This document shows positions 1 through 38,727 of a stretch of 38,727 nt of DNA, one piece after another. The translations under genes were made by a program, and so were the position numbers. This DNA comes from a bacterium BMS3Abin08 (GTDB taxonomy: Bacteria; Nitrospirota; Thermodesulfovibrionia; Thermodesulfovibrionales; JdFR-85), in the NCBI GenBank assembly GCA_002897935.1, contig BDTA01000021.1, positions 1 through 38,727 of the forward strand, in the 5' to 3' direction. Below the pieces are notes generated by a model, which ran no database searches, was not told the origin of the DNA, and saw only the letters and a program-made list of their open reading frames with translations. How positions within the stretch are numbered: position 1 is the stretch's first letter; each line of letters begins with the position of its first letter.

Positions 1-1
1 C

Positions 2-280
2 GGGACACCAACGGTCCTTGCAGGTCCTCATCCCAACGTCGTTTATGCCGCTTTTCTGGCTAACGCATTACGGCCTAAAGCCGGCTTCCTGTCCATTATC
101 GGCTCCTACGGGTGGGGAGGCAAGACCGTGGAGATATTGGCAGGGATGATTCCTAATCTTAAAGTGGAAATTATCGAACCTGTTCTTGCCAAAGGCTTGC
201 CGTCGGAGGCCGATTTTAAAGCTCTTGAAGATTTGGCTGTGACCATAGCAGCAAAACACAAAGAGCAGGGTATGAGGTAA
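2..280 (+). CDS. A-type flavoprotein (FprA/rubredoxin:oxygen oxidoreductase family), C-terminal fragment
   Basis: The reading frame is open from the left edge and encodes 92 residues before a TAA stop; the N-terminal part lies outside the window. The visible part looks like the second half of a flavodoxin-like domain: GPHPNVVYAAFLAN, then FLSIIGSYGWGGKTVE, a glycine/aromatic FMN-binding loop characteristic of FprA/ROO-type flavo-diiron proteins, then a C-terminal helix. Family members reduce O2 or NO using electrons from rubredoxin or other carriers, usually as a defence in anaerobes. The di-iron beta-lactamase-like domain would be in the missing part and cannot be checked. A 6-bp hairpin (TTGCAC/GTGCAA) follows the stop without a T-tract, so I do not call it a terminator. 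Confidence 0.75.
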   Translation, partial: GTPTVLAGPHPNVVYAAFLANALRPKAGFLSIIGSYGWGGKTVEILAGMIPNLKVEIIEPVLAKGLPSEADFKALEDLAVTIAAKHKEQGMR

Positions 281-514
281 AACGTTGCACATTATCGTGC
301 AAGGCATATCAATGCCGCATTCAATACGGGGTGGTTACTTTTCCTGATAATTGTTATATAATGAGAAATCAATCGGTTTTAAAATGCCTGCTTGCCGAAA
401 GCCATCGCCTCCCATCGGGTCGTGGAGCGGGTTATCCGCCGGGGAGATATGGATAACAAAAGATACAGGGTGAGGTTTAGGATAAGCAAAAATCGTATGA
501 GAGGAGGAACCGGT

Positions 515-940
515 ATGTTACAGAGAGGGCTTTTTTTCGTAACGATTGCCGTGGCCCTTTTATGGGGCACATTTGCCTTTGCAGGAGTGAATATGCAGGA
601 GGGTTTATGGGAAATAAGCTCGCAAGTAGAAATATCCGGGATGCCGATGCAGATGCCTGTGAGGAAACATACGCAGTGTATAACAAAAAAGAATATAGTG
701 CCGGAGGAACCCAAAAAGGAACAGGAATGTAAGCTTACAGATAGAAGGATAAGTGGCAATACAGTGACATGGGTTGTGAAATGCAGTGGTAAAGAGCCTA
801 TGGAAATGACCGGTAAGATCACTTATTACGGTGACAGTTTCAACGGTGTTATTAAGATGACATCCAGTGATTCACGGAGGGGTAAGGTTAAGATGACAAA
901 CCACCTCAGAGGGAGGCGTATTGGAGCGTGCAAGAAATAA
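515..940 (+). CDS. secreted DUF3617-family protein
   Basis: The product is 141 residues. I chose the ATG at 515 because GAGGAGGA lies 6 nt upstream and the protein then begins with a clean signal peptide (MLQRGLFFVTIAVALLWG, cleavage near AFAG). The frame stays open upstream to 392, but that extension is charged and has no ribosome binding site. The mature part opens with GLWEISSQVEISGMPMQMP followed by a TQCI segment and three further cysteines, which is the DUF3617 pattern. These are small exported proteins of unknown function, probably disulfide-bonded in the periplasm. The gene stands alone, convergent with the minus-strand housekeeping run. Confidence 0.7.
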   Translation: MLQRGLFFVTIAVALLWGTFAFAGVNMQEGLWEISSQVEISGMPMQMPVRKHTQCITKKNIVPEEPKKEQECKLTDRRISGNTVTWVVKCSGKEPMEMTGKITYYGDSFNGVIKMTSSDSRRGKVKMTNHLRGRRIGACKK

Positions 941-977
941 AACCGTATGCTGTGTCATGCCGAATCCTGCATAGTAA

Positions 978-2114
978 TCAGATGAGTATTGTTTTTGGTA
1001 TGCGGAACCCGTTGAATTCAGAGGCGTAGGATACGGTATAAGCCCCGGAGGAGGGTATAAGGAGATGATCCCCGGTTGAGGGCTCCGGCAGGATGATATC
1101 CCTGTCTATGACGTCAAGGCTGTCACAGCTTGGACCTGCGATGATCCATCTTTTCGGTTCGGCCCTGCTCCCCACCACGTAAGAGTATTTTATTCCCCCG
1201 ATACTCTCCATTAAGCCGTTGAATACACCCACATCGATATAGAGCCAGTTTTCATCACCCCTCTTTGCCTTTCCCGTGACCGATGCTACAAACACGCCCG
1301 CATCTCCCACTACAGCCCGGCCCGGTTCGAGGTGTATCATGAGGTCCTCAGGAAATTGCTTTGTTATGAGATCGTTTATCATTTCCTCTATGGCGGGAAT
1401 CCCGATGATATCCCTTCTGTACCTGATTGGATAGCCGCCGCCTAAGTTCAGGAGATTCAGACTGAGTCCTTTTTCTCCGGCCTTTATCCAGAGTGTCTTT
1501 ACCTTGTCAAGGGCGGTGCTCCAGTTATATATGTTTGTGCATTGGGACCCCACGTGGAAGGTGATTCCAGCAGGGTTCAGGCCCTTTTCCCCGGCATACA
1601 AGAGAAGATCTAAGGCCCTATCAGGTTCTACGCCGAATTTTTTGCTTAGCGGCCATTCGCTTCCCTCATTGGGAACCGTGAGTCTCACGTAAACATTGGA
1701 GGAAGGCGCTATCCTGGAGATCTTGTCTACCTCCTCGGTTGAATCAAAGGCAAAGTATGTGATCCCGTAAGAGAACGCCTCCTCTATGAAGTGCGGGTTC
1801 TTTACGGGGTTGGAGGAGATTATCCTCTCAGGGGATACTCCCAAGGTCTTAAGTATATGCAGCTCTCCTTCAGAGGCAATCTCAAAGTTTAACCCAAGGG
1901 AATCGATAAGCCTTACAACCTCTATCCCGGGATGTGCCTTGACGGCATAAAAACATTTTGAATTATTAATCCCTCCCCCAATCAATCCTGCTTTTTTGCC
2001 GACAACATCCCTGTCCAGGAGGAGATAGGGTGTTTGTTCCTCAGAGGTCGCAAGAAAATTCAGGATCTTTTGCCATGTTAAAGGGGATATTGAAGAGTGG
2101 ATATTTTTTTTCAT
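978..2114 (-). CDS. ornithine/lysine decarboxylase-like PLP enzyme (fold III)
   Basis: This 378-residue protein belongs to the alanine-racemase-fold (group IV) decarboxylases. FYAVKAHPG near the N-terminus carries the PLP lysine. HVGSQC, the glycine loop NLGGGYP and EPGRAVV form the phosphate and cofactor site, and GPSCDSLDVI near the C-terminus has the cysteine/aspartate pair typical of ornithine decarboxylase. DVGVFNGLMES also matches ODC rather than diaminopimelate decarboxylase. The likely reaction is ornithine to putrescine plus CO2 in the cytoplasm; lysine or a carboxy-polyamine as substrate cannot be excluded. It is the last gene of the tlyA run and starts 12 nt after the 229-residue gene's stop, so the genes are probably co-transcribed. 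Confidence 0.82.
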   Translation of the reverse strand: MKKNIHSSISPLTWQKILNFLATSEEQTPYLLLDRDVVGKKAGLIGGGINNSKCFYAVKAHPGIEVVRLIDSLGLNFEIASEGELHILKTLGVSPERIISSNPVKNPHFIEEAFSYGITYFAFDSTEEVDKISRIAPSSNVYVRLTVPNEGSEWPLSKKFGVEPDRALDLLLYAGEKGLNPAGITFHVGSQCTNIYNWSTALDKVKTLWIKAGEKGLSLNLLNLGGGYPIRYRRDIIGIPAIEEMINDLITKQFPEDLMIHLEPGRAVVGDAGVFVASVTGKAKRGDENWLYIDVGVFNGLMESIGGIKYSYVVGSRAEPKRWIIAGPSCDSLDVIDRDIILPEPSTGDHLLIPSSGAYTVSYASEFNGFRIPKTILI

Positions 2115-2126
2115 GGGAAGACTCTG

Positions 2127-2816
2127 CTATTGTTTTTTCATCTTGATATATCTTTTTATTGCATCTCTGACGGCTATGGAAATATTCTTGTTCTTCTCAA
2201 GTATGACCAGGTCGTGAAACCTGACACGTGAAATGTAAGGCATGGAGATGCCCGGCGGTGTCTTTGGATTGGAAACAAGGGAGTACAGTATGGGGTATTT
2301 CCTGATCCAGTCGCGCTTTTTTGATATGTATCTCAGTGCATCTTCAGGGACAGAGGGGTTTCTGGCTATAATCTCCACTTCTCCCTCTGTGAGTTTGGGA
2401 TTTTCCAGGACCTTCAGGACCACTTCCCTGTTCGGATCACGTATAAGAATGTTTCGGAGTTCCTTGCCACCCTTGAGTGCCAGATGTATCTTTTCTCCGA
2501 TAGTCAATCTCTGGATACGTTGAAGGATCCTTTCCGGACTCTGCATTTTTGCATGCTCAGCCTCTTCGGGGGCAGGGGTTTTTCCCAATGCCCTGGAGGT
2601 TACCACGGGCAGGCTCAGCAGGGTCGCTGCCTCTTTATGAACAGAATCCGGTGTTCCGGGATGCTCATAGATAATTCTGAGGACTGCAGGCTTTTGCCTG
2701 TTTGCCTGAAGGATTTCAGCGGATACATCGTTGTCGGAAGGATAATCAAGGAGCATCCTGATTACATCTTCAGAGGCGATGGAGAAATCAATACCTATAA
2801 GTCTGTCTTCATCCAT
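2127..2816 (-). CDS. hypothetical helical-repeat protein (HEAT-like)
   Basis: I do not recognise a named family for this 229-residue soluble protein. It is almost entirely predicted helix and contains short repeating units of the type VLRIIYEHPGTPDSV, NILIRDPNREVVLKVLENP and VEIIARNPSVPEDALRYI, each with an N-P turn after a helix. This resembles HEAT/leucine-rich-variant repeat scaffolds. There is no signal peptide, membrane segment or catalytic motif. The start overlaps the end of tlyA by 8 nt, indicating translational coupling, and the decarboxylase gene follows after 12 nt. A binding or scaffold role is only inferred. Confidence 0.7.
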   Translation of the reverse strand: MDEDRLIGIDFSIASEDVIRMLLDYPSDNDVSAEILQANRQKPAVLRIIYEHPGTPDSVHKEAATLLSLPVVTSRALGKTPAPEEAEHAKMQSPERILQRIQRLTIGEKIHLALKGGKELRNILIRDPNREVVLKVLENPKLTEGEVEIIARNPSVPEDALRYISKKRDWIRKYPILYSLVSNPKTPPGISMPYISRVRFHDLVILEKNKNISIAVRDAIKRYIKMKKQ

Positions 2817-3537
2817 TTATCAAAACAAAATATTCAATGTTGCCTTTCTGCCCCCTGAGGGTTGACTCAAAAGGGCCCTCAACATACAGTCCCATGGACT
2901 TTATCTGATCGACTATTCTGTTAACCGCATTTTCTCTCTTTTCACTGTCCCTGATTACACCCCCCTTTTCTATCTCACTCTTACCGACTTCGAACTGTGG
3001 CTTAACCAAGGCAAGGATCTTTCCACCCCTCTTCAGAAATTGAAGTGCCGCCGGAATTACTTTCAGTAGAGATATAAATGAGACGTCTATCGTAACAAAA
3101 TCCATCTCTTCGGGTATAGCCTCTTTTGTGAGATGTCTTATGTTGGTCCTTTCGAGGACTATGACACGGGGGTCGTTTCTGAGCTTCCAGGAGAGTTGGC
3201 CGTACCCTACGTCGACAGCATAGACCTTTTTTGCTCCCCCCTGTAGCATACAGTCCGTGAATCCCCCTGTTGAAGCCCCGACATCCAATGTGACCGCACC
3301 TTCAATATTAACCGAGAAATAATCCAGCGCCCCTTTCAGCTTAAGCCCCCCCCTGCTTACATAGGGAAGATCGTTTCCCCTGAGATCTATCCTGCTTTCA
3401 GTGTCAACAGGTGTCCCGGCCTTTGTTACGGGATGACCGTCAACAAAGACCTTTTTCCCCATGATCAAGGCCTTTGCCCGTTCCCGTGACTGGACCAGCC
3501 CCCTCAGAACAAGAATTTTATCAAGTCTTTCCTTCAC
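2809..3537 (-). CDS. tlyA: TlyA-family rRNA 2'-O-methyltransferase
   Basis: The 242-residue protein has an N-terminal S4 RNA-binding domain (about residues 1-65, RLDKILVLRGLVQSRERAK and KVFVDG) followed by an FtsJ-type Rossmann methyltransferase. LDVGASTGGFTDCMLQ is the SAM-binding motif I, DFVTIDVSFISL carries the catalytic aspartate and LALVKPQFE the catalytic lysine. Family members methylate ribose in 16S and/or 23S rRNA and are often misnamed hemolysin A. The start is GTG with GGAG 7 nt upstream. The gene follows dxs at 88 nt; a dxs-tlyA neighbourhood is common in bacteria. Confidence 0.92.
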   Translation of the reverse strand: MKERLDKILVLRGLVQSRERAKALIMGKKVFVDGHPVTKAGTPVDTESRIDLRGNDLPYVSRGGLKLKGALDYFSVNIEGAVTLDVGASTGGFTDCMLQGGAKKVYAVDVGYGQLSWKLRNDPRVIVLERTNIRHLTKEAIPEEMDFVTIDVSFISLLKVIPAALQFLKRGGKILALVKPQFEVGKSEIEKGGVIRDSEKRENAVNRIVDQIKSMGLYVEGPFESTLRGQKGNIEYFVLING

Positions 3538-3625
3538 CCTGTGACTCCGGTTTAAGTCCTGAAATCAGGAGAATTCACAGCTCATCAGCTTGAAAACAAA
3601 AAAGGGGCAGCTTCCCGAAGGTGAG

Positions 3626-5500
3626 TTACTTCTTCACTTTCCCTTCAAACATGGATGAGGCGGTAATGTAAATTCCCTCTTCATCGAGATTCAGCAGTTT
3701 CCGCAGGGTGGGCTGTGAACCATGTTCCACAAAGATGTCGGGGACACCAAGTATCCTTACATCGGTATCCTTAAGACCCATATTAACAAAATGCTCAAGA
3801 ACCGATGAGCCAAAACCCCCTGAAACGGCATTCTCTTCAACGGTGAGTATATGCCGGTGTTTGGTGGCAATCCTGTAAAGCATCTCGCTGTCGATCGGTT
3901 TGACGAACCTTGCGTTTACTACCGTGGGACATGTGCCGGAGTCCCTTAGCCTGAGGGCCGCCCTGTAGGCGGGATAAACCATGTTGCCAACTGCAAGAAT
4001 GGCTAAGTCTTCCCCTTCCAGTAGTATCTCGCTTTCACCTAAATGAATGGGTTGCGCGGTGTTGTCAAAACGTTCGATACACCTGCCCCGTGGAAATCTT
4101 ATTGCCACGGGTTTTTTGAGGGCCAGGGCAAACTCAAGCATTGATTTCAGCTCTTCTCCGTTCTTCGGCGCCATAAAAACGAGGTTGGGAATATGTCTGA
4201 GATAGCTGATATCGAAGATCCCGTGATGGGTGGGGCCGTCGTCACCAACAATACCTGCCCTGTCTACGGCAAAGACAACAGGCAGGTTCTGCAGGCATAC
4301 ATCGTGTATGATTTCGTCATAGGCCCTTTGAAGAAAGGTGGAATATATTGCCACAACAGGCTGGTAGCCTTCAGCGGCAAGGCCTGCTGAGAAAGTTACG
4401 GCATGAGGCTCTGCAATGCCCACATCAAAGAATCTCCCGGGGAAGGCCCGGGAAAATGATTCCAGCCCGGTCCCCTCGGTCATGGCCGCCACTACGGCTA
4501 CAACCCTTTCATTTGCCCCTGCCAGTTCCGTCAGGGTGTCACCAAAGACCTTGCTGTATGCCAGGGTGTCCTTTTTCCCCTTCGGAGATCCTGTTTCGAG
4601 TTCAAAAGGACCGATCCCGTGGAAGCACGAAGGATCCTTTTCCGAGAACTCGTAACCCTTCCCCTTTTTTGTAATAACATGGACGAGGACCGGTTCAGAG
4701 GGGTCTTTTACTTTTTTAAAAGTCTCTAAAAGGAGTTCGATGTTGTATCCGTCGATTGGACCAATATAGTTAAAGCCAAGTTCTTCAAAAAACTGACCCG
4801 GCAGAAAGAAACCCTTAAGGGTCTCTTCAACCTTCTGTGCAAAACGGGACATCCTGTCACCAAATCTCGGGATGGTTGCGAGTAAGGCCTTTGTGTCTTT
4901 TTTGAACCTCCTGTAAATCTCCCCGGTAAGAATCTTGTTGAGATAACTGGAAAGTGCCCCAACATTTTTTGAGATGGACATCTCATTGTCATTGAGAACC
5001 ACAATCATGGGTACCCTTAAATGCCCGGCGTTGTTCAGCCCCTCAAAGGCAAGACCTGCGGTCATGGCCCCGTCACCAATTACAGCGATCACATTATAAT
5101 CATCCCCGCTTAATTGTCTGGCGGTTGCGATGCCGAGGGCCGCTGATATCGAGGTGGAACTGTGTCCCGTACCGAAGCTGTCATGGGGGCTCTCCGACAT
5201 CTTTGGAAAGCCGGAAATCCCTTTATACTGCCTCAGGGTATCGAAGTTCGACTCACGCCCGGTGATCAGCTTATGAGTATAAGACTGATGACCCACATCC
5301 CATATTATCTTGTCCACAGGGGAGTCAAATACATAGTGGAGGGCAAGGGTAAGCTCAATTACCCCGAGGTTGGAGGCAAGGTGTCCTCCTGTACAGGAGA
5401 CGGTGTTTATAATCCTCTGGCGTATCTCATCGGCAAGAGAGGTCAGTTCATCAGGGGTTAGTTGTTTTATATCCTCCGGGCCACTAATATCGTTAAGCAT
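3626..5500 (-). CDS. dxs: 1-deoxy-D-xylulose-5-phosphate synthase
   Basis: The enzyme condenses pyruvate and glyceraldehyde 3-phosphate to DXP, the first step of the MEP isoprenoid pathway. From the ATG at 5500 the product is 624 residues, usual for the family, and starts MLNDISGPEDIKQL like other DXS proteins. An upstream in-frame TTG at 5557 (GAAGGA 7 nt before) would add 19 residues and is possible. Visible motifs are GHQSYTHKLITGR, the thiamine-diphosphate motif GDGAMTAG ending in NN, DRAGIVGDDGPTHHG of the transketolase pyrimidine domain, and a C-terminal transketolase domain (VEENAVSGGFGS). ispA lies upstream on the same strand, so two isoprenoid genes are neighbours. Confidence 0.95.
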   Translation of the reverse strand: MLNDISGPEDIKQLTPDELTSLADEIRQRIINTVSCTGGHLASNLGVIELTLALHYVFDSPVDKIIWDVGHQSYTHKLITGRESNFDTLRQYKGISGFPKMSESPHDSFGTGHSSTSISAALGIATARQLSGDDYNVIAVIGDGAMTAGLAFEGLNNAGHLRVPMIVVLNDNEMSISKNVGALSSYLNKILTGEIYRRFKKDTKALLATIPRFGDRMSRFAQKVEETLKGFFLPGQFFEELGFNYIGPIDGYNIELLLETFKKVKDPSEPVLVHVITKKGKGYEFSEKDPSCFHGIGPFELETGSPKGKKDTLAYSKVFGDTLTELAGANERVVAVVAAMTEGTGLESFSRAFPGRFFDVGIAEPHAVTFSAGLAAEGYQPVVAIYSTFLQRAYDEIIHDVCLQNLPVVFAVDRAGIVGDDGPTHHGIFDISYLRHIPNLVFMAPKNGEELKSMLEFALALKKPVAIRFPRGRCIERFDNTAQPIHLGESEILLEGEDLAILAVGNMVYPAYRAALRLRDSGTCPTVVNARFVKPIDSEMLYRIATKHRHILTVEENAVSGGFGSSVLEHFVNMGLKDTDVRILGVPDIFVEHGSQPTLRKLLNLDEEGIYITASSMFEGKVKK

Positions 5501-5643
5501 ATTGATCCCTTTTAAAATAGTTCCCTGTTTGGTATTTAGGTTGAATTGTCCGCTCAAGAGACATCCTTCAACTACACCGGCTTTTTTTTACGGAAAAACC
5601 AATAATGTATATTATAACCTAAAATGGATGTAATAGTTCACAG

Positions 5644-5692
5644 GGTATCTTAGATACCGGTGAAGGAGACAGGAGACAGGAGACAGGAGTCA
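5644..5692. repeat. small hairpin and 7-bp tandem repeat upstream of dxs
   Basis: GGTATC/GATACC form a 6-bp stem with a 3-nt loop (5644-5658). Directly after it, 5665-5692 holds four head-to-tail copies of the 7-mer GGAGACA, the last changed to GGAGTCA. The array sits in the 289-nt gap between ispA and dxs. It could vary by slippage; no function is evident. Confidence 0.7.
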
Positions 5693-5789
5693 GAATGAAA
5701 GAGGAGGTGAGAAAAGAAGCAGCGTAGTCTACAATGCCGGAAGGCCGGCTGTAAACGCTTTTAGTGGCTACCGCAGCTGAATTATAGAG

Positions 5790-6671
5790 TTATTGTGTTC
5801 TTTTTAGGATATACTTTGCTATTTCCGTTAAATAAAAGGCCCTGTCACCAATCGTTTTCACGGCAGTCAACGCCGCCTCGATCAGTTCGGATGCAGCAGC
5901 CTTTGATCTCTCTATACCGTGGAGGGCAGGGTAGGTCATCTTGCCCCTTTCACTGTCGGTGCCCGTCCTCTTACCAAGATCTTTTTCATCACCTGTCACA
6001 TCGAGTATATCGTCCACGATCTGGAAGGCCAACCCAACATTTTCGCCATATGTTGAAATGGCCTCATATACGGAAGGCGGCGACCCCGCAAGGATGGGAG
6101 ATATCTGCACCGATGCGGCAATCATTGCCCCTGTCTTGTGCGTATGGATAAAATGGACGGTCCTTGGATCAGGCGTCCGGCCTTCGGAAAGTATGTCTTC
6201 AGCCTGGCCACCTACCATTCCACGAGTACCGGCGGCATTTGCCAGAACACGGAGAGCCGACAACAAGGAGGGACTCTTAAACCGGTCTCCTTCAGTGAAC
6301 ATGGTAAAGGCCTCCGTTAACAGTGCGTCACCTGCAAGGATTGCGATTGCATCACCAAAGACCTTATGATTTGTCGGCTTTCCCCTGCGGAAATCGTCGT
6401 TATCCATTGCAGGAAGGTCGTCGTGTATCAGGGAATAGGTATGAACCAGCTCGATAGCAGCTGCCTGGGGGAGGATGTCTTCAGATTTGCCCCCGCATGC
6501 CTCAAAAGAGGCGATCGTGAGTATGGGGCGTATCCTTTTACCGCCTGCAAACAGAGAGTATGTTACTGATTGATACAGTCTTTCAGGCTGGAAGGGTACC
6601 GAGAAATAATCCTTGAGGTAGTCGTTGACCTGATTCCTCTTTTTTGCCAAATACTCCTTCAGGGTCATCAC
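5790..6671 (-). CDS. ispA: farnesyl/geranylgeranyl diphosphate synthase
   Basis: The 293-residue protein is a short-chain trans-prenyl diphosphate synthase. It shows GGKRIRP, the first aspartate-rich motif DDLPAMDNDDFRRG, the GDALLTEAF region and the second motif DDILDVTGD followed by GKRTGTD. It adds isopentenyl diphosphate to allylic primers to make C15 (possibly C20) chains for quinones and cell-wall carriers. The start is a GTG directly abutting the guaA stop, or the ATG one codon later, so translation is probably coupled to guaA. Whether the product is C15 or C20 cannot be decided by reading. Confidence 0.92.
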   Translation of the reverse strand: MMTLKEYLAKKRNQVNDYLKDYFSVPFQPERLYQSVTYSLFAGGKRIRPILTIASFEACGGKSEDILPQAAAIELVHTYSLIHDDLPAMDNDDFRRGKPTNHKVFGDAIAILAGDALLTEAFTMFTEGDRFKSPSLLSALRVLANAAGTRGMVGGQAEDILSEGRTPDPRTVHFIHTHKTGAMIAASVQISPILAGSPPSVYEAISTYGENVGLAFQIVDDILDVTGDEKDLGKRTGTDSERGKMTYPALHGIERSKAAASELIEAALTAVKTIGDRAFYLTEIAKYILKRTQ

Positions 6672-8210
6672 TTATTCCCATTCTATGGTACCAGGTGGTT
6701 TTGAACTGATATCATAGACCACACGGTTAATGCCGCGAACCTCATTAATAATCCGGTTGGAGATTGTACCGAGCACATCATTGGGGATCTTCGCCCAATC
6801 GGCTGTCATCCCGTCAAGGCTTGTAACCGCCCTTACAGATAGGGCAAACTCATAGGTCCTTTCGTCTCCCATTACCCCTACGCTTCTTACGGGAAGTAAC
6901 ACTGCAAAGGCCTGCCAGATATCCCTGTAGAGACCTGCCTTTTTGATTTCCTCCAGGACTATGGCATCTGCCTCACGCAAAAGGGCCAGTTTCATGTCGG
7001 TAACTTCACCGAGGCACCTGATTGCCAGGCCGGGTCCGGGGAAGGGATGTCTCCAACTGATCTCCTCGGGCAATCCAAGTTCCTCGCCGAGTTCCCGTAC
7101 TTCATCCTTGAAGAGTTCCCTTAAAGGTTCAATCAGGGTAAGCTTCATAACATCAGGAAGACCACCAACGTTATGGTGGGATTTAATAGTTGCGGAAGGG
7201 CCTTTAAAGGAAATGCTTTCTATTACATCGGGATACAGGGTTCCCTGAGCCAGGAACTTGACATCCTTCAATTTTCCCGCCTCTTCTTCAAAAACCTTGA
7301 TGAATTCATTCCCTATGACCTTTCTTTTCTTTTCCGGATCCGTTACCCCCTTCAGTACCTCCAGAAACCGGTCCTTTGCATTTATTGAAAGTAACTTGAG
7401 ATGGAAATGCCTCTGGAAGGTGTCTTCCACCTTTTTTCTCTCTCCTTTTCTTAACAGGCCGTTGTCTACGAAGATGCAGGTAAGTCTGTCGCCGATGGCC
7501 TTGTGTACAAGGAGTGCAGTGACAGCAGAATCCACCCCGCCACTTAATGCGCAGATCACCCTGCCGTCTCCAACACGGCTTCTTATATCTGCCATAGTCC
7601 ATTCTATAAAGGAGGTCATCTGCCAGGTCTGGCTGCATTGACAGATACGGACTACAAAATTATGGATTATCCTCTTTCCCTCGTGGGTATGGACAACTTC
7701 GGGATGGAACTGAAGGGCATAGAGTTTTCTGTCATGGTTCGCCATGGCGGCAATCGGGGAGTTTTCACTATGTGCAATGGGGGTAAATCCATCAGGGCAT
7801 TTCTCTATCCTGTCTGCGTGGCTCATCCAGACAACCGAATGCCCGGAGATTCCCCAAAGGAGGTCCCTGTCATCGTCTATTATGATCTCGGCCCGGCCGT
7901 ACTCACGTCTGTGAGACTTCATCACCTCACCGTTGAGGAGGTAGGCCATCAGCTGCATGCCGTAGCAGATCCCGAGCACCGGAACGCCGAGGTTGAAAAT
8001 CTCCCTGCTGGGTATCGGGGCTCCTTTTTCGAATACGCTTGAAGGGCCGCCGGAGAGAATAATCCCCTTTGGGTCGAACTCCCGGATCCTGTCTATAGAG
8101 ACATTATAGGGCAGGATTTCTGAGTAGACTTTTGTTTCTCTTACCCTGCGGGCAATAAGCTGGGTATACTGGGAGCCGAAATCAAGTACAAGAATCTTTT
8201 CTCTTACCAT
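6672..8210 (-). CDS. guaA: GMP synthase (glutamine-hydrolysing)
   Basis: The 512-residue enzyme makes GMP from XMP, ATP and glutamine. The N-terminal class I amidotransferase domain has the nucleophile in [10 protein letters not shown] and the His/Glu pair in [10 protein letters not shown]. The ATP pyrophosphatase domain has the PP-loop LSGGVDSAV, and the C-terminal dimerisation domain contains [16 protein letters not shown] and ends in GTIEWE, the canonical GuaA terminus. Length and motifs are complete. It lies 113 nt downstream of guaB on the same strand, giving both steps from IMP to GMP together. Confidence 0.97.
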
Positions 8211-8233
8211 AGCGATTAATGCTTATGTCAGAA

Positions 8234-8263
8234 GTCAAGCTCTCCGGCCAAAAGGCGGAGCTT
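8234..8263. repeat. dispersed repeat forming a bulged hairpin, guaB-guaA gap
   Basis: The stretch beginning GTCAAGCTCTCCGGCCAAAA pairs with GGCGGAGCTT just downstream to form a bulged stem with an AAAA loop. The same 21 nt recur exactly at 24158-24178, and with one mismatch in inverted orientation at 26739-26758. No T-tract follows in the guaB direction, so it is a dispersed repeat rather than a clear terminator. Confidence 0.6.
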
Positions 8264-8323
8264 GCCAATGTAGAAAATGTAAGGGGGCCTTTTGTCCAGA
8301 CCATGAAATTGCCACCCCAACAC

Positions 8324-9784
8324 CTACCGGTCAGTACTGTAATTGGGTGATTCCTTGGTAATAATCACATCGTGTACATGGCTTTCCTTGAGGCCGGCAT
8401 TCGTTATCTGTATAAACCTGGTTTTCTTTTTCATTTCCGCCATGTTTTTGCATCCACAGTATCCCATGCCCGACTTGAGACCACCTATCAACTGGTGTAC
8501 GCTATTGGAGACAGGTCCCTTGTAAGGAACACGGCCCTCAACGCCTTCAGGAACGAGCTTGGATGTCTCAACCTCCTCCTGGCCATATCTGTCCCGTGTG
8601 CCCTGCGTCATTGCCCCGATGGAGCCCATTCCACGATAGACCTTGTAGCTCCGTCCCTGAAAGAGGATAATCTCACCAGGGGATTCATCGGTACCGGCAA
8701 AGAGGCTTCCAATCATAACGGAGTGTGCGCCCGATGCAATGGCCTTTGTAATATCACCGGAGTGTTTTATTCCACCATCCGCAATCAGAGGTATCGAGAG
8801 TTTCCCTGCAACTGAATAACACTCCTTGATTGCAGTCAGCTGTGGAACACCGGCGCCGGCCACAACACGTGTGGTGCAGATAGAGCCGGGACCGATACCA
8901 ACCTTTATGGCATTGGCTCCTGCTTCAATCAGGTCCCTGGCACCCTCTTTGGTTGCAACGTTCCCTGCTATTATATCGATATCGTATTTCTTCTTGAGGT
9001 CCTTTAATGTCTTCAGAACTGCATTGCTATGCCCATGTGCCGTATCTATCACCAATACGTCAACTCCGGCCTTGACGAGCAGTTCCGCCCGTTCAACGGC
9101 ATCATTCCCCACGCCTACAGCAGCCCCGACACGGAGACGGCCAACTGAATCCTTACAGGCGTCAGGGTACTTTCTCCTTTTTTCTATATCCTTGATAGTT
9201 ATGAGGCCTTTCAGGTTTCTGTTTTTATCGACGATGGGCAGCTTTTCGATCTTGTACTTATGGAGAATTCCCTTTGCTTCATCGAGGGTTATATTCTCCT
9301 CGGCAGTGATAAGACCTTTTTTGGTCATCACATCCTTGACCTTTCGCTCCATCCTTGTCTCAAACCTCAGATCCCTGTTTGTCAGGATCCCTACAAGCTT
9401 CCCCTTAACGGTAACGGGAACTCCCGAGATCTTGTATCTTTCCATAAGGGAAAGTGCATCGAGGATAGGGGCATCGGGTAATACGGTTATGGGGTCGATT
9501 ATCATTCCGCTTTCAGACTTCTTGACCTTATCGACTTCAAAGGCCTGCTTTTCGGGGGACATTGCGCGGTGTATGAACCCGATTCCCCCCTCTCTTGCAA
9601 TTGCAATTGCAAGTGATGCCGTTGTAACGGTATCCATTGCAGCACTTACAATCGGTATTTTCAGCTGGATGTTTGGTGTAAGATTTGTGGTTACATCAAC
9701 ATCCTTAGGGGTTACATCGGATTTTGCCGGAAGAAGCAGAACATCATCAAAGGTCAACCCGACCGGAACATCTTTTTGAAGCAT
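8324..9784 (-). CDS. guaB: IMP dehydrogenase
   Basis: The enzyme oxidises IMP to XMP with NAD+, the committed step to guanine nucleotides. It is 486 residues from the ATG at 9784, which has GAGG 5 nt upstream; a GTG two codons earlier is less well placed. The TIM-barrel catalytic domain is interrupted by two CBS domains (about residues 90-205: [26 protein letters not shown] and [21 protein letters not shown]). The catalytic cysteine lies in [18 protein letters not shown] and the flap in [11 protein letters not shown]. Length and motifs are complete. It heads the minus-strand run, and the IS element lies about 80 bp upstream of its start. Confidence 0.97.
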
Positions 9785-9864
9785 TGGCACCTCATGAATT
9801 TATTGAAATAATCAAAAATATTAACATTATCCCCAAGGTTAAAGCAACTTGAACATCCTAACCG

Positions 9865-11612
9865 CAGCAATTCACGGTGAAGGCAAAAAAAGGACCTATA
9901 ACGACAGGAGGCCCAAATATTTTCGGATAATTAGCATACTGAGGCAATTATTGCAAATAAATCCTGTTTATGACGACGGTGTGTTTAATCAAAGAGTCAA
10001 AAATGGCAAGGGAAAGTCGCTAATTGGACAGACCTATCCGTTAATCCTTTCTGGAGAAGGGTTAGAAAGAAGAATCTGAAATGAGAGACAAATAGGAATC
10101 ATCCATTCACAAAAACTCAGAAGGTTTAAGCAGCCGTCTTAACAATATTTCCCAGTCGGGGAATATTAGAATATGAATAGAGGCTCTCAGATGATCCCAT
10201 AAATTCCTCTTGCTGCCAAATTTAAGCCTGCATTGCTGATACAGTATGTCCGTTAGTTCAAATATCTGATGCATGAAGAATGCTAAAAGATTTAAAAGGA
10301 AAAAGTTCATGGAGAGGTGCTTTTCCCCATGGCCGTAATTGTGTTCTATATAATAACCCTGGTTCTTCAGGGTGTTGAATGTCTCATTCTCTATCTTCCA
10401 CCGGCTCCTGCCACCCCTGACAAGTTCTCTAACATTTCCTTTATTAATATTTATATCCGTTACCCAACTGTTACGATATGTTGTTTTCCCCTTGTCTATT
10501 ATCCGGTATTCAAAATAGTTTATCCAGAGGGTATCTTTGTTACCGTTTAATGGAACTTCATTTATCCACTCATATACATGCAAACGGCCTTTTTTATCTT
10601 TTAGTTTCATACTTGAAACCTCTTTTAACTGCCTCTGCTCATTAACCCATTCCATAAGTATCTTGTGGTCTTCCGCCTTTGCCACCAGTATGTATCTCAT
10701 CCTGTTTGCCTTTACTTCCTCTATAAATGGCTGCTTGCTGTGAAGACTGTCTGCAACTATGATTATCTTTAACCTCTGATGGGTTTCCCTTATCTTTTTA
10801 ATCAACCTCTTACCTGCATTTATCTCACAGTCCTGTTTTTTATTTCCGTCTGTATTCTTTACCGCCTCAGGAGCAAGCGGGATTACCTGTCTCATGTCGG
10901 GATGCATAAGCGCTGCCTGCACTATCTGATGTTCATAGCTTACTTTTCCCTTCTTGCTTTCCTTACGCAGACATCCGGGACAGCTTATCTTGTCTGAACT
11001 GAAATATCCTGTCCCATCCATTGAGATTAGATAGTGGTCCCCCAGAAATCGATATTGTTCAAGGTGTTTCCCCCTCTGTAGCGCCATGAAAAAATCCTTA
11101 AATACAGGTCCAAGCTCTGTACTGTCTACTGCATCTATTACTTCTTTCATCTGTGAGTCTTTGGGTATGCTTTCTACTTGAAAAAGTGTCTTTAAATTGT
11201 TATTGTGTATACCCTCCTCCAACCTCTTTTGAAATTGAAGTATGGATGGGTCCTGAAAATACATCATTGCATATCCCGACATGAATACATCATGAATGGA
11301 GTGCTTTATCTTCTTCATCTGCCTATGCTCCGATATGCCTTGCAGACAGCCGGTTAGCTTCTTGCGTAATGATCCAAATGACAGATGTTTCTTCGTATGC
11401 ATTGAAATACATACTACTACATTTAGGGGTCAAAAGTTTAGAATTGTTTTTCTATTTAAATTCAGTAGGTTAGCCTGCTGCTCTCGTGGCTATGATAAAA
11501 ACTCTTTGTCTCTTCTGAGCTTTCGGAAGCGAATACCTTTGCGAATTCCATTTTCTCTTCCCTGCCGAATCCCTTATGTTTACTTGCTCTTTGCATTTAC
11601 TGTGAATTGCTG
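9865..11612 (-). mobile_element. insertion sequence with one DDE transposase gene
   Basis: The ends are set by inverted repeats I found by eye. The left end at 9865-9887 reads CAGCAATTCACGGTG then AAGGCAAA; the right end at 11590-11612 is its reverse complement with 20 of 23 positions matching. The element of about 1.75 kb holds one minus-strand transposase gene, 219 bp of non-coding DNA downstream of it and about 190 bp upstream. No convincing target-site duplication was found. A 237-bp miniature relative lies 8 bp beyond the right end. The outer repeat of that relative matches the left end at all 23 positions, so the mobile unit could also be the full 9865-11857. Confidence 0.75.
10107..11402 (-). 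CDS. IS transposase, IS4-like DDE superfamily
   Basis: The 431-residue protein has the DDE_Tnp_1/IS4-type layout. The first catalytic aspartate is likely in LISMDGTGYF (about residue 150), the second in IIIVADSLHSKQPFI, and the glutamate in the C-terminal block GRSRWKIENETFNTLKNQGY followed by EHNYGHG. The last block is typical of IS4-like and ISNCY transposases. A CPGCLRK segment after the first aspartate is a possible metal-binding or structural element. The frame is intact with no internal stop. Exact IS family assignment needs a database comparison. Confidence 0.85.
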   Translation of the reverse strand: MHTKKHLSFGSLRKKLTGCLQGISEHRQMKKIKHSIHDVFMSGYAMMYFQDPSILQFQKRLEEGIHNNNLKTLFQVESIPKDSQMKEVIDAVDSTELGPVFKDFFMALQRGKHLEQYRFLGDHYLISMDGTGYFSSDKISCPGCLRKESKKGKVSYEHQIVQAALMHPDMRQVIPLAPEAVKNTDGNKKQDCEINAGKRLIKKIRETHQRLKIIIVADSLHSKQPFIEEVKANRMRYILVAKAEDHKILMEWVNEQRQLKEVSSMKLKDKKGRLHVYEWINEVPLNGNKDTLWINYFEYRIIDKGKTTYRNSWVTDININKGNVRELVRGGRSRWKIENETFNTLKNQGYYIEHNYGHGEKHLSMNFFLLNLLAFFMHQIFELTDILYQQCRLKFGSKRNLWDHLRASIHILIFPDWEILLRRLLKPSEFL

Positions 11613-11620
11613 GGCATATC

Positions 11621-11857
11621 CAGCAATTCACGGTTAAGGCAAATAAATTGGAATACATATTACTACATTTAGGGGTCAAACGCTCAGGATTGTTTTTCCT
11701 TTAAATTCAACGGGTTAACGTGCTGCTCTCCTGATATAGGAAAAAACTCCAAGACTGTTGAGAGCTTTGGGGAGTGAATACCTTTGCGAAATTTATTTCC
11801 TCTTTCTTGCCGAATCCCTTATGTATACTTGTTCTTTGCCTTCACCGTGAATTGCTG
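11621..11857. mobile_element. miniature non-autonomous element (MITE-like) derived from the adjacent IS
   Basis: This 237-bp element has terminal inverted repeats at 11621-11643 and 11835-11857 that match at 22 of 23 positions. Its interior is clearly homologous, with substitutions, to the non-coding segment upstream of the transposase at 11403-11600: shared blocks include CTACATTTAGGGGTCAAA, GAATACCTTTGCGAA and GCCGAATCCCTTATGT. It is therefore the IS with the transposase and left non-coding part deleted, leaving a left end fused to the right end. It encodes nothing visible. Confidence 0.7.
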
Positions 11858-12186
11858 GGATTTCGCATCAAGTGCGGAATGACGGAATAGATGACTTTAT
11901 GGACAGACACTATATAGTTGTATAAAAGGGCTCTTCCGGAGACTGCCAGAAGGAGGATATGACAGACTTAGCGACAGATCCGGGTATAACCCCCAAAAAC
12001 CGTCATATTCCCTGCCGATCCCATATTGTGCCCGGCAATGTCTCCGCAGAACTCAAATCCATCTCCGGGATGGTCTTGTGGGGGCTCTGCTGCCCTTGTT
12101 TGATTGGTGGTGAACGGTTTTGAACGCAATATAAAAGACAATTGTACCAAAATGTACAGAATAGCGGAGTTTTAATGGTATTTTGG
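11858..12186. other. gap of about 330 bp upstream of the sulfur locus
   Basis: No convincing gene is present. A 54-codon frame (11959-12123) begins 2 nt after AGGAGG and ends with a hydrophobic LWGLCCPCLIGG stretch, but I cannot assign it and the spacing is too short for a normal start. The first 35 nt resemble one end of the dispersed GGAATGACGG repeat. The right end leads into the sigma-54-like promoter before soxW. Confidence 0.4.
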
Positions 12187-12203
12187 TTGGTATAGATATT
12201 GCT
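12187..12203 (+). promoter_or_regulatory. candidate sigma-54 (-24/-12) promoter of the sox operon
   Basis: TTGGTATAGATATTGCT has the invariant GG and GC separated by exactly 10 nt, with TTGG at -24 and TTGCT at -12. It lies 12 nt before the soxW start codon, so transcription would begin at or next to the ATG, giving a leaderless mRNA or implying a later start. An NtrC-type activator gene lies downstream in the same locus. Confidence 0.5.
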
Positions 12204-12214
12204 TAATTGATGGC

Positions 12215-12613
12215 ATGAGAAAACTGTCCATTTCGGTCATGGTCCTGATGCTGATACTCCTGTCGGGCCTGTGGTCGACTCTATACGCCGCAGACATCAA
12301 GATGCTCTATTTTTATGAAAAGGGTTGTAAATGGTGTGCAATGATGGACAAAGTACTTCAGGACACAACAATAAAAAGCATACTGGATAACAATACCGAG
12401 ATTGACAGAATAGACATTAAAGGCAACAAGATAACCGCCGCCGGCCTGACCGGGAAGGAACTGGCAAAGAAATACAATGTGCGGGGGGTCCCAACTTTAA
12501 TATTCCTTGATTCCTCAAAAAAAGAGATCATCAGGATCCCCGGGGCATTGAAAAAAGAGGATTTCAGGAATGTGCTCTGCGAGTACATAAGTGCATATAA
12601 GACAGCCTGCTAA
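12215..12613 (+). CDS. soxW: periplasmic thioredoxin-like protein (SoxW-like)
   Basis: The 132-residue protein starts with a signal peptide (MRKLSISVMVLMLILLSG, cleavage near LYAAD). The thioredoxin-fold active site CKWC is at residues 38-41 in FYEKGCKWC, and the cis-proline segment is GVPTLIF. It is expected to act in the periplasm as a disulfide reductase, in Sox systems keeping the SoxY carrier cysteine reduced. It is the first gene of the sox run, 102 nt before soxX. No good ribosome binding site precedes this ATG, which fits the candidate promoter placed almost at the start codon. The SoxW label rests on context; generic DsbC/TlpA-type roles are possible. Confidence 0.75.
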   Translation: MRKLSISVMVLMLILLSGLWSTLYAADIKMLYFYEKGCKWCAMMDKVLQDTTIKSILDNNTEIDRIDIKGNKITAAGLTGKELAKKYNVRGVPTLIFLDSSKKEIIRIPGALKKEDFRNVLCEYISAYKTAC

Positions 12614-12668
12614 GCCGGAGTATATGGGGAGGCGCTCTGGTTGATCAAATTACCCACTTACATACTAC

Positions 12669-12684
12669 ATATGCTTTTGCATAT
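12669..12684. other. short hairpin in the soxW-soxX gap
   Basis: ATATGC and GCATAT form a perfect 6-bp stem with a TTTT loop about 30 nt before soxX. It is AT-rich and not followed by a T-run, so it is more likely an mRNA structure or operator-like palindrome than a terminator. Confidence 0.35.
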
Positions 12685-12715
12685 ATAAATACTCAAAAAG
12701 AAAGGAGGTACGGTA

Positions 12716-13111
12716 ATGCAGAGTGAAGGTAAGAGGTGCAGTTTGTTTTCCGTTAAGGCGTTTGTAGTTTTTTCAGTTTTTATTTTGTTAACCATTCCGT
12801 CGATTGTCCTGGCGGGTGGTAATGCAGTTAATGGTGAAAAGGTTGTCAAGACCCGCAAGATCGGCAACTGCATAGCATGTCATTATGTTCCGGGACTTGA
12901 ATTCCCGGGAGACATAGGCCCCAATCTTGTCGACGCAATGAAGGGGTTCACCCCCAAAGACAGGGACACCGTCAGACAGTGGGTATGGGATGCCAGAAAA
13001 TTCAATCCCGATACCATTATGCCCCCCTTTGGTCCTAAGAAGATTCTGACCAAGCAGCAAGTCGATGATGTAGTGGCGTATCTTTATACATTAAAAAAGT
13101 ATAAAAAATAA
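12716..13111 (+). CDS. soxX: sulfur-oxidation c-type cytochrome SoxX
   Basis: The 131-residue mono-heme cytochrome has a signal peptide (cleavage near VLAGG). Its heme motif CIACH lies at about residues 52-56 in KIGNCIACHYVPG, and the axial methionine is probably in DTIMPPFG. GDIGPNLVDAMKG and the C-terminal VDDVVAYLYTLK are typical of SoxX. SoxX pairs with SoxA to couple thiosulfate oxidatively to the SoxYZ carrier in the periplasm, passing electrons to cytochrome c. The start has AAAGGAGG well placed upstream. soxY follows after 15 nt. Confidence 0.93.
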   Translation: MQSEGKRCSLFSVKAFVVFSVFILLTIPSIVLAGGNAVNGEKVVKTRKIGNCIACHYVPGLEFPGDIGPNLVDAMKGFTPKDRDTVRQWVWDARKFNPDTIMPPFGPKKILTKQQVDDVVAYLYTLKKYKK

Positions 13112-13126
13112 ACTCAGGAGGAGAAG

Positions 13127-13651
13127 ATGAGCAAAAAGGAAACAAACCTGAAAATTTCACGAAGGCAATTTATGAGATCGACCGGTCTTGGCCTGGTATG
13201 TGCGACGGCATTGATGAGCGGGGCACTGCCCGGACTTCTGGGAAAAGCCTATGCCAAAGGTACTAAATCCGCAAATGATGCAGCCGGGGCGGAAAATATA
13301 AAGAATGTACTCAGGAAGTATTTTGGCGACCGCAAGATCGAAAACTCACATGTGAACCTTAAGTTGCCGATAATTGCAGAAAACGGTGCCGTTGTGCCGA
13401 TAAAGATCCAGTCGGATCTCCCCATGGATAACAACAACTACGTGAAGAAGGTTTACATCTTCGTGGAAGGCAATTTAAATCCATATACCGCCGCTATAGA
13501 TCTTAGTCCTGCCAACGGCAAGGCAGATCTTGCCATGAGAATCAAGATGAGAAAGACTTCCAATGTCAGGGTTGTTCTTGAAACCAGCAAGGGCAAGCTT
13601 TACGGAGCGGTAAAATCGGTAAAGGTCACTATCGGCGGATGTGGTGGTTAA
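13127..13651 (+). CDS. soxY: sulfur carrier protein SoxY
   Basis: The 174-residue protein carries a twin-arginine signal (ISRRQFMRSTGLGL) and ends in TIGGCGG, the swinging-arm motif whose cysteine (residue 172) holds the sulfur intermediates of the Sox cycle. It forms a heterodimer with SoxZ and is probably exported as a folded complex by the Tat system. The start is supported by AGGAGG upstream. The two C-terminal glycines after the cysteine are intact, so the carrier should be functional. Confidence 0.95.
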   Translation: MSKKETNLKISRRQFMRSTGLGLVCATALMSGALPGLLGKAYAKGTKSANDAAGAENIKNVLRKYFGDRKIENSHVNLKLPIIAENGAVVPIKIQSDLPMDNNNYVKKVYIFVEGNLNPYTAAIDLSPANGKADLAMRIKMRKTSNVRVVLETSKGKLYGAVKSVKVTIGGCGG

Positions 13652-13694
13652 TGTATTCTGAAACTTTGAAAAATCAATCAAGGAGGTAATGATA

Positions 13695-14030
13695 ATGCCC
13701 AAAGGGATTGGAAGGATAAAAATAAGGATACCAAGAAAGATTAAAAAGGGTGCGGTAATATCTGTGAAGGCTCTGATAACTCACCCGATGGAAACCGGCT
13801 TCAGGAAGAACAAGAAGACGGGCAAAAAGATACCGGCCTACTATATCAATGATGTCAATGTATATTATGGTGATAAGCTGATAACACACTGTGACTGGAC
13901 GATAGCAGTCAGCGCCAACCCCTTTATGTCATTTTATGTAAAGGCGGACAAGGCTGCTCCTCTGAAGATAGTATGGAAGGACATTAAGGGAGGCGTATAC
14001 GAGAAGACAGTTCAGATAACGCCGGAATAA
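13695..14030 (+). CDS. soxZ: sulfur carrier partner SoxZ
   Basis: The 111-residue protein has the SoxZ immunoglobulin-like fold signatures KIRIPRKIKKGAVISVKALI, HPMETGFR and VSANPFMSFYVKA. It lacks its own signal peptide, as usual, and would be co-exported with the Tat-targeted SoxY. I start at the ATG at 13695 because AGGAGG lies 8 nt upstream; an ATG two codons earlier (13689) is only 2 nt from it. It follows soxY after 43 nt. Confidence 0.95.
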   Translation: MPKGIGRIKIRIPRKIKKGAVISVKALITHPMETGFRKNKKTGKKIPAYYINDVNVYYGDKLITHCDWTIAVSANPFMSFYVKADKAAPLKIVWKDIKGGVYEKTVQITPE

Positions 14031-14064
14031 TTTAAAAAAGAATGCTTGACAGGAGGTAAGAGGT

Positions 14065-14913
14065 ATGAAGATAGAAGGAAAAAAGTTATTGGTGTTGCTG
14101 CTGTCGGTAACCGTTGTGATAGTCTCCTTCGGGCTGTCCCGTTCCCAAGCTGATGATGATACCGGTGATTCGAAGAGCATAAAGGAATTTAAAACGAGCG
14201 TATCACCTGAGGAGTACGAAAGGAGATACAAGGAGTTTTACGGGAACTTTACGGAGCAGATGGCGGAAGAGGGAAACCCGGCTGATTTCATGGTAGATGA
14301 CGGCAAGGCCCTCTTTAACAAGGTTGCGGGTACCAAGGGAAAGTCATGTGCAAGTTGCCACAAGGACAACGGGAAGGACCTTGTCGGAGCAGCTACGAGA
14401 TTTCCGAAATACGACGCATCAATCAAGGGAATAAAAACGGTAGCCCTGCAGCTCAATATGTGCAGGGAAAAGAATATGGGTGCCAAGCCCATGAAGTATG
14501 AGTCGTACGACCAGCTTGCCCTTGTGCTTTATGTTAAATCACTGTCGAACGGGATGCCGATTAATGTAAGCATTGACGGCCCGGCCCGACCCTTTTATGA
14601 AAAGGGCAAGGCCTTTTACTACAAGAGGATGGGACAGCTCAACTTCAGTTGCGCCATCTGTCATGTAAAATACGCCGGGTATAAAGCAAGGGCTAATCTC
14701 ATATCCAACAACAGGCATCATGCCGATCACTGGCCTTCTTACAGACTTAAGTGGGGCAAAACAGGTTCCCTGCAGAGAAGGTTCAGGGGCTGCATGAAGA
14801 AGATGAGGGCGAAACATCTCGCCTATCAGAGTGAGCTATACAGGGACATGGAACTTTACATGACTGATATTGCCAACGGGCTTTCGATAGAGGTGCCGGG
14901 ATTCAGGATGTAA
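14065..14913 (+). CDS. soxA: sulfur-oxidation diheme cytochrome SoxA
   Basis: The 282-residue protein has a signal peptide (cleavage near SRSQA) and two heme motifs, CASCH (about residues 95-99) and CAICH (about 196-200), so it is the diheme type. The conserved cysteine that serves as heme ligand and sulfur site is in RGCMKKMRAKH near the C-terminus, matching the usual C-x4-RA pattern; another cysteine in LNMCREKNMG is also conserved in the family. With SoxX it forms the enzyme that conjugates thiosulfate to the SoxY cysteine. AGGAGG precedes the ATG. Confidence 0.94.
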   Translation: MKIEGKKLLVLLLSVTVVIVSFGLSRSQADDDTGDSKSIKEFKTSVSPEEYERRYKEFYGNFTEQMAEEGNPADFMVDDGKALFNKVAGTKGKSCASCHKDNGKDLVGAATRFPKYDASIKGIKTVALQLNMCREKNMGAKPMKYESYDQLALVLYVKSLSNGMPINVSIDGPARPFYEKGKAFYYKRMGQLNFSCAICHVKYAGYKARANLISNNRHHADHWPSYRLKWGKTGSLQRRFRGCMKKMRAKHLAYQSELYRDMELYMTDIANGLSIEVPGFRM

Positions 14914-14958
14914 CATCCTTACGGGTTGCATAAAAAGCGAATAATTACAGGTACTTAT

Positions 14959-15006
14959 AAAATTCCCCCTTCATCCCTCTTTGTAGAGGGGGGATGAAGG
15001 GGGATT
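14959..15006. repeat. long hairpin between soxA and soxB
   Basis: AAATTCCCCCTTCATCCC and its near-exact reverse complement GGGATGAAGGGGGATTT form a stem of about 18-20 bp around a short loop, with small bulges, in the 147-nt soxA-soxB gap. There is no T-tract, so I do not call a terminator. It could stabilise the upstream mRNA end or attenuate soxB, or be a dispersed repeat. Confidence 0.65.
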
Positions 15007-15060
15007 TATGCAGCATTATCAGGTAATTATATATTTCAATATGAATTTGAGGAGGAGTTT

Positions 15061-16722
15061 ATGAGCGTAACGAGGCGCGAATTTATGCAGGCTATTGGTC
15101 TTGCTGCTGGGTCTTTTGCATTGACGCCTGCGGCCCTTGCAAAAAATCTTAAGCCTGCAAACCTTTCACGATTTGAACCAAAGGGAAACCTGACCATCCT
15201 TCACACTACGGACAGCCATGCCCAGCTTGTTCCGATATACTACCGTGAACCCGATACCAATATCGGGGTCGGCAGGAACAAGGGAAAGCCCCCGCATCTT
15301 ACAGGCACTGCCCTGCTTAATTACTACGGATTCAAAAGGGGCTCTCTTGATGCATATTCCTTTACATGCGATGAGTATCTGCCGCTTGCAAAGGAATTTG
15401 GAAAAATGGGCGGTTTTGCTTATATCGCATCACTGATTAAAAATATCAGGAGTGAAAGGCCCGGAAAGGTCCTGTACATAGATACCGGCGATACATTGCA
15501 GGGATCGGCTACCAGCATGTGGACCCGGGGGGAAGATATGGTCAGGGTTATGAACAAACTCGGCTGTGAGGCAATAACCGGCCACTGGGAATTCACATAT
15601 GGGGAGAAGCGCCTGCTCGAACTGATAGGGATGATGAACTTTCCCTTCATTGCCCAGAATGTCCACGAGGCTACCTGGGGCGACCCGATCTTCAAACCCT
15701 ATGTAATAAAGACCGTCAATGGTGTCTCTATTGCCATAATCGGCCAGGCATTTCCCTATACCCCGATAGCAAACCCGAGGCGCCTTATCCCTGACTGGTC
15801 TTTCGGGATCCAGGAAGAGAATATGCAGAATGTAGTTGACGAAGTCAGGTCAAAAAAGGTGGATATTGTTGTTGTTGCCTCCCACAACGGGTTTGATGTG
15901 GACAAGAAGATGGTCAGCAGGGTAAAGGGGATAGACGTAATAATGGGCGGGCATACCCACGACGGGTTACCGAGGCCCGTTAAGGTCGGCAATACCCTCG
16001 TCATAGGTTCCGGGTGTTACGGCAAGTTCCTCTCAAGGCTTGACCTCAAGGTAAAAGGAAAGAGGATAGTCGATTACTCCTACAAACTGATACCCGTAAT
16101 GTCAAACATGATTAAACCCGACCGTGAAATGGAAGAGCTTATAGGTGAGATAAGAAATCCTTACAAGGATAAACTCAACGAGGTTGTAGGTAGCACGGAT
16201 GACGTCCTTTACCGTCGCGGTAACCTCGATGGAACCTTTGATGAACTGATATGTGATGCCCTGGTTGATCACTATGATACTGATTTTGCTTTTTCACCCG
16301 GCTTCAGGTGGGGTCGCACGGTTCTGCCCGGACCTGTTACCGCCGACGATGTGTACTCCCAGACCGCACTCACGTATCCGAATACGTACAAGAACAGCAT
16401 AAGGGGCAAGGTGGTCAAGGATATCCTCGAGGATATAACCGACAATCTCTTTAACCTGGACCCATACAAACAGCAGGGGGGAGATATCGTCAGGACAAAG
16501 GGGCTTGATTTCAAAATCAAGGTCAATGGAAAAATGGGCGGCAGGATTCAGGATCTGAAAGTCAGAGGAGAAGCGATAGACTTCAACAGGGAATACACCT
16601 TTACCGGCTGGGCATCGGTGAGCGTTCAGAAGGGACCCCCTGTTTATGACATAGTTCTCGATTATATCAAGAAGAAAAAGACAATAAAGGTTAAACTTGA
16701 CAGGCCAGAATTACTATTTTAG
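15061..16722 (+). CDS. soxB: thiosulfohydrolase SoxB
   Basis: The 553-residue protein begins with a Tat signal (VTRREFMQAIGLAAGS). It then has a calcineurin-like dinuclear-manganese phosphoesterase domain: LHTTDSHAQL, DTGDTLQGS, GHWEFTYG, ASHNGFD and GGHTHDG. A 5'-nucleotidase-type C-terminal domain follows. SoxB hydrolyses the terminal sulfonate of SoxY-bound thiosulfate, releasing sulfate. GAGGAGG precedes the ATG and a strong terminator follows. No soxCD genes follow, so this is the truncated Sox arrangement, in which the remaining sulfane sulfur must be removed by another route. Confidence 0.95.
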   Translation: MSVTRREFMQAIGLAAGSFALTPAALAKNLKPANLSRFEPKGNLTILHTTDSHAQLVPIYYREPDTNIGVGRNKGKPPHLTGTALLNYYGFKRGSLDAYSFTCDEYLPLAKEFGKMGGFAYIASLIKNIRSERPGKVLYIDTGDTLQGSATSMWTRGEDMVRVMNKLGCEAITGHWEFTYGEKRLLELIGMMNFPFIAQNVHEATWGDPIFKPYVIKTVNGVSIAIIGQAFPYTPIANPRRLIPDWSFGIQEENMQNVVDEVRSKKVDIVVVASHNGFDVDKKMVSRVKGIDVIMGGHTHDGLPRPVKVGNTLVIGSGCYGKFLSRLDLKVKGKRIVDYSYKLIPVMSNMIKPDREMEELIGEIRNPYKDKLNEVVGSTDDVLYRRGNLDGTFDELICDALVDHYDTDFAFSPGFRWGRTVLPGPVTADDVYSQTALTYPNTYKNSIRGKVVKDILEDITDNLFNLDPYKQQGGDIVRTKGLDFKIKVNGKMGGRIQDLKVRGEAIDFNREYTFTGWASVSVQKGPPVYDIVLDYIKKKKTIKVKLDRPELLF

Positions 16723-16737
16723 TCCCTCCCCAACTCC

Positions 16738-16781
16738 GGTGCTCTGGATGTAGATCTTACATTCAGAGCACCATTTTTTTT
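16738..16781 (+). terminator. rho-independent terminator after soxB
   Basis: GGTGCTCTGGATGTA pairs with TACATTCAGAGCACC over 15 positions (one G-T pair) around a GATCT loop and is followed by A and eight T residues. It ends the sox transcription unit and separates it from the sensory genes. Confidence 0.92.
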
Positions 16782-16799
16782 AAAATAGTATTATAGTTT

Positions 16800-18347
16800 A
16801 TGAGAACAAAACTCTTATACACCGGTCTTGTTATCCTTGTAATAATACCCGTCCTTTTTTTTCCGTCGATTGCAAACACCTCACCATCTACCCGGAATCA
16901 ACTCACAATGCTTCTTATCCCGATGAGATCACCGTCAACGATGTTTAGGGACTTCCTGCCGTTGAAGAGGTACATTGAAGAGAGACTCAATATGAAGATC
17001 ACAATCAAGGTCGCCCGCAAGAGCAGCGACGTTATTAAAAAACTTAAAAACGGTGATGCCGATGTAGCATATCTATGTCCGACACTGTATTGTGAGGCCT
17101 TCAGGAGCGCCGGGATAGAGCCACTTGTGAAGATCCGCGTTAACGGCACCTCTTATTACAGAAGCGTCCTCCTTGTCAGAAGGGATTCAGCTATTAAAAA
17201 GACGTCGGACTTAATTAATAAAACATTTGTATATGGCAGGTATGCATGTCCTGGATCAGGGCTTCTCCCCCGGATTATCTTTAAACGGATCGGCATGTCG
17301 GATGACGACCTCTTTGATGTAGTGAAACTTGGTTCGGACGAGAGTGCGCTTACGGCTGTTATGGCAAGGATGTTTGACGCAACCGCCGTTCCTGAGATGG
17401 CTGCCAGGCCTTACTTAAAAAAGGGATTAAGGGTAATCAGATACTCAAATCCCATACCACAGTATCTATTTGTTGCAAGCAGTTCTCTCGGTGACGGGCT
17501 TATGAAAAAATTAAGAGATATAATGTTGTCGATCAACAATCTGGAAGACCCCGCTGCCGTTGTCGGTGGAATTGAGAAGGGTACTGATGGTTTTGACATA
17601 GCAAGAAACAGTGATTATGGTATAGTGAGAGTCTTAATGGATATAGCCGGTGAAAATGCCGGCGAGGAAATTGCAACCGGTGAAAACGTTATCAGGGTTG
17701 TAGTGGAACCGGTATATTTTGGGCCTGATCTCTTTGTAACACTAACCCCCCTTATTGAATACCTTTCAAAGAGAACAAAAAGAAATTTTCAGTTGGTTAT
17801 ACCTGAAAACGCCGATACATTTACCAGATTGGTAAAAAAGGGAAAGGCTGATTTCTTCTATGGAAACGGCGATATTGCCTCCCGGAACAGATCATTAAAT
17901 TTAGTGGCAAACACAACGGGGCTAACAGGAATAACAGGACGGAGGCGGGGTATAATCATTACAAGATCAGATTCAAATATCAAATCCATAAAAAAACTCG
18001 CCGGGAAAAAAATAGGCATTACATCATTTTATGCAGATGACGGATACCCGCTACAACTGCAAAACCTGAAAAAAGCAGGGGTTTCTCCCGGTTCAGTAGA
18101 CTATGTCAAATTCAGCACTTACGAGAAGGTGATTATGAATCTCTACAGAGGTGAAATAGATGCAGGGTTTGTAAACGACGAGGTGCTGAACACCTTGAGG
18201 GAAGATATAGATCTGAAGAGAATAAGGATTATCTCAAGAACCCCACCGGTAAAGGGCTGGGGCCTGTTCTCAAAAAGGGGACTCAATGACGGACTGGTTA
18301 AAGATACCTCAAGATTTATTAAGGAATATGAGCCCTCACCGGAATGA
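16800..18347 (+). CDS. secreted double PhnD-like binding protein (candidate sensor input)
   Basis: The 515-residue protein has a signal peptide and two tandem PhnD/phosphonate-type periplasmic binding domains. Domain 1 spans about residues 35-285 (LPLKRYIEERLNM, KNGDADVAYLCPTLYCEAF). Domain 2 spans about 290-510 (LTPLIEYLSKRT, KKGKADFFYGNG, LAGKKIGITSF, YRGEIDAGFVNDEVL). The repeated 'place along a chain, then G-x-A-D' layout shows an internal duplication. No ABC permease or ATPase is nearby, and the stop overlaps the next kinase gene by 4 nt (ATGA), so it is more likely the ligand receptor of a two-component system. The position after soxB suggests an oxyanion such as thiosulfate or tetrathionate, which is inference. 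No ribosome binding site is obvious. Confidence 0.8.
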   Translation: MRTKLLYTGLVILVIIPVLFFPSIANTSPSTRNQLTMLLIPMRSPSTMFRDFLPLKRYIEERLNMKITIKVARKSSDVIKKLKNGDADVAYLCPTLYCEAFRSAGIEPLVKIRVNGTSYYRSVLLVRRDSAIKKTSDLINKTFVYGRYACPGSGLLPRIIFKRIGMSDDDLFDVVKLGSDESALTAVMARMFDATAVPEMAARPYLKKGLRVIRYSNPIPQYLFVASSSLGDGLMKKLRDIMLSINNLEDPAAVVGGIEKGTDGFDIARNSDYGIVRVLMDIAGENAGEEIATGENVIRVVVEPVYFGPDLFVTLTPLIEYLSKRTKRNFQLVIPENADTFTRLVKKGKADFFYGNGDIASRNRSLNLVANTTGLTGITGRRRGIIITRSDSNIKSIKKLAGKKIGITSFYADDGYPLQLQNLKKAGVSPGSVDYVKFSTYEKVIMNLYRGEIDAGFVNDEVLNTLREDIDLKRIRIISRTPPVKGWGLFSKRGLNDGLVKDTSRFIKEYEPSPE

Positions 18348-19804
18348 ATATACTTGCAGAGATAAACAGGCGTACAAGCATTAAAACAAAGAGTCTTATC
18401 TATGTTTTCCTGCTCATCGTCATTATATATTTTTCCGTAAGCATCATTGTGATTTCCTCAGCACAGAGGGACCTGAGATTTCAACAGAAACAGTTCGATA
18501 AAAAAGTGGCCGAAAAGCTTGAGATCAGCGCCTCCGACGCCCTCATCTCAGACGATTTTGGTGGATTAATGGAACAGATAAGGCAACTCAAGAGAGCCGC
18601 GCAGATAAAGAGCGTGAATATAATAGATACCCGGGGTATCATTATTGCTTCTGACAGATTAGACAACATCGGCGGAATTAACCGCTCCATGCTGGACAGA
18701 CTCCATAAGGAAAAAATAACTGCACTAAATAATGCCACGCTCTTTATGCCCGTTCAGATCGACGGTGATATTCTTGGTGCACTTGAGATGACATTTGATT
18801 TATTGTCGGAAAACGCATCCATCAGGAAGAACTTCAAAAGGACGGTCCTGAAGTTGATATACCTTTCCCTGATCATTTTTAGTGCGGCAATAGGCGGGGC
18901 CTATATCGTTTCAATGGCGATTACACGTCCGATAGCCAACCTGCTCCGTGACATAAGACGTTTTGGCGAGGATACCCTGCACGGCAGGTTTCATATATTC
19001 AATCCCCAGGACAGGGATGAAACCTTTCAGTTGAGAAAGGCCTTTCAGGACCTGGTAGAGAGCCTTAAATCCTATCTAAGCGAGATTGAAAGGGTCTCCG
19101 ACGAAAAAGAAAAACTCACCTGTATGGCTGCAATCGGCGAGATATCAGCCCAGATTGCTCATGAGCTTAGAAACAGTCTCTATGCAATAAGGGGCGCAAT
19201 TACAGGTATTGAGCATACCTCTGAGATGTCCGAGGTAAAGGAATATATTGAGATTATGAAGGATGAAGTTATTGATATGACCATTATGGCGGACGATTTT
19301 CTCAGGTTCTCCAAGGTCCCGCTGCCGAAATTACTGTTGTGTAATGTTGACAGTGTTGTAAAGAAGGTACTTGAGCTGCTTGAACCCGACCTCGAAGAAT
19401 CAGGAGTGAGGGTAATGAAAGAAGGTGACAGCGATATCCCCGGCATAATGATCGATCCGACCCTGATGAAACAGGTTTTTATGAATATCTTTATCAACTC
19501 TATTCAGGCAATGGAGGAGGGAGGATTAATTATGCTCCTGTACCAGGCACACGACAAATGGCTTGATATACATATAAGAGATACGGGACCCGGGATACCG
19601 GAAGAGGTATCATCCCGGATCTTTCAACCTTTTTTTACAACAAAGATGGATGGAAGCGGCATTGGCCTTGCCATGGTTTACAAGATAACCATTGCACACC
19701 ATGGTGAAATACAACTGATAAATGAGGACAGGGGGGCACACTTCATGTTGAGATTCCCGCTTGCAGAACATGAATCGTCCGATACCCTGTTAAGATCGTT
19801 ATGA
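18344..19804 (+). CDS. membrane sensor histidine kinase paired with the PhnD-like protein
   Basis: The 486-residue kinase has a membrane segment at about residues 17-37, a periplasmic part of about 130 residues, a second membrane segment at about 168-192 and a HAMP-like linker. Then follow a dimerisation helix with the phosphoacceptor His272 in IAHELRNSLYAIRG and an ATP-binding domain (NIFINSIQAMEEG, RDTGPGIPEE, GSGIGLAMVYK). It is likely to sense through contact with the binding protein encoded just upstream (4-nt overlap) and to phosphorylate the NtrC-type regulator encoded downstream. Confidence 0.9.
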   Translation: MNILAEINRRTSIKTKSLIYVFLLIVIIYFSVSIIVISSAQRDLRFQQKQFDKKVAEKLEISASDALISDDFGGLMEQIRQLKRAAQIKSVNIIDTRGIIIASDRLDNIGGINRSMLDRLHKEKITALNNATLFMPVQIDGDILGALEMTFDLLSENASIRKNFKRTVLKLIYLSLIIFSAAIGGAYIVSMAITRPIANLLRDIRRFGEDTLHGRFHIFNPQDRDETFQLRKAFQDLVESLKSYLSEIERVSDEKEKLTCMAAIGEISAQIAHELRNSLYAIRGAITGIEHTSEMSEVKEYIEIMKDEVIDMTIMADDFLRFSKVPLPKLLLCNVDSVVKKVLELLEPDLEESGVRVMKEGDSDIPGIMIDPTLMKQVFMNIFINSIQAMEEGGLIMLLYQAHDKWLDIHIRDTGPGIPEEVSSRIFQPFFTTKMDGSGIGLAMVYKITIAHHGEIQLINEDRGAHFMLRFPLAEHESSDTLLRSL

Positions 19805-19940
19805 CCTTGAATCCTTGGCCCCTTTTCGGCAACTACATGGGAGAACGGCCGTAATTCTTGACCATCTACACAGGGTTTTAATATTACCCGAGATCGCTTG
19901 ATTGAGGCGATAACCGGCATACGTGTATAAAGGCGCAGAG

Positions 19941-20049
19941 CGGTCCTTTTTCCGTCATTCCCCGAAGGCGTTTGGGGAATCGTTCTTTAAGAAGGATTCC
20001 CAGCTCCCGAATGCGTTCGGGACAAGGTGCATCACAATCTATACACAGA
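19941..20049. repeat. dispersed GTCATTCC-type repeat with CTGTGTATA tail
   Basis: The stretch starts GGTCCTTTTTCCGTCATTCC and contains palindromic CCCCGAAGGCGTTTGGGG, AAGGATTCCC and CCCGAATGCGTTCGGG, then ends with CTATACACAGACT. The same modules occur at 24368, 26270, 26405, 34131 and 34231. It fills most of the gap between the kinase and regulator genes. Confidence 0.75.
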
Positions 20050-20072
20050 CTCTGACTAACACGAGGAGAACA

Positions 20073-21410
20073 ATGAGAAATATATTGGTTGTAGATGATG
20101 AGAGAAATATAAGGGTCGTCATACAGAAATTTCTTAAACAGGAAGGTTACGAAGTGGATATCGCAAGGAATTTCGAAGAGGCGATCACTTTAGTTAATGA
20201 AATACGCTATGAACTCGTGCTTACCGATATGAAATTACCGGGAAAATCAGGAATTGAACTCCTGAAAGTCATTAAAAGAGAAACACCCGATATCCCGGTT
20301 ATCATGATAACGGCTTACGGAAGCATAGAAAACGCTGTAGAGGCTATAAAGGAAGGGGCTTATAATTATCTTACAAAACCCCTCGAGCTTGATGACATGC
20401 TTGTAATAATCAAACATACATTGCTACATAAGGGTTCACTGACCGATACGGAACAGTACTTCAAGGAACGGTATGGTATAGTTGGCGACTCTAAGGTTAT
20501 CATCGAGTTACTTGCCACCATAAATATGATCTGTAACAGTCGTGCCAATGTCCTGATCACCGGAGAGTCCGGAACAGGCAAGGAACTTGTGGCAAGGGCC
20601 GTACATCTGGCATCCCCGAGAAGGGAATCAAACTTTGTAGCCATAAACTGTGCTGCTATTCCTCAGGACCTGATAGAAAACGAGTTATTCGGCCATGAAG
20701 AGGGCGCCTATACAGGTGCCGTTTCGAGACGGGGTGGAAAGATCGAACTCGCTGATCATGGAACCCTGTTTCTCGACGAGATAGGCGAAATGTCTCAAAG
20801 TATGCAGATCAAGCTCCTGAGGTTTATACAGGAGAAGGAATTCTACAGGATAGGCGGTTTCAAACCTATAAAGTCAGACTGTCGCATCATCGCTGCAACC
20901 AACAAGAATATTGAGGAGGAGATAGACAGGGGAGCCTTCAGGGAAGACCTGTTCTATCGTCTCAACGTCATACCCATTGTCATACCACCCCTGAAGGAAA
21001 GGAAGGAGGATATACCGCTTCTGGTTGACAATTTTCTGAAGAAATACTCAGAAGAGAACAACAAGTTCATTTCGGGTATTGAACGTAACGCCCTGGATGC
21101 ACTGATGCTTTACAACTGGCCCGGGAACATACGTGAACTTGAAAACATTATAGAACGTGCCATTGTGCTGAGCAGGTTTGAGACCATTATGCTTGCCGAC
21201 CTGCCCAAAAAGATAACGAACAAGGTCTTTGTCGAGAGGGAAGAAAAGGACCTTGGTGAACTGGCCGGACTGACCCTCCCTGAGCTGGAGCGACTTGCAA
21301 TAATTAACGCCCTCAAAGAAGAAAACTGGAACCAGACAAGGGCTTCCGAACGTCTTGGAATTACACGCAGGCAGCTCAGGACCAAGATGATAAAGTATAA
21401 ACTGTTATAA
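20073..21410 (+). CDS. NtrC-family sigma-54-dependent response regulator
   Basis: The 445-residue regulator starts at the ATG at 20073, with GAGGAG upstream; the frame runs further upstream only because it crosses the dispersed repeat. The receiver domain (about 1-120) has DDERN, the phosphoacceptor aspartate in VLTDMKLPG and YLTKPLE. The AAA+ domain (about 140-370) has Walker A GESGTGKEL, GHEEGAYTGAVSRRGG (a GAYTGA form of the sigma-54-contacting GAFTGA loop), Walker B TLFLDEIGEM and NWPGNIRELEN. A Fis-type helix-turn-helix is at the C-terminus (NWNQTRASERLGITRRQLRT). It should activate sigma-54 promoters such as those proposed at 12187 and 21759. Confidence 0.95.
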   Translation: MRNILVVDDERNIRVVIQKFLKQEGYEVDIARNFEEAITLVNEIRYELVLTDMKLPGKSGIELLKVIKRETPDIPVIMITAYGSIENAVEAIKEGAYNYLTKPLELDDMLVIIKHTLLHKGSLTDTEQYFKERYGIVGDSKVIIELLATINMICNSRANVLITGESGTGKELVARAVHLASPRRESNFVAINCAAIPQDLIENELFGHEEGAYTGAVSRRGGKIELADHGTLFLDEIGEMSQSMQIKLLRFIQEKEFYRIGGFKPIKSDCRIIAATNKNIEEEIDRGAFREDLFYRLNVIPIVIPPLKERKEDIPLLVDNFLKKYSEENNKFISGIERNALDALMLYNWPGNIRELENIIERAIVLSRFETIMLADLPKKITNKVFVEREEKDLGELAGLTLPELERLAIINALKEENWNQTRASERLGITRRQLRTKMIKYKLL

Positions 21411-21758
21411 TCCTCAATCCGGCGGCAGTCATTATGATGAGCAGTCTGATATGGTCTTTACCTTCATCCGGAACCCGGCATAAAATCCCCCCTGTTAAGG
21501 ATGGACTTCCTTTGTCAGGGCATCCACCTGTAAATCACTGTACATGAAGGAACAGCTTGGATACCGCTTACTGTTCGATTCCGTACAACAGTGGTTTTCA
21601 AAATCATCCCGGGAGTATGACGGACAAACAACTGATCTTCAACTCATTTTCAGCAGAGTCAATAATATCGGACCATTGGAGACACCGGGGTCACATACGA
21701 CGGTATTGAATGAACCTCTTCGGGATCACCTGTTGTCCTTCCCTTCAATTGATTCATC
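21411..21758. other. regulatory gap before the YeeE/YedE gene
   Basis: About 350 bp between the regulator gene and the promoter of the transporter gene. A 78-codon frame (21544-21780) lacks a ribosome binding site and resembles nothing I know, so I treat it as chance. The size and position suit an activator-binding region, but I could not identify a repeated operator by eye. Confidence 0.4.
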
Positions 21759-21776
21759 CTGGCACAAAAAATGCTT
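21759..21776 (+). promoter_or_regulatory. strong candidate sigma-54 promoter of the YeeE/YedE gene
   Basis: CTGGCACAAAAAATGCTT carries the consensus TGGCAC at -24 and TGCTT at -12, with GG and GC exactly 10 nt apart. Transcription would start near 21786, leaving a leader of about 30 nt that includes the AGGAGG of the gene at 21816. An NtrC-type activator gene lies immediately upstream. Confidence 0.75.
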
Positions 21777-21815
21777 GTAATGCGGGAGAAGAACTATTCC
21801 TAACAGGAGGTATGG

Positions 21816-23048
21816 ATGACAAAAGAGAAGTTGAGAGAGGGTCTCGTTATTGCACTGATAGTTTCAGGCTTCTTATGGGTACTGTATCTGATATTCAAGA
21901 TCAAGGGTTATGCCGGGGTTGATTTAGACTCCTTGTCAGACGAAGAAATAGCCTTAATCAAAAACTCCATAAGAACCACCGTTATCTGGGGAGGACTTAT
22001 TATAGGCGCACTGATGGGGGCGGTAGTTCAGAGATCGAAATTCTGCATTGCCGCAGCCTGCCATAGTATAGTTACCACTTACGACCTGACTCAGTCAAGG
22101 GCATATGCAATGGCGCTCTTTGTTGCAATAATGGGAACCCAGATCCTCTACAAAACGGGGATGGTTGACATAAACTACAGCATATATATTTCCTCTCCCT
22201 TTACCTGGCTGAGTTATATAGTCGGCGGTTTCGTCTTTGGTGTAGGTATTGTTTACGCCGGCGGCTGCGCAAGCAGGATTCTCGTGAGGGCGGCAGAAGG
22301 AAATCTCGGGGGATTGGTAAGCGTAATGGCCTTTATCTTCGCATCCGGTGCAACCCTGTGGGGTATAACCGCAAAGCTCCGCGTAGATTACTTCAACAGA
22401 CTAACAGTCGATTATGATAGCCAGTATATTCCGAACATCCTGCACGGAGTACCCTTTTGGGTCGTCATGGCGGTCCTTGAGGTAGTGCTGTTGATATTCA
22501 TGTTGAGGGCACCGAAGGATTCCGACTGGTGGAGCTGGAGATGGCCGCTGGCAGGGGTTTCGATCGGTTTGACGATTGTCTTTGCCTGGTGGATCAACGG
22601 TGTTGCATTTAAGACAATACCATTGATTGATACATTCTCCTATACCGGACCTGATGATCCTACGCTCCTTCAGACATGGAGACCCAAGAGCCTGACCTTC
22701 GCACTTGCCGATGCTCAAACCTTTCGTTATATTATACTTTGGACCGGGGAGTCTATCAACTTTGCGGTTGCCTCGGTGCTTGGGGTTCTATTAGGAGCGT
22801 TTATATCAGCGCTCATAACACGTACGTTCAACTGGGTAGCCCCTCCTCTTGAACAGTTCAAGTACAATCTCATTGGTGGTTTGCTCATGGGCTTTGGTGC
22901 GGTATTGGCCCTTGGTTGTAACATAGGACAGGGGTTGAGCGGGTTTTCAACGCTTTCCCTCGGAAGCATGCTTACGATGAGTTTTATACTGTTTGGTGCA
23001 ATATCAGGCGCCAAGTTTATCCAGTGGCAGATTATGAGACAGATTTAA
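21816..23048 (+). CDS. YeeE/YedE-family (TsuA-like) sulfur-compound transporter
   Basis: The 410-residue polytopic membrane protein has about nine or ten hydrophobic segments and the cysteine-containing signatures of the YeeE/YedE family: VQRSKFCIAAACH, GVGIVYAGGCASR and LALGCNIGQGLSG. Characterised relatives such as TsuA take up thiosulfate, passing it along conserved cysteines. Here it could import thiosulfate or deliver sulfane sulfur across the membrane to the TusA encoded nearby. AGGAGG lies 5 nt before the ATG at 21816; an ATG 4 nt earlier is in another frame. It is preceded by the best sigma-54 promoter candidate in the window. Confidence 0.9.
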   Translation: MTKEKLREGLVIALIVSGFLWVLYLIFKIKGYAGVDLDSLSDEEIALIKNSIRTTVIWGGLIIGALMGAVVQRSKFCIAAACHSIVTTYDLTQSRAYAMALFVAIMGTQILYKTGMVDINYSIYISSPFTWLSYIVGGFVFGVGIVYAGGCASRILVRAAEGNLGGLVSVMAFIFASGATLWGITAKLRVDYFNRLTVDYDSQYIPNILHGVPFWVVMAVLEVVLLIFMLRAPKDSDWWSWRWPLAGVSIGLTIVFAWWINGVAFKTIPLIDTFSYTGPDDPTLLQTWRPKSLTFALADAQTFRYIILWTGESINFAVASVLGVLLGAFISALITRTFNWVAPPLEQFKYNLIGGLLMGFGAVLALGCNIGQGLSGFSTLSLGSMLTMSFILFGAISGAKFIQWQIMRQI

Positions 23049-23118
23049 AAACCTGCAAAAGCCGGTGCTGCTTATTGCCGGATCACGGTAACAAGGGGTG
23101 CCGTTGTTGGATCGGTGA

Positions 23119-23634
23119 ATGAAAAAATATATCTTAATATTGATAGTATTGCTTTTGCTGCTCATACAGTGTACGCCCCGGCAGTCTGTGCAGAGGGCCG
23201 GAAATAAATACTGCGATAAACCGGTTGTTATCCAGTCGGTTTATGGTGACTATGATGAAATCTGGGATGACCTTAAGATGGCCCTCAATGAAAGGGGGCT
23301 TGTGATATCGAGTGTGTCACATGTGGGAGAGATGCTCGATAGGACCGGCAAGGCCCTCGGCAGGAACAGGAAGATATATGGGAAGGCTAAGGTGATGGAG
23401 TTCTGCAGTGCTGTGATTTCAAGGAACATGCTTGAAAAAAACCCGCATTATCTGTCTTTTTGTCCATACCAGATCATGGTCTACACACTTCCTGACGATG
23501 GAAGAAAGGTATACCTGTCCTACAGGCACCTTATCTGGAAAGACAAAGGGGATGATGATGTTTTAGAGGCGGTGGAAGACCTGCTGAAAGAGATGGTCGA
23601 TGAGGTAATAGAGCTGCACAAGGAATACAGGTGA
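23119..23634 (+). CDS. DUF302-family lipoprotein
   Basis: The 171-residue protein has a lipoprotein signal with lipobox LLIQC (lipidated Cys18). The DUF302 domain follows: a WDDLKMALNERGLVISSVSHVG helix-strand, then KVMEFCSAVISRNML and FCPYQIMVYTLPDDGRKVYL. DUF302 proteins are small, often periplasmic, and are frequently found beside sulfur-oxidation genes; their role is unknown. It lies 70 nt after the transporter gene and 50 nt before tusA on the same strand, probably in one operon. Confidence 0.85.
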   Translation: MKKYILILIVLLLLLIQCTPRQSVQRAGNKYCDKPVVIQSVYGDYDEIWDDLKMALNERGLVISSVSHVGEMLDRTGKALGRNRKIYGKAKVMEFCSAVISRNMLEKNPHYLSFCPYQIMVYTLPDDGRKVYLSYRHLIWKDKGDDDVLEAVEDLLKEMVDEVIELHKEYR

Positions 23635-23684
23635 ACCCGTGAACTCCCTTTAGGGAGTACAACTATTAAACAGGAGGTTGGAAT

Positions 23685-23927
23685 ATGGAAGAGATTGCAG
23701 TCGACAGGATACTTGATACAAAGGGAATGAACTGTCCGATGCCGGTTTTGAAAACCAAAAAGGTAATAGATGAGATTCAGCATGGACAGATCCTTGAGGT
23801 TATTGCAACCGATCCCGGTTCGAGGACAGACATACCTGCGCTCCTGAAGAGGATCGGTCATGAATTGATAAGCGAGGTTGAGAAAGACGGCGTGTTCTTC
23901 TTCTATATAAGAAAGAACGGCGCATAA
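23685..23927 (+). CDS. tusA: TusA-family sulfurtransferase
   Basis: The 80-residue protein has the TusA/SirA signature LDTKGMNCPMPVLKTKK with the sulfur-carrying Cys17, followed by ATDPGSRTDIPALLKR. It carries persulfide sulfur in the cytoplasm, in sulfur oxidisers delivering it to Dsr or Hdr-like systems. AGGAGG precedes the ATG. Its place after a YeeE/YedE transporter and DUF302 lipoprotein suggests it receives sulfur imported by the transporter, which is inference. Confidence 0.93.
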   Translation: MEEIAVDRILDTKGMNCPMPVLKTKKVIDEIQHGQILEVIATDPGSRTDIPALLKRIGHELISEVEKDGVFFFYIRKNGA

Positions 23928-24557
23928 CAAGGGTGCGGGACATCTCTCCCGTTCCCACATTCTGACAGGGATGTTGGAGAGTGGAGCGCTGAGAACCGGT
24001 CTTCCATTTCTCCAACACCATAAATTCCCCTCCCGAAGGCACCCTGGGAGAGACTGTGAACAAGAGAGATAATCCTTCCTCTTATAGGGGGATGATTGTA
24101 TCCTTTTGGTCCTTCTCCCCAGGACAACAGACTAATGCGTTCAATGTTCAACGGCCTGTCAAGCTCTCCGGCCAAAAGCAGGCACTTTCTTTGCGCTATG
24201 CCCTCTGCGCTGCTTCATCCCCGATTCAGGATCCGTCCGCTCATAATTCCCGGCATTTATTTCTTGCCGTCCCCACTCCACCCCGGCTTCCGGATGCTTC
24301 GATAGTATGATTATGCTAAAATATCAACGGGCTATTGTTTCAGTGGCCCGTAACTCATTCAAAGCCTGTCATGCCCCGAACGCTTCCGGGGAATCCTTCC
24401 CGGAAGAAAGATTCCCGACAAGCGGGAATGACACAACATGCACAATAATTTATGACGCTGTGTATAGATTTCACGAACTTAGTTCGGGATACAGCACGAC
24501 GATAACTGATCTGCTTGCTCTTTGAGCAACAGTCCGCATACGAATAACGGAGAGACC
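23928..24557. other. 630-bp gap with dispersed repeats
   Basis: No gene is supported; the short frames here lack ribosome binding sites and are low-complexity or antisense. Positions 24158-24178 repeat the 21-nt element found at 8234. Positions 24368-24434 hold a GTCATGCC/GGAATGAC inverted repeat of the dispersed type (CCCCGAACGCTTCCGGGG arm), followed by CTGTGTATAGATT at about 24461, as next to the other copies. Confidence 0.6.
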
Positions 24558-25841
24558 TTGCATTCACAAAATAGTGATAAAAAGAAACTCTTATACTGCT
24601 TTGGGTACGATCCTTCATATATCGACAACCTCTCATTTCAGATAAGTCATTTCAATTACGATGTCAGGAAGCTTTTGGATACCGCTACCCTGCTGAACAG
24701 TCTTAGCCTTGATTCTCCATCATGCGTGATAATAGATACATCCTTCAGCGGAGACGAATTGAGAGACAGGGATATCCTCTCCTCACTTAAACCCGGAGAT
24801 CAGGAAACATTTAAGCTGATCTTCGTTGCAGACAGGGGTGATGTAAAATCGAGGCTTAATGCGCTTCGTCTGGGGGCGGATGCCTATTTTGTAAAACCGG
24901 TTAATATGATTGAACTGATCGATGCTGTTGACGCACTTACCTCGGTAACGCTCCGTGACCCATACAGAATACTGATAGTGGATGACGATAAAAACCTCTC
25001 TACCTATCACTCCCTTCTCCTGAGGAGGGAGGGTATGATTACAGAGGTAGTGAATGAACCCTTAAATGTCTTTAATGTACTGTTTGATTTCAAGCCCGAT
25101 CTTATTCTCATGGATATGTACATGCCCTTGTGTAACGGCGACGAGCTGGCAAGGGTGATCCGGCAAATGAATGCATATTACTCCATACCGATTGTGTACC
25201 TCTCTGCAGAGAAGGATATATCAGTACAGCTTTCCGCCATGAGTATGGGTGGAGATGACTTTATCACAAAGCCCGTTGATCCTGATTATCTTATATCCTC
25301 GGTGACGATCAGGGCCGAAAGGATGAGGATAATACGGTCCTTTATGGACAGGGACAGTCTTACCGGCCTGTTGAATCATACCAAGACAAAGGAGCAGCTT
25401 GACATTGCCATCAGAAGGGTAAAGAGAGAAGAAGATGTTCTGGCTTTCGCCATGATCGATATTGATCATTTTAAAGAGGTCAATGATACCTACGGGCATC
25501 CTGCCGGAGATATGGTGCTGATTGCACTGTCAAGGCTCCTGCAGCAGAGGCTCAGAAGCACCGATATCATCGGCAGGTACGGCGGTGAGGAGTTTGCGGT
25601 CGTATTATACGGCACAAGCCCTGAGTCCGCATTCGCCACAATGGATGATATAAGAACGAGATTTGAAAATATCAAACACCATTACGAGGGCAGGAGCTTC
25701 CGCGTAACATTCAGTTGCGGGATTGCATCATTTCCGGACCATGCCGATGCACAGGACCTTAACAAGTCGGCTGATGTGGCGCTCTACAGGGCAAAAAGGG
25801 AGGGACGGAACAGGGTTGTTTTAAATACTCAACAAGAATAA
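24558..25841 (+). CDS. PleD-like diguanylate cyclase (REC-REC-GGDEF)
   Basis: The protein is 427 residues if it starts at the TTG at 24558 (GGAG 5 nt upstream); an in-frame TTG at 24522 has no such site. Receiver 1 (about 8-125) lacks the usual acidic pair near its start but keeps VIIDTSFSG and YFVKPVN. Receiver 2 (about 130-255) is complete: LIVDDDKN, LILMDMYMP, FITKPVD. The GGDEF domain (about 265-425) has FAMIDIDHFKEVND and an intact RYGGEEF active site, with RSTD five residues before GGEEF as the inhibitory c-di-GMP site. It should make c-di-GMP from two GTP upon phosphorylation of receiver 2. The gene is monocistronic and flanked by repeats. Confidence 0.9.
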   Translation: MHSQNSDKKKLLYCFGYDPSYIDNLSFQISHFNYDVRKLLDTATLLNSLSLDSPSCVIIDTSFSGDELRDRDILSSLKPGDQETFKLIFVADRGDVKSRLNALRLGADAYFVKPVNMIELIDAVDALTSVTLRDPYRILIVDDDKNLSTYHSLLLRREGMITEVVNEPLNVFNVLFDFKPDLILMDMYMPLCNGDELARVIRQMNAYYSIPIVYLSAEKDISVQLSAMSMGGDDFITKPVDPDYLISSVTIRAERMRIIRSFMDRDSLTGLLNHTKTKEQLDIAIRRVKREEDVLAFAMIDIDHFKEVNDTYGHPAGDMVLIALSRLLQQRLRSTDIIGRYGGEEFAVVLYGTSPESAFATMDDIRTRFENIKHHYEGRSFRVTFSCGIASFPDHADAQDLNKSADVALYRAKREGRNRVVLNTQQE

Positions 25842-25879
25842 TACAAGAAAATTCATAGGTTAAGCTTGCCTTCAGTAAC

Positions 25880-25954
25880 TGGAGCGGGCGACGGGATTTG
25901 AACCCGCGACCTTCAGCTTGGGAAGCTGACACTCTACCGTTGAGTTACGCCCGC
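25880..25954 (-). tRNA. tRNA-Gly (anticodon CCC), CCA encoded
   Basis: Read on the minus strand from 25954, the 7-bp acceptor stem GCGGGCG/CGCCCGC is perfect. The D arm contains AACGGTAGAGT, the anticodon stem TCAGC/GCTGA encloses the loop TTCCCAA (anticodon CCC), and the T arm is GCGGG-TTCAAAT-CCCGT, with one weak closing pair. The discriminator is T and CCA is encoded. It decodes GGG. No other tRNA is adjacent. Confidence 0.95.
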
Positions 25955-26772
25955 TTGAATCGATTACTGCCTGAAATGAAGCGACCACAGCCGTGAGTGT
26001 CTGAACCCCGGAGGGTGAACTTCACGTATATAGCGAAATAAGACCGGAATCGTCGAAAAAGTTCGCTCATTTCCCGTCTTAATAAGATATACAACCTCCC
26101 CGATAAAAATCAACTCATTTCCGGCAAGCCTTACAGCATAGCAATGTAAGGTTTTGATATTTTATCTTTATATTTGCCTCCAGCACTTCGGTGCTTTCGG
26201 CAAAGAACATTGTAAGGAAAATTTGATTTAATAGAATCTGTGTATAAAGTCGAAAAGTTGTCGTTATTTCGTCATTCCGGCTTGTCCGGAATCTGTCTTT
26301 AAGAAGGATTCCCGACTCGCTTCGCTTGCGGGAATGACAAATAACTGCAGTTTATACACAGACTTTTAATAGAGTCTGTGTATAAACTGCCGTTTTTTAT
26401 TCTTGTCATGCCCGAAGTTTGTAGTCGGGTATCCAGAACTTATTGATAAGAACGCTTTCGGGAAATGACGGAAAAATGACCGCTCTGCTCTCTGCGCTCA
26501 ATTTGACCCACAAGTCAAACGGCGGATTCGGGATAGGGCCTCAATTGACTTTTAGATGCTTATCTGATATATTTATAACATTTGAAGTCTCCGGTCAGGA
26601 GCTCTCCTCAGGTTTGAAAAAACCTGTCGGACCATACAGGGCTGAAAGGTGACATAAAGGATATGCTGAGACATTCGTTCTTTAAAAATCTATTGCACAG
26701 ACGATCCCTCTGCAATGCATCTTGCCTAAAGCCCCGACCTTTGGTCGGAGAGCTTGACTCCATGAAGGCCGA
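25955..26772. other. intergenic region rich in dispersed repeats
   Basis: No gene is supported in these roughly 800 bp; the longest frame (26443-26652) has no ribosome binding site and arises from repeat sequence. Three copies of a TCTGTGTATAAA motif occur at about 26237 (plus), 26351 (minus) and 26374 (plus). Two GTCATTCC-type inverted repeats lie at 26270-26340 and 26405-26469. The 20 nt at 26739-26758 are an inverted copy of the element at 8234 and overlap a CCGACC/GGTCGG hairpin just before the kinase gene. Confidence 0.6.
26229..26469. repeat. composite of GTCATTCC-type repeats bordered by CTGTGTATAAA
   Basis: The first unit is bounded by inverted copies of TCTGTGTATAAA and holds GTCATTCCGGCTTGTCCGGA, AAGGATTCCC and GCGGGAATGAC. 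A second unit, GTCATGCCCGAAG to GGAAATGACGGAAAAATGAC, follows a third motif copy. The same modules occur at five further intergenic sites in the window. Confidence 0.65.
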
Positions 26773-28266
26773 GTGGTTATAAGAAAAAAAGAAATAAAAC
26801 CCGTATGCGAATTCCTCTCCGTTCTCATAGGCCCCTTTGGTTTCTATGGACTCAACGGTGATATCCTTTATGTTACAGAGGGATTCGGCGATAGCAATGA
26901 AAAACCTCTTAGATATGATGTCCCGTTAAACAGCAGGCCCATTGGCCATGTCTCCGGATTTGATGAGAGACTGGAGACGGCTGCATCCATCCTTGGCCTT
27001 TTTCTGAAGAACCGGCAGGATAAAGAATCCCTGACAAAGCATACCCTTAACAAATACAGGGAACTTAATTTCCTTTCGGAAATCAGTGATATTCTGAGTT
27101 CCTCGATTGATATAGACGAAATACTGTGTGCCACCACAGCCAAATGCGGGGAAATAATGGGGGTCGAAAACTGTTCCGTCATGGTTATTGACGATAAAAG
27201 CGACGGGTTTTACATAAAGGCCGCATCGGGACGGATCGTTAATGAGAGGGTGCGGCTGGACTTATCCAACGGGATTGCAGGCAGGATCGTTAAAACCGGA
27301 AGGTCACTTATCGTTAACGAAACGGATCAGCACCCGGACTTTATAAGCGGTGGAGATGTGGCGATTAAATCCATGCTCTGTATACCCCTTAAGGTAAAGG
27401 ACAGGACCGTGGGTGTTTTAAACATGAGCAATAAGATAAGCGGGTTCTTCACGAGTGAGGACGAGTCTCTGATTATATCAATATCCTCCATGATCGCAGG
27501 TGCAATAGAATCCGCCCGCCTCTATGATGAAAAGATCAAGAACGAAAAGTTTGCTACCATAGGTCAGATGGCTGCAGGCATAATCCATGATATCAAGAAC
27601 CCCATGGCAACCATCAAGGGTTTTGCCGGGTTGCTGGGAGACCTGGAGTTTACACCCGGGGAGCGTAAGGAGTACAGCGGAATGATCGTGGATGAAGTGG
27701 ACAGGCTGGTTTCAATGCTTGAGGACCTCCTCTACTTTTCAAGGGGGTTCAAGGGTAGGTATAACATCCAAAGGACAAATATTCACGAATACCTCTCAGA
27801 GGTATGCAAACTGATCGAAAAAGACCTCTCAAGCAGGAACATCGATGTATCATTGAAAACAGCTTACAAAGGCGATGTATATATCGACAGGGAGAAGTTC
27901 AGAAGGGTCATCTATAATATAACCGGCAATGCAAGAGAGGTTATGCATGAGGGAGGGAGGCTTCTCATCAGTACCAGGGCCGCAGGTGATCAGGTGGAGA
28001 TACTGTTTTCAGATACGGGTGGCGGAGTGCCGGAAGAGATAATCGACGCCATCTTCGATCCCTTTGTGACTATGGGCAAAAAGTCGGGCACCGGGCTTGG
28101 CCTTGCCATAACAAAGAAGATTGTTGAAGACCACGGGGGTACGATAACCGCCGTAAATGGTAACCATTCAGGGGTCGAGGGGTTTAAGGGGGCCAACTTT
28201 GTGATAAAAATTCCCTTAAAAGACCACCCCGGCAGTACAAGGAGGAACGATGGATCCGTTGTGTGA
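26773..28266 (+). CDS. GAF-domain cytoplasmic sensor histidine kinase
   Basis: The 497-residue protein has no membrane segment. After an unassigned N-terminal region of about 95 residues comes a GAF domain (about 95-255; LNFLSEISDILSSSIDIDE, GIAGRIVKTG, SMLCIPLKV). Then follow a dimerisation helix with phosphoacceptor His273 in IIHDIKNPMATIKG and an ATP-binding domain ending near GTGLGLAITKK. The start is GTG at 26773 with GAAGG 4 nt upstream. The last 17 nt overlap the start of the PilB-like gene, so the two are translationally coupled and the fused receiver there is its most obvious phosphorylation partner. Confidence 0.88.
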   Translation: MVIRKKEIKPVCEFLSVLIGPFGFYGLNGDILYVTEGFGDSNEKPLRYDVPLNSRPIGHVSGFDERLETAASILGLFLKNRQDKESLTKHTLNKYRELNFLSEISDILSSSIDIDEILCATTAKCGEIMGVENCSVMVIDDKSDGFYIKAASGRIVNERVRLDLSNGIAGRIVKTGRSLIVNETDQHPDFISGGDVAIKSMLCIPLKVKDRTVGVLNMSNKISGFFTSEDESLIISISSMIAGAIESARLYDEKIKNEKFATIGQMAAGIIHDIKNPMATIKGFAGLLGDLEFTPGERKEYSGMIVDEVDRLVSMLEDLLYFSRGFKGRYNIQRTNIHEYLSEVCKLIEKDLSSRNIDVSLKTAYKGDVYIDREKFRRVIYNITGNAREVMHEGGRLLISTRAAGDQVEILFSDTGGGVPEEIIDAIFDPFVTMGKKSGTGLGLAITKKIVEDHGGTITAVNGNHSGVEGFKGANFVIKIPLKDHPGSTRRNDGSVV

Positions 28267-30508
28267 TGCATTAATCGAAGAAGGAATTATAACGGCTGAA
28301 CAGTTACAGGAGATAAAGGACGGCAAAAGGGCAGGGAGCGTTGTGCTCGAAATCCTTGACACTCTCTCCGTCGACGAAGAAAAGATTGTATCGGTATTTA
28401 CCAATCGTTTCGGCATTGGCAGGGCAGTACTGTCGGATATATTACCCGAAGCCCTGGAGGGGTATTCTGAAAAATCAGCCTTTAAATATATGAGTATTCC
28501 CTTTGACAGGGATGGGGGGCTGTTGAAGGTTGCCATGGTGGATCCCTTGAATTTTAACACGCTCCAGGACATCTCCTTTCTCACAGGCCTTTCCGTAATT
28601 CCCTATGCGGCAACAAGGGGAGAAATCCTCCAGGCCGTCAATACCTGTTACGAGATAAGCAGTGAACTTTCAACGGTCCTCGACAGGATCGAAGCATACG
28701 ATGAAGACAGCATAGGGCTGCTAAATGACAATCCGCATTCAGCTGCGGAGGTATTTCAAACAGGCGGGAGAATGGACGTCTCCGGTGAAGGGACCCTGTC
28801 AGCACCGGCTATTAAACTGGTTAACCTGCTCTTTAATGAGGCTACGGGATGCAGGGCAAGCGATATACATATAGAGCCCGGACAGAAGAAGGTGGATGTA
28901 AGGTTCAGGATCGACGGTGTATTAAAGACGCATATGGAGGTGCCGAAGTGGCTTCATTCAGCGCTTGTTTCGAGGATCAAGATCATGTCAAAGCTTGACA
29001 TAAGCAACAGGAAGACGCCGCAGGATGGTTCAATCAAGATCAGCGTAAAGGGTAATCCTGTCGACCTGAGGGTATCAACCCTTCCGACACACCTCGGAGA
29101 AAAGGTGGTTATAAGGCTCCTGAATCCCGAAAGGGGGGATCTCGAACTGAGAGACGGAGGAATCGATGATGAGGAATACGGAAGACTCAAACGGTCTTTT
29201 TCACAACCACAGGGGATGATCCTGGTGACGGGACCAACGGGCAGCGGCAAAACAACCACACTGCACGGGGTATTGAAGGAACTCAACTCCCATGAAACGA
29301 ATATCGTTACTATTGAAGATCCCGTTGAGTATGAACTGGAGGGGATAACGCAGGTACAGGTCAATGAAAAGGCGGGGCTGAATTTTGCCAACTCATTAAG
29401 ATCGATCCTGAGACAGGACCCGGATATTGTCATGGTAGGGGAAATCAGGGACAAGGAAACTGCAGAGATTGCCTTCAGGGCTTCAATGACAGGGCATCTC
29501 GTCCTCAGCACATTACACACCAATGATACAGCCTCAACAGTAACGAGGCTGCTTGATATAGGCATAGAACCCACTTTAGTGGCATCATCTCTCCTGAGCA
29601 TTGTAGCCCAGAGGCTTGTGAGGGTAAACTGCAAGCACTGCCTGGAGGGGTACAGGCCTGACGACGGGGTCTTTTCCCTGGTGCCGGGAATCAACAGTAA
29701 CGCACGTTTTGTAAAGGGAATGGGTTGTAAGAGGTGTAACGGTACAGGATACAACGGCCGTACCGCTGTATTTGAAATACTGGACATCAGCCCGGCAATA
29801 AAGAAACTGATACTGAATACCGCCCCGGAGAGTCAGATAAAAATGCAGGCGGCACAGGAGGGTATGAAGACACTGTTTGAGGCTGCTGCAGAGAAAGTCT
29901 ATCAGGGGATAACAACGATCGAGGAGGTTTTAAGGGTTATATCGATTGACGGCCCCGGGGAAAAGACATGTCCCGTCTGTAACACGCAGTACACAGGTAG
30001 TGATTGCCCCTGCAGCGAGTCTTCACAGGAGGACGACTGCAGTGCCTGTGGTAAGCGGCTTGATCTAAACTGGAAGTTCTGTCCCTATTGCGGGAAGACA
30101 AGGAAACCCTACAAAATACCGGAGATTCAGTCACTTATGAGGGTGCTCGTGGTTGACGATGAGCCCGGACTGCTTAAGATGGTGGAGATAGCACTGAGAC
30201 CTCTCACCCTGGATATCTACACTGCTCAGAACGGCAGGGAGGCTATTGAAAAGGCTTTCACCATAAAACCGAACCTGATCATCACGGATATCAATATGCC
30301 CGTAATGGACGGCTTTGAAATGATAAAGAACCTCAGAAGTCAGGTAAATACGATGTTTATACCGATTATCATCCTCTCTTCAAGGGATGCGGCCGAGGAC
30401 ATGCTCAAGGGATTCACATACGGTACGGACGACTATGTAACAAAACCCTTTGATTATCCGGAATTACAGGCGAGGGTCAAGCGGCTCCTCTACAGGACCT
30501 ACGGGTAA
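28250..30508 (+). CDS. PilB/GspE-type secretion ATPase fused to zinc-finger cysteines and a receiver domain
   Basis: The 752-residue protein has a MshEN/GspE N-terminal domain (about 1-150) and a type II/IV secretion ATPase domain (about 175-560). Walker A is GPTGSGKTTT near residue 327, then DPDIVMVGEIRD, GHLVLSTLHTNDT and the CxxC...CxxC zinc site (CKHC, CKRC). A cysteine-rich linker follows (CPVC, CPC, CSAC, CPYC; about 573-620), resembling one or two zinc ribbons. A complete receiver domain (about 629-752) closes it, with VVDDEPG, phosphoacceptor LIITDINMP and YVTKPF. PilB/GspE ATPases power pilus extension or secretion; a C-terminal receiver is unusual and suggests phosphorylation control. 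No pilin or pilC genes are in the window. Confidence 0.88.
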   Translation: MDPLCDALIEEGIITAEQLQEIKDGKRAGSVVLEILDTLSVDEEKIVSVFTNRFGIGRAVLSDILPEALEGYSEKSAFKYMSIPFDRDGGLLKVAMVDPLNFNTLQDISFLTGLSVIPYAATRGEILQAVNTCYEISSELSTVLDRIEAYDEDSIGLLNDNPHSAAEVFQTGGRMDVSGEGTLSAPAIKLVNLLFNEATGCRASDIHIEPGQKKVDVRFRIDGVLKTHMEVPKWLHSALVSRIKIMSKLDISNRKTPQDGSIKISVKGNPVDLRVSTLPTHLGEKVVIRLLNPERGDLELRDGGIDDEEYGRLKRSFSQPQGMILVTGPTGSGKTTTLHGVLKELNSHETNIVTIEDPVEYELEGITQVQVNEKAGLNFANSLRSILRQDPDIVMVGEIRDKETAEIAFRASMTGHLVLSTLHTNDTASTVTRLLDIGIEPTLVASSLLSIVAQRLVRVNCKHCLEGYRPDDGVFSLVPGINSNARFVKGMGCKRCNGTGYNGRTAVFEILDISPAIKKLILNTAPESQIKMQAAQEGMKTLFEAAAEKVYQGITTIEEVLRVISIDGPGEKTCPVCNTQYTGSDCPCSESSQEDDCSACGKRLDLNWKFCPYCGKTRKPYKIPEIQSLMRVLVVDDEPGLLKMVEIALRPLTLDIYTAQNGREAIEKAFTIKPNLIITDINMPVMDGFEMIKNLRSQVNTMFIPIIILSSRDAAEDMLKGFTYGTDDYVTKPFDYPELQARVKRLLYRTYG

Positions 30509-30653
30509 GGTCCGTTGCAGGATTTCAGGCCGTAGGTCAAAGGAGGGCAGAGGAATGCATACAGGATGACTCAAAGGGTTGCAGCACCCTGCCCGGGCAG
30601 CAGGGCGGAGGCCGCTGAAGGCATGATCGAGATAAAACTTAAGGAGGCGGACC

Positions 30654-30946
30654 ATGATTGAAACAGGTGCGGGCTTGAACATATATTGAGATATGCCCTT
30701 GTTACACCTGAAGAACTGGCTTCAATCAAAATAGAGGCCATGGAGACCAGCAGGGACTTGAAGGACGTTTTAATAGAGAGAGGGGCCGTCAGTGAGGATG
30801 CACTCCTTTATGCCGTGAGTTCCGAACTCGGCATCCCCTTTGTCACACTTGAGCCGAATTCAATCGACAGGGATCTCTTCAGAACTCTGCCCGTGGAAGT
30901 ACTCAAGAGGTATAGATTCCTGCCCATGATCGAGGTGGATAGATAA
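30654..30946 (+). pseudogene. truncated, probably frameshifted GspE/PilB N-terminal domain fragment
   Basis: A strong AAGGAGG (30641) precedes the ATG at 30654, but that frame stops after 11 codons at 30689. The conserved reading, LRYALVTPEELASIKIEAME to LSIDRD-like and RYRFLPMIEVDR, runs in another frame from about 30662 to 30946, where only a TTG at 30686 could start. Joining the frames near 30672 gives a continuous MIETGAG-LEHILRYALVTPEEL, which looks like a proper GspE_N first helix. The product also stops right after RYRFLPM, where the domain normally continues, and no ATPase follows. If translated from the TTG it would be an 86-residue protein. It may be a decayed copy or a frameshift/assembly error. 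Confidence 0.5.
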
Positions 30947-30952
30947 TCTCCG

Positions 30953-33733
30953 ATGATACGTTTTAATCTCTTCACAAAGACTTTCCTTTTAATTCTCCTG
31001 ATTATAGTTTTCTTTTCGGCATTGATTTACACATTCTCCGTGCCACTCATCAAGGAGACGGTTTACGAGATAGAAGAGAATGCAGGAAAGACGATCCTCG
31101 ACAACGTATATGAACTCGTTCACAAGATCTCGATGGATCTTGAGGCCTACAGGGAATCCGCCTATGCGGCCCACAAAAGGGAATTAAGAAACATCATTGA
31201 AATCGTCGAATCTTATATTAACGACGTGCGTGCGGATGTGAAGAGCGGGCGTTTATCCGAAAAGGAGGCCAAAAAGAGTATACTGGACAAACTAAGGACC
31301 TTTAAATACGGCAGGAATGACTACATCTGGGTTTCAGACTACAACTCGGTACTCATATCCCATCCCGATCCAAGGCTGTACGGAAGGGATTTCTCCGGAA
31401 TTAGGGATGTCCGCGGAAACCTTATCGTCCCACCGATGGTAGAGATTGCCAGGAGGCGCGGGGATGGGTTTTACAGCTACTGGTGGCGCAGGCTCGGAGA
31501 AAAAGAGCCCATCGAAAAACTCTCCTATTTCAAGCTTCTTCCTCAATGGAAATGGGTTGTCGGAACCGGTGTATATGTAGACGACATAAAGAAAGAAGTG
31601 GCAAGGAGAAAGAAGAAGGCGATAGAGGAATTGAGGGGCATTTTGAGACATATCCGGATAGGCAAGACGGGTTACATGTTTATCTTTGATTCCAAAATGA
31701 ACATGATAATACATCCCAACAGGAACATAGAAGGAAAAAACATCTCGTCATTACTGGATCCTGTGACAGGGAAACCCATTGGTGAGGAACTCAAACACGC
31801 GGCAACTCAAAAAGACAATAAATTGATCTACAGATGGGACAAGCCCTCGGATCCCGGCAACTATATATATAAAAAGATCTCCTGGGTAAGGTATTTCAGG
31901 AACCTTGACTGGTATATCGCATCCTCGGTGTACCTGGATGAACTGGGTAAGAGTGCGGTAATACTCAAGAGGAGGATCCTTGGCACAACCCTGCTCATAC
32001 TGCTTCTCTCCGTATGTCTGGGCTATATCTTCGTAAGAAGGCTTGTTAATCCCCTCAGAAAACTCTCTGCAACGGCCCTGAGGGTACAGAAGGGAGACCT
32101 TACAGCCAAGAGCGATATACGGGGTAATGATGAAATCGGGGTTCTTGCCGGGGCCTTCAACAACATGATTGACCGGTTGAGATCACACATAGAAAACCTC
32201 GATGCAAAGGTCAGGGAAAGGACCATGGAACTCGAAGACGCTAACCGTGAGTTGAAGAGGATCGATGAGACCAAGTCCGCTTTCATATCGACGGTATCGC
32301 ACGAACTCCGCACGCCTCTGACTTCGGTACTGGGATTTGCCAACATCATAAAGAAGAGGCTTGAGGAGGTAATCTTTCCGGTAATAGACGATGGGGAGGC
32401 CAGGGTATCCCGCGCAGCCTCACAGGTAAGGCAGAACCTCGACATAATCATCTCAGAGGGTGAGAGGCTCACGAACCTGATCAACGACGTCCTTGACATA
32501 GCGAAGATAGAGGCGGGGAGGGTGGAGTGGAAGGACGAGGACGTAGACATCGCAGAGGTATTCAGACGTGCGGCTGTGACGACCTCGTCGCTGTTTCAGT
32601 CAAAGGGACTGTATCTGGAGGGAGAGGTTGAGGGCGGTGGACTCATAGTCCGCGGGGACCGGGACCGGATGATACAGGTGGTAACGAATCTCCTGAGCAA
32701 CGCCGTAAAGTTCACGGACGGCGGGGGAACGATAACCTACCGTATAAGGCGCAACGCCGGGTATGTACGCTCCGAGGTAGAGGACACGGGCAACGGCATT
32801 CCATCCGATATGCTTGAGAGGGTTTTTGAGAAGTTCAGGCAGGTAGGCGACACCCTGACGGACCGTCCGAAGGGAACGGGACTTGGTCTTCCCATCTGCC
32901 GTGAGATAATAAACCATCATGGCGGGAGGATCTGGGCGGAGAGTAAAGAGGGCGGGGGCAGCAGGTTCATCTTTGAACTGCCCCTGAAGGCGGCAGGGCA
33001 GGGTGGTCATACGGAGATACAGAGGGAGGTACTGTTGACGTCCATAGACAACCACATAAAGGGCCGGGCTCAAGGGGAGACGGTACTGATAGTGGACGAC
33101 GACGTATCCATACGGGTACTGTTAAGCCAGTATCTTCAGGAGAAGGGTTACAGGGCGGTAGAGGCGGTGGACGGCAAGGACGCAATAGGCAAGACCCGCG
33201 CTATGATGCCGGATCTCATACTTCTTGACATCATGATGCCGGATCTGAGCGGTTACGACGTACTGAGGGTACTGAAGAACGACGATACAACGAGGGAGAT
33301 CCCCGTTATAGTGATATCTGCTCTTGAAAACAGGGACAAGGGGCTGATGCTTGGTGCGGCCGACTACATCACGAAGCCGGTGGATGAGGAGCGGCTCTTT
33401 GACAGCATACAGAGGGTAATGAACGAGGGGCAGAGAAACAACAGGTGCAGGGTAATGATTATAGACCGCGACAGGGAGTCGTGCCGCGAGATTGCCGAGG
33501 CGATGAAGGGGAGGAATTTCGAGGTAATACAGAGCTGCTGTGATACGGAGGACATAAGGAAGGGGCTCGAGGCCACGCCGGATATAATACTCGTGGATAT
33601 GGGGCTGGTTGAGGACGGTTATATAAATGAGATCTGCAGGGAGGATTCCATCAGGGATTTAATGATAAAATCAAAAATACTCTATATCGTGAAAGGAAGT
33701 GAAGGAAATGTCGAAGATACTGATAGCCGATGA
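30953..33733 (+). CDS. Cache-domain hybrid sensor histidine kinase
   Basis: The 926-residue kinase has an N-terminal membrane helix (about 8-28) and a periplasmic region (30-340) with two Cache-like units: YIWVSDYNSVLISHPDPRLYG with WKWVVGTGVYVDDI, and GYMFIFDSKMNMIIHPN with LDWYIASSVYLDEL. A second helix (342-361) and HAMP follow, then the phosphoacceptor in SHELRTPLTSVLGF (about 448), the ATPase domain (DTGNGIPSDM, GTGLGLPICR) and a complete receiver (about 709-825; VDDDVS, LILLDIMMP, YITKPVD). A second receiver-like domain (833-926; IIDRDRES, IILVDMGLV) lacks the usual lysine and ends early. It overlaps the next gene by 26 nt. Cache domains sense small extracellular molecules. Confidence 0.92.
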   Translation: MIRFNLFTKTFLLILLIIVFFSALIYTFSVPLIKETVYEIEENAGKTILDNVYELVHKISMDLEAYRESAYAAHKRELRNIIEIVESYINDVRADVKSGRLSEKEAKKSILDKLRTFKYGRNDYIWVSDYNSVLISHPDPRLYGRDFSGIRDVRGNLIVPPMVEIARRRGDGFYSYWWRRLGEKEPIEKLSYFKLLPQWKWVVGTGVYVDDIKKEVARRKKKAIEELRGILRHIRIGKTGYMFIFDSKMNMIIHPNRNIEGKNISSLLDPVTGKPIGEELKHAATQKDNKLIYRWDKPSDPGNYIYKKISWVRYFRNLDWYIASSVYLDELGKSAVILKRRILGTTLLILLLSVCLGYIFVRRLVNPLRKLSATALRVQKGDLTAKSDIRGNDEIGVLAGAFNNMIDRLRSHIENLDAKVRERTMELEDANRELKRIDETKSAFISTVSHELRTPLTSVLGFANIIKKRLEEVIFPVIDDGEARVSRAASQVRQNLDIIISEGERLTNLINDVLDIAKIEAGRVEWKDEDVDIAEVFRRAAVTTSSLFQSKGLYLEGEVEGGGLIVRGDRDRMIQVVTNLLSNAVKFTDGGGTITYRIRRNAGYVRSEVEDTGNGIPSDMLERVFEKFRQVGDTLTDRPKGTGLGLPICREIINHHGGRIWAESKEGGGSRFIFELPLKAAGQGGHTEIQREVLLTSIDNHIKGRAQGETVLIVDDDVSIRVLLSQYLQEKGYRAVEAVDGKDAIGKTRAMMPDLILLDIMMPDLSGYDVLRVLKNDDTTREIPVIVISALENRDKGLMLGAADYITKPVDEERLFDSIQRVMNEGQRNNRCRVMIIDRDRESCREIAEAMKGRNFEVIQSCCDTEDIRKGLEATPDIILVDMGLVEDGYINEICREDSIRDLMIKSKILYIVKGSEGNVEDTDSR

Positions 33734-34088
33734 CGAACCCCATATAAGGCTCCTTCTGGAACAGACCCTTGAGGATTTCGAGGAGGCAGGCGTGGAGATC
33801 ATCACCGCTGACAACGGCTTGGATGCACTCGATGTGATCAGGAATGAGAGGCCCGAACTCGTTTATCTCGATGTTATGATGCCGGGGATGAACGGCTTTG
33901 AGGTCTGCAATACGGTAAAAAACGAACTCGGGATAGACGGTGTTTATATAGTGATGCTGACTGCAAAGGGACAGGAGCTTGATAAGGTCAAGGGCAGTGA
34001 TGTTGGTGCGGATATATATATGACAAAGCCCTTTAACCCCGACAGGATAATAGATAAGACAGCGGAAGTCCTCAAGATACAGCTGTAA
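33708..34088 (+). CDS. single-domain CheY-like response regulator
   Basis: The 126-residue protein is one receiver domain: ILIADDEPHIR, phosphoacceptor in LVYLDVMMPGMNG, the conserved threonine position in IVMLTAKGQE and lysine in YMTKPFN. I chose the ATG at 33708 because AAAGGAAG lies upstream at normal spacing; a GTG three codons earlier is too close. It has no output domain, so it acts by phospho-dependent protein contact or as a phosphate relay or sink for the overlapping hybrid kinase gene. Confidence 0.92.
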   Translation: MSKILIADDEPHIRLLLEQTLEDFEEAGVEIITADNGLDALDVIRNERPELVYLDVMMPGMNGFEVCNTVKNELGIDGVYIVMLTAKGQELDKVKGSDVGADIYMTKPFNPDRIIDKTAEVLKIQL

Positions 34089-34110
34089 CCTCCCTCTCAT
34101 ACCGGTATCC

Positions 34111-34331
34111 CTATAAAATACAGTCATCAGTCATTCCCGCAATCCCGAATGCTTTCGGGACTCCGGAATCCTTCCTACAGAACGATTCCGGACAAGCCGG
34201 AATGACGGAAAAAGGACAACTGTTCGACTTTATGCAGTCATTTGTCATTCCCGCAAGTAAAGCGCGTCGGGAATCCTTCTCAAAGAGCTATTCCCCGGGC
34301 GCATTCGGGGAATGACGGAAAAAGGACTGCT
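34111..34331. repeat. two tandem copies of the dispersed GTCATTCC-type repeat
   Basis: Copy one (34131-34220) runs from GTCATTCCCGCAATCCCGAA to GGAATGACGGAAAAAGGAC, and copy two (34231-34328) from GTCATTCCCGCAAGTAAAGC to GGAATGACGGAAAAAGGAC. Each has an inner palindrome (CCCGAATGCTTTCGGG; CCCGGGCGCATTCGGGG region). They fill the gap before the nucleotidyltransferase gene, and the last AAAGGA also serves as its ribosome binding site. Confidence 0.8.
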
Positions 34332-35528
34332 ATGCGCTTTAGTATGTCTAATGATATGAATATCCGGAACATGATCCATGATGCCATCAACAGGATGGTT
34401 TTTGATAAAATCCCTGACGTTTTCCTTGTCGGCGGCTATATCAGGGACATACTTATTGGAAGAAAACCGAGGGACAGGGATTATGCCGTAAAGAACGATC
34501 CTCTAAAAAGTGCTGAAATAATAAAAGGTTACATTGGTGGAACTATAGTAGTCCTTAAAGATGGCCTTACAGTACGCATAGCGTTAAAGGACAATACCAC
34601 GGTCGACTTCACAAGGTATGAAAACAGGATAGAAGAAGACCTCTCAAGACGCGATTTTACCATCAATGCAATAGCATTCTCTCCTGAAACCGGTCTCTAT
34701 GACCCCTTCAACGGTATCTCGGACCTCAGAAATCAGATAGTGACGATGTTGGGGGAGGGCAATATGCGGAATGATCCGGTCAGGATCATAAGGGCATACC
34801 GCTTTGCAGGTGAACTCAACGGGACAATAGATGAAAAGACAAGGGATGTATTACGTAGATTCAGAGACCTGTTAAGGGAAATGCCTTCTGAAAGAATCAC
34901 TTTAGAGTTTTTAAAGACCCTTGAGTCGGATGCAGCGGTAAGGGCCTTGAGAGAGATGCTTGACGATGGTGTCCTTGGAGTAGTAATTCCCTTAGATTAC
35001 AATGAGTTAGAGTTGCGTTGCAATAAGATTCTCGAAATAATTAAAAAAAATGAAGTGTTACATAAAAAAAATAAAGAAACATTTACTCACGGTCTGTGCT
35101 CCTTTAAGGCGCTTTTAATGCTTGAGGTCCTTATCAATAATACAGATCTAAAAGAAACCCTTCTGAGGCTCCCGAACAGGATCGTAAAAAGGATCGGGAC
35201 CTTCAGCAATGCCATTGATCTGCCGATACCAGCTGGGGATGACCATAAAGGCCTCTACGACTTCTTCTCAGCCGCAGGCGATGCAGTCATTGATATACTC
35301 GTTGTGAGGGGCAGGGAGGACCTGATCGGCCTTGCAGAGAGATTCATGGACACCAGGGACAACCCCGTCATATCAGGAGACGATGTGATGGAGATTCTCT
35401 CGATCAAGGGTGGTCCCCTTGTCGGAGAGGTTATAAGGGAGGTCGACAGGCTCAGGTTTGCCGGAACGATCAGCACACGGACCGAAGCGCTGAGTTACGT
35501 TATGAAACGTTACGGTAAAATCTCGTGA
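34332..35528 (+). CDS. CCA-adding enzyme/poly(A) polymerase family nucleotidyltransferase
   Basis: The 398-residue class II nucleotidyltransferase has the head-domain signature FLVGGYIRDILIGRKPRDRDYAV with the metal-binding DxD-type pair, then SRRDFTINAIAFSPETGLYDPFNG and the base-recognition DPVRIIRAYRFAGEL. I start at the ATG at 34332 because AAAGGA is 5 nt upstream; the open frame reaches 34242 only through the repeat. It adds CCA to tRNA or an A-tail to RNA; the two activities cannot be separated by reading. A short AT-rich inverted repeat (ACACTTTAT/ATAAAGTGT, 35557-35591) follows in the convergent gap with mtaB. Confidence 0.88.
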   Translation: MRFSMSNDMNIRNMIHDAINRMVFDKIPDVFLVGGYIRDILIGRKPRDRDYAVKNDPLKSAEIIKGYIGGTIVVLKDGLTVRIALKDNTTVDFTRYENRIEEDLSRRDFTINAIAFSPETGLYDPFNGISDLRNQIVTMLGEGNMRNDPVRIIRAYRFAGELNGTIDEKTRDVLRRFRDLLREMPSERITLEFLKTLESDAAVRALREMLDDGVLGVVIPLDYNELELRCNKILEIIKKNEVLHKKNKETFTHGLCSFKALLMLEVLINNTDLKETLLRLPNRIVKRIGTFSNAIDLPIPAGDDHKGLYDFFSAAGDAVIDILVVRGREDLIGLAERFMDTRDNPVISGDDVMEILSIKGGPLVGEVIREVDRLRFAGTISTRTEALSYVMKRYGKIS

Positions 35529-35696
35529 TCTAATTTAACATAATATATATTATCAGACACTTTATATCAACAGGCAATGTTAATAAAGTGTTACTAACCA
35601 TGTTTGTACTCCTCCTGAGGACTTTGTTTTTTGGGAAATTCAATGTTATGAACAAGTTTTAGGCAGGATTTTTATTCCCTGTTTTCAAGGGGTTGT

Positions 35697-36977
35697 TTAA
35701 TTTTCAATAGCGCTTCCAAGCAGGCCGTCCTTGAACGTATCACGTATCCTGACCTTCACGGCCCTTCCAGGCAGAACGTCATGTTTTTCGAAGTATAAAT
35801 TGAGGTAGTTCTCGGACTTTCCTTTCTGTAAGCCGCTTTCAGCCGGTGTTTCATAAACGGCATTCAGCAGTCTCCCGATCTGTCTTTTTTTGTATACAGC
35901 CCGCTTTTCAGCATCAAGCCCTCTTAAGAGCCTGAGGCGCCTTCCCTTTACATCACCATGTACGTACATCTGCATTTTAGAGGCGGCAGTACCGGGCCTC
36001 GGTGAATATGGAAATATATGGAGATAGGACATGGGCAGGTCCTCGAGCAGCTTCACCGTTGACTGAAACCCCTCTTCGGATTCCCCGGGAAACCCGACTA
36101 TGACATCCGTACCCACCGATATGTTCTCGAAGCGGCCCAGGATATACTCTATCCTTTCCCTGAAGAGGCCCGAATCATAAGGCCTTTTCATCAACCGGAG
36201 AATCCCGTCATCACCGCTCTGTAACGGGATATGAAGATGCGGGCATACCCTGCTGTCCTGCAGGAGTTCAATCAATGCGTCGTCTATTTCGTTGACCCCG
36301 ATAGAACTCAATCTAATCCTGATTTTTTCCGTATTATTCAGGATATTAGCTACTAATGATGAAATATTTACCTTAGGTTTAAGATCAAGGCCGTAAGCCC
36401 CTATATGTATACCCGCAAGGACAGCTTCAGCGTAGCCGAGACCTTCGAGTTTCCTGAGATCAGACACCACATCCCTTACCGGACGGCTCACTGACCTTCC
36501 GCGTGCAAGGTGGATGCTGCAGTATGTACAGGAATAGTTACAGCCGTCCTGGATCTTCACGATGGGCCTTGAACGGCCTATGGCAGAGCCGGTATTTGGC
36601 GTGGGCAACCGTGAACTTAAAGTATTATTGTTATTTTTGGGCAATAACTTATTGATTATATTAAGTTTTTTGCTATTTTTTACTATCTCTATATCCGATG
36701 AAATCGCCGTTATCTCTTGGGCGGCAACCTCGGGGTAGCACCCTGTTACAATCACCCGGGCACCCGCCCTCAGTGCCCTCCGCATAAGCTGTCGTGACTG
36801 ATAGTCACTCTTGCCGGTCACGGTGCACGTATTTATTATGCAGACCTCAGGGGATTCCCCGAGGTCGACGAGCCGGTGCCCGGCATCGAGGGCCTCTGTC
36901 TTCAGGGAGTCACTCTCTGCGAGGTTTGTCTTGCAACCGAGGGTTAAAACCGTGATCTTCATCTCTTTAATTGTCAT
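35697..36977 (-). CDS. mtaB: tRNA t6A37 methylthiotransferase MtaB
   Basis: The 426-residue radical-SAM enzyme has the MTTase N-terminal domain (LTLGCKTNLAESD, INTCTVTGKSD, VTGCYPEVAA), whose three cysteines bind an auxiliary Fe-S cluster. The radical-SAM motif CNYSCTYCSIHLARGRSVSR follows, then a TRAM-like end. GCKTN and the CTVT segment place it in the MtaB/YqeV group that adds a methylthio group to t6A37 of tRNA, rather than MiaB. Neither start candidate (36977 or five codons later) has a clear ribosome binding site. A partial dispersed repeat (37005-37035) separates it from miaB. Confidence 0.92.
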   Translation of the reverse strand: MTIKEMKITVLTLGCKTNLAESDSLKTEALDAGHRLVDLGESPEVCIINTCTVTGKSDYQSRQLMRRALRAGARVIVTGCYPEVAAQEITAISSDIEIVKNSKKLNIINKLLPKNNNNTLSSRLPTPNTGSAIGRSRPIVKIQDGCNYSCTYCSIHLARGRSVSRPVRDVVSDLRKLEGLGYAEAVLAGIHIGAYGLDLKPKVNISSLVANILNNTEKIRIRLSSIGVNEIDDALIELLQDSRVCPHLHIPLQSGDDGILRLMKRPYDSGLFRERIEYILGRFENISVGTDVIVGFPGESEEGFQSTVKLLEDLPMSYLHIFPYSPRPGTAASKMQMYVHGDVKGRRLRLLRGLDAEKRAVYKKRQIGRLLNAVYETPAESGLQKGKSENYLNLYFEKHDVLPGRAVKVRIRDTFKDGLLGSAIEN

Positions 36978-37004
36978 CCTGAAATGAATTCAGGTGGTCA
37001 GTCC

Positions 37005-37036
37005 CATCATTCCCCGAAAGCGTTCGGGGAATCGTT
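37005..37036. repeat. half copy of the dispersed inverted repeat
   Basis: ATCATTCCCCGAAAGCGTTC followed by GGGGAATCGTT matches the left palindrome of the repeat at 19954 (CCCCGAAGGCGTTTGGGG). It forms a hairpin, CCCCGAA-AGCG-TTCGGGG, between miaB and mtaB. Confidence 0.65.
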
Positions 37037-37060
37037 TCTTCAATATCCTCGTATAAATCA

Positions 37061-38389
37061 CTAAACGGATGTCCCGGACTGAATCCCGGATTCAGCATCA
37101 CACACCGTGAGGGTCCCTTCAAGGGAGTGTCTGTGAGCCGTCCGGATGGTTGTATCTACAATAGAACCTGAAACCACCCCTTCTTCCCCGGGGAAGTTCA
37201 CGATCTTGTTCGTCCTTGTCCTTCCCGTTAGATAACCGGCAATGGCCTCTGAGGGACCCTCGACAAGGACTTCAACGCCCTTCCCCACCAGTTCCCTGTT
37301 CTTCAGCTCTGTTATCTCGTCCTGAAGGGAGAGTATTTCCATAAGCCGTTCGCCCTTTAATCCGTCAGGGAGCCGGCCTTCCATCCCGGATGCCCTTGTG
37401 CGGGGCCTCGGGGAGTATTTAAATGCAAAGATACCGTCAAACCGGATCTCCCTCATGGCGTTGATCGTAGCGAGGTGGTCATCCTCTGTTTCAGTGGGGA
37501 ACCCGGCAATTAAATCAGTGGTGATGGCAATATCCGGCACCGCCTCCCGGAGGAGTTCAATCTTCTCCAGGTATTCCCTGAAGGTATATCTCCTGTTCAT
37601 AAGAGCCAGAATTCTGTCGGAGCCTGATTGCAGCGGCAGGTGTATATGCTCGCAGACCTTCTCAAGATCCCTGACGGCATGCACGAGGTCTGTGCTCAAG
37701 TCCTTGGGATGGGAGGTTACAAAACGTATTCGCTTCAGCCCGTCTATCCCGTTGATTCTCTCAAGCAGTACCGGAAACCCCAGGTCCCCTTTATATGAAT
37801 TAACGTTCTGTCCCAGGAGTGTTACCTCCCTGTAGCCCTGCCCTGCCAGTTCTTTTATCTCGCTGATGATGTTCCCTGCCGGCCGCGACCTCTCACGCCC
37901 CCTCGTGTACGGCACTACGCAGTAAGAACAGAAATTATTGCATCCGTACATGATGTTTACCCATGCTCTGACGCCCTTGCCCCGGCAGGCCGGTATCTCC
38001 TCGATGGCAATATCGGGGTTTTCACCGGTATAAACACCACCGTCGACAGTCAGCGCCCCCCCTAACCTCTTCAGGTTCTGAGGTCCGATAACAAGATCCA
38101 CATACGGCATACGGCCCATGAGGGCCTTGCCCTCCTGCTGTGCAATACATCCCGCCACCGCAATCTTCATGGAGGGATTATTCCTCTTCAGCTTCTTTGT
38201 CCTTCCAAGCTGGCTGTAAAACTTCTGTTCAGCCTTCTGGCGGATACTGCAGGTATTGAAGACAACAAGATCTGCCTCCTCCGGTTCATCCACGGAGACA
38301 AACCCCTCTCCCCTGAGAATGCCGAGCATCCTCTCGGAATCGTGAACATTCATCTGACAGCCAAAGGTCTTTATATATACTTTTTTCAT
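37061..38389 (-). CDS. miaB: tRNA-2-methylthio-N6-dimethylallyladenosine synthase MiaB
   Basis: The 442-residue enzyme opens with KKVYIKTFGCQMNVHDSERM and FNTCSIRQKAEQK, the MiaB form of the methylthiotransferase domain. The radical-SAM motif YGCNNFCSYCVVPYTRGRERS follows, then LLGQNVNSY, HLPLQSGSDRIL and a C-terminal TRAM domain (VEVLVEGPSE, TGRTRTNKIVNF). It converts i6A37 to ms2i6A37 in tRNAs reading UNN codons. Length and motifs are complete. It is transcribed with, and is a paralogue of, the adjacent mtaB. Confidence 0.95.
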   Translation of the reverse strand: MKKVYIKTFGCQMNVHDSERMLGILRGEGFVSVDEPEEADLVVFNTCSIRQKAEQKFYSQLGRTKKLKRNNPSMKIAVAGCIAQQEGKALMGRMPYVDLVIGPQNLKRLGGALTVDGGVYTGENPDIAIEEIPACRGKGVRAWVNIMYGCNNFCSYCVVPYTRGRERSRPAGNIISEIKELAGQGYREVTLLGQNVNSYKGDLGFPVLLERINGIDGLKRIRFVTSHPKDLSTDLVHAVRDLEKVCEHIHLPLQSGSDRILALMNRRYTFREYLEKIELLREAVPDIAITTDLIAGFPTETEDDHLATINAMREIRFDGIFAFKYSPRPRTRASGMEGRLPDGLKGERLMEILSLQDEITELKNRELVGKGVEVLVEGPSEAIAGYLTGRTRTNKIVNFPGEEGVVSGSIVDTTIRTAHRHSLEGTLTVCDAESGIQSGTSV

Positions 38390-38602
38390 GGTTGCCCCAG
38401 GTACCTCGGAGTACCGTATATTTTATCATAATCGAGGGAAAGATCGTGCCCGTAATCCGGGGAAACAATCGTGTCCGTTGAATCTGTCCGTAAAAAAGAA
38501 GCTAAACTGCTGCTCTGATGATTTTTTGCAATACTGCAAACAGTTTTGCTGCGGTGCAATACAGCGTGCTCCTTTTTGTCTTTCTTTACAACGAGTTAAG
38601 GC

Positions 38603-38620
38603 CTGGCATTGAATATGCTT
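38603..38620 (+). promoter_or_regulatory. candidate sigma-54 promoter at the right edge
   Basis: CTGGCATTGAATATGCTT has GG and GC exactly 10 nt apart, with TGGCA and TGCTT boxes closely resembling the site at 21759. It lies 38 nt before the start of the last gene, whose AGAAGGAGG is in the predicted leader. Confidence 0.5.
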
Positions 38621-38657
38621 TTCTTTTGGTAAGAACAAAGAGAAGGAGGTAAGAGAG

Positions 38658-38727
38658 ATGAAAAAGAACATGGCAAATAGGTTAAGTTTTATTTGTGCAG
38701 GAGCCGGGATTGCCCTCTTTGCAGTCT
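38658..38727 (+). CDS. unidentified gene, N-terminal 23 residues only
   Basis: An ATG with AGAAGGAGG upstream opens a frame that runs off the window. The visible start, MKKNMANRLSFICAGAGIA followed by LFAV, is a short basic head and a hydrophobic glycine/alanine segment. This suggests a small inner-membrane or secreted protein. The family cannot be named from this much. The candidate sigma-54 promoter at 38603 precedes it. Confidence 0.6.
   Translation, partial: MKKNMANRLSFICAGAGIALFAV

Follow-up and report, generated by a model that had tools for sequence, protein, structure and literature searches.

A predicted sigma-54 switch linking sox and yeeE genes to a putative sulfur oxyanion sensor in an uncultured Nitrospirota bacterium

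Introduction

The 38,727-nt stretch of DNA analysed here (the window; contig BDTA01000021.1 of bacterium BMS3Abin08) carries a sox operon, genes for a binding protein, a histidine kinase and a response regulator, and a transporter operon, all on the + strand. A preliminary description had placed a near-consensus sigma-54 promoter with exact spacing in front of the YeeE/YedE transporter gene and a gene for a sigma-54 activator directly upstream. Is this promoter genuine, which protein would act on it, and to which signal would that protein respond?

Results

The 18-mer CTGGCACAAAAAATGCTT is located at 21759-21776 on the + strand. The 16-mer TGGCACAAAAAATGCT within it (21760-21775) differs from the sigma-54 -24/-12 consensus TGGCACRNNNNTTGCW by a single mismatch among the specified positions (A for T at position 12). 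Its GG and GC elements are 10 bp apart, the canonical spacing, and no other sigma-54 site of the window ranks higher in a simple weighted scoring (21.0 of 22.5). Counted from the GC at 21773-21774, transcription of yeeE is predicted to start at 21786, in agreement with the preliminary description. The predicted leader of 30 nt, ending at the ATG at 21816, contains the ribosome binding site that had also been anticipated (AGGAGG, 21805-21810, + strand). The corresponding sigma factor is encoded in the genome: rpoN lies at G000:C122:51111-51584 (PF04552, E 1.8e-61; open frame of 512 aa), and the stretch ARRTVAKYRE close to its end resembles the RpoN box.

The predicted promoter precedes three genes on the + strand. 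The first (21816-23048) encodes a 410-aa transporter of the YeeE/YedE (Sulf_transp) family (PF04143, 209.9 bits), which stays under the curated cut-offs of the NCBIfam TsuA models (138 against 400 and 113.3 against 645 bits). It is followed by a gene for a DUF302-domain protein (23119-23634; PF03625, 26.1 bits), conserved beside yeeE, and by a gene for a TusA-family sulfur carrier (23685-23927; PF01206, 85.5 bits).

The promoter sequence is less distinctive when genome counts are considered. In the genome of 2.61 Mb, TGGCACN6TGCW has 10 exact matches, compared to 9 for the reversed-pattern control, and with at most one mismatch it occurs 4 times in the window, where 3.15 matches are expected; the site at 21760, taken alone, is therefore not above chance. 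Scoring for sigma-54 sites, as proposed earlier, thus singled out this site within the window but not by a genome-wide pattern count, and a genome-wide position-weight scan would probably have left it unsettled as well. Such numbers would fit a chance match, with yeeE transcribed from a sigma-70 promoter or as a read-through extension of the regulator transcript. Indeed, we found no terminator between the regulator gene and yeeE, so that read-through is possible, and the region 21380-21830 contains two weak sigma-70-like matches, one of them on the + strand, compared to 0.9 by shuffle, though nothing convincing. Against a chance match stand the conservation of the site and its fixed geometry across relatives, and we consider this explanation highly improbable. 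The case for the site at 21760 as a sigma-54 promoter rests on this cross-genome comparison together with linked palindromes.

For the comparison, we collected orthologous yeeE loci from the order and from named genomes. After exclusion of L042-L047 and L049, whose contigs are identical to others in the set, 14 loci were counted: the window, L013-L018, L051 (= L019), L109 (= L020), L021, L022, L023, L048 and L050. The named genomes contribute ten loci: nine belong to MAGs that bear the label Thermodesulfovibrio sp. or Nitrospirae bacterium, the tenth to a genome labelled Bacterium BMS3Bbin05; Thermodesulfovibrio belongs to Nitrospirota. A sigma-54 site with a score of at least 19 within 160 bp of the yeeE start is present in 12 of the 14 loci, compared to a mean of 0.18 and a maximum of 3 in 1000 dinucleotide shuffles. 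A palindrome, the putative upstream activator sequence (UAS), counted if at least 9 of 10 positions matched within 300 bp of the yeeE start, precedes the gene in 13 of the 14 loci (1000 dinucleotide shuffles: mean 0.31, maximum 3). Among 18 distant YeeE paralogs of the same order, neither a sigma-54 site nor a UAS was found (0/18 each). Two loci depart from the pattern: L023 has TGGCAC 88 bp after a UAS without the GC at -12, and L050 has neither element, while the stretch fetched for it also lacks the genes for binding protein, kinase and regulator. With these data, the sigma-54 promoter at 21760 is almost certainly called correctly.

The palindromes, together with a second sigma-54 site that precedes the sox operon, come in addition to what had been described before. 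They follow TGTWC-N6-GWACA, a pattern that occurs 11 times in the genome (reversed control: 13), three times within the window (12143, 21539 and 21572). Since neither sigma-54 sites alone nor UAS alone exceed their reversed controls, we do not use these genome counts as evidence. Two copies precede yeeE, the distal TGTACATGAAGGAACA (21539-21554) and, 33 bp further on, the proximal TGTTCGATTCCGTACA (21572-21587); a generic repeat search reported them as a 71% inverted pair (21539-21555/21571-21587), which in reality is the two UAS copies. Tandem UAS 32-33 bp apart are found in 10 of the 14 yeeE loci. The distance to the promoter is where the window differs: a UAS starts 55-57 bp before the TGG in 10 relatives and 188 bp before it in the window, because about 132 bp of extra DNA intervene. 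The resulting spacer (21588-21759, 172 nt) is single copy in the genome, which rules out a repeated element, and at the place that the UAS occupies in relatives no palindrome remains in the window. Sigma-54 activators act from a distance, hence the long spacer appears tolerable, though it is a departure. Altogether, the palindromes are probably the binding sites of the regulator.

A third palindrome, TGTACCAAAATGTACA (12143-12158), is followed by the second sigma-54 site TGGTATAGATATTGCT (12188-12203, + strand; score 19.5) at the start of the sox operon. The operon begins with a gene for a thioredoxin-like protein (12215-12613; PF13098) and continues with soxX, soxY, soxZ, soxA and soxB (12716-16722, + strand), where SoxX, SoxY, SoxA and SoxB exceed their NCBIfam cut-offs and SoxZ is recognised by PF08770. 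The pairing recurs in relatives: 10 of 13 sox upstream regions carry UAS and sigma-54 site together, 44-46 bp apart from start to start in 7 of the 10. As exceptions, L100 has the UAS with a -12 element that reads TTGT, L104 has no UAS, and in L102 the contig ends within the region. In one genome (G033, locus L051), where sox and yeeE point away from each other, a single intergenic region holds the elements of both.

Some further features of the sox region deserve mention. Wherever a sigma-54 site is present (10 loci: the window, L095-L099, L101, L103, L105 and L106), the first gene of the sox operon would have an ATG only 1-13 nt from the predicted sigma-54 start, with 1 nt in the window (12188-12217; predicted start at about 12214), so that the message would be near-leaderless. 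Further upstream, a repeat of about 210 bp occurs twice in tandem (11401-11859; 78-85% identity, spacing 245-246), with the sox promoter on one side and a DDE transposase gene of the minus strand (10107-11402) on the other. The genome that carries sox also contains dsrA (L147, G000:C79:32233-33390; 560 bits), with one TAA reported inside the match.

Between the two operons lie the three candidate regulatory genes, all on the + strand. The regulator gene (20073-21410; P0002) directly upstream of yeeE encodes a sigma-54 activator, as had been stated, with REC, Sigma54_activat and HTH_8 domains. The receiver domain, the AAA+ domain with a GAFTGA-type loop (GAYTGA) and the Fis-type HTH make it an NtrC-type response regulator; D52 and the HTH stretch LGITRRQLR are invariant in 8 aligned proteins. 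The preceding gene (18344-19804; P0004) encodes a membrane histidine kinase with HisKA and HATPase_c domains and a HAMP match below cut-off only. A Cache domain gave no match in this kinase, and the ortholog in L049 reached E 0.051 and 14.1 bits (cut-off 28.4).

The proposed sensor is a periplasmic binding protein of 515 aa (16800-18347; P0003) in which a PhnD-like domain (PF12974, E 2.7e-80) is combined with a further domain that resembles substrate-binding proteins (PF09084). It matches the structures of PtxB, ArrX and PhnD. Two cysteines, Cys93 and Cys150, are the same in all of six orthologs; in the alignment with PtxB, Cys150 falls on a Ser within the STSS stretch of the latter. The predicted structure (mean pLDDT 65.5, pTM 0.47) is too weak for use. 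Among 814 matching plasmid records none covers 80% of the query, and the best 12 of the 814 are generic PhnD-type or PhnD/SsuA-type proteins.

We then combined both elements into one pattern (UAS, 26-56 nt, sigma-54 site), used in two forms across 176 genomes of the order. The forms gave 12 and 19 matches, 31 in total, and each reversed control gave a single one. Of the 31 matches, 20 precede sox or stand in the yeeE slot, 3 belong to further systems related to sulfur, and 8 are at places without a recognised gene. The composite is present in 23 of the 176 genomes, namely in 18 of 34 with a binding-protein match of E <=1e-60, a line set in advance, and in 5 of 142 without. For close binding proteins (at least 39% identity, a line drawn post hoc after the hits were seen) the figures are 14/16 versus 9/160, with a Fisher p of 4.8e-13 that is indicative only, since related genomes are not independent.

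Two genomes show the arrangement with other genes. G047 (L140) has a complete cluster of sox, binding protein, kinase and regulator, followed by tandem UAS with a sigma-54 site, a rhodanese gene and DUF302; the two-domain rhodanese (L140 3907-4809) occupies the slot of YeeE at this promoter. In G026 (L146), two UAS in tandem, 31 bp from each other, and a sigma-54 site come after a paralogous set of PhnD-like protein, kinase and NtrC-type regulator; next are genes for a UspA-like (named by eye), a TauE-like and a PhsA-like protein (PhsA model 515 against a cut-off of 694).

Does the adjacent regulator act on these sites? Sigma-54 activators are commonly numerous per genome and adjacency is no proof, hence a different NtrC-family protein might activate yeeE from the sigma-54 site while the adjacent regulator acts elsewhere. 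Yet the pairs of UAS and sigma-54 site go along with the linked binding protein across genomes, the sites are missing in L050, which has no regulator genes nearby, and the HTH stretch is invariant among the aligned regulators. A different activator thus appears improbable.

Discussion

From what the sequence shows, namely the sites with their conservation and geometry, the protein domains, the gene order and the presence of rpoN, we infer the following mechanism. The site at 21760 would be the sigma-54 promoter driving yeeE-DUF302-tusA. The NtrC-type regulator would bind the two tandem palindromes and reach RNA polymerase-sigma-54 via DNA looping; via the single palindrome at 12143, the same regulator would activate the sox operon from the promoter at 12188. 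The histidine kinase would control the regulator, presumably by phosphorylation, and would in turn receive its signal from the periplasmic PhnD-like binding protein, which most likely binds thiosulfate or a closely related sulfur oxyanion. In the presence of thiosulfate, the periplasmic Sox enzymes would thus be made together with the import and cytoplasmic relay proteins. We consider the regulatory reading as a whole, comprising sensor, kinase, regulator and sigma-54 control of both sox and the yeeE operon, very probable.

Elements of this arrangement resemble known systems. In Acidithiobacillus caldus, a sigma-54 system, TspSR, controls sox (review PMC6335251). There, the UAS of TspR is TGTCCCAAATGGGACA, a 16-bp palindrome TGT-C-N6-G-ACA, and thiosulfate is the proposed signal (Li et al. 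2017, as cited in PMC6335251). The sox UAS of the window is identical to TGTCCCAAATGGGACA at 12 of 16 positions, although the frame TGTNC-N6-GNACA may be common to other NtrC-type sites. TspS has an sCache_3_2 sensor domain according to PMC12194929, whereas none exceeds the cut-off in the kinase of the window. Furthermore, the system described here differs from TspSR in having a PhnD-like binding protein as a component of its own ahead of the kinase, in a proposed regulon that includes the yeeE-DUF302-tusA operon, and in phylum; the passages on TspSR in both articles mention neither a binding protein nor a transporter target.

A separate sensor is known from the arsenite-sensing system AioX/AioS/AioR (PMC5908839), which consists of a PhnD-like periplasmic binding protein, a histidine kinase and a regulator that binds upstream of an RpoN promoter, encoded by adjacent genes. 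The window shares with it the adjacent genes for a PhnD-like binding protein, a kinase and an NtrC-type regulator, and hence the three-component arrangement. In contrast, its binding protein has 515 aa with a second substrate-binding-like domain, and its proposed targets are sulfur genes; aioBA, which adjoin AioXSR proper, are not adjacent here, where the linked genes are sox, yeeE, DUF302 and tusA. PhnD-like sensing of sulfur compounds has a precedent in the thiosulfate sensor ThsS of Shewanella halifaxensis (ThsS/ThsR), which, as reported in PMC5408782, was found via PhnD-like sensor domains. As in ThsS/ThsR and TtrS, a PhnD-like sensor and a histidine kinase are encoded beside thiosulfate or tetrathionate genes (PMC5408782), but in ThsS and TtrS the kinase itself contains the PhnD-like domain, whereas the window has a PhnD-like protein distinct from the kinase, together with a regulator of the NtrC type. 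The transporter resembles TsuA/YeeE and SoxT (PMC11073785, PMC11582611) in belonging to the Sulf_transp family and in lying beside sox and a TusA-family gene, yet it differs from TsuA in remaining under both cut-offs given above.

Which ligand would the binding protein recognise? The promoter and the regulator could be real with a signal other than thiosulfate, such as tetrathionate, sulfite, phosphite/phosphonate or an arsenic oxyanion. Indeed, the first domain of the binding protein is closest in sequence to PtxB/PhnD, which bind phosphite and phosphonate, with ArrX as a further match, and the second weakly touches the NCBIfam TtrS (tetrathionate) model. The target genes argue otherwise: they are sox, yeeE, the DUF302 gene and tusA, and with the rhodanese of G047 and the TauE-like and PhsA-like proteins of G026, nearly all are sulfur genes. 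We therefore regard a different signal as rather unlikely. Thiosulfate is the likeliest ligand by analogy to AioX, ThsS and TspSR and because of the target genes, and that thiosulfate itself is the signal seems reasonably likely to us.

New in this system is that a separate AioX-like sensor and a transporter operon in the regulon would join the sigma-54 control of sox known from TspSR; among the open-access papers searched, none describes a sigma-54 sox switch in this Nitrospirota lineage. For the most far-reaching interpretation, we see the chances as evenly balanced: a dedicated thiosulfate-sensing three-component sigma-54 switch, conserved across families of this Nitrospirota order, with a separate two-domain PhnD-like sensor, that co-induces Sox and an importer/relay operon and yields a conserved near-leaderless sox message, beginning on the first start codon or a few bases from it.

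In summary, our analysis assigns a regulator, probable binding sites and a compact regulon for thiosulfate use in uncultured, sulfur-cycling Nitrospirota. The combination of UAS and sigma-54 site provides a searchable DNA signature for locating sulfur regulons. Both the ligand and the regulation of sox become directly testable in a laboratory host. These findings suggest that a PhnD-like oxyanion sensor module may have been reused for sulfur under the control of sigma-54.

What the first reader, a model, noticed from the sequence alone, without database searches (positions are those of the whole stretch)
28250..30508. PilB/GspE ATPase carrying zinc ribbons and its own receiver domain
The frame runs without break from a GspE N-domain through an intact ATPase, a second cysteine cluster (CPVC, CSAC, CPYC) and a complete receiver with phosphoacceptor and lysine. 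It is translationally coupled to a GAF kinase gene. A pilus or secretion motor under direct phosphorelay control would be a distinct way to regulate type IV pilus machinery. The N-domain lacks the RLG motif of c-di-GMP-binding MshEN domains, so the receiver may replace that input.
Basis: partly seen in the sequence, partly recalled or inferred. Interest (0 to 1): 0.65.

Follow-up and report, generated by a model that had tools for sequence, protein, structure and literature searches.

The report
Pilus-type motor ATPase with built-in receiver
This bacterial gene fuses a pilus/secretion motor ATPase to a two-component receiver domain, so a partner kinase could switch the motor directly; the same fusion, in a conserved cluster of signalling genes, occurs in eight related genomes, so it is a real but uncommon protein and not a sequencing error.

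Summary
Window 28250-30508(+) is one intact 752-aa frame: degenerate MshEN/GspE N-domain, T2SSE ATPase with all catalytic boxes, eight-cysteine double zinc ribbon, and a PhoB/PleD-like receiver with all its key residues. Eight other genomes (9 of 176 in the order, two families; none outside it in a 396-genome phylum sample) carry the same architecture with every catalytic and phosphorelay residue invariant. A frameshift or assembly artefact is excluded.

The gene sits in a conserved locus with no pilus structural genes: GAF histidine kinase, diguanylate cyclase, usually further kinases and receivers, and variably a J-domain protein, a PilB-like pseudo-ATPase without Walker A, a PilT-type ATPase and a [NiFe]-hydrogenase. 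In the window the pseudo-ATPase is only a truncated remnant. A second, differently built fusion (REC-MshEN-T2SSE-zinc ribbon) occurs in 21 of 176 genomes of the order.

Best reading: an auxiliary assembly motor working on a pilus or secretion platform encoded elsewhere, gated by phosphorylation instead of c-di-GMP binding. Architecture and conservation are shown; phosphotransfer, gating and target machine are inferred. It is a new variant of a known kind (PilB/GspE ATPases), in a distinct deep clade, not PilB proper.

The parts
28250..30508 (+). GspE/PilB-type ATPase with C-terminal double zinc ribbon and receiver (752 aa)
   Evidence: Open frame; Pfam T2SSE 448 bits, Response_reg 92 bits, MshEN 52 bits; same architecture in 8 other genomes
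28250..28654 (+). Degenerate GspE_N/MshEN region (aa 1-135), c-di-GMP motif lost
   Evidence: MshEN at 64-135; no strict or relaxed c-di-GMP motif in any homolog
28799..29935 (+). T2SSE ATPase core (aa 184-562), catalytic boxes and own tetracysteine zinc site intact
   Evidence: Pfam PF00437; residues invariant in 9/9; nearest solved structure Geobacter PilB 5tsg
29957..30097 (+). Double zinc ribbon (aa 570-616), eight cysteines
   Evidence: DZR/Zn_Ribbon_1 matches just below cut-off; all eight Cys kept in 9/9, window's fourth shifted by one; rest of the segment only 25-38% identical
30143..30481 (+). Receiver domain (aa 632-744), PhoB/PleD-like
   Evidence: Pfam PF00072 92 bits; D636, D637, D680, S710, K732 invariant in 9/9; 70-79% identity, as high as the ATPase
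26773..28266 (+). Soluble GAF-HisKA-HATPase histidine kinase, overlaps the ATPase gene by 17 nt
   Evidence: Pfam; homolog in the same locus in all 8 loci where the flank is present
24522..25841 (+). PleD-like diguanylate cyclase, two receivers and GGDEF
   Evidence: Pfam; homolog in the locus in G006, G007, G002, G155, G153
30662..30946 (+). Truncated remnant of the PilB-like pseudo-ATPase (N-terminal domain only, no good start codon)
   Evidence: 47% identical to residues 26-112 of the 474-aa G007 protein, no other close copy in the genome; alignment
30953..33733 (+). dCache-HAMP-HisKA-HATPase-receiver hybrid histidine kinase
   Evidence: Pfam; homologs at the same place, with GAF/PAS input in family f13
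33699..34088 (+). Stand-alone receiver protein
   Evidence: Pfam; 65-76% identical copies in six other loci

Best explanation
The protein is an auxiliary assembly-type motor ATPase of the PilB/GspE superfamily whose activity or assembly is set by phosphorylation of its own receiver. Signals reach the soluble GAF kinase encoded just upstream, which phosphorylates Asp680 of the fused receiver and possibly the two-receiver diguanylate cyclase beside it. As in PleD- and PhoB-type proteins, the phosphorylated receiver probably dimerises through its alpha4-beta5-alpha5 face and so favours or stabilises the active hexamer; the zinc ribbons would be a rigid linker or docking surface between ATPase ring and receiver. 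The motor works on a pilus or secretion platform encoded elsewhere, in place of or alternating with the resident assembly ATPase. Relatives with the full locus also encode a non-catalytic PilB-like subunit and a PilT-type ATPase. Shown: architecture, conservation, loss of the c-di-GMP motif, locus, absence of structural genes. Inferred: kinase-receiver pairing, gating mechanism, target platform.
For: Fusion conserved in 9 genomes with every ATPase and phosphorelay residue invariant, receiver as conserved as the ATPase, dN 0.16-0.20 in the receiver against saturated synonymous change. GAF kinase in the locus in 8 of 8 testable cases. c-di-GMP motif absent in all fusions, largely kept in the resident PilB. 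Own genome: four assembly-type ATPases against three T2SSF platform proteins. PilM core present in 7 of 9 carriers. PilT-type partner above its NCBIfam cut-off (449 against 319 bits) in G007, with homologs in G002 and G160. Receiver keeps PhoB-type dimer-interface positions E738, D728, R742 in 9/9 (the positions in PhoB are from memory). A separate REC fusion in the same order, with kinase and receiver genes around it in the four loci read, shows that putting such ATPases under receivers recurs.
Against: No pilin, platform, secretin or alignment gene lies in the locus. No PilM-family hit above cut-off in the window's own genome (96% complete). The ATPase is neither PilB nor GspE by curated cut-offs and is rejected as one clade with PilB. 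The window copy has a shifted zinc-ribbon cysteine, M718 in place of Lys at one dimer-interface position, and its pseudo-ATPase is truncated, so this copy may be drifting. No biochemical data.
Confidence: 0.5

Rival explanations
1. A signalling ATPase that no longer drives a filament: the locus is a cytoplasmic phosphorelay/c-di-GMP hub in which PilB- and PilT-like ATPases act as oligomeric scaffolds or switches for kinases, cyclase and, in some relatives, a hydrogenase.
For: No structural pilus or secretion genes seen in the nine loci; many receivers and kinases; a catalytically dead PilB-like partner; hydrogenase genes in the locus in G006, G150, G152, G153, G160; deep separate clade.
Against: Full conservation of ATPase catalysis and an active-looking PilT-type partner are expected of motors; ATPases of this superfamily with known function drive filaments or secretion (general knowledge).
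Confidence: 0.25
2. The receiver is a localisation or partner-docking module: phosphorylation targets the motor to a pole or a sensor complex (as receiver proteins such as FrzS and PilG act in other species) and does not change ATPase activity.
For: Receivers often work by protein-protein contact (general knowledge); N-terminal REC fusions of the order sit beside a Ras-like GTPase reminiscent of MglA polarity systems.
Against: No such GTPase was seen in the C-terminal-receiver loci; the GTPase match itself is weak (Arf 24 bits).
Confidence: 0.17
3. A type II secretion ATPase variant for a particular exported substrate.
For: Slightly better NCBIfam score to GspE (565) than PilB (556).
Against: Both below cut-off; no gsp genes in the locus; other GspE-like ATPases exist in the genome, one beside its platform and pseudopilin-like genes on contig C83.
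Confidence: 0.08

Closest known systems
PilB, type IVa pilus extension ATPase (Geobacter 5tsg/5tsh)
   Same: GspE_N-type N-domain, T2SSE core with all catalytic boxes and the zinc tetracysteine, aligned over residues 6-566
   Different: Extra double zinc ribbon and receiver; c-di-GMP motif lost; own deep clade, not with the order's PilB; no pil genes in the locus
MshE / MshEN-type c-di-GMP-regulated ATPases (PMC4624772, PMC5013675)
   Same: An assembly ATPase controlled by an attached signal-input domain
   Different: Input would be phosphorylation at a C-terminal receiver; both 24-residue MshEN motifs are missing
Proteins combining MshEN and receiver domains (noted in PMC5013675; Bdellovibrio Bd2402)
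   Same: Receiver and MshEN-type domain in one chain are already known
   Different: The text I could read does not describe a complete T2SSE ATPase with a C-terminal receiver; its supplementary table of architectures was not available to me
N-terminal fusion REC-MshEN-T2SSE-double zinc ribbon
   Same: Receiver plus ATPase plus zinc ribbons, beside histidine kinases
   Different: Receiver at the opposite end; clade relationship unresolved (AU p 0.098); different locus with Ras-like GTPase
PleD / PhoB response regulators
   Same: Receiver sequence and dimer-face residues resemble theirs
   Different: The output is a motor ATPase, not a cyclase or DNA-binding domain

Membership tests
PilB/GspE (T2SSE) secretion ATPase superfamily | T2SSE domain with Walker A, Asp box, Walker B Glu and His box | tested here: met
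   PF00437 448 bits; motifs in all full-length homologs, key residues 9/9
PilB/GspE (T2SSE) secretion ATPase superfamily | Zinc tetracysteine in the C-terminal domain | tested here: met
   C461, C464, C493, C496 invariant 9/9
PilB equivalog (type IVa extension motor) | Score above TIGR02538 cut-off (675.65 bits) | tested here: not met
   555.7 bits
PilB equivalog (type IVa extension motor) | Groups with the order's PilB proteins | tested here: not met
   Held-together tree rejected, AU p 0.0175
PilB equivalog (type IVa extension motor) | Powers pilus extension through PilC | not testable with these tools
   No pilC in the locus; needs genetics
GspE equivalog (type II secretion motor) | Score above TIGR02533 cut-off (630.25 bits) | tested here: not met
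   565.1 bits
MshEN c-di-GMP receptor | Two 24-residue RLGxx... motifs | tested here: not met
   Absent in 8 of 8 full-length homologs, strict and relaxed
Two-component response regulator | Receiver with acidic pair, phosphoacceptor Asp, Ser/Thr and Lys | tested here: met
   D636/D637, D680, S710, K732, 9/9
Two-component response regulator | Phosphorylated by a cognate kinase | not testable with these tools
   Conserved locus neighbour kinase only
Double zinc ribbon (DZR) | Four CxxC-type pairs / Pfam match above cut-off | tested here: inconclusive
   22.7 bits against 27.3 for DZR; eight Cys kept in all, one spacing changed in the window

The most novel reading that the evidence does not exclude
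The locus is a dedicated, signal-wired pilus motor cassette: a phosphorylation-gated extension ATPase, a catalytically dead PilB-like subunit and a PilT-type retraction ATPase that together reprogramme a pilus machine in trans in response to the cell's redox or H2 state (a [NiFe]-hydrogenase lies in the locus in five of nine carriers) and to c-di-GMP. It would be direct phosphorelay control of a pilus motor through a covalently attached receiver.
Probability: 0.2. Interest if true: 0.78.

Novelty: new variant of a known kind. Interest (0 to 1): 0.55.

Why it matters
Pilus and secretion motors are known to be controlled by c-di-GMP binding, PilZ/FimX-type partners and transcription (reviewed in PMC11656802, where the word 'receiver' does not occur in the main text). 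A receiver covalently attached to the motor would put filament assembly one phosphotransfer away from a sensor kinase and make control of motor activity testable in vitro with two purified proteins. The pseudo-motor and hydrogenase neighbours suggest a larger, undescribed control cassette.

Tried and rejected
Frameshift, assembly error or chimera: rejected, same fusion in nine genomes from two families. Separate translation of the receiver from an internal Met at 629: rejected, the Met is not conserved. Fusion as an order-wide PilB: rejected by cut-offs and tree. All zinc-ribbon ATPases as one clade: unresolved to weakly rejected (AU p 0.0488 for three classes, 0.098 for the two REC classes; long branches). 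Strict mutual exclusion of the two REC fusions: rejected, G150 and G155 have both. The named-genome scan returned only receiver or zinc-ribbon fragments in unrelated taxa; its peptide patterns were too strict to be informative, so absence outside the phylum is not shown. Plasmid search: one record covers over 80% of the query, but only to residue 625 in the row listed, so no receiver. Literature searches for T2SSE/PilB/GspE with a receiver found no described example. Structure prediction was not run: the relatives come from genome-search loci, which the stated rule does not list as permitted, and a single-sequence model would be poor.

Full report
OBSERVATION. The frame at 28250-30508(+) encodes 752 aa without a stop. 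Pfam places an MshEN match at 64-135, T2SSE at 184-562, zinc-ribbon matches at 570-616 (just below the curated cut-offs) and a receiver at 632-744. A ribosome-binding site AAGGAGG precedes the ATG, and the start lies inside the last 17 nt of a GAF histidine-kinase gene.

CONSERVATION. Searching 61 relatives gave full-length homologs of the same architecture in G006, G007 and G002 at 63-67% identity. A profile of the zinc-ribbon-plus-receiver part found 9 carriers among 176 genomes of the order (four in the window's family f1, five in family f13), with E-values of 5e-88 or better and nothing else down to 1e-45. A 396-genome sample of the phylum added none outside the order. In all nine, the ATPase catalytic residues, the ATPase tetracysteine, the eight zinc-ribbon cysteines and the receiver residues D636, D637, D680, S710, K732 are kept. 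The receiver (70-79% identity) is as conserved as the ATPase (73-80%), while the zinc-ribbon segment outside the cysteines is free to vary (25-38%). Non-synonymous change is low (dN 0.16-0.20 in the receiver) while synonymous change is saturated. The fusion is therefore real and under selection. In the window the fourth zinc-ribbon cysteine is shifted by one residue and one dimer-interface Lys is Met, so this copy is slightly off the consensus.

C-DI-GMP INPUT. MshEN binds c-di-GMP through two 24-residue motifs (PMC5013675). Neither the strict nor the published relaxed motif occurs in any of the eight full-length fusions, whereas the genome's own PilB on contig C118 has one relaxed match and one near match. 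That the receiver replaces this input is inference.

LOCUS. Comparing loci gives a module: PleD-like diguanylate cyclase, GAF kinase, ATPase-receiver, J-domain protein, PilB-like protein of 458-478 aa, PilT-type ATPase, one or two stand-alone receivers, second hybrid kinase. The GAF kinase is present in all eight loci whose flank is available (in G007 the cyclase gene stands between it and the ATPase). The PilB-like protein has an MshEN domain and a T2SSE fold without Walker A, Asp box or catalytic Glu, but keeps a CxxC...CxxC zinc site; it is best called a pseudo-ATPase. At E <= 1e-50 it was found in 3 of 121 sampled genomes, all carriers of the ATPase-receiver, and in G152 by locus comparison. 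In the window only its N-terminal part survives, at 30662-30946, without a good start codon and with no other close copy in the genome. In f13 genomes G150, G152, G153, G160 and in f1 genome G006 the locus holds [NiFe]-hydrogenase subunits: Vhu/Mvh-like with an HdrA/MvhD-like protein in G150, G153 and G160, another type in G006. The G006 large subunit ends at the last ligand motif DPCLVCTVH, without the usual C-terminal extension, as I recall for H2-sensing hydrogenases; this is a lead, not a test. In none of these loci did I see pilin, platform, secretin or alignment genes; not every neighbouring frame was scanned against Pfam.

TARGET. The window's genome has four assembly-type ATPases (contigs C21, C83, C122, C118) and three T2SSF platform proteins (C118, C47, C83). 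The C118 ATPase sits with PilT- and PilC-like genes and a PilR-like regulator, the C83 one with a platform and pseudopilin-like genes (read from sequence). The fusion is thus the one without an obvious partner. PilM is present in seven of nine carriers but was not found above cut-off in the window's genome, which is 96% complete in 123 contigs.

FAMILY. NCBIfam scores are 565 bits for GspE and 556 for PilB, both below the equivalog cut-offs. The closest solved structure by sequence is Geobacter PilB. In a tree of 35 ATPase cores the fusions form one clade (100/100) outside the order's PilB and GspE groups; holding them with PilB is rejected (AU p 0.0175), and their relation to other zinc-ribbon ATPases is unresolved. 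They belong to the superfamily but to neither named equivalog.

A SECOND FUSION. The order also has REC-MshEN-T2SSE-double-zinc-ribbon proteins, in 21 of 176 genomes. The four loci read hold kinase and receiver genes and, beside them, a Ras-like GTPase. Two genomes carry both fusions. Receiver-bearing ATPases of this kind have thus probably arisen more than once here, though the tree does not settle it.

MECHANISM. The receiver resembles PhoB and PleD receivers and keeps interface positions E738, D728, R742 (their PhoB counterparts are from memory). I propose phosphorylation-driven receiver dimerisation that stabilises or activates the hexamer. Rivals are a purely signalling scaffold and a localisation module. 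No step after the sequence has been tested.

NOVELTY. The combination of MshEN with receivers is noted in the literature (PMC5013675), and c-di-GMP control of such ATPases is known. I found no description of a complete PilB/GspE ATPase with a C-terminal receiver, but the library holds open-access papers only and that paper's supplementary tables could not be read. New variant of a known kind.

Noticed in passing
window 30662-30946 (+): Truncated remnant of a PilB-like pseudo-ATPase whose intact homologs (458-478 aa, no Walker A) are found in G002, G007, G152 and G160; the PilT-type gene that follows it elsewhere is missing here.
   Followed up: yes
L024, L025, L031, L074-L077: A separate REC-MshEN-T2SSE-double-zinc-ribbon fusion beside histidine kinases, receivers and a Ras-like small GTPase; 21 of 176 genomes of the order.
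   Followed up: partly
L071:5720-8175, L101:12271-16123, L102:3-1297, L103:1324-5227, L104:4953-8859: [NiFe]-hydrogenase genes (with an HdrA/MvhD-like protein in L101, L103 and L104) inside the ATPase-receiver locus; the G006 large subunit lacks a C-terminal extension.
   Followed up: partly
window 25842-26772: About 930 bp without a convincing protein gene between the cyclase and the GAF kinase, holding tRNA-Gly(CCC) at 25880-25954(-); in G006 the two genes are nearly adjacent.
   Followed up: partly
L027, L034 (L083, L084): ATPases with two MshEN domains and a C-terminal double zinc ribbon, next to hybrid histidine kinases, without a receiver of their own.
   Followed up: partly
L071:8229-8858, L072:4562-5221: J-domain (DnaJ-like) protein directly after the ATPase-receiver gene; role in the locus unknown, absent from the window.
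   Followed up: no
L103:1045-1293, L100:7935-8180, L104:4659-4904, L101:16129-16365: Conserved small protein of about 82 aa directly before the second kinase in family f13; no Pfam match for the L103 copy.
   Followed up: no
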